A stretch of 64,000 bases of DNA. It comes from Streptomyces sp. TS71-3. GTDB taxonomy: Bacteria; Actinomycetota; Actinomycetes; Streptomycetales; Streptomycetaceae. Below, one piece after another: positions 1 to 64,000 of this stretch (the first letter of the stretch is position 1; the number at the start of each line of letters is the position of its first letter). The position numbers and the translations under genes were made by a program. Under the pieces are notes generated by a model. That model searched no databases. It was given only the letters and a program-made list of their open reading frames with translations, and had not been told where the DNA came from. The stretch spans positions 4,278,001 to 4,342,000 of the forward strand of contig NZ_BNEL01000001.1 in assembly GCF_018327685.1 (NCBI RefSeq). The letters are read 5' to 3'.

Positions 1-207
1 GGCCAGCCGCCGTTCGAGCTCCTTCGCGATCCCGCGCGCCCGCGGCCCTCGCAGGCCGCGCACCAGGATGTGCAGGCGGCCGCCCGTGAAGCTCAGCACG
101 CGGGAGCGTGCGGTGGCCGCGGATCCGGCGGTGGCCGCAGGCGGTCGGGCGTTCCGTGCGGCGCCCGTGAGCAACCCGTTCAGCACCCCGATTCCCGGGA
201 CCTTCAT
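1..207 (-). CDS. N-terminus of a probable cation/heavy-metal P-type ATPase (partial)
   Basis: The first 69 codons of a minus-strand gene that runs off the left edge, starting at an ATG at 207. The peptide begins MKVPGIGVLNGLLTGAARNA and later reads VLSFTGGRLHILVRGLRG. The second stretch resembles the degenerate metal-binding-like N-terminus (GRxHIxVRG) of actinobacterial CtpI/CtpH-type P-type ATPases, which pump cations across the membrane. None of the defining motifs (TGES, CPx, DKTGT) lies inside the window, so the call rests only on the N-terminal pattern and on the divergent small membrane protein, a common neighbour of such ATPases. The 191-bp gap to that neighbour holds an AT-rich patch that may be a shared promoter. 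Confidence 0.45.
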   Translation of the reverse strand, partial: MKVPGIGVLNGLLTGAARNARPPAATAGSAATARSRVLSFTGGRLHILVRGLRGPRARGIAKELERRLA

Positions 208-254
208 GGATCACCACCCACACCTCGCCGACAAGCGAAGCGTACCGGCACATG

Positions 255-276
255 AACTCTATGTAATTTTATATGC
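255..276. promoter_or_regulatory. AT-rich divergent promoter patch
   Basis: Positions 255-276 are strongly AT-rich (core ATGTAATTTTATATG) in an otherwise more than 70% GC region. They lie between the minus-strand ATPase start (207) and the plus-strand small gene (399). This is where divergent promoters or a metal-sensor operator would be expected. No perfect dyad was found, so the assignment is inference. Confidence 0.3.
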
Positions 277-398
277 CTGTTTGCACCCGTTTGGCTCCGG
301 TACGCGAGAAAGTGAGGCGTTGCCCGGACCATGGGGAGGGATGTTGCCCGGTCCACGCGGGGGAGACGGGGGAGACGCGACAGGAGGAGGCGAGCCGT

Positions 399-842
399 AT
401 GACGAGCACCGCGAGCACATCAGGGAAGAAGAAGGCGAGGGGCGAGGCCCGGACGCGCACGAGCGGCCCCCGGAAGTCCGCACCCGCCACGCGCGAGAAG
501 TCCAAGGCCACCGCCCGCAGCACGAGCGCCCGCAGCACCAGCGCCCGCGCCACGAGCGCCCGGGCCCGGGCCCGGAGCAAGGAGCCCGAGGAGCAGGGGC
601 CGCACGTGCACATGGCACACCCCTCGGTCCCCGTCCCGTACCTGACCAGGGAGGACCTGACCGCGGGCATGCAGGCGGCCCGGTCGGGCATGCCGGGCGT
701 CAAGCTGCCACCGCCCGAGCGGCTGGCCTTCTACGGCGGTCTCGGCGCGCTCGCCGTCGTCGGAGCGGTCGAATGGCCGGTGGCCGCGGCCATCGGCGTG
801 GCGACCGTGGTCGCCCGGCGGGGGCGCCGCTCCAGCGAGTGA
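399..842 (+). CDS. Small basic, histone H1-like protein with C-terminal membrane anchor
   Basis: 147 residues from ATG 399, chosen because AGGAGG lies just upstream (383-388). An in-frame extension to 273 has no ribosome binding site. Residues about 8-65 are Lys/Arg/Ser/Ala/Thr-rich with repeated STSAR/ATSAR units, as in H1-like tails. Residues about 113-141 form one hydrophobic helix followed by RRGRR, so the basic tail is probably cytoplasmic. No enzyme motif is visible and I do not recognise a named family. It is divergent from the probable P-type ATPase, so a role as a membrane-anchored partner or metal chaperone for the pump is possible but unproven. Confidence 0.7.
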   Translation: MTSTASTSGKKKARGEARTRTSGPRKSAPATREKSKATARSTSARSTSARATSARARARSKEPEEQGPHVHMAHPSVPVPYLTREDLTAGMQAARSGMPGVKLPPPERLAFYGGLGALAVVGAVEWPVAAAIGVATVVARRGRRSSE

Positions 843-1152
843 GGCCGGCCGGTGGGCGTGAGCGGGGGGCCGCACACCGGCATCAGGACGTGAGCGGAAC
901 GTGCCCGTGCGCGCAGAGGCGTGCGCGGGCGCGGCCTGTCGGGCCCACGGGAGCCGGGCATCTTCGCGCACCGGAGCACGGGCCACCGGGCGGGAGCTGG
1001 GCCGCTGCCCGTCATGCGCGGCCACGGGCCGGGATGCTGCCGGTCGTGCACGCCAGGGGCTGGACCGCTGCCGGTCTGCGCGCTCAGGGGCTGAGGGGGC
1101 TGGTGGGCCCGCTGCCGGTCATGCCCGGCGCCGCCCCTGGCGGCGTGCGCCA
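843..1152. other. Convergent intergenic region, no gene seen
   Basis: 310 bp between the end of the basic-protein gene and the end of the AraC regulator. I see no coding signal. The part from about 1003 to 1130 holds three to four degenerate copies of a GCTGCCGGTC(A/G)TGC-like phrase spaced 30-55 bp apart. No strong terminator hairpin was identified. Confidence 0.4.
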
Positions 1153-2016
1153 TTATCGCCCGCCGCCCATGTGCAGCGCCGCACGGTAAGCAGCCGGGGT
1201 GACGCCGTAGGTCCGGGCGAACCACCGGGTGAGGTGGGCCTGGTCCGCGAAGCCGGTCTCGGCGGCCGCGGTCGACGGCGCCACGCCCTGGGCCAGGAGC
1301 GCACGGGCGCGGCGCAACCGCAGATCGCGCTGGTAGTCGCTGGGCGCGAAGCCGTACGCCGAGCGGAAGCCCCGGTACAACGCGAAGCGGCTGCAACCGG
1401 CCACCTGGGCCAGCTCGTCGGCGGTGACGTTCTCGGCGAACCGCCGGCGCAGCAGACCGCGGGCCCGTGCCATGGCGCCCGCGTCCACGCGTCCGCGCGG
1501 CTCGGGCGGGCGTGCCGGGCGCATGGCGGCGTCACGGGTCAGGGCCAGCACGGCGGCGGTGAGGCGCTCCTCGACGACCAGCCGGGGCGCGTTGCCGGCC
1601 ACGGCGGTGTGGAGGCGGGCGACGGCGCGGGCCAGGGAGGGCCTGTCCACCACCGGGGCGTCGAAGAGCGGCAGCCCGGCTCTGCCGGCGGAGGCGTCCG
1701 CGAGAACCTCCCGGAGCAGATCCTCGCCGAGATGGAGCATCCGGTAGCGGTATCCGCGGCCCGCGGCCGACTGCCCGTCGTGCGGGTCGTCCGGATTGAA
1801 CGCCATGACCAGTCCCGCCGGGCTGACGTGCCGCTCTCCCCTGCACACGAAGGACTGGGCACCGTCGTCGGTGACCCCGAAGGAGTACGTGTCGTGGGCG
1901 TGCATCGGATAGGCGTACCGCTTGAAGCGGGCGTGCATGGCCTCCAGCGCGAGCCCGGGGACCCGCCAGTAGGCCGCGCGCTCCGCGGAAGACGTCATCT
2001 GCCCATGGTGCCGCAC
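1153..2016 (-). CDS. AraC family transcriptional regulator
   Basis: 287 residues (281 if ATG 1998 is used). Residues about 15-90 form an AraC-type cupin effector domain, with HAHDTYSFGV carrying cupin histidines and FNPDDPHDG. Two helix-turn-helix motifs fill residues about 180-282: DELAQVAGCSRFALYRGFRS, then TAAAETGFADQAHLTRWFAR followed by GVTPAAYR, the classical C-terminal AraC signature. GTG 2016 has GGAGG 11 bp upstream, ATG 1998 has only a weak site, so both starts are possible. It is divergent from the MerB-like gene, with 93 bp between starts, and may control it. The effector is unknown. Confidence 0.88.
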   Translation of the reverse strand: MRHHGQMTSSAERAAYWRVPGLALEAMHARFKRYAYPMHAHDTYSFGVTDDGAQSFVCRGERHVSPAGLVMAFNPDDPHDGQSAAGRGYRYRMLHLGEDLLREVLADASAGRAGLPLFDAPVVDRPSLARAVARLHTAVAGNAPRLVVEERLTAAVLALTRDAAMRPARPPEPRGRVDAGAMARARGLLRRRFAENVTADELAQVAGCSRFALYRGFRSAYGFAPSDYQRDLRLRRARALLAQGVAPSTAAAETGFADQAHLTRWFARTYGVTPAAYRAALHMGGGR

Positions 2017-2109
2017 GAGCGTTCAAGCCTCCGGCGTCCTTGATGCGCACTCTGGACACCGTCAGCTCGACCAGCGGAGACAACCTCGACCAGCGGAGGC
2101 ATCACAGCA

Positions 2110-2817
2110 ATGATCGGGAACGACTCGACGGCGGCGGCGAGCCCGTACGGGACCGAGCGGGTCCGCCTGGCCGTCTACACCGGATTCGCGGACACGGGCC
2201 GCGCTCCTGGCGTGCCGGACCTCGCCGCGCTCACCGGACTCGACCCGGACCAGGTGCGTGAGGGGCTGGGCACCCTCCACGAACGTCATGACGTGGTCCT
2301 GGACCCGAAGGACGCGGACCGGATCGTGATGGCCCACCCCTTCGCGTCCGTGCCGTTCGGCTTCTCCGTCATGGGGGCGCGCACGCTGTGGTGGGGCGGC
2401 TGCGCCTGGGACTCGTTCGCCATCCCCCACGTGCTCCGGGAGGACGCCGACGCCGTCGTCGCCACCCGCTGTCCGGCCTGCGACACCCCGCACGCCTGGG
2501 TGGTCGGCCGGGGCGCGCCCCCGCCCGGCGACCAGGTGGCCCACTTCCTCACCCCCATGCACCGGGTCTGGGACGACGTCGTCCACGCCTGCGGCAACCA
2601 GCGGCTGTTCTGCTCCACCGCCTGCGTCGACGCCTGGCTGCGGCGGACGGGCCGTGAGCGCGGCTACGTCATGGATCTGGGCACCCTGTGGCGCCTGGCC
2701 CGCGGCTGGTACGCCGGACGCCTGGACCCCGGCTACGCCCGCCGCGACCCCGCCTCCTCCGCCGCCTACTTCGCCGAGGTCGGCCTGCACGGACCCTTCT
2801 GGGGGCTGCCCGACTGA
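2110..2817 (+). CDS. Alkylmercury lyase (MerB) family protein
   Basis: 235 residues. MerB enzymes split carbon-mercury bonds by protonolysis, using two cysteines and an aspartate. Here WWGGCAWDSFAIP gives Cys98 and Asp101, matching the C-x-x-D pair (Cys96/Asp99) of E. coli MerB. Cys161 in HACGNQRLFC matches Cys159. The N-terminal 80 residues fit the winged-helix-like MerB domain (LAALTGLDPDQVREGLGTLH). Extra cysteines occur as CPAC (121-124) and CSTAC (168-172). There is no merA, merR or transport gene nearby; the only neighbour is a divergent AraC regulator. Family membership and active-site residues are clear; activity on organomercurials is inferred. Confidence 0.82.
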   Translation: MIGNDSTAAASPYGTERVRLAVYTGFADTGRAPGVPDLAALTGLDPDQVREGLGTLHERHDVVLDPKDADRIVMAHPFASVPFGFSVMGARTLWWGGCAWDSFAIPHVLREDADAVVATRCPACDTPHAWVVGRGAPPPGDQVAHFLTPMHRVWDDVVHACGNQRLFCSTACVDAWLRRTGRERGYVMDLGTLWRLARGWYAGRLDPGYARRDPASSAAYFAEVGLHGPFWGLPD

Positions 2818-2858
2818 GGCCCGACGGACCCTTCTGGGGACTGCCCGACTGAGGCCCG
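2791..2858 (+). repeat. 35-bp tandem duplication spanning the MerB-like stop codon
   Basis: The block 2791-2823, which contains the last codons and stop of the MerB-like gene, is repeated at 2826-2858 with one mismatch and a 35-bp period. The second copy lies just after the stop and is untranslated. Likely cause is replication slippage or a recombination scar next to the gene debris that follows. Confidence 0.85.
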
Positions 2859-2920
2859 GATCCGCGGGCCTGGCGAGTTACCGGGCGCGCGGAGGGCACA
2901 CCGAGCGGCGCCGGCGTCAG

Positions 2921-3030
2921 GCCGTCGACTCCGACCCGGCCTCCGCGTTCCTCACCATCCAGGCGTTCCTGCGGGTGATGCTGGAACGCGGCAGCGGCTC
3001 GGTCGTCACGATGTCCTCCCACGGTCGGTC
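2921..3030 (+). pseudogene. Internal fragment of a short-chain dehydrogenase
   Basis: Translating from 2921 gives a peptide containing SAFLTIQAFLRVMLERGSGS and VVTMSSHGR. This is the conserved stretch around the catalytic serine strand of classical SDR enzymes (fabG-like). There is no Rossmann glycine motif upstream and no YxxxK downstream, so only about 37 codons survive. It has no start codon or ribosome site of its own and lies between the MerB-like gene and the truncated hydrolase. It is debris, not a gene. Confidence 0.6.
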
Positions 3031-3033
3031 CGG

Positions 3034-4734
3034 TCAGCGGGGGAACGGCCCGCGCCGCGGCCCCGCCTCGCCCTCGGGCGGCCGGGGCACGAACGGCAGG
3101 AGCAGGTACGGCTCCTCGCCGGGCGCCGCGTGGAGCGTGGTGGTGCCGCCGAAGACGTCCGCGGGCCGATCGGCCTGGTCGGTGTGGAGGAACATGCCGT
3201 GGCCCTTCATCGGCACCCCGTACGTGCTGGGCCAGGGGCCGTCGCCGGGCATCTCGAAGTCCCGGCCCTGGACGGTGACCGCGATCCGGTACCCGGCCGG
3301 GACCACCACCGACGTCGGCCAGATCTCCACGTCCAGCGGCACGGCCTCTCCCGGCGTCAGCGGTGCCGCCACGTCGTGCGGGTGCCAGGGCCGGTACGGG
3401 AGGCTGCGCTCCGGGTCCGTCGCGCGGTGCGAGGCGCGCAGCCACCCCGCCCCGATCACCCCGGCCGGGTCGAGCGCCGAGACGAAGGTGACGTCGGCGC
3501 CGTCCGGATCGAGGACGCGCAGCGTCAGGAAGACGTCCGCGTCGGCCGTCGTCGACGAGATCACCAGCCGCGCGGCGGCCGGCCCGGTGATCTCGGTCTC
3601 CTCCTCCAGCGGTTCGGTGAGGAAGGTCAGGCCGTCGCCGAGCGCCTCGAAGTCCGCCCGCGCGCCGCGTGCCGGCGGCTCGCCGGTCAGCGCGCCGGCC
3701 TCCAGGTCCAGGTAGAGCCTGGTCCACCGGGTCCTCGCGAGGGGCCACTCCTGCTCCGCCCGCGGCTCGAAACTGCCGTCCACATGGCGCACGTTGAGCA
3801 CGACGGGCGGCTGCGTGTCCCAGCCGGTGTCCTCAGCCTTGAGCAGGTGGCCGAAGAAGCGCTTCTGGAGCGCGACACCGTAGTCCGTGTAGAACTCGGC
3901 GAAGTGTTCGAGGCCGTGGATCTCCAGCCACTTGCCGGCCGACGAGGCGCGCACGTAGCCCTCGGTGTTCCCGCGGGTGTGCAGGTGGTGCGCCCAGTTG
4001 CCGGCCGACAGCACCGGCACGGTGATCTTCTCCAACTCGGGGGAGCGGTCGCGGTAGTAGGCGTCGTCGAAGGGGTGGGCGAGCAGCCCGGCCGGTGAGT
4101 CCTCCCGGTTCCGCTCCAGTTCCTCAGCGGTCAGGGTCGCCGGTCCGGCGACCGGCAGGCCGGTGACGGGGTTGCGTGTGCCCCGGTCGCCGACGCCGTG
4201 CTGCACGGAGGAGACCTGCACCGGGTACCAGATCGAGGTGAAGACGTTGAGGATGCCCGCGTGGTGGGTGAACTCCCGGTAGTAGTCGCTCGCGCCCTCC
4301 CACGGGCAGATGGCGGCGAGGTGGGGCGGGTTCAGGGCGGCCACCTGCCACTGGTTGGCGGCGTAGTAGGAGATGCCGAGCAGCCCCACCTTGCCGTTGC
4401 TCCACGGCTGCACGCCCGCCCACTCGATGCACTCGTAGTAGTCCCGGGTCTCCCGCGGCGAGAAGATGTCCAGCCGGCCCGGCGAGCGGCCGGAGCCCCG
4501 CGAGTCGACGCGCACGCACACGTACCCGTCCGGGACCCACTTCTCCGGGTCCGCGGTCTCCCAGTTCTGGTAGGCGTTGCTCGAACCCGCCACGGCGTCC
4601 GGGTACTTGCGGGCCAGCGGCCCCCACATGCCCGGGAAGCCCTCCTGGAAGGCGAGCTGGGGTCTGGTCTCCGCGGCCACGGCTCTCGTCCAGGGCAGCG
4701 GGGGCCTGTACGCCGTGCGCGTGCTGCTCGGCAT
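3034..4734 (-). pseudogene. CocE/NonD (X-Pro dipeptidyl-peptidase type) hydrolase, 5'-truncated
   Basis: An open frame of 566 codons. From residue 27 (position 4656) it matches the CocE/NonD alpha/beta-hydrolases: VCVRVDSRGSGRSPG, the nucleophile elbow GLLGISYYAANQWQ, HGLEHFAEFY near the expected catalytic histidine, and a C-terminal jelly-roll domain (from about 330) ending GTTTLHAAPGEEPYLLLPFV. The family's N-terminal strands (VPMRDGVxLAADVYRP region, roughly 60 residues) are missing. The first 26 codons of the open frame lie antisense to an MFS fragment, so the 5' end was lost at a rearrangement at 4650-4660. Native start and promoter are gone. It could still be made from ATG 4734 but is probably inactive. 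Confidence 0.75.
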
Positions 4735-5265
4735 CGCCGAGGCGGGCTTCTACCCCGGTGTGCTGCTCTACCTGATGCTCTGGTTCCCCACCCGCTACCG
4801 AGGGCGCATGCTCGCCTTCTTCGTGCTCGGCGGCTCCCTCTCCGGAGTGTTCGGCAACCCGTTGACCGGGCTGATCCTCGACCACACCGACGGCTTCCTC
4901 GGCCTCTCCGGTTGGCGGATGATGTTCGTCCTGGAGGGCCTGCCGGCAATCGTCATCGGCATGGTGGCGTTCTTCGTGCTGCGCGACCACCCCGCAGACG
5001 CCGCCTGGCTCGGCGAACGGGAACGGACCTGGCTCACCGGGGAGCTGTCGGCCGAGCGCTCGGGCGTGCACGGCCACAACGCCCAGGCCGGAAGCTTCCG
5101 CATGATCAAGGACATCCGGGTGGCGATGCTGTCGGCCATCTACTTCTGCAAGAGCGTCGGGCAGTACGGGCTGACCTTCTTCATGCCGCAGATGATCGTG
5201 CTGTTCGAGGCCAACGCCCACCACACCTACTCGCCGACCGAGGTCAGCCTGCTCACCTCCATCCC
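4655..5265 (+). pseudogene. MFS transporter fragment (sugar-acid/phthalate permease type)
   Basis: The frame from about 4655 encodes SWGLVSAATALVQG, LYAVRVLLGIAEAGFYPGVL and LWFPTRYRGRMLAFFVLGGS. These are the TM3-TM4 hallmarks of anion:cation symporters for tartrate, phthalate or galactonate. It continues through TM6 and the central loop to about TM7 (YFCKSVGQYGLTFFMPQMIV) and then breaks near 5265. TM1-2 and TM8-12 are absent, so it cannot work. It is head-to-head with the truncated CocE gene at the same break. Confidence 0.75.
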
Positions 5266-5291
5266 CCACTCGCCGCCGTGCTGGTGGCCCG

Positions 5292-5465
5292 GGCACCTGC
5301 CCCATGGTGGAGTACCTGTTCCGGCACATCCCCGCCCGCCACCACTTCGAGGCGGATCCGCCCGTACCGGTGGACGGCGCGTTCCCCCTGCCGTCCGAAC
5401 CCGGCTTCGGAATCGAACTCGACGACGCGAAGATCGACAGCGTACGGACCTGGCGACCGGCGTAG
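5292..5465 (+). pseudogene. C-terminal fragment of a mandelate racemase/dehydratase (enolase superfamily)
   Basis: The frame GTCPMVEYLFRHIPARHHF ... PGFGIELDDAKIDSVR ends at TAG 5463. It resembles the C-terminal tail of sugar-acid dehydratases of the enolase superfamily (MVEY near the barrel end, then PGLGIELD). Only about 57 codons remain and the catalytic barrel is missing. Next to the sugar-acid-type MFS fragment, it suggests that a sugar-acid catabolic locus was broken up here. From 5466 to 5583 a further open stretch shows no recognisable domain. Confidence 0.6.
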
Positions 5466-5646
5466 CCGACGGACCCCGGGGCCCCGGGCGGGGCACCGCC
5501 CGGGGTCCCGCGTGCGGCACGACGAGTTCACCGTCCGGACGGAGGGCCACGCCGGGCTGCACCTCATGCGCCGCGCGCTGTGACCGGCGGTATCCGGGAC
5601 CCGTCCCCACGGATGCCGCTAGATTACGGGTGACGAGGGGTGTGGC

Positions 5647-5952
5647 ATGAGGGTCGAGTTATCAGAGGTCATCGCCGAGCTCCGGGCCGAGCTCTCGGCG
5701 GCGATGCACGCCGGCGACGGCGAGGAGCTGCGTTTCGAACTCGGCCCGGTGGAACTGGAGCTGACCCTGGCGGTGTCCAGGGACGCGGGCCCCTCCGCGA
5801 AGGTGAAGTTCTGGGTGGTCGAGATGGGGGCCGACGCGAAGCTCTCGACGCAGTCGACCCAGCGGATAAGGCTGAGTCTCGAACCGCGCCGGGCAGGCGC
5901 CCCGGACTCCCGCATGATGATCACGGGCGACTCGCTGCCGGGTGAACGGTGA
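5647..5952 (+). CDS. Trypco2 (trypsin co-occurring domain 2) protein
   Basis: 101 residues from ATG 5647, with GAGGGG upstream. The small alpha+beta fold pattern (MRVELSEVIAELRAELSAAM, then ELRFELGPVELELTLAVSRD, then KVKFWVVEMGADA) fits the trypco2 family. Such proteins are encoded beside trypsin-like proteases in predicted NTP-dependent conflict systems and may sense or pair with the protease. The stop overlaps the GTG start of the protease gene by 4 bp (GTGA), so the two are translationally coupled. The biochemical role is unknown. Confidence 0.78.
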   Translation: MRVELSEVIAELRAELSAAMHAGDGEELRFELGPVELELTLAVSRDAGPSAKVKFWVVEMGADAKLSTQSTQRIRLSLEPRRAGAPDSRMMITGDSLPGER

Positions 5953-8900
5953 CGTCGGGGGTGGACGTCCGCCGCGTCGCCGAGATCATCGTCGATGCCG
6001 GGGGCCGTACCCCGCAGCGCGGCTCCGGTTACCGGATCCGCCCGACGGCGGTCCTGACGGCCGCGCACGTGGTGAACGGCGCACGCTCGATCCGCGTGCA
6101 GTTCGACGGTGGCCTCAGGACCGAGTGGGCCGCCGACGCCACCGTGGCCTGGTCGTGCCCGGAGCACGACATCGCCGTCCTGGCCATGGAGGGCCGCGCC
6201 GGGGCCCTGCCCGAGACACCGTTGGGCGGGATCCCCGACGACAGGGTCCTGCGGCTGAAGGCCTTGGCGATCGGTTTCCCGCGGTTCAAACTGCGGTCGG
6301 ACGACGACGGCCGGACGTGGTACCGCGACACCCACCAGGCGGACGGCTCGATCGGGACGGCGTCCAACCGGATGCAGGGCACCCTGGAGGTCAGGGTGGC
6401 GGCGCCGCGCGCCGAGCCGGACGGCGCCGTCTCGCCGTGGGAGGGCATGTCAGGGGCCGCGCTGTGGTGCCGCGACCGGATCGTCGGCGTGCTGGCGCGG
6501 CACTACGGGAAGGAGGGCGACGGCAGCCTGACGGCCTTTCGGGTGGACCGCTGCGTCGCGGCCCTCGGCACCGACGAGCGCCTCCGCCTCGCGGAGCTGG
6601 CCGGGACACCGCGGTCGGGGCCGCTGCCCCCCGTCCTTCCGCCGACCAGGCACGACGTGGTCAGGCGGGTCCACCAGGCGGCCGTCCGCGAGGACTTCGC
6701 GCCCCTGCGACTGCGGGACCGCGAGGAGGAGCTGTCCGACCTGGCGGCGTTCTGCGCGGGCCGGCAGCCCTACGCGTGGGTGCAGGGCGAGGCCTGGGCC
6801 GGGAAGACGGCGCTGCTCTCGTGGTTCGTGCTGAACCCGCCGCCCGGGGTGGAGGTCGCGTCGTTCTTCGTCACCCGGCGCCTGCCCGGCGCGGCCGACG
6901 GCGACGCGTTCACGGCCACGGTCGCGCGGCAGCTCTCCGCGTCGGCGGACGGCGAGTCCGGCAGCGGGGCCGCGTCCCACCGGCGCGGCTGGCTCGCCTC
7001 GCTGTTCGAGTCCGCGGCGTCACGGGCGCGCGGGAACGGCAAGGTGCTGCTGCTCGTCGTCGATGGACTCGACGAGGACAGCGGCGCCCTCGGGGGCGAC
7101 GCCGCCAGCATCGCGGCACTGCTGCCCCGGCACCCGCCGGACAACATGCGGGTACTGGTGTCCAGCCGACCGGACCTCCGCCTGCCGGCCGACGTGCCGG
7201 GCGACCACCCCCTGCGGGCGTGCCCGGTGCGCGAACTCGCCGCGTCCCCGCACGCACGCCGGCTGGAGCACGACGCCTCGACGGAGCTGGCGCACACGCT
7301 GCGGGACACCGGCGTGCGGCGTCAGGTGCTCGGGTTCGTCGCCGCGGCCCGTGGCGGGCTGACCGGCACCGACCTGGGCGAACTCACCGGACACGAACCG
7401 GACGACATCGACGCCCTGCTCCGGGCCGACCTCGGGCACAGCGTCACCGGCCGGTCGTCGGCGACCGGGCAGCTCGCCTACTTCCTCAGCCACGACACGC
7501 TGCAGACCGCGACCGAGCAGAGCCTCAGCACGGAGATCGACGACCTGCGCGACCGGCTGCACCGCTGGGCGGACGGCTACCGGCGGCGCGACTGGCCGGA
7601 CGGCACCCCCGCCTACCTCCTGTACGACTATCCCAACCTGCTCGTGGCCACCAGGGACCTCGCCGGTCTCGCCCGGTGCGCCACCGACCGGGCGCGGCAG
7701 GACATGCTGCGCCGGCGCACCGGCAACGACTTCCTGGCCATCGCCGAGATCGACATGGCCTACCAGCTCAACGTCAGGCAGCACGCCACCGATCTGCCGC
7801 TGGCGCTGCGCCTGGCCCTGTGCCGCGACGAGCTGGCCCGCCGGTACGAGCACATGCCCAGCATCCTGCCGGCCGTGTGGGCCAGGCTCGGCGCGTACGA
7901 ACAGGCCGAGTCGCTCGCCCGGTTGCACGGCGGGGTGTCGCGGTACTGGGCGATCCGGCAGGTCGCCGAGACCATCGCGGAGAACGGCGACCGGCAGCGC
8001 GCCGAGGCCGTCGCCGGGTGGCTCGACGACCACGCGACGCTCGCCGTGGTCGCCGAGGCGGTCGGCGACCACGAGCGGGCCGACCGGATCGCCCTGGACC
8101 CGACCCGGCAGGACAGTGACCTGCTCGGCCGTCTTTCGGTGGCGGCCGAGGAGGCCGGCGACCACGAACGGGCCGAGCTGCTCGCGCGCGCCTGCGGCTA
8201 CCCCTCGCTCACGGCGCGCCGGGCCCTGGCCGCGGCGCGGTGCGGTGACTTCGCGCGGGCCGGGTCGCTGGCCCGGTCCGTGGGTGTCGCCGGCGCCGGC
8301 GACGACGTGCACGCCCGCTGGTACGACGGTGACGACGCCCTCGTCGAGCGGGCCGAGACCCTGGTCGGCGTGGCCGAGGTCGCGGCCGAGCGGGGTGAGC
8401 ACGCGCGGGCGCGGGAACTCACCGCAGCCGCGGGGGAACTCGCGCGCACGATGACCGACCCCGTGGGCCACCAGCAGGTACTCGCCCGGTTGGCGGCCTT
8501 CGACGGCGACTGGGATCGCGTCGAGGACCTGGTGCACGAGGCGGACGAGTTCGACGTCTACCGGTTCGAGTGGCTCGTGGAGCGCATGGCGCGGGCCGGC
8601 GAGTACGACCGGGCGGAAGGCGTCGCCCGGCTGATGCCCGCGGGTGGCTCGCCGGCCTGGAATCCCATCCGGCTCGTCGAGGTCATGGCCGAGAAGGGGG
8701 ACTACCAGCGGGCCGAGCACCTCACCAGATCGCTGCCCAGGGCGTTGGACACCGCAGAGGCCTTCGCCCGGTTGGCCTGGGTCGCCGCCGGCGCGGACGG
8801 GCAGGACAGGGCCCGGCGGTTCATCGCCGGGTGCGAGGGTGCGATGGGCTCGACGGACTGCGCCAGGATCCAGGCCGACGGGCTCATCGCCGTCCTGGAG

Positions 8901-10325
8901 GCGGTGGGGAGGTCCACCGTGCCCGAGGACCGCGACCGTGCGCGTCCCTTGATCAGGATGGCCAAGGCGAAGATCCACCAGATCGGGGAGCCGGGATGGC
9001 GGCGGCACGTCTTCGAACGTCTCGTCATGGTGATCTCCACGACCGGCCACGCCCCGAGGGCCGACTCCATGCTGCGGTCCTCGCACGTGCCGACCGACCC
9101 GGCGTGGGGACAGTGCGTCCTGGCGGACGAGGCAGCCAGGAAGGGCGACCGGGTCCGGGCGGCGGCCCTGCTCCGGTCGGCCTCCCCGGTCATGCGCGCG
9201 GCGCCGGTCTCCCCCGGCTACCGGCACGGCCTCGGACTGCTCGTCCGCGCCGCCACGTTGATCGGCGAACAGGACGAGGCGGCCACGGTGCTGCACGGCA
9301 TCGGTGACCCGGCCGACCAGCTCAGAGCGCTGAACCTGCTCACCCAGGGCACCGACGACGCCGACCCCGCCCACGTGGAGCCGCTCGCGCGGGGGATCGC
9401 CGAACCCTACTACCGGGCGTGCGCGCTCACCGACCTGGCGCTGATGGCGGCCCGGGCGGGCGCTCGCGAGCACGCGGGGCGACTGCTGCGCGAGGTACCG
9501 GGCATCGCGGCGTCCTGCCCCAAGAGACACCAGATCCTGATCGTCCTGGAAATGGTGATCAAGGCGGCGATCGAGCTCGACGACCGCGAACTCGCGCGCT
9601 CGGCCGTCCTCCGGGCGCAGGAGCTGGCGCTGCGGGAGGAGAACGGGCCGACCCTGGCGTCGAACGTGCGAGAGATCCTGCACGTCGCCGCCCCGGTCTG
9701 CGACCGCGACGAGATCCAGTCGATGATCGAGCACGCCGAGGACGCCGTCTGGCACTGGAGCCAGGGCGACCGGGACCACGCGCTGACCCTGCTCGTCCGC
9801 GAGGTGGCGCACGACGCCCGGGACCACGACCTCGTGGAGAGCCTGGCCGGATCCGTGAGCGGCTCCGACGGCAGGGCGCAGGCGCTGGCCGAGATCGCGG
9901 CGGCCCTGGCGGACGCCGGTGCCGCCGACCGCGCCCGGGCCGTCTTCGTGCGGGCCGTCACCACCTTCGGCACCGGGGCGGTGCCGAACCCGTCCGGCGC
10001 GCTCCAGGCCCTGGCGAAGGCCGCGGACCGGATCGGCGACCACGACAGGGCCGACGAGTTCGTGTCCCGGCTGCACTCGACCGGTGATCGAGCGCGGGCG
10101 TTGACGGGACTGGTGGAATCCGATCTGGCGATGCGGGACCGCTGCACCGAGCCGGAGGAGCGGGACCGGCACGCACGGCGCGCGACCAGGCGTGCGGCGC
10201 AGGCCCTGGCCGCCGAGGTCTGGACGGAGATCCACTGGAAGTTCCAGGACGGTACGGGGCCGCTCACGCTCGCCGTGCGGGTGGACCCGCGCTGCGTCGA
10301 CGCCCTGCTCGAAGCCGGAGGGTGA
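5949..10325 (+). CDS. Trypsin-like serine protease / STAND NTPase / TPR-repeat protein
   Basis: 1458 residues with three modules. (1) Residues about 8-210 are a trypsin-like protease with an apparently intact triad: His40 (LTAAHVV), Asp74 (HDIAVLAM) and Ser168 (WEGMSGAAL). There is no signal peptide, so it acts in the cytoplasm. (2) Residues about 250-640 are a P-loop NTPase of STAND/NACHT type: Walker A GEAWAGKT (280-287), Walker B VLLLVVDGLDED (366-377) and a sensor-like VLVSSRP (402-408). (3) Residues about 640-1440 are helical TPR-like repeats; at least 14 units carry a GD(H/Y)xRAExLAR-type motif. Such protease-NTPase-repeat proteins are predicted conflict/immunity switches in which ligand sensing by the repeats unleashes proteolysis. 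Coupled to the trypco2 gene. The trigger and target are not visible. Confidence 0.85.
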   Translation: MTSGVDVRRVAEIIVDAGGRTPQRGSGYRIRPTAVLTAAHVVNGARSIRVQFDGGLRTEWAADATVAWSCPEHDIAVLAMEGRAGALPETPLGGIPDDRVLRLKALAIGFPRFKLRSDDDGRTWYRDTHQADGSIGTASNRMQGTLEVRVAAPRAEPDGAVSPWEGMSGAALWCRDRIVGVLARHYGKEGDGSLTAFRVDRCVAALGTDERLRLAELAGTPRSGPLPPVLPPTRHDVVRRVHQAAVREDFAPLRLRDREEELSDLAAFCAGRQPYAWVQGEAWAGKTALLSWFVLNPPPGVEVASFFVTRRLPGAADGDAFTATVARQLSASADGESGSGAASHRRGWLASLFESAASRARGNGKVLLLVVDGLDEDSGALGGDAASIAALLPRHPPDNMRVLVSSRPDLRLPADVPGDHPLRACPVRELAASPHARRLEHDASTELAHTLRDTGVRRQVLGFVAAARGGLTGTDLGELTGHEPDDIDALLRADLGHSVTGRSSATGQLAYFLSHDTLQTATEQSLSTEIDDLRDRLHRWADGYRRRDWPDGTPAYLLYDYPNLLVATRDLAGLARCATDRARQDMLRRRTGNDFLAIAEIDMAYQLNVRQHATDLPLALRLALCRDELARRYEHMPSILPAVWARLGAYEQAESLARLHGGVSRYWAIRQVAETIAENGDRQRAEAVAGWLDDHATLAVVAEAVGDHERADRIALDPTRQDSDLLGRLSVAAEEAGDHERAELLARACGYPSLTARRALAAARCGDFARAGSLARSVGVAGAGDDVHARWYDGDDALVERAETLVGVAEVAAERGEHARARELTAAAGELARTMTDPVGHQQVLARLAAFDGDWDRVEDLVHEADEFDVYRFEWLVERMARAGEYDRAEGVARLMPAGGSPAWNPIRLVEVMAEKGDYQRAEHLTRSLPRALDTAEAFARLAWVAAGADGQDRARRFIAGCEGAMGSTDCARIQADGLIAVLEAVGRSTVPEDRDRARPLIRMAKAKIHQIGEPGWRRHVFERLVMVISTTGHAPRADSMLRSSHVPTDPAWGQCVLADEAARKGDRVRAAALLRSASPVMRAAPVSPGYRHGLGLLVRAATLIGEQDEAATVLHGIGDPADQLRALNLLTQGTDDADPAHVEPLARGIAEPYYRACALTDLALMAARAGAREHAGRLLREVPGIAASCPKRHQILIVLEMVIKAAIELDDRELARSAVLRAQELALREENGPTLASNVREILHVAAPVCDRDEIQSMIEHAEDAVWHWSQGDRDHALTLLVREVAHDARDHDLVESLAGSVSGSDGRAQALAEIAAALADAGAADRARAVFVRAVTTFGTGAVPNPSGALQALAKAADRIGDHDRADEFVSRLHSTGDRARALTGLVESDLAMRDRCTEPEERDRHARRATRRAAQALAAEVWTEIHWKFQDGTGPLTLAVRVDPRCVDALLEAGG

Positions 10326-10492
10326 CCCGTGTACCCGGCCTGCGCCCGGCCGGCGGTGTGAGGGGCCACCGGCCCGACGGCGGCGTTTTCCCTTGAGGGA
10401 GGCCCTGTTGGGGGCCGCACCCGAATCGACCCCACCGGAGACACGCAGAGGCGTTCAAAGTGGCCATAACCCGCGAAAACAGGAGAAAGGCA

Positions 10493-10903
10493 GACGAGTC
10501 GGGACGTACGCCGGGTTCTGTGCCCCGGGACCTCGCGGTCGTCGGGGCGACGGCCATCCATCTAGGACCGGTGTTGCCACCGGCCTCAAGCGGTCTACCC
10601 GCGGACTCGGGCGGGCCGCCCTCGATCGTCCGCGCAGGGCCGCCCTTGCGGGCCACCCCTCTTGACCTTGCTCCAGGTGGGGTTTACCTAGCCGCCTGGG
10701 TCACCCCAGGCGCTGGTGGTCTCTTACACCACCGTTTCACCCTTACCGGGGACCGAGATCCCCGGCGGTCTGTTTTCTGTGGCACTGTCCCGCGGGTCAC
10801 CCCGGGTGGTCGTTAGCCACCACCCTGCCCTGTGGAGCCCGGACGTTCCTCGGGGAGTCGCCCCGTGAGGGGTGGCTCCACGCGGCCGTCCGCCCGGCTC
10901 GTC
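10493..10903 (-). ncRNA. rnpB: RNase P RNA, bacterial type A
   Basis: The catalytic RNA of RNase P, about 410 nt, transcribed leftward. Read on the minus strand it carries the conserved 5' core GAGGAACGTCCGGGCTCCAC, then ACAGAAAACAGACCGCC, AGGGTGAAACGG, GGTAAACCCCACCTGGAGCA and the 3' core ACAGAACCCGG. The ends GACGAG and CTCGTC pair to close helix P1 and set the approximate boundaries. Open frames over this interval on both strands are spurious. It processes tRNA 5' ends and is a housekeeping anchor in the window. Confidence 0.95.
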
Positions 10904-10919
10904 TGCCGTGCCGTCCATG

Positions 10920-11921
10920 TTACCCGCCGTGCCGGTCCACATCCTCCGACCTGGGGCTGCGGGGTGCCGCGGGCGCCGTCACCGGGGGCGTGCCGGACGC
11001 CGCCACGGCCGGGGCGCCGCCCGAGCCCAGCGGGCCGGACGCCGCCACCGTGCTGCCACGGCGGCGTCCCGCCGTGGCCGTCGCCAGGACGGAGCCCAGC
11101 AGGATGAGGGCGAAGGCGGCGAGGACCCCGGCGGTGAGCGGCTCGTCGAGGAAGGCGACGCCCGCGGCGACGGCCACGGCAGGGTTCACGTAGGTGAACA
11201 CCACCGCACGCGTCGGCCCCGCCTCCCGTATCAGCTCCAGGAAGCCCACGAAGGCGACCGCGGTGCAGATGACGCCCAGGCCCGCGAGCGAGGCCCACAC
11301 GGCGGCTCCGGGCGCCGTGGCCGGGCGGTCGAGGAGCGCGGCCGGGGCGTAGACGACGGCCGCCAGGGTCAGGCAGGGCGCGATGAGCTGGAGCGTCGGC
11401 ACCGGCTTGAGGTGGCGGGCGACGATCAGCGGGGCGACGGCGTAGCCCACGATCGTGACCAGCACCTCGGCGAGGGAGCGGGCGTCGGCGACGGTCAGGT
11501 GGGGCGCGGTCAGCACGGCGACGCCGGCCAGGCCGAGGCCGAGACCGGTGAGCCGGCGGGCGCCCAGGCGCTCCCGCTCGCCGAAGAGGCGGGCGAGGGC
11601 GACGCCCAGGATCGGCACGGCCGCGATCAGCAGGCCGGCGGTGGAGCTGGAGAGCCGGCGTTCCGCGTCGGTCAGCGTCCACCATGGCACGATGATCTCC
11701 GTGCAGGCGAAGGCCGCCATGGGCCGCCAGTGGGTGCGGAGAACGCGGGCCAGCCCGCCCTGGCGGAGCGCGAACGGCAGCAGCAGCGCGGCCCCCAGGG
11801 CGCAGCGCGCGAAGACGACGCCCGAGGGGGAGATCCCCTCGACCGCCACTTTGATCATCAGATACGGGATTCCCCAGAGGACGCTCATCAGGGCGAACAG
11901 CGACCAGGCACGTGCAGTCAT
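10920..11921 (-). CDS. EamA/DMT family transporter
   Basis: 333 residues with ten predicted membrane helices in two EamA repeats (about 5-135 and 145-285), starting MTARAWSLFALMSVLWGIPY. The PYLMIKVAVEGISPSGVVFARC and FTYVNPAVAVAAGVAFLDEPL patterns are typical of drug/metabolite exporters. The last 45 residues are a Pro/Ala/Ser/Gly-rich cytoplasmic tail. ATG 11921 is the start. Substrate unknown; relatives export amino acids or metabolites. The stop lies 17 bp from the 5' end of rnpB on the same strand. Confidence 0.85.
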   Translation of the reverse strand: MTARAWSLFALMSVLWGIPYLMIKVAVEGISPSGVVFARCALGAALLLPFALRQGGLARVLRTHWRPMAAFACTEIIVPWWTLTDAERRLSSSTAGLLIAAVPILGVALARLFGERERLGARRLTGLGLGLAGVAVLTAPHLTVADARSLAEVLVTIVGYAVAPLIVARHLKPVPTLQLIAPCLTLAAVVYAPAALLDRPATAPGAAVWASLAGLGVICTAVAFVGFLELIREAGPTRAVVFTYVNPAVAVAAGVAFLDEPLTAGVLAAFALILLGSVLATATAGRRRGSTVAASGPLGSGGAPAVAASGTPPVTAPAAPRSPRSEDVDRHGG

Positions 11922-12029
11922 ACGGTCAGCCTGCGGGGCGTGGCGGCAGGGTGTCTTGAACGCGGTTGCGGGGACGGTGCCGGCGGGACGTGTTGCGGGG
12001 ATCGTGCCGCGGGGCGGCGGCTCCGGGCG

Positions 12030-13835
12030 TCACGACAGCCGCAGCTCCCGCCCCCGCCACCGGCGCCGCAGCCAGCGGTCGTGGCTGGCCAGGACGATCG
12101 CGCCGGGGCCGGGGCCCAGGGCCTCCTCCAGTTCGTCGCAGAGCCGGGGGGACAGGTGGTTGGTGGGCTCGTCCAGGAGCAGCAACTCCGGCGGGCGGGC
12201 GACGAGCAGGGCCAGGGCGAGCCGGCGGCGCTGGCCGACCGACAGTTCCCCGACGCGCTTGTCCAGGTCGCCCCCCGCCATGAGCCCCAGGGAGGCCAGG
12301 GGCACCAGCTCCGCGCGCTCGGCGCCGAGGGCCCGCTCGTAGGTGCCCCTGACCGTCCGCTCCGGCCTGGCGAACACCGTGTCCTGGGTCAGCAGGCCCA
12401 CCGTCGGCGCCGGGCTCCTGCGGTCCACCGTGCCCTCCGCCTCCAACTCCCCGGCGAGCACCGCGAGGAGGGTGGACTTGCCGGTGCCGTTCGGTCCGGT
12501 GACGAGCAACCGGTCGGTGTCCGACACGTCGACGCGCCCGACGGCGAGCCGGCCCCGCACGCGCACGTCCCGCAGGGACAGCAGAAGCCGGTCGGCGGAC
12601 GGGGCGGTGGGGGAGGGCGCGGTGGGGGACGGTACGGCGGGGGAGGGCCCCTCGGTGGAGCCTGCCGCGGACGAGGGTCGTGCGGGGGACTCCAGGGCCG
12701 AGCCCGCCTCGTCCGCGGAGTCCCCGGCGCCGGGCGCGACAACAGCCGCTGACGGCACCGCAGTCGAGTGCGCCGTGAGCGTCGTGGGCCGGAACCGCAG
12801 CGGCGGGGGCGGCGCCGGAACCCGGCTGCGCTCCAGCTCCGCCAGCCTCCGCGCGGCGTTCCGCACGCGCCGCGAGATCTGCTGCTGCACCCGTCCGCCG
12901 CGGTGGCCGTAGCCCATCTTCTCGTTGTCCCGCCGCTCCCGGTCCGGCGCGAGCCGGCGTGCGGTCACGGCCACCGAGCGCCGCAGCGCCGCCAGTTCCT
13001 CCTGCTCCTCGGCGAAACGCCGCTCCCAGCGCTCCCGTTCGGCACGCTTGTGGGCCTGGTAGGCGGTGTAGGCGCCGCCGTAGCGGACGGGGCCGTCCAC
13101 CGCGGGGTCGAGGTCGACGACGTCCGTGCAGACGGCGTCGAGGAGCGCCCGGTCGTGGCTGGCCACCACGACGACCCCGGGCATGGCGCGCAGCTCCTCC
13201 TCCAGGAAGGCCGCCGCGGCGTCGTCCAGGTGGTTGGTGGGCTCGTCGAGCAGCAGGGCCGCGGGCCGCCGTACCAGCAGGGCCCCCAGCGCCAGCCGGC
13301 CGCGCTGCCCGCCGGAGAGCGAGCCGAGCGTCCGGGCGCCCGGGAGGCCGCCGAGGCCGAGCCCGGCGAGGACGATCTCCGCACGCCGGTCCGCGTCCCA
13401 GGACTCGCGGGCCTGGGCCTGTTCGAGCCGGGTGCCGTAGGCGTCGAGCAGGGCGGGGTGGGCCGGCGAGTCCTGCGGGGTCCCGGCCAGCGCTCGGGAG
13501 AGCCGCTCCAACTCGGCGAGGTCGTCGCGGGCTTCGCGCAGCGCGTCGTCGAGCACGTCCGCGAGCGTCGACGTGCCGTCGTAGGGCATCTCCTGGTGCA
13601 GATGGCCCAGATCGGCCGGGCGGCTGACGGTGCCGGCGTCCGGCTGGTCGGCGCCGGCGAGCAGCCGGAGCAGGGTGGTCTTGCCCGCGCCGTTCTCGCC
13701 GATCAGACCGATCCGGTGACCGGGGGCGGCGGTGAGCGAGACCCCGTCGAGCACCCGGCGGCTGCCGAGGGTGCGCACGAGGTCGTGGGCGATCAGGGCG
13801 GATTCGTGCCGGGGAGGCGGAAACGCGTGAGACAT
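12030..13835 (-). CDS. ABC-F family ATP-binding protein (antibiotic resistance/translation type)
   Basis: 601 residues from ATG 13835, chosen over an ATG at 13868 because GAGG sits 8 bp upstream. Two nucleotide-binding domains and no membrane segment, the ABC-F layout. Domain 1 has Walker A GENGAGKTT (46-54), signature LSGGQRGRLALG and DEPTNHLD. Domain 2 has GPNGTGKST, signature LSVGQRRRLALA and DEPTNHLS. Between them lies the charged interdomain linker (DNEKMGYGHRGGRVQQQISR) and an unusual Pro/Ser/Ala-rich insert of about 50 residues. ABC-F proteins bind the ribosomal E site and displace antibiotics such as macrolides, lincosamides or streptogramins. Which drug is unknown. A short leader peptide with overlapping hairpin lies upstream. 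Confidence 0.88.
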   Translation of the reverse strand: MSHAFPPPRHESALIAHDLVRTLGSRRVLDGVSLTAAPGHRIGLIGENGAGKTTLLRLLAGADQPDAGTVSRPADLGHLHQEMPYDGTSTLADVLDDALREARDDLAELERLSRALAGTPQDSPAHPALLDAYGTRLEQAQARESWDADRRAEIVLAGLGLGGLPGARTLGSLSGGQRGRLALGALLVRRPAALLLDEPTNHLDDAAAAFLEEELRAMPGVVVVASHDRALLDAVCTDVVDLDPAVDGPVRYGGAYTAYQAHKRAERERWERRFAEEQEELAALRRSVAVTARRLAPDRERRDNEKMGYGHRGGRVQQQISRRVRNAARRLAELERSRVPAPPPPLRFRPTTLTAHSTAVPSAAVVAPGAGDSADEAGSALESPARPSSAAGSTEGPSPAVPSPTAPSPTAPSADRLLLSLRDVRVRGRLAVGRVDVSDTDRLLVTGPNGTGKSTLLAVLAGELEAEGTVDRRSPAPTVGLLTQDTVFARPERTVRGTYERALGAERAELVPLASLGLMAGGDLDKRVGELSVGQRRRLALALLVARPPELLLLDEPTNHLSPRLCDELEEALGPGPGAIVLASHDRWLRRRWRGRELRLS

Positions 13836-14197
13836 GGCGGAGACCTCGGAGTCGGGCGGGCGCGCCACGACGGGGCCGCGTCCCGCCGGAAGGCGGATCA
13901 GGGAACGACGACATGGCCACGGCGCTGCCGCTCATGGGCGGCCGCCGGTGGCTGATCACCTTCCGGGATCACCCGGAGATGTCGTCGTCACCCGCCACGT
14001 TCGGATCTCCCTCGCTCACATCCGGCCCTGAGGGCCGCTGACGGCCACTGCGCCGGTACGGCACCGGGGCCGACGGAAAGCCTAACCGAGCGGACCGCAC
14101 CCGCGGGCCGGTCTTCCGGCAGGCCGACGGTTCACGTAGGCGATGTCAGGGACGTGGTACCCGGAGGCGGTGCCAGGTAGGGGAACGGGGTCTGCTC
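13836..14197. other. Leader/intergenic region upstream of the ABC-F gene
   Basis: 362 bp between the flavin-oxidoreductase stop and the ABC-F start. Apart from the candidate leader peptide and hairpin at 13962-13998 I see no gene. Confidence 0.4.
13962..13998 (-). promoter_or_regulatory. Possible leader peptide and attenuator hairpin of the ABC-F gene
   Basis: On the minus strand a nine-codon frame (GTG 13998 to TGA 13969; MAGDDDISG) follows a good Shine-Dalgarno, GAGGGAG, 8 bp upstream. Its last codons overlap a hairpin, TCCGGG-loop-CCCGGA, at 13962-13977. This geometry resembles ribosome-mediated attenuation that controls many ABC-F resistance genes. No competing anti-terminator pair was worked out, so this is a proposal. 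Confidence 0.4.
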
Positions 14198-15310
14198 TCA
14201 CGAACGCGGCCGGTTCAGGAGGTCGTTCGCGTACGGCAGCGCGAGGTGCCTGCTCTTGATGGCGGCCGTCGCGCGGTCGCCGAGGATGGCCGTGCCGCGC
14301 CCCAGGATCGGGAAGAGGGTGGCCCCGGCCTCCGGGCCGAACGGCACCGCGAAGGCCCGCAGCGGGGCGGGCTTGTAGGCGCGGTACTCGCCGACGTGCG
14401 CGCCGCGGTCGAGGAACGTGCGGATGTTGTGCGCGGCCGCGGAACCCTGCGCCATGGCGGTGGGGGAGAGCTTCGCCTCGGAGACGTCGTTGACGTCGCC
14501 GACGGCGAAGACGTCCTGCCGGCCGAGGACCCTCAGGTGGCCGTCCACCTTCACGTGCCCGTCGGCGTCCAGCCAGTCGCCGCGGCCGGCCAGCCGCAGC
14601 CACAGGGTGTTGGGGGTCGTGCCGGTGGTCCAGAAGACGACCTCGGCGTCGTACGGCGTCCCGTCCTGGCCCCGCAGGCTGCTCGACCCTCCGCCGGTGG
14701 AGGAGATCGTCGTATCCAGGCGGACGTCCACGTCGTGGGACCGCAGCCAGGCCAGCGCCCGGCGGCCGAGCCTGCGGCTCTGGGTCCTGGAGAGCAGGTA
14801 CGAGCCGGAGTGCGCGAGCGTCACCCGCGCGTCGGGCCTGACCCGGCGCAGCTCCGCGGCGAGTTCCACCCCGGAGGGGCCGCCGCCGACGATCAGGACG
14901 CTGCGGGCCCGGGCGGCGCGGAGCTGGTGGGCGTGGAAGGACTCCGAGGCCTGCTCCACCGTCGTCCCGGTGAACCGGGCGGGCTCCTGGTAGTCGGCGC
15001 CGGTGGAGATGACGAGGGCGTCGTAGGGGAGTTGGTGACCGCTCTGGAGCATCACGAGACGCTCGGCGGTGCGGATGCCGACGGCCTTGTTGAGCACCGT
15101 TCGGCCGTTTCGGAGGAGGGAGCTGTACGGGATGAACGGAGCCGTCGTCCAGTTCTCGTCGACGCTCGCCCGCAGGGAGGCGATCCGGTGGAAGAAGACC
15201 TCCTTGCCGTCGATCAGCGTGACGTCCGCGTGGTCGTCCAGCTCCCGGGCGACCTTCACCCCCGCGTAGCCGCCGCCTATGACGACGACTCTCCGTTTGG
15301 CCGTGTCCAT
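14198..15310 (-). CDS. FAD-dependent pyridine nucleotide-disulfide type oxidoreductase (NDH-2/AIF-like)
   Basis: 370 residues from ATG 15310, chosen because GGAGGAGCGGAAT precedes it; the longer upstream frame has no ribosome site. An N-terminal FAD-binding Rossmann motif (VVVIGGGYAGVKVARELDD) and a second NAD(P)H-binding motif (VLIVGGGPSGVELAAELRR, about 150) are followed by a FAD/ribityl motif (DVFAVGDVND, about 280). There is no CxxC redox pair, so it is not a disulfide reductase. This pattern fits type II NADH dehydrogenase or AIF/FSP1-like quinone reductases. No quinone-binding membrane helix is evident. Monocistronic. Confidence 0.85.
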   Translation of the reverse strand: MDTAKRRVVVIGGGYAGVKVARELDDHADVTLIDGKEVFFHRIASLRASVDENWTTAPFIPYSSLLRNGRTVLNKAVGIRTAERLVMLQSGHQLPYDALVISTGADYQEPARFTGTTVEQASESFHAHQLRAARARSVLIVGGGPSGVELAAELRRVRPDARVTLAHSGSYLLSRTQSRRLGRRALAWLRSHDVDVRLDTTISSTGGGSSSLRGQDGTPYDAEVVFWTTGTTPNTLWLRLAGRGDWLDADGHVKVDGHLRVLGRQDVFAVGDVNDVSEAKLSPTAMAQGSAAAHNIRTFLDRGAHVGEYRAYKPAPLRAFAVPFGPEAGATLFPILGRGTAILGDRATAAIKSRHLALPYANDLLNRPRS

Positions 15311-15725
15311 ATTCCGCTCCTCCATCGACGCTGCGCGCGGGCCGGCCGGGCCTGTGCGCGGTGGCGTTACCACGTGAATCATCACTGGACGGAGCGTTTT
15401 TCTTCCCAGATTCGGGCGCACCGAGCGTGTCGTTGTACAAAGCCTTCACGTGGAGCCGAAGTCTTCACGAGGCTGTCCAGAATCCGCCCTTCGGCGGGGC
15501 GGCACAAGGTGGGGCGCGCCGTCATGTGCGGGCTGCCGGGGCCGCGGGTCGCATCGGCCGGGGGAGCGCCGCTCCGGCCGGGACAGGGTCGCTTCGGCCG
15601 TGGTGGGGGTGAGGGCGCCGGGGCGCGTCCGCCGTGCCGGAGTGGGGTGTGCCGGGGCGCGTCGGCTGTGGTGGGGCCGGGCCGGTTCCGGCGGTGGCCC
15701 CGCTCTGGCGTTCGGGCGTCACTGC
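15311..15725. other. Intergenic region, no gene seen
   Basis: 415 bp between two minus-strand genes. It is moderately AT-richer near 15365-15450, probably the promoter of the oxidoreductase. From about 15560 to 15715 it is a GC-rich stretch with imperfect GGGGCGCGTC(G/C)GC(T/C)GTG repeats. No terminator or RNA recognised. Confidence 0.4.
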
Positions 15726-16205
15726 TCAGTACGGGGGCGGTTCGACGCCGAGGTGGGTCATACCGCTCGCCAGGGCCGCCCACACGGTGTTCCCGCGCGT
15801 GAACACGGAGCGCTCGACGCCCCATTCCTTGGCGATGTTCTCCACGAGCATCAGGCCGCGTCCGTTTTCCTCGTCGAAGCCGGGGCTGCACGGGAGCACG
15901 CTGCGCGGCGAGCTGCCGTGGTCGTGCACCTCCAGGTGGACGAGCTGGTCGGTGGTGAGCCCGACGCAGCAGAGGATGCGGGCGCTCGGGGTGTGGCAGA
16001 CGGCGTTGGTGACCAGTTCGGAGACGATCAGGATCGCGTCGTCGAGCACCGAGTCGGGCAGCCGCCAGGCGCGCAGCCTGTCGGCTATGGCACGGCGGGC
16101 CTCACGGACTCCGGCCTGGACGGCGGGGAGTTCGAGCCAGTGGGCCTGGTCCGTGCGCTCTCCGCCCAGGAGTTGGGGGCAGAGCGGGAAGGTGAGTGGG
16201 GGCAT
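15726..16205 (-). CDS. ATP-binding (RsbW-like/HATPase_c_2) anti-sigma-type regulator
   Basis: 159 residues from ATG 16205 (GGAAGG 8 bp upstream). GHKL ATPase motifs are present: N box SELVTNAVCHTP, G1-like HDHGSSPRSVLPCSP, G2 ENGRGLMLVENIAKEWGV. It has no histidine phospho-acceptor, so it is the small single-domain type that in Streptomyces binds anti-anti-sigma factors or acts with XRE/DUF397 genes. The same frame stays open upstream to a GTG at 16409 that sits 7 nt after a promoter, so an N-extended leaderless product (227 residues) is possible. The partner is not identified. Confidence 0.82.
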   Translation of the reverse strand: MPPLTFPLCPQLLGGERTDQAHWLELPAVQAGVREARRAIADRLRAWRLPDSVLDDAILIVSELVTNAVCHTPSARILCCVGLTTDQLVHLEVHDHGSSPRSVLPCSPGFDEENGRGLMLVENIAKEWGVERSVFTRGNTVWAALASGMTHLGVEPPPY

Positions 16206-16408
16206 GGTGGTCGCCTTCCGCCGGGGGACGGGGGGTGCGAGGGGGAGTGGGGAGTGAGCGGCGCGGGCGGGGTCGTGACCCGGCGCTGGGCTCTGGTGGA
16301 GCGGGGGGAGCGGGTGCCCGGCCTCCGGCGTGCCTGTCCTGACGGCGCATCGAATTCCGCTTGCGGGCGGGTAGTTGCCGCTGACGTGGCGCTCGAAGAG
16401 ATCGGTCA

Positions 16409-16465
16409 CACCGCCACTATGCTTGCTGCCGCAATCATGCTGCAAGCTCCTTCCTGATAATTTCA
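16409..16465 (-). promoter_or_regulatory. Promoter with upstream element and leaderless GTG, shared with 26521-26579
   Basis: On the minus strand: upstream element TGAAATTATCAGGAAGGAGC (16465-16446), -35 TTGCAG (16445-16440), an 18-bp spacer, -10 CATAGT (16421-16416), then GTG at 16409. The same element, hexamers, spacer length and GTG position recur at 26521-26579. The GTG is in frame with the ATP-binding protein, consistent with a leaderless transcript. Confidence 0.65.
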
Positions 16466-16718
16466 ACAAGCCCGTATCGGTCTGGTGCGATCATCAAGTA
16501 CCTGACAGACTCGTTCGGGTGACAGCCGCTCAGGACGCAGGGCTCTGAGCGGGGTCTGCGCGAGCCTGCGCGCGGACCCCGCCCCGGCGCGCTTCCTGTG
16601 GGGTGCCCGTGGGGCCGCGAGGAGGGACGCCAACCGTGCCGGCCCGCCGCCGGACGTCCTCCTGACTTCGACCGCTTCGCAGCAAGGCCCTCTTGAACCG
16701 CACGTGCAAGGAGTACTC

Positions 16719-16970
16719 ATGACGATCGACAACGCCGGTATATACAACGGCATGCCGGCCACCGACCTCGGCGAACACGGCTGGGAGTGCCCCTGGAGCG
16801 GACCCACCGGAGGGCAGTGCGTGGAGACGAAGCGGCTCCCCGACGGGCGGGTGGCGGTGCGGCAGTCGACGGACCCCGGTGGTCCAGCCCTGATCTACAC
16901 GCCGCAGGAGATGACCGCGTTCGTCACCGGAGTCAAGAACGGGCTCGCCGACCACCTGACGGCCGGCTGA
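16719..16970 (+). CDS. DUF397 domain protein
   Basis: 83 residues from ATG 16719, with AAGGAG 6 bp upstream. The core GGQCVETKRLPDGRVAVRQS followed by TDPGGPALIYTPQEMTAFV matches DUF397 (C-V-E-x ... G-x-V-x-V-R-x-S ... P-x-L-x-F-T-x-x-E-W/M). DUF397 proteins are small Streptomyces regulators normally paired with an XRE DNA-binding protein. Here no XRE gene is adjacent, and the next gene is a methyltransferase remnant. It may work with one of many genomic XRE partners. Confidence 0.8.
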   Translation: MTIDNAGIYNGMPATDLGEHGWECPWSGPTGGQCVETKRLPDGRVAVRQSTDPGGPALIYTPQEMTAFVTGVKNGLADHLTAG

Positions 16971-17056
16971 CCCGCCGCCGTTCGGACGGTACCGGCGGAC
17001 ACCGGGCCGAGGGCGGCCTGCACGGCACACCACGGCAAGCACCGGAGGGGACACCG

Positions 17057-17299
17057 ATGACCGACTCGCTCACGGCGCGGGACACCGCCACCAGCAGACC
17101 GCGCTCGGCCCGGATGCACGACTCCCACGTGCCGCACTTCGCCCCCGGCGACCAGGACTCCTACGGGAAGCCGGGCGTCTCCGTCGGCCACCGCCGGCGC
17201 CCCGAGACCGCGGCGGACGCGGCCTCGGGCGGCGTACCGGCCGGATTGCCCGCCGGCGCCGCGCTCGGACTCAGGCCGGGCGTGGCCAACAAGCCATAA
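17057..17299 (+). pseudogene. N-terminal remnant of a SAM-dependent methyltransferase (PF04672/DUF574 type)
   Basis: 80 codons with a good ribosome site (GGAGGGG). The first 21 residues, MTDSLTARDTATSRPRSARM, closely match the start of the intact methyltransferase at 24515-25342 (MTNSPAARDIDTSRPHSARM). After that the YYLGGKDNF motif is lost and the sequence becomes Gly/Ala/Pro-rich with no methyltransferase motif. It follows the DUF397 gene, the usual partner. A short stable derivative cannot be excluded. Confidence 0.6.
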
Positions 17300-17306
17300 C
17301 CCCAAT

Positions 17307-17349
17307 ACCGCGCGGTACCCGGCTCCGCACCGGCCGGGTACCGCGCGGT
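17307..17349 (+). terminator. Strong hairpin terminator
   Basis: A perfect 16-bp inverted repeat: ACCGCGCGGTACCCGG (17307-17322), an 11-nt loop, and the complement at 17334-17349. It starts 7 bp after the stop of the methyltransferase remnant. No U-run follows, as is usual in Streptomyces. It also faces the end of the minus-strand gene at 17423. Confidence 0.8.
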
Positions 17350-17422
17350 CCCTCTTGGGGGAACGGCGGGCCGCCGCCATCAAGGGGCAGGAGCAGGCCA
17401 CGCCGTCAGGGGCGGCCGTGCC

Positions 17423-17629
17423 CTACGCCGAGTAGCGGATCATCCAGTCGTTCTCGGGATTGCGGCCGAACTCCGGGTCGTTCGGGGCCTCCGCCGGCTT
17501 CTCCTCGACCAGGTCCGCGGGTGCCACCCGCTCCGGCAGCTTCCCGAACCGCGCCGCCCTGATCGCGGCCGCCTCGTCACGCGGCTCGACACCTTCGGCG
17601 CGAACCTTCTCCACCTTGCGCGCTTCCAT
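17423..17629 (-). CDS. Small acidic hypothetical protein
   Basis: 68 residues from ATG 17629, preceded by GGGAG. The sequence is charged (MEARKVEKVRAEGVEPRDEA) and ends with an acidic, Pro/Asn-rich tail, NDPEFGRNPENDWMIRYSA. No membrane segment, cysteine or known domain. I do not recognise it. The hydrophilic body and aromatic C-terminus could suit a small regulatory or precursor peptide, but no maturation enzyme is nearby. Confidence 0.55.
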   Translation of the reverse strand: MEARKVEKVRAEGVEPRDEAAAIRAARFGKLPERVAPADLVEEKPAEAPNDPEFGRNPENDWMIRYSA

Positions 17630-17880
17630 GGCTTCTCCCGCCGTTCCGTCCGGTTCGCGCCGGCGATCCGCTGCTTTCCACCGGTGCTCCGCTGGTCGGA
17701 AGCGTACTGCGGGGATCGGGGTGCAAACCATGGCGAACCGGGCGCGAAATCCTTACCGATGCCTGACGTGACCGTCTGCCGTGCCCCGAGCGGAGCCCGG
17801 TCGGGCGGGCCGAGCCTCGTCGGCCGACCGGGCGTGCGGGGCCGGGCGGCCGGGTGCGCCGGGTGGCTGGGTGCGCCGGG

Positions 17881-19089
17881 TCAGGTGCCCGGTTCCGGTG
17901 AGGGTGCGCCCGGCCGGTCCGCGGCCGGTGGGGCAGGAGCCAGTGGGGCAGGAGCCGGTGGGGGACCGGCGGGCGGGGCGCCGGCCGGCAGGGTGATCGC
18001 GAAGCAGCAGCCCCCCACCACATTCCGTACGTCCGCGCTGCCGGCGTGTGCCGTGACGATGCCGTGGACGATGGCGAGGCCGAGGCCGGCGCTCGACGAG
18101 GGCGTGCGCGTGCGGGCGGGGGTGCCGCGCCAGCCCATGTCGAAGACGTGCGGCAGGTCCTGCGGAGGGATGCCGCCGCAGCCGTCGGTGACGGAGATCA
18201 CAACACCTCCGTCGCCGCGCCGGGCGGACAGCGTGACGGTGCCCTCGGCGGGGGTCCGCTGGATGGCGTTGACGAGGAGGTTGGCGAGTACCCGGGACAT
18301 CTCCCGGCCGTCCACCTCGACGGGCACCGCCTCGACGGGGTCCCCCACGAGCCGTACGCCGTGCTCCTTCGCCAGTGCCTGCGCGCTGGTGAGTGCCTCG
18401 TCGGCGAGATCCTCCACGGACATCCGGGTGCGGTCCAGGGCGAGCGCGCCGGCCTGGATCCGGGAGAGCGTGAAGAGGTCGCCGACCATCGAGTCGAGCC
18501 GGTGGACCTCGGCGCCGATCTGCCGGAAGTACCGCTCCGGTTCCGCCGCCACCCCGTCCTCCAGGGCTTCCGACATGGCCCGCAGCCCGGCCAGCGGGGT
18601 GCGCAGGTCGTGGGAGATCCAGGCGACCATGTCGCGGCGTGCGGCCTCCAGGGCGCGCTCACGCTGCCGGGACGCGGCGAGTTTCGCGCTGACCGAGGAG
18701 AGCTCGCCGGCCAGCGAGGTCAGCTCCGCCGTCGACGCGCCCCCGGGCGGCGAGAAGCCGCCCTCGTCGCCGACGGTCTGGGCGGCCCTGGCCAGGTCCC
18801 GGCTGCGCGCGACCACCCAGCGCCCGAGCAGCATGGCCGGGACGAGGGAGACGACGGCGGCCGAGAGCAGGACGGTCGTGACGACCGAGAGGTCGTAGTC
18901 GGAGAGCAGCATCGCCCGGGTGACGACGAGGGTGCCGCCGAGCATCGCGGCGACCGGCACCACGACCACGACGTTCATCGCCACCGCGACGGACCGCCTG
19001 CGCAGCAGCCACAGCGCCACGGCCCCGATCAGCCCGGCGGCCGCGGCCCCCAGGAAGGCCACGAACGCGATGTGCAACAGATCGTGCAC
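17881..19089 (-). CDS. Membrane sensor histidine kinase, orphan
   Basis: 402 residues from GTG 19089, chosen for the strong AAGGAGG 11 bp upstream. Four hydrophobic helices lie at about 5-29, 34-56, 69-88 and a shorter second part, with little extracytoplasmic sequence, so the signal is probably sensed in the membrane. A HAMP-like linker (about 88-140) leads to HisKA with phospho-acceptor His160 (WISHDLRTPL), an N box (NLLVNAIQRTP), G1 (DGCGGI) and G2 (SSAGLGLAIVHG). The tail after about 375 is Pro/Ala-rich. No response-regulator gene adjoins it. Confidence 0.88.
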   Translation of the reverse strand: MHDLLHIAFVAFLGAAAAGLIGAVALWLLRRRSVAVAMNVVVVVPVAAMLGGTLVVTRAMLLSDYDLSVVTTVLLSAAVVSLVPAMLLGRWVVARSRDLARAAQTVGDEGGFSPPGGASTAELTSLAGELSSVSAKLAASRQRERALEAARRDMVAWISHDLRTPLAGLRAMSEALEDGVAAEPERYFRQIGAEVHRLDSMVGDLFTLSRIQAGALALDRTRMSVEDLADEALTSAQALAKEHGVRLVGDPVEAVPVEVDGREMSRVLANLLVNAIQRTPAEGTVTLSARRGDGGVVISVTDGCGGIPPQDLPHVFDMGWRGTPARTRTPSSSAGLGLAIVHGIVTAHAGSADVRNVVGGCCFAITLPAGAPPAGPPPAPAPLAPAPPAADRPGAPSPEPGT

Positions 19090-19210
19090 GCTGGCTCGGC
19101 CCTCCTTAGCGAGCGGCCACGACGTGCCGGGGGGCCGCAGCGAACCAGCGTACCGGGGAGCGACCCGGTACGGCCGGGGCCACCAGGCGGGGGCAGGGGA
19201 CCCCGGCTTC

Positions 19211-19465
19211 TCGGGGGTGGGAGCCCCGGGTTCCTCGGGGGCGCGGGGGACTGCGCGAGCGACCGCCGACCGGTGGGTGGTCCGGACGTGATCTGCGCCA
19301 CTGCCTCTGGACTCGGTACGGCCCGGGCGGCCGGTCGGGGCAGGGGGTCCCGGCTTCTGGGGAGTGGAACCCGGAACTCTCGGGGGTGGGAGCCCCGGGT
19401 TCCTCAGGGGCGCGGGGAACTGCGCGAGCGACCGCCGACCGGCAGGTGGTCCGGACGCGACCTGC
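19211..19465 (+). repeat. Two 86-bp direct repeats, 169 bp apart
   Basis: 19211-19296 and 19380-19465 differ at only a few positions. Each contains the GGGGCGCGGGGAACTGCGCGAG-type motif (the first 20 nt being the conserved part) that also occurs near 60700 in this window and, reversed, near 48790. This is a member of the dispersed intergenic repeats common in Streptomyces. Confidence 0.8.
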
Positions 19466-19670
19466 ACCGCCCCCTCTGGACGGTGGAGCGCCCTGGGGCG
19501 TCGTGAGGCGCCACACAACAGAGGGCACCCCCTGCCGTGGCGGCAGGAGACCCCTTGCCGTGCCGCAGGGCACCCCCTGCCGTGGCGCCGGACCCCCGGC
19601 ACCGACCACCCGCAAGCAGGCCCCCCGCACCCCCACCCGCATCCTCGGCGAAACGCCGCCCCGTGGACGG

Positions 19671-19790
19671 GCCCCCGAGCCCCTGGGCCCCCGGGCCCCC
19701 GGGCCCCCGGGTTCCCGGCCCCCGAGCCCCGGCCCCCGAGCCCCGGCCCCCGGGCCCCCGGGCCTCCCGGCCTCCGGTCCCGGACAGGGG
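19671..19790. repeat. CCCCCGG/AG low-complexity tract
   Basis: About 120 bp composed of CCCCGGG, CCCCCGAG and CCCCCGG units just downstream of the htpG stop. It can form strong G-rich structures on the htpG transcript strand and may serve as its terminator. No coding potential. Confidence 0.6.
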
Positions 19791-19830
19791 CCTCCGGGCG
19801 CAAGCCCGGACCCGGGCGCGCCGGAGGGCG

Positions 19831-21765
19831 CTACAGCGTCCGCTCCAGCCGCTCCGCCACCAGCTTCGTGAACCGCCCCCGATCCGCCAGCTCCCCACCC
19901 TCCGCGAGGATCGCCAGCGCGTGCAGCAACTCCGCCGTCTCGCCGACCGACGGGTCCTCGGCCCGCTCCGCGTGGGCCTTGCGCAGGCCGGTGACCAGGG
20001 CGTGCCCGGGGTTGATCTCCAGGATGCGCTTGACGTCGGGCATCTCCTGGCCCATCGCGCGGTACATCTGCTGCAACGCGGGCGTCACGTCGTGCGTGTC
20101 GGAGACGATGCAGGCCGGGGAGACCGTGAGCCGCGTGGACAGGCGGACCTCCTTGACCTCGTCCGCGAGCTGCTTGGTCATCCAGGACAGCAGCTCCGCG
20201 TACTCCTGCAGCTGCCGCTCCCGCTCGGCCTTGACGTCGTCCGCCTCGTCACCGGCGCCGAGGTCCGCCTCGCCCTTGGCGATGGACCGCAGCTGCTTGC
20301 CGTCGAACTCGGGAACGGCCTCCACCCAGACCTCGTCGACCGGGTCCGTCAGCAGCAGCACCTCCAGGCCCCGGTCCCGGAACACCTCCATGTGCGGCGA
20401 GCTCTCGATGGCGCCGCGGGACTCGCCCGTCATGAAGTAGACGTGCTCCTGCCCGTCCTTCATCCGGGACACGTAGTCCGAGAGCGTGGTCGGCTTCTCG
20501 GCGTCGTGGGTCGTGGCGAACGAGGAGACCGCGAGGATCGCGTCCTTGTTCTCGAAGTCGCTGAGGAGCCCCTCCTTGAGCACCCGCCCGAACTCCCCCC
20601 AGAACGTCTCGTACTGCTCCGGGCGCGCGGACATCATGTCCTTGACGGTGGACAGCACCTTCTTCGCCAGCCGCCGGCGCATCAGCTCGATCTGGCGGTC
20701 CTGCTGGAGGATCTCCCGGGACACGTTCAGCGAGAGGTCCGCGGCGTCCACGACGCCCTTCACGAAGCGCAGGTACTCCGGCATCAGCGCTTCGCAGTCG
20801 TCCATGATGAAGACGCGCTTCACGTAGAGCTGGACGCCGCGCTTGTGGCCCCGCGAGAAGAGGTCGCCGGGCGCCCGGGAGGGCAGGAAGAGCAGCGCCT
20901 GGTACTCGAAGGTGCCCTCCGCCTGCATGCGGATCGTCTCGAGCGGGTCGTTCCAGTCGTGGCTGATGTGCTTGTACAGCTCGTGGTACTCGCCCTCGCC
21001 GACCTCGTCCTTGGGACGCGCCCACAGGGCCTTCATGGAGTTGACCGTCTCGGGCTCCGGCGCGGCGCTCTCCCCGCCGTCCTCCCCGTCCTCGCCGTCC
21101 GCGGCCCCGGTGGACTCCGCGGCCATCCTGATGGGCCAGGTGATGAAGTCCGAGTAGCGCTTGACGATCTCCCGGAGCTTCCAGGGGGAGGTGTAGTCGA
21201 AGAGCTGGTCCTCGGCGTCCACGGGCTTGAGCTTGAGGACGACGGACGTGCCCTGCGGGAGGTCGTCGGCATCCTCGATCGTGTACGTGCCCTCGCCGCC
21301 GGACGTCCAGCGCGTGCCGCCGCTCTCGCCCGCGCGGCGGGTCAGCAGGGTGACCTCGTCGGCCACCATGAAGCTGGCGTAGAAGCCGACGCCGAACTGC
21401 CCGATCAGGCCCTCGGCCGACGCCGCGTCCCTGGCCTCCCGCAGCTCCTGGAGGAAGGCGGCCGTGCCGGAGTTCGCGATGGTCCCGATGAGCGCGACCA
21501 CCTCGTCGCGTGACATCCCGACGCCGTTGTCCCGCACGGTCAGGGTGCGGGCCTCCTTGTCGGTCTCGACGGCGATGTGGAGGTCGGACACGTCCGCGTC
21601 CGGAGCCTCGTCGCGGAGCGCTTCGAGGCGCAGCTTGTCCAGCGCGTCGGAGGCGTTGGAGATGAGCTCGCGCAGGAAGACGTCCTTGTTCGAATAGATC
21701 GAATGGATCATCATCTGCAGGAGCTGGCGCGCCTCTACCTGGAACTCGAACGTCTCCGCGGGCAT
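19831..21765 (-). CDS. htpG: Molecular chaperone HtpG (bacterial Hsp90)
   Basis: 644 residues from ATG 21765 (AGAGGA about 9 bp upstream), the usual HtpG length. It starts MPAETFEFQVEARQLLQMMI. The GHKL ATP-binding site is clear: HSIYSNKDVFLRELISNASD, DNGVGMSRDEV and GQFGVGFYASFMVADEV. The middle domain carries the conserved arginine region (LYVKRVFIMDDCEALMPEYL, LNVSREILQQDRQI), and a C-terminal dimerisation domain ends it. A short acidic charged linker (about 215-235, GEDGEDGGES) is present. Cytosolic ATP-dependent folding chaperone. Monocistronic; no HspR or CIRCE element seen upstream. Confidence 0.97.
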   Translation of the reverse strand: MPAETFEFQVEARQLLQMMIHSIYSNKDVFLRELISNASDALDKLRLEALRDEAPDADVSDLHIAVETDKEARTLTVRDNGVGMSRDEVVALIGTIANSGTAAFLQELREARDAASAEGLIGQFGVGFYASFMVADEVTLLTRRAGESGGTRWTSGGEGTYTIEDADDLPQGTSVVLKLKPVDAEDQLFDYTSPWKLREIVKRYSDFITWPIRMAAESTGAADGEDGEDGGESAAPEPETVNSMKALWARPKDEVGEGEYHELYKHISHDWNDPLETIRMQAEGTFEYQALLFLPSRAPGDLFSRGHKRGVQLYVKRVFIMDDCEALMPEYLRFVKGVVDAADLSLNVSREILQQDRQIELMRRRLAKKVLSTVKDMMSARPEQYETFWGEFGRVLKEGLLSDFENKDAILAVSSFATTHDAEKPTTLSDYVSRMKDGQEHVYFMTGESRGAIESSPHMEVFRDRGLEVLLLTDPVDEVWVEAVPEFDGKQLRSIAKGEADLGAGDEADDVKAERERQLQEYAELLSWMTKQLADEVKEVRLSTRLTVSPACIVSDTHDVTPALQQMYRAMGQEMPDVKRILEINPGHALVTGLRKAHAERAEDPSVGETAELLHALAILAEGGELADRGRFTKLVAERLERTL

Positions 21766-22251
21766 ACCGTCGATTCCTCTCATGTCACCCGATGGTGATG
21801 TGGTCTTGGGAACTGTAGGGCAACGGTCAGCCGGACACGCCCAGTTCCCGCCCTGAGTGCGCCGCCGCGCCGCCGCTCCACCGCGGATGCGCCCGGCCTC
21901 CGGGGTCCGCCACGGCCACCGCGGGCGGACCCGTCCCGTCCGCCGCGCCCGCCCCGCGGGCAGCCCCGTCCCCGTCCGCCGCGGCCGTCCGGCCCGGGTG
22001 TGAACGCGGTGGGGAAAGTGTGAACAGCACTCTATCCGTGCACCCGTCGGGCTGTTAGCTCCCACGTGGGAGCGCTCCCAAGCCGTGGATCCCCCTCTCG
22101 GCTCTGGGGGCGCCCTCCTGTGCGGGCCTGCGTTCAAGGCCCGGTTCACCCGCACCGACGTCGCGCCGATCTGTCGTGGGTGCGGTCGTCAGTGCGGTTG
22201 AAGAATCGATCCTTCTCCGGCCTGACCCGCCGGGCGAGAAAGGACACCACC
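21766..22251. other. Divergent htpG/cellulase promoter region
   Basis: 486 bp between two divergent genes. It contains the CebR-type operator at 22058-22080. No other gene or RNA was recognised. The htpG promoter presumably lies between 21790 and 21850. Confidence 0.5.
22058..22080. promoter_or_regulatory. CebR operator overlapping a second palindrome
   Basis: TGGGAGCGCTCCCA at 22067-22080 is an exact match to the CebR box that represses cellulose and cellobiose genes in Streptomyces. A second perfect palindrome, GCTCCCACGTGGGAGC (22058-22073), overlaps it and shares one GGGAGC half. It lies about 170 bp upstream of the GH6 cellulase start. Cellobiose or cellotriose would relieve repression. 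Confidence 0.85.
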
Positions 22252-24212
22252 ATGCACTGGAAGAGACGTTGGCAGGCGCTGGCCCTCGGGTCGGCGCTCT
22301 TCGCCGGAGCGGCGCTCACCGTGGCGTCGGGACCGGCGAACGCGGCACAGAGCGCCGCCGCGGCCCGCGTGGACAACCCGTACGCAGGGGCCCATCCCTA
22401 TGTGAACCCGGAGTGGTCGGCGCACGCGGCCGCGGAGCCCGGTGGCAGCGCGGTCTCCGACGAGGCCACCTACGTCTGGCTGGACCGCATCGCCGCGATC
22501 GACGGCGTGGGCGGCGCCATGGGCCTGCGCGACCACCTGGACGCCGCCAAGGCCCAGGGCGCCGACCTCGTGCAGATCGTCGTCCACGACCTGCCCGGCC
22601 GCGACTGCGCCGCGCTCGCGTCCAACGGTGAGCTGGGCCAGGACGACCTCGCCGCCTACGAGAGCGACTACATCGACCCGATCGCCGACATCCTCTCCGA
22701 CCCGGCGTACGCGAGCCTGCGGATCGCGGCGGTCATCGAGCCCGACTCGCTGCCGAACCTGGTGACCAACGCGGGCGGCCAGGCGGGCGGCACCGACGCG
22801 TGCGCCGAGATGCTCCAGAACGGCAACTACGTCAAGGGCGTGGGCTACGCGCTGGCCACGCTCGGCGCCCTCTCCAACGTCTACAACTACGTCGACGCCG
22901 GCCACCACGGCTGGCTCGGCTGGGACACGAACCTCGTGCCGTTCGCCCAGACGGCGTACGAGGCGGCCACCACGTCCGGCGCCACACCGGCCGACGTCGC
23001 CGGGTTCGCCGTCCACACCGCCAACTACAGCGCCCTGCACGAGCCGTACTTCAGCGTCACCGACACGGTGGCCGGGGCGAGCGTGCGGCAGTCGAAGTGG
23101 GTGGACTGGAACCAGTACGTCGACGAGCAGTCCTTCGCCCAGGGCCTGCGGCAGGCCGCGGTCTCCGCGGGCTTCGACTCCGGCATGCTGATCGACACCT
23201 CGCGCAACGGCTGGGGCGGCTCCGCGCGGCCCACCGGGCCCGGCGCGTCCACCAGCGTCGACACGTACGTGAACGGCGGCCGCATCGACCGCCGGATCCC
23301 CCCCCGGCAACTGGTGCAACCAGTCCGGCGCCGGCCTCGGCGAGCGGCCGGCCGTGGCGCCCGCGTCGGGCATCGACGCCTACGTGTGGATCAAGCCGCC
23401 GGGGGAGTCCGACGGCGCGAGCCAGGCCATCGACAACGACGAGGGCAAGGGCTTCGACCGGATGTGCGACCCGACCTACACGGGCAACGGGCGCAACGGC
23501 AACAACCTGACCGGCGCACTCGCCGACTCCCCGCTGGCCGGGCACTGGTTCTCCGCGCAGTTCCGCCAGCTCCTGGCCAACGCCTACCCGCCGGTGAGCG
23601 GCGGCGGTGGCGGCACGGACACCCAGGCACCCACCGCACCGGCCGGGCTGCGGGTCACCGGCACCACCGCCTCCAGCGCGTCGCTGTCCTGGACGGCGGC
23701 GAGCGACGACGTCGGCGTCTCCGACTACCTCGTGTACCGCGGCGGCACGCAGGTGGGAACGGCCACCTCCACCACGTTCACGGACACGGGCCTCACGGCG
23801 TCCACCGCCTACACGTACACCGTCAGGGCGCGTGACGCGGCCGGCAACACCTCGTCGGCCTCCGGATCGGTCACCGCCACGACCGCGTCCTCGGGCGGCG
23901 GGGGCGGCGGCGCCTGCACGGCCGCCTACCACGTCGACAACGACTGGGGCAGCGGCTTCACCGCGACCGTGACCGTCACCAACACCTCGACGGCCGCTCT
24001 GCCGTCCTGGCGGGTGGCGTGGAGCTGGGCGGGCAACCAGCAGGTCAGCAACTCCTGGAACGCCACCGTCACGCAGCCGGGCCGGGCGGTGACCGCGCTG
24101 AACGCCGCCCACAACGGCACCGTCGCACCGGGCGCCAGCGCCTCGTTTCGGATTCCAGGGCGGCTACAGCGGCAGCAACACCGCGCCCTCCCTCAGCTGC
24201 ACCACGAGCTGA
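22252..24212 (+). pseudogene. Secreted GH6 cellulase with FnIII and CBM2, two +1 frameshifts
   Basis: ATG 22252 follows AAAGGA. A signal peptide (about residues 1-32, ending GPANA) is followed by a GH6 catalytic domain: VVHDLPGRDC, the catalytic-aspartate motif AAVIEPDSLPNLV (Asp165), and GHHGWLGWD. After VNGGRIDRRIPP the frame breaks at a C8 run (23298-23305) where seven C would restore GNWCNQSGAGLGERP. The next frame holds the rest of GH6, an FnIII domain and a CBM2 (CTAAYHVDNDWGSGF). A second +1 at TTT (24146-24148) breaks the last 20 codons; the restored end is GFQGGYSGSNTAPSLSC, stop at 24210. Either decayed or two homopolymer sequencing errors. Product would hydrolyse cellulose outside the cell. 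Confidence 0.85.
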
Positions 24213-24514
24213 CCGGGGGTGGCCGGGAGCCCCTGACCGGAGCCGTTCGCACCGGCACGGGCGCGCTCAAGGATCGGTGACACTCCACCCGGCCGTGGCC
24301 ACTGCGCAGGTAGGCCATGGCCGGGTCTCACCGGCGCCGTACATCTCCCGAAGCCGAAGCCGAAGCCGAAGCCGAAGCCGAAGCCGAAGCCGAAGCCGAA
24401 GCCGGACCGGGACGGGACGGCACGGGCCGGGTACTTCTCCGGGTGTGGCGCTCGCAGCGCGGCGGAAGCCGAACCTACGCGTGCGATGCGCCATCCCTCG
24501 TCCTGCCACCCGCC
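24213..24514. other. Convergent intergenic region with hexanucleotide microsatellite
   Basis: 302 bp between the cellulase end and the methyltransferase end. Apart from the (CCGAAG)9 tract at 24348-24401, nothing recognisable. Confidence 0.5.
24348..24401. repeat. (CCGAAG)9 microsatellite
   Basis: Nine perfect tandem copies of CCGAAG, 54 bp, in the convergent region between the GH6 gene and the methyltransferase. A pure tract is prone to slippage and may vary between strains. Not inside a gene. Confidence 0.9.
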
Positions 24515-25342
24515 TCAGTGCTTGATGCCCACACCGGCCCAGAGGCTGACCTGGGCGTCCGTGGGCGTCGCGCCCTCCTCACGGGCCGCGGAGTCCTCGA
24601 TCTCGGGGTGCCAGCGGTGGGCCACCTCGATGCCGGGCTCCAGGACGTCGAGGCCGTCGAAGAACTGCGTGACCTCAGCCTTGTTGCGGACCCGGAACGG
24701 CGTGCCGCCGTCGTAGTAGATCTGGGTGATCTTCTCCCAGCCCTCCGCGTCGAAGTCCGGGGTGCAGTGTGTGATCGCCAGCGCGCTGCCGGCCGGCAGG
24801 GCCTCCAGCAGGTGGCTCACGATCTCGTACGGCTTCTGGGCGTCGGTGACGAAGTGCAGCAGGGCGTTGAGGGACAGCGCGACGGGCTTCGACAGGTCGA
24901 GGACCTGCTCCAGCTGCGGGGCGTTCAGGATCGCGTCGGGGTCGTTGAAGTCCGCCTGGATGTAGGCGGTGCGGCCCTCCTTGGTGCTGCGCATGAGGGT
25001 CTCCGCGTACTTCAGCACCAGCGGGTCGTGGTCGGCGTAGACCACCCGGGCCTCGGGGGCCAGGCCCTGGGCGACCTGGTGGAGGTTGGGCTCGGTCGGG
25101 ATGCCGGTGCCGATGTCCAGCCACTGCCGGATTCCCCGGTCGACGAGGGTCCGGGTGGCGCGGTGCATGAAGGCCCGGTTCTCCCGCGCGCACGTGATGA
25201 TCGAGGGCCAGGTCTCCACGACCTTCTCGGCCGCTTCCTTGTCGACGTCGAAGTTGTCCTTGCCGCCGAGGTAGTAGTCGTACATGCGGGCCGAGTGCGG
25301 CCTGCTGGTGTCGATGTCCCGCGCAGCGGGGGAGTTCGTCAT
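24515..25342 (-). CDS. SAM-dependent methyltransferase (PF04672/DUF574 family)
   Basis: 275 residues from ATG 25342. It starts MTNSPAARDIDTSRPHSARM then YDYYLGGKDNFDVD, the family hallmark. It has the SAM-binding motif IRQWLDIGTGIPTEPNLHQVA (about 85), VVYADHDPLVLKYAETLM (acidic motif II), and FTPDFDAEGWEKI-like DAEGWEKITQIYYDGGTPFRV near the end. Such proteins are abundant beside XRE/DUF397 regulators in Streptomyces. The substrate is unknown. It overlaps the small upstream ORF by 4 bp (ATGA), forming an XRE-ORF-methyltransferase operon. Confidence 0.88.
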   Translation of the reverse strand: MTNSPAARDIDTSRPHSARMYDYYLGGKDNFDVDKEAAEKVVETWPSIITCARENRAFMHRATRTLVDRGIRQWLDIGTGIPTEPNLHQVAQGLAPEARVVYADHDPLVLKYAETLMRSTKEGRTAYIQADFNDPDAILNAPQLEQVLDLSKPVALSLNALLHFVTDAQKPYEIVSHLLEALPAGSALAITHCTPDFDAEGWEKITQIYYDGGTPFRVRNKAEVTQFFDGLDVLEPGIEVAHRWHPEIEDSAAREEGATPTDAQVSLWAGVGIKH

Positions 25343-25545
25343 CGTGGGGACCCCAATTCAGTGTGTGCGGTGGTGGCGCGCCGGGTGGCCCCGGCCTGCC
25401 CGGACATGCGTCCGAGGGCAGTGTTGCGGTCGGTCACCGGGGCCCCGGCGAGAGCGTGTCTCACCCCGGTGACGCATGCGTTGAACTCCCCCCTTGCCCG
25501 CCTCGGCCACGCGACTTTCCGCGCGGTGCTGCCGAGGGCGGTCAT
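25339..25545 (-). CDS. Small coupled ORF between XRE regulator and methyltransferase
   Basis: 68 codons, overlapping the XRE stop (ATGA at 25545-25542) and the methyltransferase start (ATGA at 25342-25339). The position is where a DUF397 gene usually sits. The sequence (VAWPRRARGEFNACVTGVRH) keeps the W and the ACV of DUF397 (WxKSSYS ... ACVEV) but lacks the VRDSK motif. It is either a divergent or decayed DUF397 or a coding-neutral link. The double overlap argues that it is translated. Confidence 0.42.
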   Translation of the reverse strand: MTALGSTARKVAWPRRARGEFNACVTGVRHALAGAPVTDRNTALGRMSGQAGATRRATTAHTELGSPR

Positions 25546-26417
25546 GCGTACTCCTTGCGCATCCGGTTCAGAAGAGCCGAACTTCCGTCGTGCGACGTCA
25601 GCAGGGACATACGGTTGTGGGCTTCGAGGTGCGTGATGACGTCCGAGCGCTGGTCCAGGTACATCGACCCCGAGAGGATCTCGCAGTAGACGACGTCGGG
25701 CAGCTCGGGCTCCTCGAAGCGGAAATAGGTGAACGGTGCGAACGCGCCGATGTGGGCACCGGCGCTGAAGGGCACCACGTCGAGGTTCACGTGGTCGAGT
25801 TGCGACGCCTCCAGCAGGCGGTCGATCTGCTCCCGCATCACCTTCGGCCCGCCGACGACGCGGTGCAGGACCGCCTCCTCCATCACCACCCACAGGGTGG
25901 GCGCGTCGGACTTCGTCAGCAGGCTCTGGCGCCGCAGGCGCAGGTCAACCCGGCGGTCGAGGTCCTCCGCGGAGTCGTTGGGGAAGCCCGCCCTGAGGGT
26001 CTCCCGCGCATAGTCGGGCGTCTGCAACAGGCCCGCCACGTAGTGGGGCTCGTAGGTGCGCAGGACCTTGGCGCTGCTCTCCAGGCTCACGTAGGCGGTG
26101 AACCACTCGGGCAGCACGTCGCGGTACCGGTGCCACCAGCCCGGCTTGTTGGCCTGCTCGGCCATGTCCACGAACTCGTCGATCTCCTGCTCATCGGCCC
26201 CGTACAGCGCCAGCAGGGTACGGACGTAGATGAGCCTGAGCCCCACCTCCGCCTTCTCCATCCGGCGGATCGTCAACGACGTGACGTCGAGCGCCTTGGC
26301 CGCGTCGTCCAGCGATGCCCCCGCACGCTGGCGCAGCTCCTGGAGTCGTTTGCCGAGGATCATGCGCAGCACGGTGGGCGCGCTGGATCCGGCGCCGCCC
26401 GCACGGCTCTCCTTCAC
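25542..26417 (-). CDS. XRE-family regulator with DUF5753 domain
   Basis: 291 residues from GTG 26417. The N-terminal Cro/cI-type helix-turn-helix (about 19-75) reads ILGKRLQELRQRAGASLDDA, then VTSLTIRRMEKAEVGLRLIY. The C-terminal two thirds are the Scr1/DUF5753 region common to Streptomyces AbaA/WhiJ-like regulators: PEWFTAYVSLESSAKVLRTY, then LLQTPDYARETLR and FAPFTYFRFEEPELPDVVY. First gene of the XRE-small ORF-methyltransferase operon, divergent from the small protein at 26577. The promoter element shared with 16446-16465 lies in the divergent region and is a plausible binding site for this protein or a paralogue. Confidence 0.87.
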   Translation of the reverse strand: MKESRAGGAGSSAPTVLRMILGKRLQELRQRAGASLDDAAKALDVTSLTIRRMEKAEVGLRLIYVRTLLALYGADEQEIDEFVDMAEQANKPGWWHRYRDVLPEWFTAYVSLESSAKVLRTYEPHYVAGLLQTPDYARETLRAGFPNDSAEDLDRRVDLRLRRQSLLTKSDAPTLWVVMEEAVLHRVVGGPKVMREQIDRLLEASQLDHVNLDVVPFSAGAHIGAFAPFTYFRFEEPELPDVVYCEILSGSMYLDQRSDVITHLEAHNRMSLLTSHDGSSALLNRMRKEYA

Positions 26418-26520
26418 AGCCCACCCCCTGAGTGTCCGTCAACTACCTGAGTTCCCGTCACCGGGACGAGTGTGCCATGCCTTCCGCTTCCTGCTCACCA
26501 CCAGGTCGATATCAACTCGC

Positions 26521-26579
26521 TGAAATTATCAGGGAGTAGCTTGCAGGATGGCGGTGACGGTGATCATAGTGTGGGGGTG
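26521..26579 (+). promoter_or_regulatory. Promoter with upstream element and leaderless GTG (second copy)
   Basis: Upstream element TGAAATTATCAGGGAGTAGC (26521-26540), -35 TTGCAG (26541-26546), an 18-bp spacer, -10 CATAGT (26565-26570) and GTG 26577. The arrangement is the same as at 16409-16465 on the other strand, with only two differences in the 20-bp element. Confidence 0.65.
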
Positions 26580-26891
26580 AGCAGTTCCATGAACGCCGAG
26601 GGCCTCATAGGTCCGATACGGGAGCCCGGTGTCGCCGGGTTCGCGGACGACCGTGTGTCCGGGTCCGCGGCAGCATCCGGGTTCGAATGTCCCGCGTGGC
26701 TGTCCGTCGGCGCGCGTGCGCTGGACATCGACACCGGCCGCACCGGTGTCGTCCAGTTCCTGCAGAGCGCGGACCGCGAGGTGTGCACCGAGTCCACGCT
26801 GCGGGCCGAGCGGGTCCGCCTGCGGTCGGTGGACTCGAACAGACCAGGCTGGTGGGCCCAGGTCCGCAGCCTGCGCTGGAAGTTGCCGTAG
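26577..26891 (+). CDS. Small Streptomyces regulator-associated protein, unknown family
   Basis: 104 residues from GTG 26577, which lies 7 nt after the -10 hexamer, so the mRNA is probably leaderless (ATG 26589 is an alternative). The body (CPAWLSVGARALDIDTGRTG, then ERVRLRSVDS) resembles small beta-barrel-like Streptomyces proteins that often sit beside XRE regulators. No catalytic motif or membrane segment. Function unknown; the divergent XRE regulator may control it. Confidence 0.6.
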   Translation: MSSSMNAEGLIGPIREPGVAGFADDRVSGSAAASGFECPAWLSVGARALDIDTGRTGVVQFLQSADREVCTESTLRAERVRLRSVDSNRPGWWAQVRSLRWKLP

Positions 26892-27040
26892 GCGCGGCGC
26901 AGGTGCGGTGACGGCCGGAGGTTCGAGCCCCGGCCGGCGGGCCGGGTCGGCCACATCTCGCTCCGGTTCTCCTCCGCCTCTGCCCCCGGCGGGTTCCGCT
27001 CTGCGTCCGGTGGGTTCCGTTCTGCCTCTGGTGGGTGCCG

Positions 27041-27709
27041 CTACGAAGGCGTTCCGGGCCCCTCCACCGCGCTGACGAACCAGTCGCGTGCCTCCTCGGC
27101 CACCTCGTCCAGGGCGCCGGGCTCCTCGAAGAGGTGGGTCGCGCCGGGCACGATGTGGATGCGGTGGGGGACCGCCAGGAGGTCGGCGGCCTCCCGGTTG
27201 AGTTGCAGCACCTCCGGGTCGTCGCCGCCCACGATCAGCAGCACGGGGGACCGCACCAGCCGCAGCGCGTCGCCCGCCAGGTCGGGACGACCGCCCCGGG
27301 AGACCACGGTCACCACCCGCTCGGGCCGCTCCGCCGCGGCGGACAGCGCGGCGGCGGCGCCCGTGCTCGCGCCGAAGAGGCCCACCGGGAGGTCCGCCGT
27401 CGCCGGGTGCGCGCCGAGCCAGTCGATCGCTGCTGTCACCCGCCCGCTGAGCAGCCCGATGTCGAACCGGTGCTCGCCGGTCATCGCGTCCATCGCGTCC
27501 TCGTGCTCGGTGAGCAGGTCCATCAGGAGCGTGCCCAGGCCGGCGTCCTGGAGGGCCGAGGCCACCGACCTGTTGCGCGGGCTGTGCCGCGAGCTGCCGC
27601 TGCCGTGCGCGAACAGCACGATCTCTCCGGCTCCCGGGGGAATCACCAGGTCACCGGCGATCTGGGAACCCTCGTCGGTCACCGACACCGCTTCGGACTG
27701 CACCCTCAT
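27041..27709 (-). CDS. Alpha/beta hydrolase (dienelactone hydrolase-like)
   Basis: 222 residues from ATG 27709 with AAGGAGG directly upstream; the longer frame to 28339 is not supported. It has the oxyanion region LFAHGSGSSRHSPRNR, the nucleophile elbow LFGASTGAAAAL (Ser in GxSxG), the acid LLIVGGDDPEVL and the histidine VPGATHLFEE. These give a complete Ser-Asp-His triad in canonical order. The subfamily (often fused or adjacent to phosphoribosyltransferase domains) has no assigned substrate. Cytoplasmic. Monocistronic. Confidence 0.85.
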   Translation of the reverse strand: MRVQSEAVSVTDEGSQIAGDLVIPPGAGEIVLFAHGSGSSRHSPRNRSVASALQDAGLGTLLMDLLTEHEDAMDAMTGEHRFDIGLLSGRVTAAIDWLGAHPATADLPVGLFGASTGAAAALSAAAERPERVVTVVSRGGRPDLAGDALRLVRSPVLLIVGGDDPEVLQLNREAADLLAVPHRIHIVPGATHLFEEPGALDEVAEEARDWFVSAVEGPGTPS

Positions 27710-28033
27710 CGCCTCCTTGCTTACGTCCCGTCGCCTGCGGCGCGAGTAGCCCGGCCGGAGCGGGCTATGCAGCCGGGCACCGGGGCGCGGGACCGCTCCC
27801 GCGGATCCCCGTGCCGCCGCCGCCGGCACACCCGCCGGGCCCTTCCGGACAAGGGGGGCCCGACGCGTCCGCCGGCTCGCCTGTACAAGGCGGCCTGACC
27901 CACCCGGCCCAACCCGCCCCACCCCGCACGGCGCGTCCCTCTCCGGACACCGTGCGCGACCCCCCCGGCGGACATACCGTGGCCTTCGGTGCGAGCCGCA
28001 GGCCGCAGGCCGTAGGACAGAGGGATCGGGGCG
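27710..28033. other. Divergent promoter region, no gene seen
   Basis: 324 bp between the alpha/beta hydrolase and the molybdenum hydroxylase operon. Very GC-rich; contains GCCGCAGGCCGCAGGCC-type short repeats near 27991-28010. No operator or RNA recognised. Confidence 0.4.
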
Positions 28034-28531
28034 ATGGCGACCAGCAGTACCACTGACAGGACCACCGGGGAGGTGCGGGTCAACGGGCAGGTGCGGCACC
28101 TGGACCTGGACAGCCGCGTCACGCTCCTCGACATGCTCCGCGACCACCTCGGCCTGACCGGCACCAAGAAGGGCTGCGACCAGGGGGCGTGCGGTGCCTG
28201 CACGGTCCGCCTCGACGGCAGGCCCGTGGTGTCCTGCCTGGTCCTCGCCGCGCAGTGCGACGGCCGGGAGGTGAGCACCGTGGAGGGCCTGGCGTCCGGC
28301 GGACGGCTCCACCCGCTCCAGGACGCGTTCGTGCGGCACGACGGCTTCCAGTGCGGCTTCTGCACGCCCGGCCAGCTGATGTCGGCGACCGCGCTGCTGG
28401 AGGAGCGGCCGGCGCCCTCCGCCGACGAGATCCGCGAGGCGATGAGCGGCAACCTCTGCCGCTGCGGCGCCTACCCCGGCATCGTCGCCGCGATCCGCGA
28501 CGTCGCCGAGCGGAACGGGAACGCGCGGTGA
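28034..28531 (+). CDS. (2Fe-2S)-binding subunit of a xanthine dehydrogenase-family enzyme
   Basis: 165 residues. A plant-type ferredoxin fold carries C-x4-C-x2-C (KKGCDQGACGACTVRLDG) with a fourth Cys at VVSCLV. An alpha-helical second cluster domain follows, QCGFCTPGQLM ... GNLCRCGAYPGI. These are the two [2Fe-2S] clusters of molybdenum hydroxylases. It passes electrons between the Mo and FAD subunits. First gene of a three-gene operon; its stop overlaps the next GTG start (GTGA). There is no Tat-type leader, so the enzyme is cytoplasmic. Confidence 0.95.
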   Translation: MATSSTTDRTTGEVRVNGQVRHLDLDSRVTLLDMLRDHLGLTGTKKGCDQGACGACTVRLDGRPVVSCLVLAAQCDGREVSTVEGLASGGRLHPLQDAFVRHDGFQCGFCTPGQLMSATALLEERPAPSADEIREAMSGNLCRCGAYPGIVAAIRDVAERNGNAR

Positions 28532-29541
28532 GCGCCCTCGCCTACGTGCGCCCCGAGGGCGTCGACGAGGCCGTCGCGCTGGTCAGCGGCGACCCGGGCG
28601 CCGCGTTCCTCGCCGGCGGCACCACCCAGCTCGACCTGCTCCTCAAGGACCAGGTCATCGACACCACCACGCTGGTGGACATCGGCCGCCTCCCGCTCAC
28701 CGGCACCACCGTGCTCGACGGCGACATCCTGCGCGTCGGCGCCCTGACCACCATGGCCGACCTCGCCGAGGACGCGGTAGTGACCGAGCGGCTGCCCTTC
28801 GTGCGGGAAGCGCTGCTCGCGGGCGCCTCCATCCAGCTGCGGAACATGGCGACCATCGGCGGGAACCTCCTCCAGCGCACCCGCTGCCGCTACTTCCGCG
28901 ACCGCACCGTCCCCTCCTGCAACAAGCGCAGCCCCGGCACCGGCTGCGCGGCGATCACCGGACCGGCGCGGATGCACGCCGTCCTCGGCGCCGGCCAGCA
29001 CTGCATCGCCCTGCACGCCTCCGACCTCTGCGTGCCCCTGGTGGCCCTGGACGCGGTGGTCAGGATCCAGGGTCCCGACGGCCGGCGCACCGTGCCCCTC
29101 ACCGAGTTCTACGTGCTGCCGGGCGAGCGCCCCGACATCGAGAACGTCCTCGGGCACGGCGAGATGATCACGCACGTGGACGTGCCGCTGCCGCCGCGGG
29201 GCACCCGCTCCCGTTATCTCAAGGTGCGCGACCGGGCGTCCTACGAGTTCGCCCTCGCCTCCGCCGCGGCGGCCCTGGTGATCGAGGACGGCACGGTCAC
29301 CCGTGCCCGGCTCGCCCTCGGCGGTGTGGCGACGGTGCCGTGGCGGGCGCACGACGCGGAGGACATGCTGCGCGACGTGCCGGCGACCACGGAGATGTTC
29401 CAGGCCGCGGCCCGCGCCGCCCTGCGCGATCCGTACACGGTGCCCGGCACCGCGTTCAAGGTGGAGCTGGCCCAGCGCACCCTGGTCAGCGTCCTCGAAG
29501 ACCTGGCGGGCCTCGCCGGCGTCACGGCGGCCGCGTCATGA
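28528..29541 (+). CDS. FAD-binding subunit of a xanthine dehydrogenase-family enzyme
   Basis: 337 residues from GTG 28528, overlapping the upstream stop by 4 bp. The FAD_binding_5 (PCMH) domain has GAAFLAGGTTQLDLLLKDQV and SIQLRNMATIGGNLLQRTRC. The conserved cysteines RCRYFRDRTVPSCNKRSPGTGC could bind an extra [4Fe-4S] cluster, as in PaoB/YagS-type and 4-hydroxybenzoyl-CoA-reductase-like subunits. A CO dehydrogenase flavoprotein C-terminal domain follows (from about 225). The stop overlaps the next ATG (ATGA at 29538). Confidence 0.93.
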   Translation: MSALAYVRPEGVDEAVALVSGDPGAAFLAGGTTQLDLLLKDQVIDTTTLVDIGRLPLTGTTVLDGDILRVGALTTMADLAEDAVVTERLPFVREALLAGASIQLRNMATIGGNLLQRTRCRYFRDRTVPSCNKRSPGTGCAAITGPARMHAVLGAGQHCIALHASDLCVPLVALDAVVRIQGPDGRRTVPLTEFYVLPGERPDIENVLGHGEMITHVDVPLPPRGTRSRYLKVRDRASYEFALASAAAALVIEDGTVTRARLALGGVATVPWRAHDAEDMLRDVPATTEMFQAAARAALRDPYTVPGTAFKVELAQRTLVSVLEDLAGLAGVTAAAS

Positions 29542-31745
29542 CCGCCGTCTCCGGCGGGAAGCTGCTCGGCGAGCCCGTCGACCGCGTCGACGGCCTGCTC
29601 AAGGTGACCGGCGCCGCCCCCTACCCCTCGGACTTCTCCTACCCCGACATGGCACACGCCGCGCTGGTGCAGTCCACCGTCGCCGCGGGCACCATCGCCT
29701 CCATCGACACCGGCGAGGCCCTGGTGGCGCCGGGCGTGCTGACCGTGATCACCCACGAGAACGCCCCGCGACTCGCCGAGGCCCCGATGTCGCTCCTCGG
29801 GCCCGCCCCGCGCTTCCCGCTCAAGGACGACCGCGTCCTGCACCACGGCCAGCACGTGGCCGTCGTGGTCGCCGAGACCCCCGAGCAGGCCCGGGACGCC
29901 ACCCGGCTGGTCCGGGTCGAGTACGACGAGGCCGCGCCCGTGCTGGGGGTGCGCAACCTCGACGCCCCGGTGCTCACCGACCCGTACGGGATGGAGTCCG
30001 GCCGCGGTGACGTGGAGGCGGCGCTGGCCGCGGCCGAGGTCCAGTACGACGAGACGTTCATCATGGCGCCCGAGACCAACAACCCGCTGGGCCTCTTCGG
30101 CACCGTCGCCCGCTGGGAGGACGGCAGGCTGACCGTCCACGACTGCTCCCAGTGGCCCGTCAACGCCCGGCAGAACCTGGCCGCCGTCTTCGAGGTGCCC
30201 GAGGAGAGCGTGCGCGTCCTCGTGCCCTACCTCGGCGGCGGATTCGGCGCCGGCCTGCGGACCTGGGGCCACACGATCCTGGCGGCGCTCGCCGCCCGGA
30301 TGCTCCGGCGCCCGGTGAAGCTGGTCCTGACCCGGCCCCAGATGTTCACCTCCGTGGGCCACCGCCCCGAGTCCGTGCAGCGGCTGCGGATCGGCGCCAC
30401 CGCCGACGGCAGGCTGGTCGCCGTCGACCACGAGGGCACCGCCACCCGCGGCGTCGAGGAGATGAGCCCCGAACCCATCACCCTGGCCACCCCGGACGCC
30501 TACGCCTGCCCCAACGTCTCCACCCACGACCGGCTGGTGGCGCTCAACATCCCGAGCCCCGGAGCCATGCGCGCCCCCGGGCACGCGGAGGGCGGCTTCG
30601 CGCTCGAATCGGCGCTCGACGAACTCTCCTACCGGGTCGGCGTCGACCCGGTGGAACTGCGCCTGCGCAACTACGCGGCGGTACACCCTCCCACCGGCCT
30701 GCCCTGGTCGAGCAACGCCCTGCGCGACTGCTACCGGGTGGGGGCCGAACGGTTCGGCTGGAGCGCCAGGCCGCCCGAGCCGCGCTCCCAGCGGGACGGC
30801 GCCTGGCTCGTCGGCCAGGGCATGGCCGGCGTCACCTTCACCCGGTGGGCCACCCTCTGCCGGGCCAGGATGTCCGTCGACCGGGACGGCACCGCGCTGG
30901 TGCGCAGCGCCTCCACCGACATCGGCACGGGCACCTACACGATCACCGCCCAGCTCGTCGCCGACCTCCTCGGCCTCGACGTGGAGCAGGTGCGGGTCGA
31001 ACTGGGCGACAGCGACCTGCCGCTCGCCCCGCAGTCCGGCGGCTCCGGCCTCGCCCTGGCGCTCAGCGGCGCCGTGGAGGACGCCGCCCGCAACCTCCTG
31101 CGCACCTTCCTCACGACCGTGCGCGACGACACCGACTCGCCGCTCGCCGGCAGGTCCCTCGACGAGATCGCCGTGGCCGGCGGCCGGATCCACCTGGCGA
31201 GCGACCCCTCCGCCGGCGAGACGTACACCGCGATCCTCGCCCGGCACGGCCTGGACGAGCTGGTCGCCGACGGCGAGAGGGACCCGAGCCCCCCTGAGGG
31301 CCTGGACATGGCGCCGGCGGGCGCGTTCGCCGCTCAGTTCGCGGAGGTCCGGGTCCACGAGGAACTGGGCACCGTACGCGTCAGCAGGATGTCCGCGGCG
31401 GTCGACGCGGGCCGGGTGCTCAACGAGAAGACGGCGCGCAGCCAGGTCGCCGGCGCCATGGTGATGGGCATCGGGATGGCCCTGCTGGAGGAGACGGCGT
31501 TCGACTCGGTCAGCGGCCGCATCACCAACGCCACGCTCGGCGACTACCTCATCCCCGTCCACGCCGACGTGCCCGACCTCGACGTCACCTTCGTCGGCGG
31601 CCCCGACCGCTTCAACGCCGTCGGCGTCAAGGGCATCGGAGAGGTGGGCATCGCGGGTGCCCCCGCGGCCATCGCCAACGCCGTGTACCACGCGACGGGG
31701 CGGCGCATCAGGTCGCTGCCGATCACGCTGGACAGGCTGTTGTAG
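29538..31745 (+). CDS. Molybdopterin-binding subunit of a xanthine dehydrogenase-family enzyme
   Basis: 735 residues from ATG 29538, overlapping the FAD subunit stop. It has the aldehyde oxidase/xanthine dehydrogenase a/b hammerhead domain (from about 20: RVDGLLKVTGAAPYPSDFSY) and Mo-cofactor domains with YLGGGFGAGLRTWGHTILAA, MRAPGHAEGGFALESALDEL and QSGGSGLALALSGAVEDAA. The near-C-terminal GVKGIGEVGIAGAPAA holds the catalytic glutamate of the family. This PaoC/YagR-type layout oxidises aldehydes or hydroxylates heterocycles. The exact substrate is not shown by sequence. No MoCo chaperone (XdhC) gene adjoins the operon here. Confidence 0.94.
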   Translation: MTAVSGGKLLGEPVDRVDGLLKVTGAAPYPSDFSYPDMAHAALVQSTVAAGTIASIDTGEALVAPGVLTVITHENAPRLAEAPMSLLGPAPRFPLKDDRVLHHGQHVAVVVAETPEQARDATRLVRVEYDEAAPVLGVRNLDAPVLTDPYGMESGRGDVEAALAAAEVQYDETFIMAPETNNPLGLFGTVARWEDGRLTVHDCSQWPVNARQNLAAVFEVPEESVRVLVPYLGGGFGAGLRTWGHTILAALAARMLRRPVKLVLTRPQMFTSVGHRPESVQRLRIGATADGRLVAVDHEGTATRGVEEMSPEPITLATPDAYACPNVSTHDRLVALNIPSPGAMRAPGHAEGGFALESALDELSYRVGVDPVELRLRNYAAVHPPTGLPWSSNALRDCYRVGAERFGWSARPPEPRSQRDGAWLVGQGMAGVTFTRWATLCRARMSVDRDGTALVRSASTDIGTGTYTITAQLVADLLGLDVEQVRVELGDSDLPLAPQSGGSGLALALSGAVEDAARNLLRTFLTTVRDDTDSPLAGRSLDEIAVAGGRIHLASDPSAGETYTAILARHGLDELVADGERDPSPPEGLDMAPAGAFAAQFAEVRVHEELGTVRVSRMSAAVDAGRVLNEKTARSQVAGAMVMGIGMALLEETAFDSVSGRITNATLGDYLIPVHADVPDLDVTFVGGPDRFNAVGVKGIGEVGIAGAPAAIANAVYHATGRRIRSLPITLDRLL

Positions 31746-32050
31746 GGGCGGGCGCGTGGCGTGGTTCCCGGGGCTCTCCGGGTGCGCTCGCCGAGGATCA
31801 GCAGGATTCAAGCGCTGACTGGGGCGGCTGCCGGTACGGGAGAGCGGTTCCCAGCCTCACCGGGCCCCGCTCCTACGTGTTCCCGATCCACGAGTCACAC
31901 ACGTGGGTTGGCACGTGAGCGATCAGGGCATCCTTCTGCGCCGTGTAAGGCGGACCAGGCCGAGACCCTGTTCTGCGTGGTCTCAACCGTCGCTACTTCG
32001 ACGCCGCTCGGCGGGGTGCCACCTGATACAGATGGACCACCGATCCGGTC
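31746..32050. other. Intergenic region, no gene seen
   Basis: 305 bp after the molybdenum hydroxylase operon. Lower GC than flanking DNA beyond about 31900. No open frame with family similarity was recognised; probably part of the same degraded insertion as the TerD and transposase remnants. Confidence 0.35.
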
Positions 32051-32052
32051 CT

Positions 32053-32224
32053 CGTTGTCCTCCGCCGTTGGCGTCTTACCTGGAAGCTGCACGCTTCCGT
32101 CAGCGGCGACCGGGTAGTTGTAGAAGTCGGTGTCGCTGCGAACCTTGCCATTCGCGTCCAGCAACAAGACGGAGACGTCCGCGTCACCTTCGCCGGTTGA
32201 GCTCCCCCAGCCCAAGTCGAGCAT
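32053..32224 (-). pseudogene. TerD-family fragment
   Basis: From the ATG at 32224 the peptide LDLGWGSSTGEGDADVSVLL, then LDANGKVRSDTDF and VAADGSVQLPGK, matches the N-terminal part of the TerD calcium-binding/tellurite-resistance family. Those proteins are about 190 residues, and only about 57 codons match here. The start coincides with the broken end of a transposase frame, so the fragment is debris joined to IS sequence. Confidence 0.6.
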
Positions 32225-32621
32225 CGCCGGGCAGCGCCGGTGAAGCCCATAGCTGCCGGTCGAAGGGAACTGCGATGACCTGTACGTTCATCCTTTGCTT
32301 CTTCTGCTTGCCGGAGTAGAACGGGCGGTCCGTCATCGATGCGGTTTGCACCGCGTCGGCCAGGCTGCGGGCGAGGGTGGCCAGGGGCTCGACAGCTTCG
32401 GTGACGTAGCGGTAGGCCGTCGTGGTTCCGATGCCGAATCCTGCGGCGAGATGGGCACACGTGTGGCCCACCCGCAGGTGGGCGAGCGTGAGCAACGTTC
32501 GGCGGCCGGTGCCCAGACGCCGCCAACGTGAGCCGATGTCGCGACGGTGCCGCCGCAACTGCTGGGTGAGGGAGCGCAGGGCAGAGTTGGACAGGTCGAC
32601 GCCCGACGGGTGAACAACCAC
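32219..32621 (-). pseudogene. IS5-family transposase remnant
   Basis: The frame from 32621 (MVVHPSGVDLSNSALRSLTQ, then AAGFGIGTTTAYRYVTEAVE) is the helix-turn-helix half of actinobacterial IS5-type DDE transposases. After LADAVQTAS about 19 residues holding the first catalytic Asp region (the DGT motif) are missing. The frame then continues with DRPFYSGKQKKQRMNVQVIA and stops matching after LWASPALPG, where TerD sequence begins. Internal deletion and 3' truncation make it inactive. Confidence 0.75.
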
Positions 32622-32727
32622 CTGAAGCCTCTGGTGGAGACGGTTCTCCTGGTCGAAAACCCATCTATCAGGGCTTCACCACCTTGTCACCCCAACTGCC
32701 AGGCCTCATCCCCAGGTTGGTGAAGGC

Positions 32728-33318
32728 TCACTGACGGGACAGTGCGGTGTAGTCCACCGCGCCCAGGCTGGCGGCGAGGTCGGCGGCCGCCTCCCGGATG
32801 CGGTCCGGCAGGCCCACGTGGTCTGGCTGGTCGGTCCAGCGCTCGAACGCGGTGCGGAAGATTGCGACACCGACCTCCGCGAGCAGCGCCGCCTGCGATT
32901 CGGCGGTACCTCGTTCCCGCAACGCGTCCGCAACCGCGTCGGTCGCGGCGGCAAGCTTGGTCCGCCCTCGTTCCTGCAGCTCCGGGCTGGTCCGCACGAC
33001 CGCGCGCCGTTGTGCGGCGAGCGCGGCTTGGTCGGCCAGCCCGCCGGCGACGTCCATGAGAGCGGTCAGGAGGGCCGCGTAGGGCGAGAGGGTGTCCTCA
33101 GCCTGACGGACGGAGCGGGCGAGGGCGACCGGAAGTTGCTCCGATCCGGCAAACAACACGTCCCGCTTGTCCCCGAAGTAGCGGGAGAACGAACGCCGGG
33201 TCAGGCCGGCCCGCTCGGTGATCTCCGCGACCGTGACGTTCTCGTACCCACGCTCGAGGAACAGCTCCACCGCTGCCTCTCGGAGCCGGTCTTCGGCATT
33301 CGGGTCCCATCGCGGCAT
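32728..33318 (-). CDS. TetR family transcriptional regulator
   Basis: 196 residues from ATG 33318 (GTG 33324 is an alternative). The N-terminal TetR helix-turn-helix is clear: RLREAAVELFLERGYENVTV, then ITERAGLTRRSFSRYFGDKR. The ligand-binding domain is of MftR/AcrR type, with ERWTDQPDHVGLPDRIREAA near the end. It is divergent from the SDR-like gene, and a perfect inverted repeat lies in the 104-bp gap, so it probably represses itself and that gene. The ligand is unknown. Confidence 0.9.
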   Translation of the reverse strand: MPRWDPNAEDRLREAAVELFLERGYENVTVAEITERAGLTRRSFSRYFGDKRDVLFAGSEQLPVALARSVRQAEDTLSPYAALLTALMDVAGGLADQAALAAQRRAVVRTSPELQERGRTKLAAATDAVADALRERGTAESQAALLAEVGVAIFRTAFERWTDQPDHVGLPDRIREAAADLAASLGAVDYTALSRQ

Positions 33319-33331
33319 GGCCACACCCTAG

Positions 33332-33391
33332 CAGTGATGACTCAACGCGTCGTCACTGGTGCTAAGCTGACGGCTCAGTGAGTCATCACTG
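33332..33391. promoter_or_regulatory. TetR operator: 13-bp inverted repeat
   Basis: CAGTGATGACTCA (33332-33344) and its exact complement TGAGTCATCACTG (33379-33391) flank a possible -10 (TAAGCT, 33363-33368). The distance between arms, 34 bp, suggests two TetR dimers binding or a loop across both promoters. Each arm also contains the pseudo-palindrome TGAGTCA. Confidence 0.7.
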
Positions 33392-33422
33392 TTCGAGGCA
33401 TAGAGGCATAGGGGTGGGCATC

Positions 33423-34148
33423 ATGGCTCTTTCAGGCCAGCGCATCGTCGTCATCGGCGGCACTTCGGGGATGGGGCTGGCCGCGGCCCGCGCCGCCTCG
33501 GCGGCAGGGGCGGCAGTCACCATCGCGTCGAGCAGCCAGAGGCGGCTGAAGGCCGCGCTCGCTCAGTTGCCGGACACGTGTGACGGGGCCGTCGTCAACA
33601 CCCGCGACGAGGGTGACGTGGCTGCCCTGTTCGACCGCGTGGGTGAGCTCGACCACCTGCTTTACACAGCGGGGGACGCGGTGCGCCCGCGGCCGCTGGC
33701 GGACCTGCCGCTCGACGCCGCCCGTGAGCTGTTCGAGGTCCGCTTCTGGGGAGCAGTCGCCGCGGTCAAGCACGGCGCACGGCGCGTGCGGCCGGGAGGC
33801 TCGATCGTGCTGACGTCAGGAACGGTCGCTGTCCGCCCTACGCCTGGTACCGCGCTCGCGGCAGGCAGCGCCGCTGCCGTAGAGGGCCTGACGCGAGGGC
33901 TGGCTGCCGAGTTCGCCCCGATCCGCGTCAACGCGGTCCGGCCGGGAGCGATTCGCACGCCGCTGTGGGCCCCGGTTCCGGAGCCGCAGCGTGCGGCGCT
34001 GTTCGCCGCCCTCGCTGACAGGACGCTCACCAAGTTGATGGGGGAGGCGGACCAGATCGCCGCGGCGCACCTGTACCTGATGGAGAACCGCTTCGTCACC
34101 GGAACCGTGCTCACCGTCGACGGAGGTGCCCTCCTCGCCGGGAGTTAG
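33423..34148 (+). CDS. Atypical short-chain dehydrogenase-like protein
   Basis: 241 residues from ATG 33423. Rossmann motif VVIGGTSGMGLAAARAAS (cofactor glycines intact) and LLYTAGDAV in place of NNAG. The catalytic serine is present (VLTSGTVAV), but the YxxxK catalytic pair is replaced: where YaasK is expected the sequence reads AAGSA, so both Tyr and Lys are alanine. The C-terminal NAVRPGAIRTPLW and GTVLTVDGGALL are typical. It may bind NAD(P)H without classical SDR chemistry. Controlled by the divergent TetR. Confidence 0.85.
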   Translation: MALSGQRIVVIGGTSGMGLAAARAASAAGAAVTIASSSQRRLKAALAQLPDTCDGAVVNTRDEGDVAALFDRVGELDHLLYTAGDAVRPRPLADLPLDAARELFEVRFWGAVAAVKHGARRVRPGGSIVLTSGTVAVRPTPGTALAAGSAAAVEGLTRGLAAEFAPIRVNAVRPGAIRTPLWAPVPEPQRAALFAALADRTLTKLMGEADQIAAAHLYLMENRFVTGTVLTVDGGALLAGS

Positions 34149-34164
34149 CCCGCTCACGGTCCGG

Positions 34165-34236
34165 CTCGGTCCACTCACCGCCTACAACGGGGCCAAAGGG
34201 GCTGTCGTGAACTTCACCCGCTGGCTCGCCCCCCCC
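34165..34236 (+). pseudogene. SDR active-site fragment (YNGAK)
   Basis: Between the SDR-like gene and the DinB-like gene, this frame reads LGPLTAYNGAKGAVVNFTRW followed by LA, the YxxxK helix of a classical SDR. It has no start or domain context, and the next gene's ribosome site follows at once. A scrap of another SDR gene. Confidence 0.55.
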
Positions 34237-34254
34237 ACCGCAAAGGAGCAGTAC

Positions 34255-34785
34255 ATGAACGCAGTGTCGGAGCTGGCCGCAGTCCTCGATCAGGTCGTAG
34301 CGCTGGTCGACTCTGTCGACGAGCAGGAATGGTCGGCGCCGTCGCCGTGCGAGGAGTGGGATGTGCGGGGCGTCGTCGAGCACCTCCTCGACGTGCAGCA
34401 GCGGTTCCTCGCCAACCTGACCGCGCAACCTGTCCGAACGCAGCCCGGCTTCGGAGAGAACACTCAGCTGTTGGTGAGCGCGTTCTCGGAAGAGGGCGCC
34501 CTAGAACGACTTGTTCCGGACCGCTTGGGCGAGATCACCGGTCTCACGCTTCTGAGGATCCTCATGATGGAGCATCTGGCGCACGGTTGGGATCTGGGGC
34601 AAGCGCTGGCCCGCCCTCCGGCGTTCGACGAGGAGGTGGTGAAACGGACCATCGACTTCGCCCAGCAAATGAGCCCGAAGGTGCCCCCGGCCCTGCGCCG
34701 CTTCGACGACCCGCAGCCCGTCGCCCCTGATGCACCGGCCATCGACCGCCTCGCTGCCCTTCTCGGTCGGAAAGTGTCCGCTTGA
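34255..34785 (+). CDS. TIGR03086-type DinB-like metal-binding protein
   Basis: 176 residues from ATG 34255 (AAAGGAG upstream). A four-helix DinB/mycothiol-maleylpyruvate isomerase-like fold starts with ELAAVLDQVVALVDSVDEQE then WSAPSPCEEWDVRGVVEHLL. It carries candidate metal ligands His (VVEHLL) and His/His in MMEHLAHGWDLGQAL. Family members are cytoplasmic, often use mycothiol as cofactor, and lack a known substrate. It follows the SDR-like gene by about 107 bp and may share its transcript. Confidence 0.82.
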   Translation: MNAVSELAAVLDQVVALVDSVDEQEWSAPSPCEEWDVRGVVEHLLDVQQRFLANLTAQPVRTQPGFGENTQLLVSAFSEEGALERLVPDRLGEITGLTLLRILMMEHLAHGWDLGQALARPPAFDEEVVKRTIDFAQQMSPKVPPALRRFDDPQPVAPDAPAIDRLAALLGRKVSA

Positions 34786-34916
34786 ACGACCCGTTGGCAA
34801 AGGTGCTGCTGGGCAGGTGACAGCTACGCCGGCCGGGGGAATCCGGTTGCTCCGCGGGAAGCCGGCGTGCGAGCGTCTGGGGCCACAGATGTCGCAGGCG
34901 TGGAGGAGCGGTCCCG

Positions 34917-35813
34917 ATGTCCCATCGCACCGGCACGGTCCGGCAGTTCCCGGTCGGTGACGCCGCGTCAGGGCCCTACGCCGTCGCGGCCGGCCCCGAC
35001 GGCGCGCTGTGGATCACGCTGGTGCACGCGGGCGGGATCGCGCGCCTCACGCCCGGTGGCCATGTGGCCCTGTACCGCCTTGACTCCGCGGACTGCGGGC
35101 CGTCGATCGTCGCCCCGGGTCCGGACGGCGCGCTGTGGTTCACCCGGTACCGGGACCACCGCATCGGCCGGATCACCGTGACCGGGCAGGCGTCCTCGTA
35201 TCCCCTTCCGAGCCCGGACAGCGGGCCGTTCGGGCTCGCCGCCGGCCCCGACGGGGCGCTCTGGTTCACCCAGACGAGCGGCGACCGGATCGGCCGCATC
35301 ACCCCGGACGGCCGGGTGAGCGAGTTCCCGCTGCCCGTCACCGGCGGCTTCCCGTCGGCCATCACGGCGGGCCCGGACGGCGCGCTGTGGTTCACCCTGA
35401 ACCAGGCCGACGCGATCGGCCGCATCACCCTCGACGGAACCGTCACCCTGCACGAACTGCCCACCGACCAGGCCGCGCCCGTCGGCATCACGGAGGGTGT
35501 GGACGGCGCGCTGTGGTTCGTGGAGATCGGCGCCGGCCAGATCGGCAGGATCGGCACGGACGGCGCCATCCGGGAGTTCCCCCTCCCGGACCGCGGCTGC
35601 CGCCCGCACGCGATCACGGCCGACCCGGCGGCCGGCGTCTGCTGGTTCACGGAGTGGGGCACCGGCTGCCTGGGGTCCATCACCCCCGAAGGACACATCG
35701 CCGAACACCCCCTTCCGGACCCGGCCGCGGAGCCCCACGGGCTGACCGTCGGCCCGGACGGAGCCGTGTACGCGGCTCTGGAGAGCGGTGCGGTGGCGCG
35801 GCTGGAGCGGTAG
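34917..35813 (+). CDS. vgb: Virginiamycin B lyase (streptogramin B lyase)
   Basis: 298 residues from ATG 34917, preceded by GGAGGAG. A seven-bladed beta-propeller with repeated PDGALWFT(L/Q/R) and IGRIT(P/L)DG units. Vgb linearises type B streptogramins by cleaving the ester bond, using Mg2+. Residues equivalent to the Vgb active site are present: His231 (RPHAIT), Glu272 and His274 (AEPHGL), and Glu289 (YAALES). The length matches Staphylococcus Vgb. Cytoplasmic. Monocistronic. Likely an intrinsic streptogramin-B resistance gene, though some homologues are annotated without proven activity. Confidence 0.88.
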   Translation: MSHRTGTVRQFPVGDAASGPYAVAAGPDGALWITLVHAGGIARLTPGGHVALYRLDSADCGPSIVAPGPDGALWFTRYRDHRIGRITVTGQASSYPLPSPDSGPFGLAAGPDGALWFTQTSGDRIGRITPDGRVSEFPLPVTGGFPSAITAGPDGALWFTLNQADAIGRITLDGTVTLHELPTDQAAPVGITEGVDGALWFVEIGAGQIGRIGTDGAIREFPLPDRGCRPHAITADPAAGVCWFTEWGTGCLGSITPEGHIAEHPLPDPAAEPHGLTVGPDGAVYAALESGAVARLER

Positions 35814-35967
35814 CGCCGGGTGCCCGTGCCGCCTTCCGGCGGGAACGACGCGGCTCGTCCCCGGTTGGAGGACGACGCGTCACCTTGAACCGTGCCCGCC
35901 GGTACGCGGTGCGCCGTTCCCACCCCGAGTGGCGGGCTCAGCCGGGCCGGTGCCACCGCCATCGCCG

Positions 35968-36345
35968 TCACTCGGCCGCGGTCAGCCCCATCCGCTCCCG
36001 GTACGTACGCGCCATGGCCATCAGCATGTCCAGCGCGTCACGGGTGCGTTCGAGTTCGGCGATGTGCGTGGAGAGCCGTTCGCGCTCCTGCTCCATCCGC
36101 TCCAGCGCGGTGTCCGTGGTCTGCTCGCTCGGGGTGTCGACGCACGGCAGCATTTCGGCGATGGCGCGGCTGGACAGCCCCGCGGCGTACAGCCGTTGGA
36201 TGAACCTGACCCGCTCGACCTCGTCCTCCGTGTAGTGGCGCTGCCCGCTGGCGCTGCGGTTGCTGGTGAGCAGCCCCTGCTCCTCGTAGTAGCGCAGCGA
36301 GCGGACGCTGACCCCGGCCCGCGCCGCCAACTCCCCGATACGCAT
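35968..36345 (-). CDS. MerR family transcriptional regulator
   Basis: 125 residues from ATG 36345. N-terminal winged helix MRIGELAARAGVSVRSLRYY followed by EEQGLLTSNRSASGQRHYTE, then a coiled-coil dimerisation helix (about 80-118, ERMEQERERLSTHIAELERT). A single cysteine, Cys68 (AEMLPCVDTP), is in the region where NmlR/AdhR-type MerR proteins carry a thiol or aldehyde sensor. Divergent from an Old Yellow Enzyme with a 19-20-bp-spaced promoter between them, so it probably activates that gene under electrophile stress. Confidence 0.88.
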   Translation of the reverse strand: MRIGELAARAGVSVRSLRYYEEQGLLTSNRSASGQRHYTEDEVERVRFIQRLYAAGLSSRAIAEMLPCVDTPSEQTTDTALERMEQERERLSTHIAELERTRDALDMLMAMARTYRERMGLTAAE

Positions 36346-36379
36346 GACGTCCCCCCGGCTGTGACCTGCGACACAGTAC

Positions 36380-36411
36380 TTGCCTCTGACATCAATGTGA
36401 GCTTTTAGCGT
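36380..36411 (+). promoter_or_regulatory. MerR-type promoter/operator for the ene-reductase
   Basis: -35 TTGCCT (36380-36385) and -10 TTAGCG/TAGCGT (36405-36411) are separated by 19-20 bp, the over-long spacing that MerR activators need. An imperfect dyad, CTCTGACAT-CA-ATGTGAG, lies inside the spacer. It is between the divergent MerR and OYE genes. Confidence 0.5.
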
Positions 36412-36461
36412 AGCCGCCGTGCCCGAGGTCCGGGCGCCGCGGATCACGATGGAGTCCCGAC

Positions 36462-37535
36462 GTGACGACCCTCTTCGACAGCTACTCCCTGGCCGGCCTG
36501 GCACTGCCCAACCGGGTGGTGATGGCCCCCATGACCCGGGCCCGTGCCGCCGCCGGCGGGCTGGCGACGCCGTCGATGGCCACGTACTACGCGCAGCGCG
36601 CGACCGCCGGACTGATCGTCACCGAGGGCGTCCAGCCCAGCCTGATCGGGCAGTCCAACCCGGGCACGCCGGGGCTGCACGACGACGCGCAGGCCACCTC
36701 GTGGCGCCAGGTCACCGGGGCCGTGCACGCCAACGGCGGCCGGATCTTCGCCCAGCTCATGCACGCCGGACGCGTCTCTCACCCGGACACCAGCGGGGCG
36801 TGGCCCGTCGGCCCCTCGGCCGTCCCCGCCACGGGCTACGTGTTCACCCCCGGCGGGCCGCAGCCGGCACCGGTGCCGCGCCCACTGGACACCGCCGAGG
36901 TGCCCGAGCACGCCCGGTCGTACGCCCTGGCCGCCCGCCGCGCCGTGGACGCGGGCTTCGACGGCGTCGAACTGCACGGCGCCAACGGTTACCTGATCTC
37001 GCAGTTCCTGTCCTCCAACGCCAACCTGCGCACGGACCGGTACGGAGGCTCGGTGCCGGGCCGGATCCGGTTCGCCGTGGAGGCGGTGTCCGCCGCCGTC
37101 GAGGCGGTGGGAGCGGCGAGGACCGGCATCCGCCTCTCGCCGGGCACGACGCTGTGGGGTGTCGCGGAGGCCGACGTCGCCGCGCTCTACTCGGCCCTGC
37201 TGGCCGAACTGGCCCGCCTCGAACCCGCCTACGTCCACCTTGAGGCCACCGCCGACGAGGACGTGCTCGTCGGCCTGCGCCGGGCGTGGCCGGGCACCCT
37301 CATCGTGAACCCGGCGTTCCCGGGCGCCCCGAAGCAGGCCGACCGCACCGGCGCCGACCGCTGGCTCGGGCTCGGGGCCGACCTGATCAGCTTCGGCCGC
37401 GGCTTCATCGCCAACCCCGACCTGGTCGAGCGGCTGCGCACCGGGCTCCCGATCGCCCCCGCCGACCACGCCACGTACTACCAGGGCGGCGACGCGGGAT
37501 ACCTGACGTACGCGTCCTACCAGCACACGGCGTGA
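36462..37535 (+). CDS. Old Yellow Enzyme family alkene reductase
   Basis: 357 residues from GTG 36462 (GGAG upstream). A full-length FMN TIM barrel: LPNRVVMAPMTRARA at the N-terminus (FMN contact), FAQLMHAGRVSHPD, and the active-site helix VELHGANGYLISQFLSS with the His/Asn pair and Tyr of ene-reductases, followed by NLRTDRYGGS. Near the end LISFGRGFIANPDLVERLR binds the phosphate. It reduces activated C=C bonds in enones, maleimides or quinones using NADPH. Control by the divergent MerR suggests electrophile detoxification. Confidence 0.95.
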   Translation: MTTLFDSYSLAGLALPNRVVMAPMTRARAAAGGLATPSMATYYAQRATAGLIVTEGVQPSLIGQSNPGTPGLHDDAQATSWRQVTGAVHANGGRIFAQLMHAGRVSHPDTSGAWPVGPSAVPATGYVFTPGGPQPAPVPRPLDTAEVPEHARSYALAARRAVDAGFDGVELHGANGYLISQFLSSNANLRTDRYGGSVPGRIRFAVEAVSAAVEAVGAARTGIRLSPGTTLWGVAEADVAALYSALLAELARLEPAYVHLEATADEDVLVGLRRAWPGTLIVNPAFPGAPKQADRTGADRWLGLGADLISFGRGFIANPDLVERLRTGLPIAPADHATYYQGGDAGYLTYASYQHTA

Positions 37536-37729
37536 GGGGGGCGAGCGGCGGCGAGCCGCTCGGTGACGGGGCAGCGGACCGAGGCCCCGTCAACCGGAAC
37601 GAAACCCTTCGCCTCCCTCCGCGCGGAGGCCGGAGACCGGCTCGCCCTGCTCGTCCGCCCGCGCCACCCCCAGGACTTGGCCAGGGAGGCGTCGCCCCGG
37701 GCTTCCGGGGCAGCGGAGCGTTCAGCGGC

Positions 37730-38557
37730 TCACAGGTGGGCGCACCATGTCTCCTGAAGCGCGGACGCGATGGCATCCCGGGTTCCGGCGGCGAGCCGGC
37801 GACTGGTGGCCAGGCTCAGGGGGATCGTCGGAAGGGGCGGGAGGGTGTCGAGCCGCCGCAGGCCCGGTTCCCGGTCCGGGACCTGAGGGAGGGCGGTGAT
37901 ACCGCCGGTGGTCCTGACGGCGGTGAGAAGGCTGATGAGGTCGATGCATTCGCGGGCCAGGTGCCGGCCTGATGCCGCCGCGGAGGTGAGGATGCGTTCC
38001 CGGATGGCGCAGGGGGCGGTGAAGGTGATGAGCTTGCCCGTCTCCGGCGCCCGGTCGGCGGGGCCGATCCACGTCAGGGGGAGGTCGGCGATGTGGGTGG
38101 TGCCATGGCCGAGGTCGCCGAACCCGAGCGCGACGTCCGCTGAGCGGTCGTGAACGGACTCGCGCACGCGCGCACTGCGGTGGAACCGGAACCGGATCGA
38201 CCGGTCCGGGTAGTCGCGGGAAAGCACCCGGGCGACGGCGCGGAGCTCTGGCTCGGTGGTGTGCTCCGTGGAGACGACGACGAGATCCCCGGTCTCGGGT
38301 CCCAGCAGGCGGCTCAGGGCGATGTCGTGCTCGCCGAGCAGCCGGTATGCCTCGCGCAGCACGTCCTCGCCGCGGGAGGTGAAGGCGATGCTGCGGCCCT
38401 GGCGCGCCACGATGGGGAACCCCAGCTCTGACTCCAGGCGGCGCAGGTGCCCGCTGACGGCCGCCTGCGAGAGGTGCAGGGAGTCGGCGGCCCTGCGCAC
38501 TCCGCCGAAGGAGGCCACGGTGACCAGGCTGCGCAGGCAGGTGATGTCGAGGGTTGC
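37730..38557 (-). CDS. LysR family transcriptional regulator
   Basis: 275 residues from GTG 38557 (an ATG at 38623 would add 22 residues). The shorter start is preferred because LysR homology begins at once (LDITCLRSLVTVASFGGVRR) and because a LysR-like box at 38602-38616 would otherwise lie inside the gene. The helix-turn-helix ADSLHLSQAAVSGHLRRLES is followed by a periplasmic-binding-protein-like effector domain (about 85-270, TGDLVVVSTEHTTEPELRAV). Divergent from an EamA exporter, which it probably regulates. Confidence 0.88.
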   Translation of the reverse strand, partial: ATLDITCLRSLVTVASFGGVRRAADSLHLSQAAVSGHLRRLESELGFPIVARQGRSIAFTSRGEDVLREAYRLLGEHDIALSRLLGPETGDLVVVSTEHTTEPELRAVARVLSRDYPDRSIRFRFHRSARVRESVHDRSADVALGFGDLGHGTTHIADLPLTWIGPADRAPETGKLITFTAPCAIRERILTSAAASGRHLARECIDLISLLTAVRTTGGITALPQVPDREPGLRRLDTLPPLPTIPLSLATSRRLAAGTRDAIASALQETWCAHL

Positions 38558-38601
38558 CACGTTCGCATTGTGGCCGGTGACCGGCTGCCGGCGGAGTATC
38601 G

Positions 38602-38616
38602 ATCGCGATTCGTGAT
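38602..38616. promoter_or_regulatory. LysR-type box (ATC-N9-GAT)
   Basis: ATCGCGATTCGTGAT in the gap between the divergent lysR and EamA genes fits the T-N11-A rule and has dyad symmetry. It is about 43 bp upstream of the EamA ATG. Confidence 0.45.
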
Positions 38617-38658
38617 CGGTCATGCCCGTGCCCGGCCGGTGATGCTGGAGTCGATGTC

Positions 38659-39588
38659 ATGAACCAGCGTCTTCTGCCGGCCGTGACCGTCCTGCTCTAC
38701 GCCGTGAGTTATCCGCTCGGTGCGCTCACCCTCGGCTTCATCACGCCGTTCCTGCTGATCCTGCTGCGCTTCGTGCTCAGCGCCGTGCTGATGTGGGCCA
38801 TCGTGGCCGTCCGGCGCGTCCCGCTGCCGCGCGGGCGTGTGCTCGCCTGGACCGCTGCCGGCGGGGTGCTGGTGCAGGGGGTGCAGTTCCTGGGTCTGTA
38901 CTGGGGCATGGCCCACGGCGTCGGTGCCGGCGTCGCGTCCCTGGTGATCGCGATGAACCCGATCGCCACCGCTGTCCTCGCCCGGCTCCTGCTGCACCAG
39001 CGGGAGAACCGATGGGGGCTGCTCGCGCTCGCCTGCGGCGCGGTGGGCGTGGTCGCGGCCTGCCTGCCGCGGCTGCTGTCCGACCCTGCGGTGGGCCCGG
39101 GGCTGATCACGGTCCTCATCGCCCTCGGGGGTCTGTCCGCCGGCTCCCTCCTGCAAGGACGGAAACTGCGCGGAGTGGACCCCTTCGCGTTCACCGCCAT
39201 CGGCGTCACCGGTTCGATCCCGCCGGCCGCCGCCCTCGCCCTCACCACCCCGCGGCACGTCTCCGATCCGGCGCCCGCCGCCGGGATGCTCATCGTACTG
39301 GTGTTCACCAGCGCGCTTGCCCTGGTGTGCTACGCCGCCTGCGTCCGGCGCATGGGAGCCAGAGGAGCGTCGATCCTGTTCGCCCTGATCCCCGCGGTCG
39401 CCGTGGTCGCGGCCTGGTGCCTGCAGGGCACGCCCATCGACATCACCACCGCCCTCGCCCTCGCCTGCGGCGCGCTCGCCTGCATCGCCCAGACCCGATC
39501 AGCGCGCACCACGCCTCCGGCCGCCCCGGAGCACCCGCGGGACGGTCCGCTCCATCGGCCGACGGCTTCGGCGGACCGCAGGCACTGA
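38659..39588 (+). CDS. EamA/DMT family exporter
   Basis: 309 residues from ATG 38659. About ten membrane helices in two EamA repeats: LLYAVSYPLGALTLGFITPF, then MNPIATAVLARLLLHQRENR and FALIPAVAVVAAWCLQGTPI. The C-terminal 40 residues are a Pro/Thr/His-rich tail. Family members export amino acids or metabolites by proton antiport. Paired with a divergent LysR regulator, a frequent arrangement for inducible exporters. Substrate unknown. Confidence 0.87.
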   Translation: MNQRLLPAVTVLLYAVSYPLGALTLGFITPFLLILLRFVLSAVLMWAIVAVRRVPLPRGRVLAWTAAGGVLVQGVQFLGLYWGMAHGVGAGVASLVIAMNPIATAVLARLLLHQRENRWGLLALACGAVGVVAACLPRLLSDPAVGPGLITVLIALGGLSAGSLLQGRKLRGVDPFAFTAIGVTGSIPPAAALALTTPRHVSDPAPAAGMLIVLVFTSALALVCYAACVRRMGARGASILFALIPAVAVVAAWCLQGTPIDITTALALACGALACIAQTRSARTTPPAAPEHPRDGPLHRPTASADRRH

Positions 39589-39695
39589 GGCCGCGTGCCG
39601 CCCAGGCGACCGCCTTCCCGCACTGGCCCGGCAAGCGCAACAGCACACTCGCGTCCTGAAAAATGGTCTGTCTCGACCCGAGACGGGAGCGGGAC

Positions 39696-40622
39696 CTATG
39701 CAGGAGAGGGCCAGTGCACGAGGGATGTCAGAACACGGTCGAGCGCCGCCCGGCCCGCGGGTCCCCACGTCGGCTTGCCGCCAGGCAGGCCCCGGTCCCC
39801 GCTCTGGCCCATGAGGATGAGGAAGAGGCTCTTCAGAGCTGCCAACCCTCGGGCGCGCCGGACCGTCGCCTCGTCCGCACGCGCGTAGGCCTCGAAGAAC
39901 CGTGAGTCCGCGCCCGCGGGAAGCAGCACCCACGCGGCCGCGAGGTCCCATGCCGGATCGCCGGCGAACATGGCATCGAAATCAACCACGCCCGAGAGCG
40001 TCCCGTCCGAGACGACGACATTCGCGGGGTGGAGGTCACCGTGCAGCCATACCGGCGGGCCCTCCCAGTCGGGGGCCGCGACAGCATCGTCCCAGACGTT
40101 CCAGACGGCCCGGACGTCGGCGGCAAGACCGCCCGGGGCGATGGCTTGCAAGGACTTCTCGAAGCCGCCCGTGCACTTCTTGGGGTGACCGCCGCGGTCC
40201 GAACTGGCCGGCGCCTCAGCGGGCGCCTCCACGTGGAGCGCCCTGAGGAAGCCCGCCAGAGTGTCGGCCGCGTGGTCGCCCCGGCTGATCGAGGTGTAGT
40301 CCAGCGGCTCGCCGTGAACCCAGGTCATAACGCTCCATGGCCCCGGAAAGCGCGCTGACGGTTCGCCGATCCGCACGGGCGTCGGAATCGGGAGCGGAAG
40401 ACGCGGGGCCAGGACGGGCAGCCACCGGCACTCCTTGCGCAGGCCATCCGGGGCACCTTCCGTGCGCGGCATGCGCACGGCCAACTCGTCCCCAAGGCGC
40501 CACATCTGGTTGCCCCAGCCGCCGGGTACCTCGCGGATGGGCAGCCCCGCAAGGTCCGGATGCTGGTCCTTGAGAAGAGCGTGCACCAGCTCTGCGGTGA
40601 TCTCGATCTCGGGGTCGGTCAT
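39696..40622 (-). CDS. Aminoglycoside phosphotransferase (APH) family protein
   Basis: 308 residues from ATG 40622. Kinase-like fold with the Brenner-type catalytic loop WLHGDLHPANVVV and the metal-binding VVDFDAMFAGDPAWDLA about 20 residues later. N-terminal GGWGNQMWRLGDELAVRMPR contributes nucleotide binding, and WSVMTWVHGEPLD is the hinge. This subgroup phosphorylates aminoglycosides, macrolides or other alcohols; the substrate cannot be fixed. It is followed only by a plus-strand secreted gene, so monocistronic. Confidence 0.87.
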   Translation of the reverse strand: MTDPEIEITAELVHALLKDQHPDLAGLPIREVPGGWGNQMWRLGDELAVRMPRTEGAPDGLRKECRWLPVLAPRLPLPIPTPVRIGEPSARFPGPWSVMTWVHGEPLDYTSISRGDHAADTLAGFLRALHVEAPAEAPASSDRGGHPKKCTGGFEKSLQAIAPGGLAADVRAVWNVWDDAVAAPDWEGPPVWLHGDLHPANVVVSDGTLSGVVDFDAMFAGDPAWDLAAAWVLLPAGADSRFFEAYARADEATVRRARGLAALKSLFLILMGQSGDRGLPGGKPTWGPAGRAALDRVLTSLVHWPSPA

Positions 40623-40825
40623 GCGAAGCCACGGTACGTGAGACAGGCGGAGTGGACACTCACTCTCCGCAATGCCCGCCGCCCCGTTCCGGCAGCGGGC
40701 CCCTGCCCCGGCCGTCAGTCCCAGGCCGCTCCCGCCGCCCGCCCCCACCCCACGATCCGGCACGGATTCCTCACCCCGTGTATTGACATGCTCTTGCCCA
40801 GAGCGGAACACTCCAGAGCTAGATG

Positions 40826-40841
40826 GGAGAGCGCTCTCCCG
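40826..40841. promoter_or_regulatory. Palindromic operator GGGAGAGCGCTCTCCC (copy 1)
   Basis: A perfect 16-bp palindrome 59 bp upstream of the DUF1996 gene. The central CG and GAGAGCGCTCTC core are typical of LacI-family operators. The same 14-bp core GGAGAGCGCTCTCC occurs before two more carbohydrate-related genes in this window (42114 and 48533). Confidence 0.7.
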
Positions 40842-40899
40842 GCCATTCCGCCGGACACGTTCCCCCGCTCACACCCCCTACAGCAGCAGGAGGCTCTCC

Positions 40900-42024
40900 A
40901 TGCCCTGGAGGTCCAAAGCCCTCTCCGGACTGCTCCTGTCCACCGCGCTGGCCCTGACCACGGTCGGCATCGGCCAAGTGGCCGCGGCGGGCGGCACCAC
41001 GGAGCGTCCGGCGGTCGTGAGTGCCGCGGCGGGCGCCGGACACGGCGCTCCGGACGCGCACGCCGCGGCCATGTCGCACTCCATGTCGTCGTCCCCGTCC
41101 GTCAAGGGATACGGCGACGACCCGGACGGCGACGGCTACATCATGGCCGACCCGCCGGTCACCGGCGTGGTGCCGTCCACCCAGGACCCGCCGCACCGGT
41201 ACTTCCACGAGTTCCAGGCCAAGTGCGCGCCGAACCACTCGGCGCCTGACGACCCGATCGTCTTCCCCGCGCAGCCCGGCAAGTCCCACGACCACACGTT
41301 CATGGGCAACACCCTCACCAACGCCAACACCACGATGGGCTCGCTCGACCAGGGCGGGACCTCCTGCAACGCCGTCGGCGACAAGTCCGCCTACTGGATG
41401 CCCAGCCTGTACAACGGCGACCAGAAGATCATGCCGATCGGGCCGCAGACGATCTACTACAAGACGGGCGTGACCGACTACACGAGCGTGCGGCCCTTCC
41501 CCAAGGGGCTCAGGTTCGTGGTGGGCAACCCCATGCAGAGCAAGGACGAGTTCCAGCATCTCAAGGGGACCGTCGAGGGCTACGAGTGCGGGGAGAGCTA
41601 CCACAACTGGGACTTCCCGGCGACCTGCCCGACGACCCAGTCCACCCAGCTCAACCTCCGGTTGCAGGCTCCGAGTTGCTGGGACGGCATCCACCTCGAC
41701 ACCCCCGACCACCAGAGCCACATGGCCTACCCGGTCGCCTCGGGCGCGAACCTGAACGCCTGCCCGGCCGACCACCCGGTCGCCCTGCCGATGATCGAGT
41801 TCAAGATGGCCTGGCCGGTCAACGGCGACATGTCGAAGGTGAGGCTGGCCAGCGGTGCCGGGTTCTCCTTCCACTACGACTTCATGAACGGCTGGGACGC
41901 GGCCACGCTCCAGGCCATGGTCACCCACTGCATCAACCACGGCCTCCAGTGCGACGACCGCGGTTACGACCAGAACAACCCGCAGGACGGGCCGGTCCTC
42001 AACGACGACTACGAACTGCCGTAG
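40900..42024 (+). CDS. Secreted DUF1996 domain protein
   Basis: 374 residues from ATG 40900 (AGGAGG upstream). A signal peptide (about 1-30: MPWRSKALSGLLLSTALALT, cleavage near QVAAAGG). A His/Ser/Met-rich linker (HAAAMSHSMSSSPS) precedes a DUF1996 domain with FQAKCAPNHSAPDDPIVFPA, SHDHTFMGNTLTNANTT, QAPSCWDGIHLDTPDHQSHM and HPVALPMIEFKMAWPV. DUF1996 is found mostly in fungal and actinobacterial secreted proteins near carbohydrate-active enzymes, without a proven activity. The shared operator places it in a glucan-linked regulon. Confidence 0.85.
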   Translation: MPWRSKALSGLLLSTALALTTVGIGQVAAAGGTTERPAVVSAAAGAGHGAPDAHAAAMSHSMSSSPSVKGYGDDPDGDGYIMADPPVTGVVPSTQDPPHRYFHEFQAKCAPNHSAPDDPIVFPAQPGKSHDHTFMGNTLTNANTTMGSLDQGGTSCNAVGDKSAYWMPSLYNGDQKIMPIGPQTIYYKTGVTDYTSVRPFPKGLRFVVGNPMQSKDEFQHLKGTVEGYECGESYHNWDFPATCPTTQSTQLNLRLQAPSCWDGIHLDTPDHQSHMAYPVASGANLNACPADHPVALPMIEFKMAWPVNGDMSKVRLASGAGFSFHYDFMNGWDAATLQAMVTHCINHGLQCDDRGYDQNNPQDGPVLNDDYELP

Positions 42025-42113
42025 ACCGTCCGGGACCGTCGTAGGTCCGTCGGGACCGCCGTACACCCGCCCTGCCGGGTCCGCCGCGGACCCGGGTTTC
42101 TTCGGCCGCGGAC

Positions 42114-42127
42114 GGAGAGCGCTCTCC
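42114..42127. promoter_or_regulatory. Palindromic operator GGAGAGCGCTCTCC (copy 2)
   Basis: A perfect 14-bp palindrome 115 bp upstream of the GH/CBM32 gene and 90 bp after the DUF1996 stop. Same core as at 40827 and 48533. It implies that the GH gene has its own controlled promoter rather than reading through from DUF1996. Confidence 0.7.
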
Positions 42128-42181
42128 CTGCCTGACCTCCCCGCGCTCCTTCCGTCCGCGGCCGCCCCTCACAGCCACCCG

Positions 42182-42213
42182 CACACCCACACACCCACAC
42201 ACCCACACACCCG
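42182..42213. repeat. Octanucleotide repeat in the 5' leader of the GH/CBM32 gene
   Basis: Three perfect CACACCCA units and one with a final mismatch, between the operator (42114) and the ribosome site AAGGAG near 42231. It is pyrimidine/purine-skewed and could vary in length by slippage, changing the leader. Confidence 0.7.
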
Positions 42214-42241
42214 CACCCCCGCACCCAGAAGGAGCGCACCC

Positions 42242-43999
42242 ATGCCCCATCCCCCCAGCCGGGCGCTGAAACGCGCCCTGGCGCCGCTCGGCGCGGCGGC
42301 GCTGCTCACCGGAACCCTGATCGGCCTTCAGACGCCGGCCGCCGAGGCCGCGGGAAGCGTCGTCAAGGTCACCGGAGCGCAGGGCTCCTGGCAGCTCACC
42401 GTGAACGGCGCGCCGTACCAGATCAAGGGCCTGACCTGGGGGCCCGCGGTCGGGGACGCGACGAGGTACATGCCCGACCTGGCGTCGATGGGCGTCAACA
42501 CCGTCCGCACCTGGGGCACCGACGCCACCAGCAAGCCGCTCTTCGACGCGGCGGCGGCCAACGGCGTCAAGGTGATCGCCGGCTTCTGGCTGCAACCGGG
42601 CGGCGGGCCGGGCTCCGGAGGCTGCGTCAACTACGTGACGGACACCGCCTACAAGAACCAGATGCTGGCGGAGTTCCCGAAGTGGGTCGACACCTACAAG
42701 GACAACCCCGGCGTGCTGATGTGGAACGTCGGCAACGAGTCCACCCTCGGCCTCCAGAACTGCTTCAGCGGCAGCGAGCTGGAGGCCCAGCGCAACGCCT
42801 ACACCACCTTCGTCAACGACGTCGCCAAGAAGATCCACCAGATCGACCCCAACCACCCGGTGACCTCCACCGACGCCTGGACCGGGGCCTGGCCGTACTA
42901 CAAGAGGAACGCGCCCGACCTCGACCTCTACGCGGTCAACGCCTACAACGCCGTCTGCACCATCAGGTCCGACTGGGAGCAGGGCGGCTACACCAAGCCG
43001 TACATCGTCACCGAGACCGGGCCCGCGGGCGAGTGGGAGGTTCCGGACGACGCCAACGGCGTGCCGGACGAGCCCACCGACGTGCAGAAGGCGGACGGCT
43101 ACACCAAGGCGTGGGGCTGCATCACCGGGCACCAGGGCGTGGCGCTGGGCGCCACGATGTTCCACTACGGCGTCGAGAACGACTTCGGCGGCATCTGGTT
43201 CAACCTGCTGCCGGGCGGCCTGAAGCGGCTGTCGTACTACTCGGTCAAGAAGGCGTACGGCGGCGACACGTCCCGGGACAACACGCCGCCGGTGATCTCG
43301 TCGATGACGGTCGACCACGCCACCGACGGGGTGCCCGCCGGCGGGCAGGTGCACATCGCCACCAGGACCACCGACCCGAACGGCGACCCGATCACCTACC
43401 AGGTGCTGTTCAGCAGCAACTACATCGACCAGAACAAGGCGCTGGTGGCCGCGGACACCACCGTGAACGGCGACGGGTCGCTCACCGCGAGGGTGCCCGG
43501 CAAGGTCGGCGTCTACAAGGTGTACGTCCAGGCCACGGACGGCCACGGGAACGCGGGGATCGAGGCCAGGTCGCTGCGCGTGGTGCCGCCGCCCGTGAAC
43601 GGCACCAACGTGGCGCAGGGCAGGCCGGCCACCGCGTCGTCGGCCCAGACCGACCCCACCGGCGGCTGCCCCTGCCCCGCCGGGAACGCCGTGGACGGCA
43701 ACTCCGGCACCCGCTGGGCCAGCGACTGGAGCGACCCGCAGTGGGTTCAGGTGGACCTCGGCGCCTCGACGACGTTCAAGCACGTCCAGCTGTCCTGGGA
43801 GGCCGCGTACGCGAGGGCGTACCGGATCGAGACCTCGGGGGACGGGCAGAACTGGACCACGGTGAAGTCCGTCGACAACGGCGACGGCAGCATCGACGAC
43901 TTCGACGTCTCGGGCACGGGCCGGTACGTGCGCCTCACGGGCACCCAGCGCGGCACCGGCTACGGCTACTCCCTCTACGAGTTCGGCGTGTACCGCTGA
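42242..43999 (+). CDS. Secreted glycoside hydrolase (clan GH-A TIM barrel) with C-terminal CBM32/F5-8 domain
   Basis: 585 residues from ATG 42242 (AAGGAG upstream). A signal peptide (about 1-36, ending AEAAG). The catalytic TIM barrel (about 45-340) has IKGLTWGPAVGDATRYMPDL, the acid/base in LMWNVGNESTLG (Asn-Glu) and the nucleophile in PYIVTETGPAGEW. An Ig-like domain (about 350-440) and a discoidin/CBM32 domain (about 455-585, GNAVDGNSGTRWASDWSDPQ) follow. Such enzymes act on beta-1,3-glucans or related plant/fungal polymers. The exact linkage is unknown. Preceded by the GAGAGCGCTCTC operator. Confidence 0.85.
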   Translation: MPHPPSRALKRALAPLGAAALLTGTLIGLQTPAAEAAGSVVKVTGAQGSWQLTVNGAPYQIKGLTWGPAVGDATRYMPDLASMGVNTVRTWGTDATSKPLFDAAAANGVKVIAGFWLQPGGGPGSGGCVNYVTDTAYKNQMLAEFPKWVDTYKDNPGVLMWNVGNESTLGLQNCFSGSELEAQRNAYTTFVNDVAKKIHQIDPNHPVTSTDAWTGAWPYYKRNAPDLDLYAVNAYNAVCTIRSDWEQGGYTKPYIVTETGPAGEWEVPDDANGVPDEPTDVQKADGYTKAWGCITGHQGVALGATMFHYGVENDFGGIWFNLLPGGLKRLSYYSVKKAYGGDTSRDNTPPVISSMTVDHATDGVPAGGQVHIATRTTDPNGDPITYQVLFSSNYIDQNKALVAADTTVNGDGSLTARVPGKVGVYKVYVQATDGHGNAGIEARSLRVVPPPVNGTNVAQGRPATASSAQTDPTGGCPCPAGNAVDGNSGTRWASDWSDPQWVQVDLGASTTFKHVQLSWEAAYARAYRIETSGDGQNWTTVKSVDNGDGSIDDFDVSGTGRYVRLTGTQRGTGYGYSLYEFGVYR

Positions 44000-44413
44000 C
44001 CACGCCCGACGGCACACCGGGCCACGGGCCCGCCTGACCACGGGTGGGACCTGGTCAGGCGGCGCTCATCGGTCCACGGGCCAGCACGGCCGCCCGCTCC
44101 TTCACCGGGGTGGGCGGCCGGAGCCGTTCGTACCGCCTGCCATGTCATGCCGGACTGGTGCTCCAGTTGCAGTTCGCTATTCCTGCTGGTCAGGAGCCTG
44201 TTGCTGAGCGTAGCGAGTTGGAGTGCCCAGCGGGAGCCGGTGACGCGGACCGGCCTCGCTACCGGCAGGCCGAGCTGATCTCGAAGCAGAGAAGTCCGTG
44301 ACAGCACGCCAAGCTGCGTCGCTTCCCGCTCCGCTGGAGGGAGTGGCGGATGATCGGCGTATCTGCTCGCCGACGAAGTGCCGGGCAGCGCGCACATGTG
44401 AACGCGGGAGGTC
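44000..44413. other. Intergenic region with possible degraded minus-strand coding trace
   Basis: 414 bp. Between about 44090 and 44270 one minus-strand frame gives a plausible-looking helical peptide (ALQLATLSNRLLTSRNSELQ), but there is no start, ribosome site or family match. GC is lower than the flanks. Nothing else seen. Confidence 0.3.
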
Positions 44414-44644
44414 GTGGTGACAGAGCATCCGGTGATCGGATATGCCGTCTGGGCAGTCCTATTCGGCGGCATCTTCGCGTGGGAAGGCATCAGCCTGGTA
44501 CGCATCGGTGATAGCTTCCCCACCCTGAGCGAGGCCTTGGACGGCGTTATGCGCTATTCAGCGGGGCGGTGGACTCTCTTCGCGTTGTGGCTGTGGTTCG
44601 GCTGGCACACCTTCGTGCGCGGCTGGCAGTTCATGCTCAGGTGA
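44414..44644 (+). CDS. Small membrane protein (DUF6186-like)
   Basis: 76 residues, GTG start (44414 or 44417, after GGGAGG). Two hydrophobic segments, VIGYAVWAVLFGGIFAWEGI and TLFALWLWFGWHTFVRGW, separated by a polar loop with YSAGRWTLF. The arrangement and Trp-rich second helix look like the DUF6186 family of small Streptomyces membrane proteins. The next gene, 40 bp on, is another small membrane protein, so they probably form an operon. Function unknown. Confidence 0.65.
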   Translation: MVTEHPVIGYAVWAVLFGGIFAWEGISLVRIGDSFPTLSEALDGVMRYSAGRWTLFALWLWFGWHTFVRGWQFMLR

Positions 44645-44684
44645 CCCTTGCGGTGGTCCGCAGCGGGGATGGGGTGATTCTTCG

Positions 44685-45068
44685 GTGCTGCCGGCATCGC
44701 TGAACATTGCGATCATGCTGGCCGGATACCTGCTGACGATGGGTTATCTAGCCCTTGGCCTGTGCATCCTGCGCAGGCATCGGTCCCGGTCCTGGCATCC
44801 GTCCAAGAGGCTCACGCCCGCCTCCATGAGGCGAGGGTGGCTCGGCCTGATTCGTCAGGTGGCGGGTACCGCGGTCGGCGGGTACGTGCTTCTCATGGTC
44901 GTGATGATCGGCTATTACGACGGCGTGGCAGGCGAGGGCGTCGAGTTCACCGTAAGTGCCTTCGAGGGTGCTGCGGCGCTGGTGGCGATCACCTTGCCGG
45001 TGTTCTTTCTCGTTTCGTGGGCGATGCCGGCCGTTCGGCGGCGGTGGGGCCGAAGGCCGCGACGGTGA
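44685..45068 (+). CDS. Small membrane protein (DUF6256-like)
   Basis: 127 residues from GTG 44685. Three hydrophobic helices at about 7-28, 59-81 and 92-113, with basic loops (RRHRSRSWHPSKRL) and a basic C-terminus (RRRWGRRPRR), so most charge is cytoplasmic. It resembles DUF6256 proteins, which accompany DUF6186 genes. No enzymatic motif. Probably acts with the upstream gene in the membrane; role unknown. Confidence 0.6.
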   Translation: MLPASLNIAIMLAGYLLTMGYLALGLCILRRHRSRSWHPSKRLTPASMRRGWLGLIRQVAGTAVGGYVLLMVVMIGYYDGVAGEGVEFTVSAFEGAAALVAITLPVFFLVSWAMPAVRRRWGRRPRR

Positions 45069-45281
45069 GCGGGCCACGTAGTGAAGGCAGAGGCACCTCC
45101 CTGACCTCTTGCGGCTACCGTGCCGGATAGTGCGCCGTCTGATGGCCATCAGTGACGGCTTCGATGGCCGCCGGATGCCGACCTGGTGGCCCAGCCGGAT
45201 GGTTTGACCGGCAACCGGTCCGCAACACTCTGCATGACGTGACATCGCCGCGTCGCCCCTGGGCGGACTTACCCTGGCCGC

Positions 45282-45632
45282 GTGATCAATGGTGGGCACG
45301 TCATCATCTACAGCCGTGATGCGGAAGCGGACCGGGCCTTCTTCAGGGATGTCCTGGAGTATCCGCATGTCGACGTGGGAGGCGGCTGGCTGATCTTCAG
45401 GCTTCCGCCGGCCGAGGTCGCCGTGCATCCCACGGAGGGCCCGGAGACGCAGGAGCTCTATCTGATGTGCGACGACGTCGACGCGACCGTGACGGACCTG
45501 GCTGCGAGGGGCGTCGAGTTCACGCAGCCGGTCACTGACGCGCGCTGGGGACGGCTGACCAGGTTCCGCCTGCCGGGTGGCGGCGAGGTGGGCCTGTACG
45601 AGCCCCGGCATGAGCGGGCCACCGACCTGTGA
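45282..45632 (+). CDS. VOC/glyoxalase superfamily protein
   Basis: 116 residues from GTG 45282. Vicinal oxygen chelate pattern in two beta-alpha-beta-beta-beta units: GGHVIIYSRDAEADRAFFRD then LYLMCDDVDATVTDLAARGV. The start His (GGHVII) and end Glu/Tyr (GEVGLYEPRH) occupy metal-ligand positions. Single-domain members form dimers and include glyoxalase, dioxygenase and antibiotic-binding proteins. The substrate cannot be assigned. Cytoplasmic, monocistronic. Confidence 0.82.
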   Translation: MINGGHVIIYSRDAEADRAFFRDVLEYPHVDVGGGWLIFRLPPAEVAVHPTEGPETQELYLMCDDVDATVTDLAARGVEFTQPVTDARWGRLTRFRLPGGGEVGLYEPRHERATDL

Positions 45633-45845
45633 GGCACCCCGGCACCGGACCTCTCTGAACGGTAGGCCCGGTAGCCGATCCACCGTCTGCTGCCGGCAGG
45701 CTGACGCCATCGGCGCCTACGCCCACCGGCACGGCGCCCTCGCCGAACCGAACGCCGGCTTCGCCCGCGATTCGCCGATCCGCATCCGGACCGCATCCGT
45801 TCCGCATCCGGACCGCTTTCTCGGCCAAGGCTGCGTGACGAGCCG

Positions 45846-48479
45846 CTAGCGTACGACCAGCTCTCCCCTCAGCAGGATGTCCCCCGCCGACCGCCCCACC
45901 AGGACGGTGAACGTGCCCGGCTCCACCCGCCACCCCTGTTCCTCCTGCGACCAGTGCCGCAGCGCGCGGTGGGGCACCGGCACCTCCGCCGTCACCGCCT
46001 CGCCGGGTGCCGCGGTGACCTCCGTGAACCCGGCGAGCCAGCGCACCGGGCGCTCCACCGCGGAACCGTGCCTGGCCAGGTACACCTGCACCACCTCGCG
46101 CCCGGCCCGCCGTCCGGTGTTGCGCACGCGGACCCGTACCCGGACCGGTACCCGTGCCTGCGTGCCGTCCGCCACCGGCCCGTCCGGCGTCACCAGCGCC
46201 TCGTACGCCCAGGTGGTGTAGCCGAGGCCGTGCCCGAACCAGTAGGCCGGGGCGGCTTTCGAGCGGAGCCAGGCGCGGTGGCCGATGTGCAGGCCCTCGG
46301 TGTAGGCGAGGACGCCGCCGGGGGAGGGGCGGGTGCCGTGCACGGGGACGTCGGCCAGGGCGGTGCCCCAGGTGGTGGGGAGCCGGCCGCCTGGCTCCAC
46401 CCGGCCGAACAGCACGTCCGCGAGCGCGTGCCCGCCCTCGCCGCCGGGGAACCAGGTGAGCATCAGCGCGGGGGCCGCGGCGTGCCAGGGCAGGGCGAGC
46501 GGGCCACCGGAGTTGACGCAGACCACGGTGCGCGGCTGGGCTTCCAGCACCGCGCGGACCAGCTCGTCCTGGCGGCCGGGCAGGTCGAGCCCGGTGCGGT
46601 CGCGGCCCTCCGCCTCGCTCTCCTCGGTGGTGCCGACGACCAGCACGGCGGCGTCGGCGCGCCGCGCGGCACAGACCGCGGCGTCCAGGGCCGCCGTGTC
46701 GTCCGCCGGGGGCGGCGCGGCGGACAGGACCGTGGCCCGCCCGGTGTCCTCGGCCAACTCGCGGCGGGCGACGACGGTGACCGGGCGGCCCGCCGCCAGG
46801 GCGATCCGGCCCTGCTGCCTGGGCGGGCGGACGTGCACCTGTGACGGGTCGTCGGTCTCCCGGGGGAAGTCGCCGTCGACGAGGGGCACACCGTCCACGG
46901 TGAGCGTCATCCGCCCGAACCCGGCCACGCCGAACGTCCACTCGCCCGCCCGGAGAGGTGTGCAGCGGGCGGACAGTTCCACGGTGCGGGCGCCGGGCAC
47001 CAGGTGGGGTTCCAGGATCCTCCCGGAGAGCCGGTGCTCGGAGAACAGCGCCCGGCCCGCGGCGTCCAGGACCCGCAGCCGCACGCCGGGCCCGCCGGTC
47101 AGCGGGTCGCGGGCGAGCGTGCCGTCCAGGGGAGCCGGGGGCGCGCCGAGTTCGGGTCCCGGGGCGTGCACGATGCACGTGGCGGCGGGCAGGGCCGAGC
47201 GGATGCCGTCCAGCGGGGCCACCACCCGGTCGGGGAACACCTCCGCGCTGCCGCCGCCCTGGGCGCGCGGGCTCGCCGCGTGCCGCCCGATGACGGCGAG
47301 CGCCCGGATGCCGGCGGGATCGAGCGGGAGCAGGCCGGTGTTGCGCAGCAGCACGGTGCCGGCGCTCGCGGCACGCCGCAGCAGCGCGCGGACCGGGGCG
47401 TGCGCCCCGGGGGTGGCCGGGCGAGCGGGAGCCTCCGGTGCCGGGGGTTCCGGAGCCGGGGCTTCCGGTGCGGCTTCCGGTGCCGCGGCGTCGGGCGTGG
47501 TTGCGGTTGCGGTCGGTGCTGTGGTCGCGGGGTTCGGCGCTACCACGGGCCTGGTGACCGGTGCCGTGCCGGCCGCCATGTGTGCGGCTTCCCCTCCGGT
47601 GGGTCGGAGCGCCCCGAGGGCGCCCACCCGGCGGGCGAGCCGGAGCAGGCGCCGGACCTTCTCGTCGACCGCTTCCTCGGGCACCCGCCCGTCCCTGACC
47701 GCGGTGGCCAGCGCGTCGCCCCAGGGGCCTTCGGGGCCCGGCATGGCGAGGTCGAGAGCGGCGGCGGCCGGGCCGGCGGTGCTGCGCACGGCGCCCCAGT
47801 CGGAGACGGCGACACCGTCGAAGCCCCACTCCTGTTTGAGCGGGTCGGCGAGCAGCGGACTGGCCGACATCGTGGTGCCGTTCACCCGGTTGTAGGCGGA
47901 CATCACCAGCCAGACGCCGGCCTCCACCGCGGCCTCGAACGGTGCCAGGTACACCTCCCGGAGCACGCGTTCCGGGACCCGTACGTCGACGGTGAGCCGG
48001 TCCGCCTCGGAGTCGTTGGCCACGAAGTGCTTCGCCGTGGCGGCCACTCCCGCGTCCTGGAGGCCGCGGACCAGTGCCGCCCCGATCGCGCCCGTCAGCA
48101 GCGGGTCCTCGGAGAAGCACTCGAAGTGCCGGCCGCCCAGCGGGGAGCGGTGCAGGTTGAGTGTCGGGGCGAGTACGGCGTCGACGCCCTTGCGGCGGGC
48201 CTCGGCGGCCAGCAGGGCGCCCAGTTCGGTGGCGAGTGGGGGGTGCCAGGTTGCGGCGAGGGCGGTGGGGGAGGGGAGGAGGACGGAGGTGCGGCGCTCG
48301 TCCCACTCCTCGCCGCGGACTCCGGCGGGGCCGTCCGAGAAGGTCATCTCGGCCAGGCCGATGGACGGTTCCGGGGCGGTGCGCCACGTTGTCGCGCCGG
48401 TGAGGAGCGCGACCTTCTGCGTCAGGTCGAGCTTCTCCAGTAGCCGCTCCAGCAGCTGCTCCGGCTCTGCGTCCGTCAT
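45846..48479 (-). CDS. Beta-glucosidase, glycoside hydrolase family 3
   Basis: 877 residues from ATG 48479 (AGGAGG upstream). GH3 N-terminal domain with LAEMTFSDGPAGVRGEEWDE, the KHFVANDSEADRL substrate motif and the nucleophile GVAVSDWGAV. The GH3 C-terminal domain (about 375-690) is interrupted by a PA14 domain (about 475-610, VRLRVLDAAGRALF). A fibronectin type III-like domain ends the protein (about 790-870). Between the first two domains is an unusual Ala/Pro/Thr-rich tract of about 60 residues. No signal peptide, so it is likely cytoplasmic and hydrolyses imported beta-glucosides. An operator palindrome lies at 48532. Confidence 0.92.
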   Translation of the reverse strand: MTDAEPEQLLERLLEKLDLTQKVALLTGATTWRTAPEPSIGLAEMTFSDGPAGVRGEEWDERRTSVLLPSPTALAATWHPPLATELGALLAAEARRKGVDAVLAPTLNLHRSPLGGRHFECFSEDPLLTGAIGAALVRGLQDAGVAATAKHFVANDSEADRLTVDVRVPERVLREVYLAPFEAAVEAGVWLVMSAYNRVNGTTMSASPLLADPLKQEWGFDGVAVSDWGAVRSTAGPAAAALDLAMPGPEGPWGDALATAVRDGRVPEEAVDEKVRRLLRLARRVGALGALRPTGGEAAHMAAGTAPVTRPVVAPNPATTAPTATATTPDAAAPEAAPEAPAPEPPAPEAPARPATPGAHAPVRALLRRAASAGTVLLRNTGLLPLDPAGIRALAVIGRHAASPRAQGGGSAEVFPDRVVAPLDGIRSALPAATCIVHAPGPELGAPPAPLDGTLARDPLTGGPGVRLRVLDAAGRALFSEHRLSGRILEPHLVPGARTVELSARCTPLRAGEWTFGVAGFGRMTLTVDGVPLVDGDFPRETDDPSQVHVRPPRQQGRIALAAGRPVTVVARRELAEDTGRATVLSAAPPPADDTAALDAAVCAARRADAAVLVVGTTEESEAEGRDRTGLDLPGRQDELVRAVLEAQPRTVVCVNSGGPLALPWHAAAPALMLTWFPGGEGGHALADVLFGRVEPGGRLPTTWGTALADVPVHGTRPSPGGVLAYTEGLHIGHRAWLRSKAAPAYWFGHGLGYTTWAYEALVTPDGPVADGTQARVPVRVRVRVRNTGRRAGREVVQVYLARHGSAVERPVRWLAGFTEVTAAPGEAVTAEVPVPHRALRHWSQEEQGWRVEPGTFTVLVGRSAGDILLRGELVVR

Positions 48480-48531
48480 CCGGCCTCCTGCCGTCCTGGG
48501 GGAGCTGCTGTGGTTGGGGAGCTGCTGTGGC

Positions 48532-48547
48532 TGGAGAGCGCTCTCCA
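48532..48547. promoter_or_regulatory. Palindromic operator TGGAGAGCGCTCTCCA (copy 3)
   Basis: A perfect 16-bp palindrome 53 bp upstream of the GH3 start. It shares the 14-bp core GGAGAGCGCTCTCC with the sites at 40827-40840 and 42114-42127. It differs from the CebR box at 22067 by replacing GGGAGC with GAGAGC half-sites. Confidence 0.7.
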
Positions 48548-48690
48548 AGCCTCCAGGATTCGCCGTGGGTGAGGGTGTGTCAACCGGGGGTTCGTATGGT
48601 TCTCTGCGCCATGGGGGTTCGCCCGGTGGGGCCGTGCAGGTGCGTCCTGGTTGCTCGCGCCCGCGCGGCGGAGCCGGGGATCGATACGGC

Positions 48691-48827
48691 CCCGCGCCCC
48701 TTCAGGCGCGCCTGCGGCGCGTTCCGCTACGGGGGAGCCCGCTGCGGTTTCAGTCGCGGCTCTCCGCCCGTAGTGGTTGCTCGCGCAGTTCCCCGCGCCC
48801 CTTCAGGGCGCGCCTGCGGCGCGTTCC
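48691..48827. repeat. Pair of 35-36-bp direct repeats, 101 bp apart
   Basis: Copies at 48691-48725 and 48792-48827 differ by one inserted G. Each contains the complementary GCGCGCCTGCGGCGCG hairpin sequence and the reversed form of the GGGGCGCGGGG dispersed repeat. Located just beyond the kdpD stop, where they may act as terminators. Confidence 0.75.
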
Positions 48828-48867
48828 CTCACAGGGGAGCCCGCACCGCAGGCGACCGCCGCCATGC

Positions 48868-51411
48868 TCAGCTCACCGCCGACTCCCGAAGTGGTGCCCG
48901 TTTCTGCGGGGTGTCCGTCGTGGAGGGGAGGGTGAGGACCATCGTGAGGCCGCCGCCGGGGGTGTCCTCGGCGGTGAGCGTGCCGGCGTTGGCCTCCGTG
49001 AAGCCGCGGGCCACCGCGAGGCCGAGGCCCACGCCCTCGCCGCGGGGGGCGTCGCCGTGCCGCTGGAACGGCTCGAAGATGCGGTCCTTGGCGTCATCGG
49101 GCACACCGGGGCCGCGGTCGACCACCCGCAGCTCGACCCGGTCGCCGAGCGCGCTGGCCGAGACGTGCACGGGACGGTCCGGCGGGCTGTACTTGACCGC
49201 GTTCTCCACGACGTTGGCGACCGCGCGCTCCAGCAGGCCCCGGTCCACGGACACCATCGGCAGGATCTCGGGGATGTCGAGCCGGACGCTGCCGGGCGGC
49301 ACCCCTCCCAGCGCCATCGGGACCACCTCGTCGAGCCCCGCCGAGCCGATCAGCGGCGTGACGGTGCCGGTCTGCAGGCGGGACATGTCGAGGAGGTTGC
49401 CCACGAGGTGGTCGAGCCGGTCCGCGCCGTCCTCGATCCCGGCGAGCAGTTCGGCACGGTCGCGGGGCGACCACTCGACGTCCCCGGAGCGCAGGGAGGT
49501 CACCGACGCCTTGATGCCGGCGAGCGGGGTGCGCAGGTCGTGGCTGACGGCGGCGAGCAGGGCGGTGCGGATGCGGTTGCCCTCGGCGAGGGTGCGGGCC
49601 TGCGCGGCCTCGCCGGCCAGCCGCTGGCGGTCCAGCACGACGGCGGCCTGGGCGGCGAACGCGGCGAGCACGCGGCGGTCCTCGGCGGGCAGCACCCGGC
49701 CGGAGAGCGCGAGTGCCAGGTGCTCCCCCACGGGCAGGTCCACGTCCGCGTCCTCGGGGCGCCCCACGGGGCCGGTGCCGACCGAGGACACCGCCGACCA
49801 CGCCGCCTTCTCGCCGGCCCGCTCCAGCAGCGTCACGCCGTCCATGGCGAACGTCTCCCGCAGCCGCTCCATCAGCGCGTGGAGCGAGTCCTCGCCGCGC
49901 AGCACGTTCCCGGCCAGGGAGGACAGCACCTGCGACTCGGCGCGCAGTCTCGCCGCCTGCTGGGTCCGCCGGGCCGCCAGGTCCACCACCGAGGCCACGG
50001 ACACCCCCACCCCGACGAAGATCGCGATGGCGACGATGTTCTTGGGATCCGCCACCGTCAGCTGGTGCAGCGGCGGTGTGAACCAGTAGTTCAGCAGCAG
50101 CGAGCCGAACGCCGCCGACGCCAGTGCGGGCAGCAGCCCGCCGAGCAGGGCGGCGGCGACGGTGCAGGTGAGGAAGAGCAGCATGTCGTTGGCGAGCCCG
50201 AGGCCGGGCGCCCCGTCCCGCAGCACAAGGGTGAGCAGCACGGGCATCGCGACACCGGCCACCCACCCCCAGATGGTGCGGGAGCGGCCGAGCCGCGTCC
50301 CGCGCGGCACCGGCAGCCCCCGGCCCTTGGCCGCCTCCGCGTGGGTGACCATGTGCACGTCCAGGTCGGGTCCGCACTCCCGCGCGACGGTGGCGCTGGC
50401 GCCGGGGCCCAGCAGGTGGTGCCAGGGCTTGCGCCTGCTGACGCCGAGGACGATCTGGGTGGCGTTGTGTCCGCGGGCGAAGGCGAGGAGGGCTTCGGGC
50501 ACGTCCTCGCCGATCACATGATGGAACGTGCCCCCCAGCTCCTCCACCAGCGCCCGCTGCACCACCAGCTCCTTCGGCGAAGCAGCCGTCAACCCGTCAC
50601 TGTGCGAGACGTGCACCGCCAGGACCTCCCCACCGGCCCCCTTCTCCGCCAGCCGCACCGCACGCCGGATCAACGTCCGCCCCTCGGGACCACCCGTCAG
50701 ACCCACCACGATCCGCTCACGCGCCCCCCACGTCGAACGGATGCCATGCTCCCCGCGATACCGCTGGAGACACTCATCCACCCGATCCGCCACCCACAAC
50801 AACGCCAACTCACGCAACGCCGTCAGATTCCCCGGCCGAAAATAATGCGACAACGCCGCATCCACACGATCAGGCCGGTAGATGTTGCCGTGCGCCATAC
50901 GCCGCCGCAGCGCCTGCGGATCCATATCCACCAACTCGATCTGATCCGCCCGCCGCACCACCTCATCAGGCACCGTCTCCAACTGACGCACCCCCGTGAT
51001 CGACTCCACCACATCACCCAGCGACTCCAGATGCTGGATATTCACCGTGGAGATCACATCCACCCCCGCCCCCAGCAACACCTCCACGTCCTGCCACCGC
51101 TTGGCACGAGCAGAGCCCGGCACATTGCCGTGCGCCAACTCATCCACCAACACCACGGCCGGATCCCGCGCCAGCACCGCATCCACATCCAACTCCGCGA
51201 ACGAGCAGTCCCGGTAGGCCACCTCCCGACGCGGCACCGCCTCCAGGCCCTGCACCATCACCTCGGTACGCGGCCGCCCATGGTGCTCCACCACCCCCAC
51301 CACCACATCCGTGCCACGCTCCAGCCGACGGTGCGCCTCCGCCAACATCGCGTACGTCTTCCCCACACCCGGCGCCGCACCGAGATAGATCCGAAGCCTG
51401 CCGCGTCCCAT
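48868..51411 (-). CDS. kdpD: Sensor histidine kinase KdpD
   Basis: 847 residues from ATG 51411. An N-terminal KdpD domain with Walker A GAAPGVGKTYAM and Walker B VVLVDELAHGNVPGS, then a universal-stress-protein domain (about 230-360), four membrane helices (about 385-485; IWGWVAGVAMPVLLTLVLRD, LLLNYWFTPPLHQLTV), a GAF domain and a HisKA/HATPase unit with the phospho-acceptor in VSHDLRTPLAGIKAS (about 625) and GEGVGLGLAVARG. It senses low K+ or turgor and phosphorylates KdpE. kdpFABC is not in the window. It lies 139 bp downstream of kdpE. Confidence 0.96.
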   Translation of the reverse strand: MGRGRLRIYLGAAPGVGKTYAMLAEAHRRLERGTDVVVGVVEHHGRPRTEVMVQGLEAVPRREVAYRDCSFAELDVDAVLARDPAVVLVDELAHGNVPGSARAKRWQDVEVLLGAGVDVISTVNIQHLESLGDVVESITGVRQLETVPDEVVRRADQIELVDMDPQALRRRMAHGNIYRPDRVDAALSHYFRPGNLTALRELALLWVADRVDECLQRYRGEHGIRSTWGARERIVVGLTGGPEGRTLIRRAVRLAEKGAGGEVLAVHVSHSDGLTAASPKELVVQRALVEELGGTFHHVIGEDVPEALLAFARGHNATQIVLGVSRRKPWHHLLGPGASATVARECGPDLDVHMVTHAEAAKGRGLPVPRGTRLGRSRTIWGWVAGVAMPVLLTLVLRDGAPGLGLANDMLLFLTCTVAAALLGGLLPALASAAFGSLLLNYWFTPPLHQLTVADPKNIVAIAIFVGVGVSVASVVDLAARRTQQAARLRAESQVLSSLAGNVLRGEDSLHALMERLRETFAMDGVTLLERAGEKAAWSAVSSVGTGPVGRPEDADVDLPVGEHLALALSGRVLPAEDRRVLAAFAAQAAVVLDRQRLAGEAAQARTLAEGNRIRTALLAAVSHDLRTPLAGIKASVTSLRSGDVEWSPRDRAELLAGIEDGADRLDHLVGNLLDMSRLQTGTVTPLIGSAGLDEVVPMALGGVPPGSVRLDIPEILPMVSVDRGLLERAVANVVENAVKYSPPDRPVHVSASALGDRVELRVVDRGPGVPDDAKDRIFEPFQRHGDAPRGEGVGLGLAVARGFTEANAGTLTAEDTPGGGLTMVLTLPSTTDTPQKRAPLRESAVS

Positions 51412-51441
51412 GGGTGCCGCCTTTCCGTTCCCCCTGTCAGA

Positions 51442-51481
51442 AGCCAGTCAGAGGCCAGTCAGAAGCCAGTCAGAGGCCAGT
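51442..51481. repeat. 11-bp tandem repeat between kdpE and kdpD
   Basis: Three full and one partial copy of (A/G)GCCAGTCAGA with an exact 11-bp period, alternating first base A/G. It lies 30 bp upstream of the kdpD start, inside the leader of the kdpD message. The period is near one DNA helical turn. A slippage site or a protein-binding array. Confidence 0.8.
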
Positions 51482-51550
51482 TTCGAAGCCCGCCAGACGC
51501 CCGCCAGAAGCCCGTGAGAGCCCACTCGGGGGCGCGCCCCCTCCGGCCCG

Positions 51551-52237
51551 TCAGGGCTCGAAGCGGTACCCCATGCCCGGCTCGGTGATCAGGTACCGGG
51601 GGCGTGCGGGGTCGCGCTCCAGCTTGCGTCGCAGCTGGGCCATGTAGACCCGCAGGTAGTTGCTGTGCGCGGCGTAGGTGGGCCCCCACACCTCCTGGAG
51701 CAGCCGGCGCTGGGTGACCAGCCGTCCGGGGTTGTCGACGAGGATCTCCAGCAGGTGCCACTCGGTGGGGGTGAGCCGCACGGTGCGGCCCCCGCGGTGC
51801 ACCTTCTTCGCCGCCAGGTCGATCGTGAACTCGTCGGTGGTCACCGTGACCGCCTCGTCGCTCTCGGCCGGGGACTGGCGCCGCCGGGTGGCGGCGCGGA
51901 GCCTGGCCAGCAGCTCGTCCATGCTGAACGGCTTGGTGACGTAGTCGTCGGCGCCCGCGTCCAGGGCGCGCACCTTGTCCTCCGAGGTGTGCCGCGCGGA
52001 GAGCACCAGGATCGGCACCTGGCTCGGCGAGCGCCGCAGGCCCCTGATCACGTCGACGCCGTCCATGTCCGGCAGTCCCAGGTCGAGGACGATCACGTCG
52101 GGCTCGTGGGCCGCGGCCAGCCGCAGCGCGGTGCGCCCGTCGCGGGCCTCCTGGACCTCGAAGGTGCGCACCTGGAGATTGATCCGCAGCGCGCGCACGA
52201 GCTGCGGGTCGTCCTCCACCACCAGTACCCGGGGCAT
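51551..52237 (-). CDS. kdpE: Response regulator KdpE
   Basis: 228 residues from ATG 52237, the standard OmpR/PhoB length. Receiver domain MPRVLVVEDDPQLVRALRIN with phospho-acceptor in VIVLDLGLPDMDGVDV and the Lys of DDYVTKPFSMDEL. The C-terminal winged helix has VRLTPTEWHLLEILVDNPGR and HSNYLRVYMAQLRRKLERDP. KdpE activates the kdpFABC K+ transporter operon after phosphorylation by KdpD. Here the order is kdpE-kdpD on the minus strand, and the transporter genes are elsewhere. Confidence 0.96.
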   Translation of the reverse strand: MPRVLVVEDDPQLVRALRINLQVRTFEVQEARDGRTALRLAAAHEPDVIVLDLGLPDMDGVDVIRGLRRSPSQVPILVLSARHTSEDKVRALDAGADDYVTKPFSMDELLARLRAATRRRQSPAESDEAVTVTTDEFTIDLAAKKVHRGGRTVRLTPTEWHLLEILVDNPGRLVTQRRLLQEVWGPTYAAHSNYLRVYMAQLRRKLERDPARPRYLITEPGMGYRFEP

Positions 52238-52704
52238 CGGTGTGCCGCCTTTCCTGCCGTGGGCGTGCAGACCCGCACTGCTCGTGCCGCGCGGGTACGG
52301 GATCGCGCCGCCCTGCGGCCGGGGGCGCCCGTACAGGACGGGGCCGCCGCCGGGCGGGGCGTGGTGGCCGGGAGCGGACCCGGGGCGCGCCGGAGCCGGG
52401 TTCGCCGGCGACGGACGCGGGCCGGGCGCCGGGGTGGTGCGGTCGGGCATGCGATCAGCCCTTCGCCGGGTCGCGGGAGTGGGGGAAGAGAGGGTGATAT
52501 CAGGCCGTCTGGCCCAGAAGAGCAAACATCGCCGCCTCTGCCTGGTTAAGGGCTCTTGATGCGTCCTATACGGGGGTGGTCCGACTCTTGACGCTCGCCT
52601 GACGCAGGTGTGGGTCAGGTCACAGGGCGGTGTCCTCGGAGGCGTCGAGAGGCACGGGGCGGTGGCCGTTAGGGTCGTACGGCACGCAATCGCCGGAGGG
52701 ATAT
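52238..52704. other. Divergent promoter region kdpE/Nudix
   Basis: 467 bp. It is Gly/Pro-coding-like GC-rich DNA near 52260-52450 and AT-richer at 52500-52570, where the kdpE promoter probably lies. No gene or KdpE box was identified. In-frame extensions of both flanking genes into it lack ribosome sites. Confidence 0.45.
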
Positions 52705-53139
52705 GTGGCGCCGCACACCGTCATCGATGTCATGATCATTCTGGAGCGCAGCGACGGCAGCATCCTGCTCGCCGAGCGCTCCGGCACAGGATTCGGGGAC
52801 GGCATGCTGAACCTCCCCAGCGGCAAGGTCGAGCCCGGGGAGAGCGTCCTTGAGGCCGCCGTCCGCGAGGCCCGCGAGGAGACGGGGATCCGCATCGACG
52901 AGCCGGCCCTGCGCCTCGTCCATGTGATGCAGCACCGCAACACCGCCGACGACGTCCGCGTCGGCTGGTTCTTCGCCACGTCCCAGTGGCTCGGCGAGCC
53001 CGTCAACGCCGAGCCCCACAAGTGCGCCGGCCTCGCCTGGCACCGTGCGGACCAGCTCCCCGCCCACACGATGCCGTACAACGCCCTCGGTATCGCCCAC
53101 TATCTCAAGGGCGAGCCGTTCTCCGTGCACGGCTGGTAG
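52705..53139 (+). CDS. Nudix hydrolase
   Basis: 144 residues from GTG 52705, chosen because GGAGGG precedes it; a frame from 52630 has no such site. The full Nudix box is present: GKVEPGESVLEAAVREAREE followed by TGI (G-x5-E-x7-REUXEEXGU). The fold opens VAPHTVIDVMIILERSDGSI. Such enzymes cleave nucleoside diphosphates linked to another moiety, using Mg2+, and sanitise nucleotide pools. The C-terminal AGLAWHRADQLPAHTMPYNA is typical of the NTP pyrophosphohydrolase-like branch. Substrate unknown. Confidence 0.92.
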   Translation: MAPHTVIDVMIILERSDGSILLAERSGTGFGDGMLNLPSGKVEPGESVLEAAVREAREETGIRIDEPALRLVHVMQHRNTADDVRVGWFFATSQWLGEPVNAEPHKCAGLAWHRADQLPAHTMPYNALGIAHYLKGEPFSVHGW

Positions 53140-53239
53140 ACGGTCCCCCGAACTGCTGACGGGCCGTCAAGGACCCGGCGGGGGACGGTGGCCGCAGGAC
53201 ATTAGGATCGTCGCATCGGCTAGGCGGAGGGTGTCGGCG

Positions 53240-53791
53240 ATGCACATGATCGAGGGGCTTGGCGTACGGTTGCGCCCGGCCAGGGCGGGGGACCGGGAGC
53301 GCTTCCTGGAGATCCTGGGCTGCCCGGAGGTCGCCCGCTGGTGGGGCGATCCCGAGGAGGAGGCCGACGAGGCCTGCGCGCCCCCCGCCGGCGTGCGCAG
53401 CTACGCCATCGAGCAGCGCCCCGAGAACGGCGCGTCCGAGAACGGCACGGAATCGCCCGTCGTCGGCATCGTGCAGGCATGGGAGGAGACCACCCGGGAC
53501 TTCCGGCACGCCGGCCTGGACATCGCCGTCCACCCCGACTGGCACCGCAAGGGCATCGGCAGCGCCGCCCTCTACGTCCTCGCCCACTACCTCTTCGAGG
53601 TGGACGGCCACCACCGCCTGACGATCGACCCCGCGACGGACAACGAACCCGCCATCAGCCTCTACCAGAAGCTCGGATTCCGCCCGGTGGGCGTGATGCG
53701 CGAGTACGAGCGCAGGGACGACGGGACGGTGCGCGACGGCCTGCTGATGGACATGCTCGCCGGCGAGCTGGTGGAGCCGGGGCAGGCCTGA
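53240..53791 (+). CDS. GNAT acetyltransferase, aminoglycoside 6'-N-acetyltransferase-like
   Basis: 183 residues from ATG 53240 (GGAGGG upstream). Acetyl-CoA-binding motif A: DIAVHPDWHRKGIGSAALYV (R-x-x-G-x-G/A as RKGIGS). The N-terminus, RLRPARAGDRERFLEILGCP then EVARWWGD, and the later NEPAISLYQKLGFRPVGVMR match AAC(6')-type enzymes of the GNAT family. It would acetylate an amine, possibly an aminoglycoside, but family members vary. Follows the Nudix gene by 100 bp on the same strand. Confidence 0.87.
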   Translation: MHMIEGLGVRLRPARAGDRERFLEILGCPEVARWWGDPEEEADEACAPPAGVRSYAIEQRPENGASENGTESPVVGIVQAWEETTRDFRHAGLDIAVHPDWHRKGIGSAALYVLAHYLFEVDGHHRLTIDPATDNEPAISLYQKLGFRPVGVMREYERRDDGTVRDGLLMDMLAGELVEPGQA

Positions 53792-53840
53792 TCCTCCCGG
53801 GCGCCCGCGTCACGGCGCGCTTGCGTCGCGGCGGGCTCCT

Positions 53841-53891
53841 GTCCGGGATGTACCCCCGTCCGGGATGTACCCCCGTCCGGGATGTGCCTCC
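53841..53891. repeat. 17-bp tandem repeat, three copies
   Basis: Two identical and one diverged copy of GTCCGGGATGTACCCCC downstream of the GNAT gene, in the convergent region with DoxX. A fourth partial copy follows. Not coding. Confidence 0.8.
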
Positions 53892-53996
53892 GTCCGAGGC
53901 GAGGCGCTCCCCGGTCCGCCCGGGACATCGGACAAGGCGTTGCTCGGGACGCCGGGACGCCGGGACGCGCCCGATCCCGCGTCCCGGGGAAGCCGC

Positions 53997-54545
53997 TCAC
54001 TCGCCGTCGCCGGAGTCCCCCGCGCTCTCCTCCGCCTGGGCCGCCGCCAGCCGCCGCTGGCGCGCGCCCACCACCACGGCCGCCGCGGCCGAGACGACGC
54101 CGAGGGCGGCGGGGACCATCCAGTCGCGGTTGAGGGTGTGGCCGATGACGTGGTCCAGGGAGAGCCGGCCGGGTCCCATCACCGCCAGACTCGTGGTGAT
54201 CAGGCCCATGACGGCCGGGAGCTCCAGACCCCCGGACGTGTTGAAGAAGCCGTTGGGCGCGTGGACCGCGGCCGCGCCGGCCATGCCGCCCGCCGCCGCC
54301 GCACCCGCGGCCGGGGTGGCGAGCCCCATCGCCAGCAGCGCCCCGCCGCCGGTCTCCGCGACGCCCGACGCCAGCGCGCTGACCGTGCCCGGCTTGTACT
54401 GGATCGATTCCATGAACTGCGCCGTGCCCTCGACACCCCCGCCGCCGAACCAGCCGAAGAGCTTCTGCGTGCCGTGGGACATCAGCACGGCACCGGTCCC
54501 GAGGCGCAGCATCAGCAGTCCCACGTCACGTCTGTCGACACACAT
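53997..54545 (-). CDS. DoxX family membrane protein
   Basis: 182 residues from ATG 54545 (AGGAGG upstream). DoxX pattern: LGLLMLRLGTGAVLMSHGTQ then KLFGWFGGGGVEGTAQFMES, with four membrane helices (about 8-30, 60-82, 90-112, 133-155) and a Gly/Ala-rich middle. Family members are integral membrane proteins linked to thiosulfate:quinone oxidation, redox stress or virulence, often as SodA/DoxX/SseA complexes. No partner gene is adjacent here. C-terminus acidic and cytoplasmic. Confidence 0.88.
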   Translation of the reverse strand: MCVDRRDVGLLMLRLGTGAVLMSHGTQKLFGWFGGGGVEGTAQFMESIQYKPGTVSALASGVAETGGGALLAMGLATPAAGAAAAGGMAGAAAVHAPNGFFNTSGGLELPAVMGLITTSLAVMGPGRLSLDHVIGHTLNRDWMVPAALGVVSAAAAVVVGARQRRLAAAQAEESAGDSGDGE

Positions 54546-54694
54546 CGCTCGCGGTACCTCCTCCTGACGGCGCACGCGGCACCGCCATGCGCCGGGTGCC
54601 TCTGGTGCATGCGCCTCAACCGTCGCACGGTCCCGGCCCCCGCACCGTGCCGTCTCGGCCGTACGGGTGGCGGGCGCGGCGGGCGGCGCGGGCG

Positions 54695-55459
54695 TCAGCC
54701 CCGGCCCACGTACGGCATGGCCGTCGCCAGCACCGTCGCGAACTGCACGTTGGCCTCCAGGGGCAGTTCCGCCATGTGCCGGACGGTGCGGGCCACGTCG
54801 CGGACGTCCATCACCGGCTCGGCGGCCACCTGCCCGTTCGCCTGGGGCACCCCCCGCTGCATCCGCTCGGTCATCTCGGTCGCGGCGTTTCCGATGTCTA
54901 TCTGGCCGCACGCGATCCGGTACGGGCGGCCGTCCAGGGAGAGCGACTTGGTGAGCCCCGTCAGCGCGTGCTTGGTCGCCGTGTAGGCGATCGACCGCGG
55001 GCGGGGAGCGTGCGCGGAGACGGAACCGTTGTTGATGATCCGGCCGCCCTGCGGGTCCTGCTCCTTCATCTGCCGGAACGCCGCCTGGGCGCAGAGGAAC
55101 GCGCCGTTCAGGTTGGTGTCGACGACGTGCCGCCAGGCGTCGTAGGACAGCTCCTCGGTGGCGACGCCGGCCGGGCCGAAGGTGCCCGCGTTGTTGAAGA
55201 GCAGGTCGAGCCGGCCGAACCCGTCCCGCGCCGCGGCGAACAGCGCGTCCACCTCGGCGGGGCGTGTCACGTCCGTGCGGACGCACAGCACGGCCGGAGC
55301 GTTCCCACCGGCCAGCGCCGCCGTCTCCTCCAGGGCCTCGGGCCGCCGCCCGGCCAGCGCCACCGACCAGCCACCGGCCAGCAACTCCAGGGCGACCGCG
55401 CGCCCGATCCCGGAACCGGCGCCTGTGATCACCGCGGTCCTGCTCGGCCTCTCGTCCAT
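54695..55459 (-). CDS. Short-chain dehydrogenase/reductase
   Basis: 254 residues from ATG 55459. A classical SDR with complete motifs: [20 protein letters not shown] (TGxxxGxG), [13 protein letters not shown] (NNAG), catalytic serine INNGSVSAH and [10 protein letters not shown] (Y-x-x-x-K). [20 protein letters not shown] is the substrate loop. Arg near the end of beta2 (AGRRPEAL) suggests NADPH preference. Substrate unknown. Same strand as DoxX, 149 bp apart. Confidence 0.93.
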
Positions 55460-55502
55460 GGGAACGGAGAGTACGTGGTGTCCCGTTGGGGGCCACCCAG
55501 AA

Positions 55503-55555
55503 GGGGCGCGGGGATGGGGGTACCTCCCACGCCTTCAAGGCAGTGGGGGAGCGAG
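55503..55555. repeat. 53-bp dispersed repeat with hairpin (copy 1)
   Basis: The same 53-bp element occurs at 60806-60858 with only two differences. It begins GGGGCGCGGGGATGGGGGTA and contains a CTCCCACGCC...GGCAGTGGGGGAG inverted repeat. Located between the SDR gene and the Gfo/Idh gene. Confidence 0.85.
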
Positions 55556-55678
55556 AAGCCCCACTCACCGATGGTCCAGGCGCGACGGGAACCACCCACT
55601 TCAGGTGGTGGCGACCCGCAGGGCCGCGTTAGCGGCACCCGCACAAGCCCCCAACAGACGTGCCGGCCGACCCGCGCG

Positions 55679-56677
55679 TCAGCGCGCCGCCTCGCCCGGG
55701 TAGACGACCCCGATCCGCTCCCGTATCGCGTCGAGCGTGCGCATCACCGCGAGGGAGCCCTCCAGCGGCACGAGCGGGGACTCGGTCTCGCCCGCCCGCA
55801 GGCAGCGCATCACCTCGGCCGCCTCGTGCCGGAACGTGGAGCGGTGGCCGTCCGCCGGGTCGAGGGTGTGCTCCTCGGGGTCGTGGCCGTCGCGGTAGAG
55901 CACGAACCGGTCGGGGTGGAAGAAGCCGTGCGGGATCTCGATGCGGCCCCGGTCGCCGGAGATCACGGCGCTCACCGGGCTGCTCGCGTCGAGCGCGCAG
56001 TGCACCACGGCCTGGGCACCGCTCTCGTACCCGAGCACCGCCGTGGTCCGCAGGTCGACGCCCTCGTCCGAGAGCGTCGCGCTCGCCACCAGATCCGCGG
56101 GCTCACCCAGCAGCAGATGCGCGAACGACACCGGGTAGACGCCCAGGTCGAGGAGTGCCCCGCCGCCCAGCTCGGGGTTGCGCATCCGGTGCTCCGGCGC
56201 GAAGTCGCCGGTGATCCCGAAGTCGGCGTGCACCGCGTGGACCTCGCCGATCGCCCCGTCGTCGACGAGCAGTCTCGCCCGGCGGATCAGGGGGTTGAGG
56301 TACGTCCACATCCCCTCCATCAGGAAGGTGCGGTGCCGGCGGGCCAGCGCGACCAGCTCGGCCGCCTCCCGCTCGTTCATCGTGAGGGGTTTCTCACACA
56401 GGACCGCCCGGCCCGCCTCCAGGCAGAGCCCGGCGGCCGCCCGGTGCGCCGAGTGCGGGGTGGCGACGTAGACCACGTCCACCTCGTCGTCCTTGGCGAG
56501 CGACGCCCAGTCGCCGTACGCCTTCGGTATCCCGAACCGCTCGGCGAACTCCCGGGCAGGCCCCTCGCTGCGCGAGGCCACCGCCACCACGTCCGCGTCC
56601 GGCATCTCCACGAGGTCCTGGGCGAACTTCGCCGCGATCCCGCCGGTCGCCAGCACACCCCACCGCACCTGCTCCAC
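55679..56677 (-). CDS. Gfo/Idh/MocA family oxidoreductase
   Basis: 332 residues from GTG 56677 (AGAGG upstream). The N-terminal NAD(P)-binding Rossmann domain, RWGVLATGGIAAKFAQDLVE then VVAVASRSEGPAREFAERFG, is followed by the EKPLTMNEREAAELVALA motif (Glu-Lys-Pro, catalytic lysine). The C-terminal GFO_IDH_MocA_C alpha/beta domain has GGGALLDLGVYPVSFAHLLL (conserved Asp/His positions). It oxidises or reduces a sugar or polyol. Substrate unknown. The nearest plus-strand gene is divergent. Confidence 0.93.
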   Translation of the reverse strand: MEQVRWGVLATGGIAAKFAQDLVEMPDADVVAVASRSEGPAREFAERFGIPKAYGDWASLAKDDEVDVVYVATPHSAHRAAAGLCLEAGRAVLCEKPLTMNEREAAELVALARRHRTFLMEGMWTYLNPLIRRARLLVDDGAIGEVHAVHADFGITGDFAPEHRMRNPELGGGALLDLGVYPVSFAHLLLGEPADLVASATLSDEGVDLRTTAVLGYESGAQAVVHCALDASSPVSAVISGDRGRIEIPHGFFHPDRFVLYRDGHDPEEHTLDPADGHRSTFRHEAAEVMRCLRAGETESPLVPLEGSLAVMRTLDAIRERIGVVYPGEAAR

Positions 56678-56869
56678 AGCCGTGCCTCTCCCTCTGCGTG
56701 CCGCCGGAACCGTGCGGTCCGGTCGCCTGAGCCTACGACGGCCCCACCCGCACGGACCGTCCACCCCTCGCCCGGCCCACGAACGACGGCCTCCACCGCG
56801 AAGAACTCGTTCCCCGCCCGCATGCTCGAACTGAGAACATGGAGCCCTATTCGACGAAGGGGAGGACCC

Positions 56870-58381
56870 ATGTCCGAGCGTGGCCGCACCACGCGGGACG
56901 ACCACGGGCCGCAAGGCCACATACCCACCGCGCAGGACGCGCATCCGCGTCCGGCGCCCGCACCCCGGCAAGCCGCCCGAGGCGGCATCGCGCCCGCGGC
57001 ACTGCGCCGCACCGGCCTGCTGGTCACCCTCATCCTCGGCGGGCTGACCGCCGTACCGGCGCTGTCCATGGACATGTACCTCCCGTCGCTCCCGGAGGTC
57101 ACCGACTCGCTGCACGCGCCCGCCGCCACCGTGCAGCTCACGCTCACCACCTGCCTCGCCGGAATGGCCCTGGGCCAGCTCGTGGTGGGGCCGATGAGCG
57201 ACAAGTGGGGCCGCAGGCGCCCCCTCCTGGTCGGCCTCCTCGTCTACATCCTCGCCACCGCCGCCTGCGCGTTCGCGCCCACCATCGAGCTGCTCGTCAC
57301 CTTCCGGCTCGCCCAGGGCCTGGCGGGCGCCGCCGGCATCGTCATCGCACGCGCCGTGGTCCGCGACCTCTACGACGGGGTGGCCATGGCGCGGTTCTTC
57401 TCCACCCTGATGCTGATATCGGGGGTCGCGCCCATCGTCGCCCCGATCATCGGCGCCCAGGTGCTGCGGGTGACGGACTGGCGGGGCGTCTTCTACATCC
57501 TCACCGTGGTCGGCACCCTGCTCACCGCCGTCGTCTGGTTCAGGCTCCCGGAGACCCTCGACCCGGAACGGCGCCAGGGCGGCGGGGTCGGCGGGGCGCT
57601 GCGCACCATGCGGGGGCTCATCGCCGACCGGGTCTTCAGCGGCTACATGATCGCGGGCGGGTTCGCGTTCGCGGCGCTGTTCGCCTACATCAGCGCCTCG
57701 CCCTACGTGATCCAGGAGATCTACGGGGCCTCCGCGCAGACGTACTCACTCGTCTTCTGCCTCAACTCGATCGGGCTCGTCGCCATGGGGCAGCTCAACG
57801 GCAAGGTCCTCGTCGGCCGGGTCAGCCTGGACAAGGTGCTGGGCGTGGGGCTCACCCTGATCACGCTCGCGGCGGCGGCGCTGCTGCTGATGACCAGCGG
57901 CGTCCTCGGACCCGTCGGCCTGGTGCCGATCGCCGCCGCGCTCTTCGTGCTGATGTCCGCGATGGGCCTGGCCCTGCCGAACACCAACGCCCTCGCGCTG
58001 ATGCGCACCCCGCACGCGGCGGGCTCCGCCTCCGCGCTGCTGGGCACCTCGCAGTTCCTCATCGGCGCGGTGGCCTCGCCGCTGGTCGGGGTGGCGGGCG
58101 AGCGCACCGCCGTGCCGATGGCCGTCGTCCAGGTGGCCGCCTCGCTGGTGGCCTTCGGCTGCTTCCTCGGCCTGTGCCGGCCCTGGCGGCACTTCGCGGC
58201 GGGCCGGGAACCCGCACAGGTGACCCGCCCGGTGCGCCGGTCCCTGTGGACGCGGCCGGTGGGCGCCCCGGAAGGGACGCCGTCCGCGCCCGCGGTGCAC
58301 GAACCGCGGGCTGCCCGGCAGGTGGCGCGGGCGGCGGGTGAGGTCCCGTCGGTCGCCGGCCCCGGGGAGGTGGAGCGCTGA
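56870..58381 (+). CDS. Bcr/CflA family multidrug efflux MFS transporter
   Basis: 503 residues from ATG 56870 (GGGGAGG upstream); a much longer open frame upstream is not coding. Twelve helices begin at about residue 45. Bcr/CflA hallmarks: ALSMDMYLPSLPEVTDSLHA in TM1, GQLVVGPMSDKWGRRRPLLV (motif A), RAVVRDLYDGVAMARFFSTL and ISASPYVIQEIYG. The cytoplasmic N-terminus is His/Pro-rich, and the C-terminal 90 residues are a polar tail. Likely exports chloramphenicol, bicyclomycin or other drugs. Its stop overlaps the start of the serine hydrolase (CTGA). Confidence 0.92.
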   Translation: MSERGRTTRDDHGPQGHIPTAQDAHPRPAPAPRQAARGGIAPAALRRTGLLVTLILGGLTAVPALSMDMYLPSLPEVTDSLHAPAATVQLTLTTCLAGMALGQLVVGPMSDKWGRRRPLLVGLLVYILATAACAFAPTIELLVTFRLAQGLAGAAGIVIARAVVRDLYDGVAMARFFSTLMLISGVAPIVAPIIGAQVLRVTDWRGVFYILTVVGTLLTAVVWFRLPETLDPERRQGGGVGGALRTMRGLIADRVFSGYMIAGGFAFAALFAYISASPYVIQEIYGASAQTYSLVFCLNSIGLVAMGQLNGKVLVGRVSLDKVLGVGLTLITLAAAALLLMTSGVLGPVGLVPIAAALFVLMSAMGLALPNTNALALMRTPHAAGSASALLGTSQFLIGAVASPLVGVAGERTAVPMAVVQVAASLVAFGCFLGLCRPWRHFAAGREPAQVTRPVRRSLWTRPVGAPEGTPSAPAVHEPRAARQVARAAGEVPSVAGPGEVER

Positions 58382-59508
58382 GCACGCCTCGGCTACGCCT
58401 GGCACCGCCCGAGCGCGCCGGGCTCGACCCCGGCGCGCTGCGCCGGATGGTGCACGGGGTACGCGACCTGCACACCGGGGACCGGCCCTGGTGTGCGGGC
58501 GCCGTGCTGCTGGCGGGACGCGGGCCGGTGATCGCGGTCGAGGAGGCGTTCGGCTGGGCCGAGCGGTACCGCGCCTACGACCCGCGGACGGACAGGGGCG
58601 TCGAGCTGCCTGCCGGCCGGTGGCGTCCGATGCGCACCGGCACTCCGTTCGACCTGGCCTCGCTCACCAAGCTGTTCACGACGGTCGCCGTGATGCAGCA
58701 GATCGAACGGGGCGCGCTCGGCGTCGACGCACGCGTCGGCACGTACCTGCCGGAGTTCCGGGCCGCCGCCGAACACCGCATCACCGTGCGGCAGCTGTTA
58801 CTGCACACCTCCGGGCTGCCCCCGGAACTGCCGCTGTACGACCTGCCGGACGACACGGCCCGGCTCGCGGCCCTGCGCGCCCAGGAACCGGTGGCCGAGC
58901 CCGGCCGGTACCTCTACTCGGACGTCAACATGCTGCTGTTACAGCACGCTCTGGAGCGGGTCACCCGGCGCCCGCTGGACGTGCTGGTCCGGGAGGGCAT
59001 CACCCGGCCGCTCGGCATGACGGCCACCGGGTTCGGGCCCTGCCCCGGCGCCGCGGCCACCGAGGACCAGCGGCGGCCGTGGGCCAAGGCGGACCGGGGG
59101 ATGCTGAGCGGCGAGGTGCACGACGAGAACGCCTGGGCGCTCGGCGGGGTCGCCGGCCACGCCGGGCTGTTCTCGACGGGCCGCGACCTCGCGGTGTTCT
59201 GCCGCGCGATCCTCGCCGGGGGCGCCTACGGGACGGCGCGGATCCTCGCCCCCGACTCCGTCGACCTGATGCTGGCACCGCCCGGACTAGGGTTCCGCAC
59301 CGACCAGCCCTGGTTCATGGGCGAGCTCTCCGGACGGGGCGCGGCGGGGCACACCGGGTTCACCGGCACGTCGCTGGTCCTGGACCGCGCCACCGACACC
59401 TTCGCCGTCCTGCTCGCCAACACCGTCCACCCGTGCCGCCGCCCACCCGACAGCGCCCCGCGCGCCACGGTCGGCACGTGGCTCGCGCGGGCGGTGGTCC
59501 CCGGCTGA
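58378..59508 (+). CDS. Serine hydrolase / beta-lactamase family protein
   Basis: 376 residues from a probable CTG at 58378 that overlaps the MFS stop (CTGA) and has GGGGAGG 7 bp upstream. An ATG at 58447 is possible, but the residues before it (RLAPPERAGLDPGALRRMVH) fit the family N-terminus. Active site: DLASLTKLFTTVAV (SxxK with the nucleophile Ser) and YLYSDVNMLLLQ (Tyr general base). The C-terminal GAAGHTGFTGTSLVLD holds the HTG motif, equivalent to KTG. No signal peptide. Probably an esterase or peptidase rather than an antibiotic-degrading enzyme. Translationally coupled to the exporter. Confidence 0.85.
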   Translation: MSTPRLRLAPPERAGLDPGALRRMVHGVRDLHTGDRPWCAGAVLLAGRGPVIAVEEAFGWAERYRAYDPRTDRGVELPAGRWRPMRTGTPFDLASLTKLFTTVAVMQQIERGALGVDARVGTYLPEFRAAAEHRITVRQLLLHTSGLPPELPLYDLPDDTARLAALRAQEPVAEPGRYLYSDVNMLLLQHALERVTRRPLDVLVREGITRPLGMTATGFGPCPGAAATEDQRRPWAKADRGMLSGEVHDENAWALGGVAGHAGLFSTGRDLAVFCRAILAGGAYGTARILAPDSVDLMLAPPGLGFRTDQPWFMGELSGRGAAGHTGFTGTSLVLDRATDTFAVLLANTVHPCRRPPDSAPRATVGTWLARAVVPG

Positions 59509-59615
59509 GGGCGGCGGGAGGGGCGCTTTCGGGTGGGCGGCCGTTCCGCGCCTCCTCCCCGCGCCTCTCCCGCCGCCCCCGGACCTGGGCGGCGGGGTGC
59601 CGCGGGCCGCGCCCG

Positions 59616-59631
59616 TAGAATGCGGCCGATG
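59616..59631 (+). promoter_or_regulatory. Leaderless promoter of the Rsm22-like gene
   Basis: -10 TAGAAT (59616-59621) is followed after 7 nt by ATG 59629, so transcription should start at or next to the A of the ATG. There is no Shine-Dalgarno. No clear -35 is visible. Confidence 0.5.
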
Positions 59632-60627
59632 AACGCGAACACGGTCGACGACGGGCTGCGGGTCGCATTGGACGGTGCCCTCGACGGCCTCGCGCCGCGC
59701 AGTGCCGCGGCGGCCGTCGGGCGGCTGATCGCCCAGTACCGGGGTCAGACCCCGACCGGCGCCCCGGTGCTCCGTGACCGTGCGGACGTCGTCGCCTACG
59801 CCGCCTACCGCATGCCGGCCACCTCCGCCGCGGCCCGTGCCGCGCTCGGCGCTCTCGCCTCCGCACTGCCCGGAGACTGGGCCCCGGACAGCCACCTCGA
59901 CCTCGGCGGCGGCACCGGCGCCGCGATCTGGGCGGCGAACGACACGTGGGGCGCCGCGCGGCCCGTCACCGTGCTCGACTGGGCGGAGCCCGCCCTCGCC
60001 CTGGGCCGCGAGCTGGCGGCCGCCCACCCGCACCTGACGTCCGCCGACTGGCGCCGCGCCCGCCTCGGCGGCACGGCTCCGCTGCCCGCCGCGGGCCTGG
60101 TCACGCTCTCCTACGTACTGGGCGAGCTGACCGAGCGGGACCGCGACGCCGCCGTGACCGCCGCTGCCGGAGCCGGGCAGGCGGTGGTGGTCGTGGAGCC
60201 GGGCACTCCGGACGGCTACGAACGGGTGCTCGCCGCGCGGGAGGGGCTGATCCGAGCCGGCATGCGCGTCGCGGCACCCTGCCCGCACGGCGCAGACTGC
60301 CCCATCGCCCCCGGCACCGACTGGTGCCACTTCTCGGTGCGGGTCAGCAGGTCGGCCCTGCACCGGCAGGTCAAGGGCGGCTCGCTGCCGTACGAGGACG
60401 AGAAGTTCAGCTTCGTCGCGGCGGTACGGCCACCACTCGCACCCACCCCGGCCCCGGCCCGGGTGCTGCGCAGGCCGCAGATCCGCAAGGGCCACGTACT
60501 CCTGGACCTGTGCACCGAGGACGGCACCCTGACCAGAACGACGGTCACCAAACGGCAGGGCCCCGCTTACCGCGCCGCGCGGGACGCGTCGTGGGGGGAT
60601 GCGTGGGAGCCACCGGAGACCACGTAG
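59629..60627 (+). CDS. Small ribosomal subunit Rsm22-family methyltransferase-like protein
   Basis: 332 residues from ATG 59629, probably leaderless. The SAM-fold motif SHLDLGGGTGAAIWAANDTW (about 86) is followed by PVTVLDWAEPALALGRELAA. After VVVVEPGTPDGYERVLAARE, four cysteines, Cys218, Cys224 (CPHGADCP), Cys233 (WCHF) and Cys295 (LDLCTEDG), form the candidate [4Fe-4S] site known from Rsm22/METTL17. These proteins assist small-subunit assembly, and some lack methyltransferase activity. KGGSLPYEDEKFSFVAA is a family signature. Monocistronic. Confidence 0.9.
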   Translation: MNANTVDDGLRVALDGALDGLAPRSAAAAVGRLIAQYRGQTPTGAPVLRDRADVVAYAAYRMPATSAAARAALGALASALPGDWAPDSHLDLGGGTGAAIWAANDTWGAARPVTVLDWAEPALALGRELAAAHPHLTSADWRRARLGGTAPLPAAGLVTLSYVLGELTERDRDAAVTAAAGAGQAVVVVEPGTPDGYERVLAAREGLIRAGMRVAAPCPHGADCPIAPGTDWCHFSVRVSRSALHRQVKGGSLPYEDEKFSFVAAVRPPLAPTPAPARVLRRPQIRKGHVLLDLCTEDGTLTRTTVTKRQGPAYRAARDASWGDAWEPPETT

Positions 60628-60938
60628 CCGGGCCGCCCAAGCGCTGTGGGGTCCGCTTACGGCTGGGGTGCACCACGGCGGACCCCAGGGGCGCGGGAAC
60701 TGCGCGAGTAACCACGACGAACCGCCAGGGTGGCCACCGGCAGGTGGCAGGGCCACCACGGTGTGTGGAGTCCGCTTACGGCTGGGTGCACCACGGCGGA
60801 CCCCAGGGGCGCGGGGATGGGGGTACCTCCCACGCCCTGAAGGCAGTGGGGGAGCGAGCAACCACGACGAACCCCAGGGTGGCCACCGGCCGAAAGCAAC
60901 CGTGGAGAGCCGCAAGGCCACCGCCAGGTGGCGAGAGG
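60628..60938. other. Convergent intergenic region made of repeats
   Basis: 311 bp between the Rsm22-like and DDAH genes. It consists almost entirely of two copies of one repeat (60645-60740 and 60764-60889), the second with an inserted hairpin module. No gene or terminator otherwise. Confidence 0.6.
60645..60889 (+). repeat. Modular dispersed repeat, copy 2 carrying a 53-bp hairpin module
   Basis: Copy 1 (60645-60740) and copy 2 (60764-60889) share the left block starting TGTGG(G/A)GTCCGCTTACGG and the right block ending GGTGGCCACCGG. Copy 1 has GCGCGGGAACTGCGCGAG in the middle; copy 2 has the 53-bp element 60806-60858, which is also found at 55503. This indicates module exchange within Streptomyces intergenic repeats. 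Confidence 0.85.
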
Positions 60939-61793
60939 CTAGGGCCGCACCCCCGGCCAACCGCACCCGTCAGGGCGCAACTCCAGGGTGCAGCACTTCA
61001 CGCTGCCCCCACCCTTCAGCAACTCGCTCAGGTCGACCCCGACAGGGAGATACCCCCGCTCCCGCAACGCCTCCGCGAGCCCTACCGCGGCCTGCGGAAG
61101 CAGCACGTGCAGCCCGTCCGAGACAGCGTTGAGACCGAGCGCGGCGGCGTCCGCGTCCGACGCCACGAGCGCGTCGGGGAAGAGCCGGCGCAGCACCTCC
61201 CGGCTGCCCGCCGAGAAGGCCCCGGGGTAGTACATGATCTCGTCGGCCGCCTCGTCGAGTACGGCGAGCGCGGTGTCGAGGTGGTAGTAGCGCGGGTCGA
61301 TCAGGTCGAGCCCGATCACCGGCCGGCCGAAGAACTCCTGTGCCTCGCCGTGGGAGAGCGGGCTCGCCCTGAAGCCGCGCCCCGCGAGGAGGTAGGAGGC
61401 GGTCACGGCGAAGTCGCCCTCGCCCTCGTTGATGTGCTCCGGCTCGCGGACCTCCGCGTACCCGTGCGCCCGGAACCACGCCAGGTGCGCCGCCGCCTCC
61501 AGGCTGCGCTGCCGGAAGGCGAACCGGGCGCCGAGCACCCGGCCGTCCACGACGGTCGCGCCGTTCGCCGCGAAGACCATGTCGGGCAGGCCGGGGACGG
61601 GCTCCAGCACCTCCACGGTGTGGCCGAGGGAGAGGTAGCGGTCGCGCAGGTCCCCCCACTGGGTGAGCGCGAGCGGGACGTCGACCGGCTTCGCCGGATC
61701 CATCCAGGGGTTGATGGAGTAGGTGACCTTGAAGTGTGCCGGTGGGCACATCAGATAGCGCCGGGGTGTGGCGCGCCGGGGCGGTCGGCTCAA
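60939..61793 (-). CDS. Dimethylarginine dimethylaminohydrolase (DDAH) / amidinotransferase family
   Basis: 284 residues from a TTG at 61793, with GAGGAG 6 bp upstream. The conserved PRRYLMCPPAHFKVTYSINP lies upstream of the first ATG (61751), which supports the TTG. Penta-propeller hydrolase motifs: DMVFAANGA, HINEGEGDF, RYYHLDTALAVL (catalytic His) and GGSVKCCTLEL near the C-terminus (catalytic Cys, about 268). DDAH converts methylated arginines to citrulline and methylamines. Some relatives act on arginine instead. Cytoplasmic, monocistronic. Confidence 0.9.
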   Translation of the reverse strand: MSRPPRRATPRRYLMCPPAHFKVTYSINPWMDPAKPVDVPLALTQWGDLRDRYLSLGHTVEVLEPVPGLPDMVFAANGATVVDGRVLGARFAFRQRSLEAAAHLAWFRAHGYAEVREPEHINEGEGDFAVTASYLLAGRGFRASPLSHGEAQEFFGRPVIGLDLIDPRYYHLDTALAVLDEAADEIMYYPGAFSAGSREVLRRLFPDALVASDADAAALGLNAVSDGLHVLLPQAAVGLAEALRERGYLPVGVDLSELLKGGGSVKCCTLELRPDGCGWPGVRP

Positions 61794-61941
61794 CGAGAGC
61801 TCCTCATGTACCGCAGGGACGTGTGAGGACCATGGTGGGGCGCGGAGCGCTGATGCGCAGGTGGGTCTGCCGAACGGATGACAGACATATCCGCGATCGT
61901 CGCTCTGGTGCTGATCCCGGAGGTTCACCGCGGGGAGGGAG

Positions 61942-61987
61942 CCGGGAGCCCCGCACGGTTAAAACCGGGAGCCCCGCACGGTTAAAA
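61942..61987. repeat. Perfect 23-bp tandem duplication
   Basis: 61942-61964 is repeated exactly at 61965-61987. Each copy ends GCACGGTTAAAA. The second TTAAAAT is a possible -10, 53 bp upstream of the SpoIIE phosphatase start, so the duplication may copy an operator or promoter. Confidence 0.9.
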
Positions 61988-62041
61988 TAGGACAAAGCCG
62001 ATAGAACTCCTCGTCGGCGCCCCGGCCAGTGGGACACCGCC

Positions 62042-63766
62042 ATGCGCTCTCCCCTCCACCCGCACCCGAGCGGCACGAGCGGCGGCCGCCCTGCGTCCGC
62101 GTGGGAGTCGGCGCCCTGCCCCGCCCTGGTCGTCGCCGCCTCCGGCACCGTCACCGCGCTGAACGCGGCAGCCGCCCGTCTGATGCCGGACGCGGTTCCC
62201 GGCGTGCGACTCGACGCGATCGCGCCCAGGTGGCTGGCCGTGGCACACCACGCCCTGCGGAGCACGTCGGAAACGGCCGACCCCGCCCGGACCGCCCCCG
62301 CCGTGCTCATCGCCGACCCCGCCGCCCGGGGAGAACTGGCCGGCCGGTTCTTCGAGGCCCGCCCCGCCCCGGCCGGCGACGGGGGCACGGTCTGGTGGCT
62401 GCTGGACGACACCGCCCGGCACCGCGCCGAGGAGGCCCTGGAACGCTCCGAGCGCGCCCTGCGCCGCGAGCGGGACCGCACCGCGTTCCTCGCCTGTTCG
62501 TCGCAGGCCCTGGCCACCGTCCTGAATGCCGACCGCTGCATGGAGGTCACCGCGCAGCTCGCCGCCGACCACCTCGCCGATGCCGCCGTGGTGATCGCCT
62601 CCGGCGGCCGGAGCCTGCTGCTGGCGTACGGCAGCGCGGGGCGGGCCGCGCGCCGCGACGAGACCGGGGCGCCGGCGGACCAGGTACCCGGCCTGAGCGA
62701 GGCGCTGTCCGCCTTCCCGCCGGCGCCCGCCCGCCGGATCGATGACGCGGCCCTGCCCGGGTGGGCCGTACCGCCCGGATTCCCGGGCCCCGCGGGTCCC
62801 GCCCTGCTCACGCCCATGCCCGGGCACGGCGGCACCGCGGGCGCCCTGCTCCTGCTGCGCCGGGCGGACCGGCCGCCCTTCACGGAGGAGGAGACGACGC
62901 TCGTCGGGCTGTTCGCGGCCCGCGCCGGCGCCGCGCTCGCCGTGGCCGGTGCCTACGCCGAGCAGGCCGCGGTGACCAGCACGCTGATGCGCGAGATCCT
63001 GCCGCCGCGGCTCGGCCCGGTCCGGGGCGTGGACTTCGCGGGCGGCTACCGCGCCGCGCACCGGACCGAACGCGTCGGCGGCGACTTCTACGACGTGCAT
63101 CCCGGAAGCGGGGCGGGCAGCGAGACGCTCGCCGTGCTCGGCGACGTCTGCGGCAAGGGCCTGGACGCCGCCGTCCTCACCAGCAGGATCCGGACCACCG
63201 TGGAGGCCCTGCTGCCGATGGCAGGCGACCACATGCGCATGCTGCGCACCATCAACCGCACCCTGCTCGGCACCCCGGACACCTCCTTCGCCACGCTCGT
63301 CCTGGCCTCGGTGGCCCGCCGCGGCCGGCGCGTGCACCTGCGGCTGACCAGCGGCGGCCACCCTCCGCCACTGGTGGTATGGGCGGACGGCGCCGTGCGG
63401 GAGACCCGGACGCGGGGCACCCTGATCGGGGTCCTCGACGACATCGAGGCCGAACCGGACGAGGTCGACCTGGCGCCGGGGGAGACCTGCCTGCTCTTCA
63501 GCGACGGCATCACCGAGGCACGGGGCGGCCCGCTCGGGGGCGCCATGTTCGGCAGCGAGCGGCTGGCCGCCGGGCTCGGCGCCTGTGCCGGGATGCCCGC
63601 CGAGGCCGTCGTCGAGCACATCCAGATGCTGGCCGCCGAGTGGGTCGGCGAGAGCCGGCACGACGACATGGCCGTCCTCGCCGTCACGGCGCCCCCGCTC
63701 CCCGCCTGCGCGGCCGGGGCCGGGGCCGGCACGGCCGCGCCCCGGTCGGAGGCGAGCGGCGGGTGA
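62042..63766 (+). CDS. PAS-GAF-PP2C (SpoIIE-type) serine phosphatase
   Basis: 574 residues from ATG 62042. An N-terminal PAS-like segment (about 20-125, CPALVVAASGTVTALNAAAA), a coiled coil (RAEEALERSERALRRERDRT, about 130-155) and a GAF domain (about 155-315) precede a SpoIIE/PP2C phosphatase (about 330-560). Metal-binding motifs are intact: VGGDFYDVHP (about 346), LGDVCGKGLDAAVLTS, LFSDGITEARG and SRHDDMAVLAV. Such enzymes dephosphorylate anti-anti-sigma factors in partner-switching stress pathways. The stop overlaps the next GTG (GTGA). Confidence 0.92.
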   Translation: MRSPLHPHPSGTSGGRPASAWESAPCPALVVAASGTVTALNAAAARLMPDAVPGVRLDAIAPRWLAVAHHALRSTSETADPARTAPAVLIADPAARGELAGRFFEARPAPAGDGGTVWWLLDDTARHRAEEALERSERALRRERDRTAFLACSSQALATVLNADRCMEVTAQLAADHLADAAVVIASGGRSLLLAYGSAGRAARRDETGAPADQVPGLSEALSAFPPAPARRIDDAALPGWAVPPGFPGPAGPALLTPMPGHGGTAGALLLLRRADRPPFTEEETTLVGLFAARAGAALAVAGAYAEQAAVTSTLMREILPPRLGPVRGVDFAGGYRAAHRTERVGGDFYDVHPGSGAGSETLAVLGDVCGKGLDAAVLTSRIRTTVEALLPMAGDHMRMLRTINRTLLGTPDTSFATLVLASVARRGRRVHLRLTSGGHPPPLVVWADGAVRETRTRGTLIGVLDDIEAEPDEVDLAPGETCLLFSDGITEARGGPLGGAMFGSERLAAGLGACAGMPAEAVVEHIQMLAAEWVGESRHDDMAVLAVTAPPLPACAAGAGAGTAAPRSEASGG

Positions 63767-64000
63767 GCGCCGTGGAAGGTCCCGCGGGGGAGCTGGCCGC
63801 CGCGCGCGAGGCGCTGTGGCACGCGGTGCGGCACGGCGACGAGCGTGCCGCGCGCGGAGCCGCCCTGACGGCCCTGGACGGCGGAGCATCCGCGGAGGAC
63901 GTGCTGCTGGACGTGGTGGCCGCCGTCCAGCGCACGATCGGCGCCGAGTGGGCCGCCAACCGGATGACGGTGGCGCAGGAGCACGCGGCGACCGCGATCG
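63763..64000 (+). CDS. Cobalamin-binding (B12-binding_2) domain protein, partial
   Basis: The first 79 codons, from GTG 63763 overlapping the phosphatase stop by 4 bp, to the right edge. The four-helix cap typical of B12-binding_2 domains is seen: ELAAAREALWHAVRHGDERA, then VLLDVVAAVQRTIGAEWAAN and RMTVAQEHAATAI. In Streptomyces such proteins, coupled to SpoIIE phosphatases, act as light/redox photosensors or regulators. The cobalamin-binding DxHxxG motif lies beyond the edge. Confidence 0.82.
   Translation, partial: MSAVEGPAGELAAAREALWHAVRHGDERAARGAALTALDGGASAEDVLLDVVAAVQRTIGAEWAANRMTVAQEHAATAI

Follow-up and report, generated by a model that had tools for sequence, protein, structure and literature searches.

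The question raised by this locus is whether a small protein and a large protease-bearing protein, encoded by two overlapping genes within the 64,000-nucleotide stretch of Streptomyces sp. TS71-3 DNA analysed here (the window), form a self-contained receptor system, and which part each of them would play in it. Both genes lie on the plus strand, as do the features described within them. The first gene (5647..5952; ATG start) encodes a protein of 101 aa and the second (5949..10325; GTG start) a protein of 1458 aa. Reading of the sequence confirmed the two coupled genes described in the initial annotation, the stop codon of the former overlapping the start codon of the latter within the tetranucleotide GTGA (5949..5952). 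This two-gene arrangement is not due to chance.

Profile searches of both proteins, proposed as a check in the initial annotation, recognised the Trypco2, trypsin and STAND domains above their respective cut-offs. The small protein matches the Trypco2 family (Pfam PF19631; E 3.5e-29) over its full length, with 101.3 bits against a cut-off of 24.2 (model positions 1-78 of 78), and its AlphaFold2 model (mean pLDDT 77.7) predicts a helix at residues 5-23, followed by five strands of at least three residues. Neither a second Pfam family over its cut-off nor a clear fold match was found for this protein. Its conserved residues include R13, the segment FELGPVE and the pattern KxxFWVVE. The trypsin-like peptidase that adjoins it is encoded in the overlapping downstream gene.

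The large protein is composed of (i) a trypsin-like domain, (ii) a STAND NTPase, (iii) an arm and (iv) helical repeats, a domain order within one polypeptide that agrees with the earlier proposal, in which the effector is a protease joined to a STAND sensor. The trypsin-like domain (residues 1-215; 5949..6593) contains a match to Pfam Trypsin_2 over its cut-off (residues 25-179; E 1.2e-10), and its family profile finds HtrA/DegP-type proteases, cathepsin G and factor D among the PDB entries. The catalytic triad noticed previously, comprising His40 (codon 6066..6068), Asp74 (6168..6170) and Ser168 (6450..6452), is upheld by alignment to the Pfam model and is invariant across 37 trypsin domains from different receptor classes. 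Asp74 and Ser168 are invariant in a 93-row alignment, in which His40 is conserved in at least 90% of the rows, and the whole triad is invariant in a 55-row alignment. Among the trypsin domains encoded downstream of Trypco2 in 74 loci with various receptor classes, the histidine is present in 74/74 (no gap), the aspartate in 73/73 (plus one gap) and the serine in 71/71 (plus three gaps). Judging by the position of the triad, this trypsin-fold protease is predicted to be catalytically competent. The same part of the protein gave the best stretch of weak matches to the PADLOC models of Avs1b, LmuA, HamA1 and RT-protease; a full-length match to Avs1b (NCBIfam) was not obtained, the score being 19.8 bits against a cut-off of 1500 and the best stretch covering the trypsin part only.

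The second domain was recognised by NPHP3_N, a STAND-type NTPase family (residues 273-407; E 2.4e-5; 25.0 bits against a cut-off of 24.8), and by the PADLOC model STAND_TPR (PDLC01173; E 5.7e-91; best stretch at residues 239-695), while the Pfam NACHT family gave a match under its cut-off (E 0.0019). It contains a Walker A motif, GEAWAGKT (residues 280-287; 6786..6809), a Walker B motif, LLLVVDGLDED (residues 367-377; 7047..7079), and the sequence SSRP (residues 405-408; 7161..7172), whose Arg407 we take to be the STAND sensor arginine. The 93 aligned rows show no variation at Gly285, Lys286 and Ala288, at Asp372-Gly373-x-Asp375-Glu376-Asp377, or at Arg407. These matches and invariant residues bear out the STAND-type NTPase of the initial annotation, whose core contains both Walker motifs and a putative sensor arginine.

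The C-terminal part of the protein had been described as containing at least 14 TPR-like repeats. A profile built from homologues detected 12 copies (i-E <0.02) between residues 665 and 1381 (7941..10091), so the number was about right; the class was not, as a clean TPR is not supported, TPR_30, the sole Pfam TPR model listed for the large protein, lying far under its cut-off. The region is better described as a degenerate TPR/PPR-like alpha-solenoid, and on the evidence of the profile the protein carries the superstructure-forming C-terminal repeats of a STAND/NLR-type receptor. Compared with solved structures, the repeat family profile is closest to designed PPR arrays (E 4.3e-17), which would be consistent with a sensor whose cue is an RNA, for example a phage transcript, rather than a protein. 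We regard this as very unlikely, since TPR, designed helical repeats and other solenoids (including that of MalT, E 2.6e-5) match too, as any regular solenoid may, and by eye the repeat consensus contains no obvious PPR code. The putative sensor is also the most divergent region of the protein. In pairs of homologues the repeats share on average 44% identity where the STAND domain averages 76% and the trypsin domain 70%, and in the nearest homologue (P0124) the values are 65% for STAND, 59% for trypsin, 40% for the repeats and 64% for the C-terminal tail, although all of the repeat identities depend on a poor repeat alignment, which may inflate the divergence. Such quick divergence is in keeping with a recognition surface.

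The receptor body is the widespread actinobacterial STAND_TPR chassis, which PADLOC describes with an Xre-HTH fusion and an association with cas1-less I-E loci; the protein of the window has a trypsin fusion. The trypsin domain is an exchangeable part of this chassis. It is present in 7 and absent from 19 of the 26 members examined, which were taken from the best matches (24 from the genus and 2 from the order), and among the best 80 of 466 confirmed related loci an N-terminal trypsin is found in 48 and none in 32. In a tree of the STAND domains the trypsin-bearing group corresponds to one change (support 92/95), a grouping that is tentative because two of its members are on long branches. Many of the trypsin-less chassis start with short motifs, e.g. 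GVQIGNGLQINI or FGYVAGNVDV, and a similar motif closes a small protein encoded upstream. The pairing of the two motifs, scored as the best of several upstream ORFs per locus and uncorrected, reached p <= 0.02 in 8 of the 19 trypsin-less chassis of the first set and z >= 3.5 in 10 of the 32 trypsin-less loci of the second, named set; these thresholds were not reached in the other 11/19 and 22/32, respectively. Four loci (L063, L066, L068 and L071) have a motif-like N-terminus and no matching neighbour. Since trypsin-less chassis often hold an amyloid-type motif at this position, the trypsin sits in the output slot, which other members occupy with such a motif and a small partner gene or with an HTH-like N-terminus. 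This exchange of outputs on one receptor body in related bacteria suggests that the trypsin is the weapon of the receptor.

An arrangement of this kind is known from bacterial amyloid NLR pairs, in which BASS motifs link NLRs to BELL proteins (PMC7889193, PMC8086366). Part of the trypsin-less STAND_TPR relatives resemble such pairs in sharing a motif with the C-terminal end of a small protein encoded upstream, whereas the output of the window's receptor is a fused trypsin. The upstream motif proteins would be BELL-like by arrangement only: four of them were scanned and no Pfam family exceeded its cut-off, with one sub-threshold match to EAD10. Pairwise motif scoring covered the trypsin-less chassis, and inspection by eye revealed no amyloid motif in the two proteins of the window.

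We surveyed 100 further Trypco2 loci together with that of the window, drawn from more than 150 matches listed. Six-frame counts were preferred because the gene caller missed Trypco2 in 14/101 of these loci and, in 20 chassis loci chosen among the best matches (18 from the genus and 2 from the order), missed five of the 20 chassis genes. By this count a trypsin domain lies within 500 nt of Trypco2 in 90/101 loci, downstream and on the same strand in 74 and on the other strand in 16. In three of the other 11 loci (L084, L085 and L157) the gene calls show an adjacent trypsin, and the remaining eight are divided between four in which the trypsin lies at a distance of 2 to 9 kb, L103 among them being a VMAP locus according to Pfam, and four (L098, L108, L138 and L164) with none across the examined stretch. 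For the 67 same-strand pairs with Trypco2 upstream, the commonest spacing is -4. The C-terminal parts of the adjacent trypsin proteins, grouped by sequence cluster and each class named from one scanned representative, are diverse: NACHT with an LRR-like match that lies under its cut-off (29), nSTAND5-TPR (9), unassigned (9), STAND_TPR (6), NACHT-TPR (5), NACHT (4), PknG kinase (3), NB-ARC-TPR (2), HEAT (1) and others.

Among the best 80 of the 466 confirmed chassis loci, Trypco2 accompanies 44/48 with trypsin versus 0/32 without it (Fisher value 2.7e-18, which is descriptive only because related loci are not independent). It is encoded directly upstream in 40 of the 44 cases, downstream in 3 and divergently in 1, and in 31 of the 40 directly upstream cases the trypsin reading frame runs uninterrupted through the Trypco2 stop codon. 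The distances of the two proteins are also correlated (r = 0.859 in 74 loci, the permuted maximum being 0.136; r = 0.907 in the 27 loci of the NACHT class, with a permuted maximum of 0.390), a co-divergence that may come in part from the joint inheritance of adjacent genes. Trypco2 thus tracks the trypsin, across receptor types. A copy in cis cannot be an absolute requirement, since four of the 48 trypsin receptors, and likewise L058, have no Trypco2 in their locus.

These observations bear on how Trypco2 might act. It may be an inhibitor, comparable to an antitoxin-like chaperone, that holds the protease inactive as long as the receptor has not fired. A small overlapping upstream gene would ensure matched synthesis of the two proteins, Trypco2 accompanies the trypsin whichever type of receptor carries it, and in each of the four trypsin receptors lacking a local copy the genome carries one elsewhere. 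This in-trans result is weakened by the presence of Trypco2 in 99/150 genomes of the genus anyway, and Trypco2 also exists with no trypsin nearby; we therefore think this role somewhat unlikely, if still the foremost of the alternatives. Less probable again is that Trypco2 is a client of the protease, such that a triggered receptor would cut it and the released fragment would be the executioner. The precedent comes from Hachiman and AVAST, in which fused trypsin domains cleave a nuclease proenzyme encoded next door (PMC12799240). The usual gene order, in which a small gene precedes that of the fused trypsin, and the co-evolution are as in those nuclease-protease pairs, the tie of Trypco2 to the trypsin is tight, and no alternative substrate gene recurs. 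Against this, a protein without a second Pfam family or a clear fold match displays no visible killing activity, and the gene order can be looser than this usual one, with Trypco2 on the other strand in 16/90 close pairs and downstream in 3/48. The reading that we prefer is that Trypco2 would be a dedicated cofactor, docking on the trypsin domain and gating or completing it, rather than a partner of the NTPase; whether as helper or as restraint, its role would be exerted on the protease.

We also considered the distribution and the surroundings of the system. A search of a large protein database with residues 1-700 gave 463 relatives among 7986 scored candidates. Apart from the window's own entry, the 119 relatives listed range from 885 to 2429 residues, and the named organisms among the 120 are actinobacteria, e.g. 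Streptomyces, Lentzea, Pseudonocardia and Actinoplanes. Within the genus, some match to the large protein occurs in 59/150 genomes, and the full architecture, i.e. a clear match through trypsin and STAND, in at least 7/150, a lower bound because three candidates were scored per genome. The seven genomes are G000, G007, G009, G011, G049, G109 and G122. Relatives were also found on 22 plasmid records, 4 of the 15 matches listed starting within the trypsin domain. The operon is preceded by a truncated transporter fragment and an S15-type peptidase gene and followed by rnpB; at the rnpB site, none of the eight relatives chosen by rnpB similarity (8/8) had a nucleotide match to it. The two-gene system is therefore accessory and patchy, rather than being found equally in all Streptomyces, which was one part of the case that the initial annotation had named as speaking against it.

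By eye, the flanks differ among the seven loci with the full architecture and no third gene recurs in them. This agrees with the earlier observation that no separate sensor or toxin gene adjoins, and no other effector gene is evident. The defence island whose search had been recommended is not apparent among the 38 window proteins scanned with PADLOC: 12 families matched, nine of them on one ABC transporter and one on Hsp90, the remaining two being PDC-S07 and SduA, whose matches were not traced to a gene.

Bacterial STAND-TPR proteins, such as MalT, serve as transcriptional regulators. The large protein might accordingly be a developmental or stress regulator, its STAND-repeat part reading an internal signal and its protease processing a regulator. 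The match of the repeats to the MalT solenoid fits this idea, as do HTH-like N-termini seen by eye in four members of the chassis (L067, L072, L074 and L075), two of which (L067 and L072) gave no Pfam HTH match. Such a function appears rather improbable in view of the patchy presence, the differing flanks, the fast divergence of the repeats and the relatives on plasmids.

Several known systems share elements with the window. The association of Trypco2 with trypsin was described computationally by Kaur et al. in 2020, who tied it to VMAP ternary systems (PMC7159879), and in the accessible text Trypco2 is placed with VMAP-type systems or DGR loci (PMC7159879, PMC10907252). The VMAP (MoxR-vWA) systems of filamentous bacteria likewise have Trypco2 encoded next to an N-terminal trypsin-like domain (PMC7159879). 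The trypsin of the window, unlike theirs, is joined in one chain to a STAND NTPase that bears helical repeats, and no VMAP, MoxR or vWA family was detected by Pfam in the two proteins or in ten flanking ORFs, some of which are likely spurious. The system is thus less under-described than the initial annotation had claimed, because Trypco2 and trypsin were described together in 2020 (PMC7159879). The tie published in the accessible text concerns VMAP and not a STAND_TPR receptor; in the open literature, supplements aside, we did not find a STAND_TPR receptor with Trypco2 or the exchange of an amyloid for a trypsin output.

The trypsin-MBL pairs of Hachiman, AVAST, Lamassu and DRT are alike in having an N-terminal trypsin fusion and an upstream partner gene (PMC12799240). 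They differ from the window, in which Trypco2, not an MBL-fold nuclease, is encoded directly upstream, the sensor belongs to another STAND family and no MBL family was found in the flanking ORFs scanned. In the CARD-NLR-like system LypABC a trypsin-like peptidase and an NLR-like ATPase share one pathway, and the catalytic serine of LypA is required for lysis (PMC13236601). In LypABC the peptidase and the NLR-like protein are distinct chains and a CARD-like domain is present, whereas the two parts are predicted to lie in one polypeptide here, with Trypco2 in addition. By analogy, the fused trypsins of Hachiman and AVAST and the catalytic serine of LypA may serve as precedents for the proposed output.

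Taken with the conserved sites described above, it is probable that the locus encodes a self-contained NLR-type receptor-protease with Trypco2 as its dedicated cofactor. We infer the following sequence of events: (i) the C-terminal helical repeats would sense a cue, most likely derived from an invader, (ii) the STAND NTPase would swap its nucleotide and oligomerise, (iii) oligomerisation would gather the N-terminal trypsin-like domains, which would be switched on by proximity, and (iv) the active trypsin would cleave at least one protein of the cell (or of the invader), so that the infected cell is stopped. A function in defence would follow from such a course. More tentatively, the data are compatible with a broader scheme, in which one actinobacterial chassis would accept plug-in outputs (an amyloid motif or a Trypco2-dependent protease), the protease cassette would have been placed in at least six receptor types and Trypco2 would be its universal gate. 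The window would then hold a minimal version made of two genes, in which a single polypeptide serves as sensor, switch and protease.

If this interpretation is correct, the family would offer natural pairs of amyloid-wired and protease-wired receptors, in which the body of the sensor is kept and the output is swapped. The role of the Trypco domain and the response set off by bacterial amyloid NLRs could then be tested by means of chimeras in laboratory Streptomyces. The system would also provide a minimal model of an NLR with its own protease, a single-chain parallel to the caspase-recruiting apoptosome.

The Trypco2 operon is flanked on its 5′ side by a truncated fragment of an MFS transporter gene (4661-5210, plus strand), which covers only positions 69-233 of the 347-position profile. 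This fragment is overlapped or abutted by an S15-type X-Pro peptidase gene (3034-4734, minus strand), and the arrangement suggests that the site has been rearranged. The RNase P RNA gene, rnpB (RF00010; 10491-10901, minus strand), lies immediately 3′ of the operon. In the related genome G045, the rnpB-EamA block is inverted relative to the flank common to G045 and the window; the rnpB site is therefore rearranged between the two.

The genome containing the window also carries a second, orphan Trypco2 gene (locus L138, 7860-8171; C1:3697871), with no trypsin found within the 16.5 kb retrieved around it. The GER tail of the window's Trypco2 overlaps the start codon of the next gene; the orphan retains this tail despite lacking a trypsin in the stretch retrieved.

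Two groups of surveyed Trypco2 loci are associated with PknG. In the first (L080, L082 and L130; L080 scanned), the gene divergent from Trypco2 encodes a fusion of trypsin with a PknG-type kinase; in the second (L129 and L165-L167; L129 scanned), that gene encodes a separate trypsin protein of 440 to 453 residues, and the locus holds a PknG-like gene. A solute-binding protein gene is located near Trypco2 in both groups. In L103, L122 and L161, Trypco2 resides within larger clusters that also encode, some kb distant, an approximately 350-residue trypsin protein. The L103 cluster includes a VMAP protein (Pfam), and those of L122 and L161 contain ORFs of 61 to 63 residues, which we take to resemble FxSxx-type RiPP precursors.

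Trypco2-trypsin-NACHT genes are adjoined by clpC and/or lsr2 in 19 (L086 and L088 among them) of the 29 NACHT-class loci, and such a neighbor occurs in 1 of 48 Trypco2-trypsin loci outside this class. It is possible that the vicinity of clpC/lsr2 constitutes a hotspot for Trypco2-trypsin-NACHT genes in Streptomyces.
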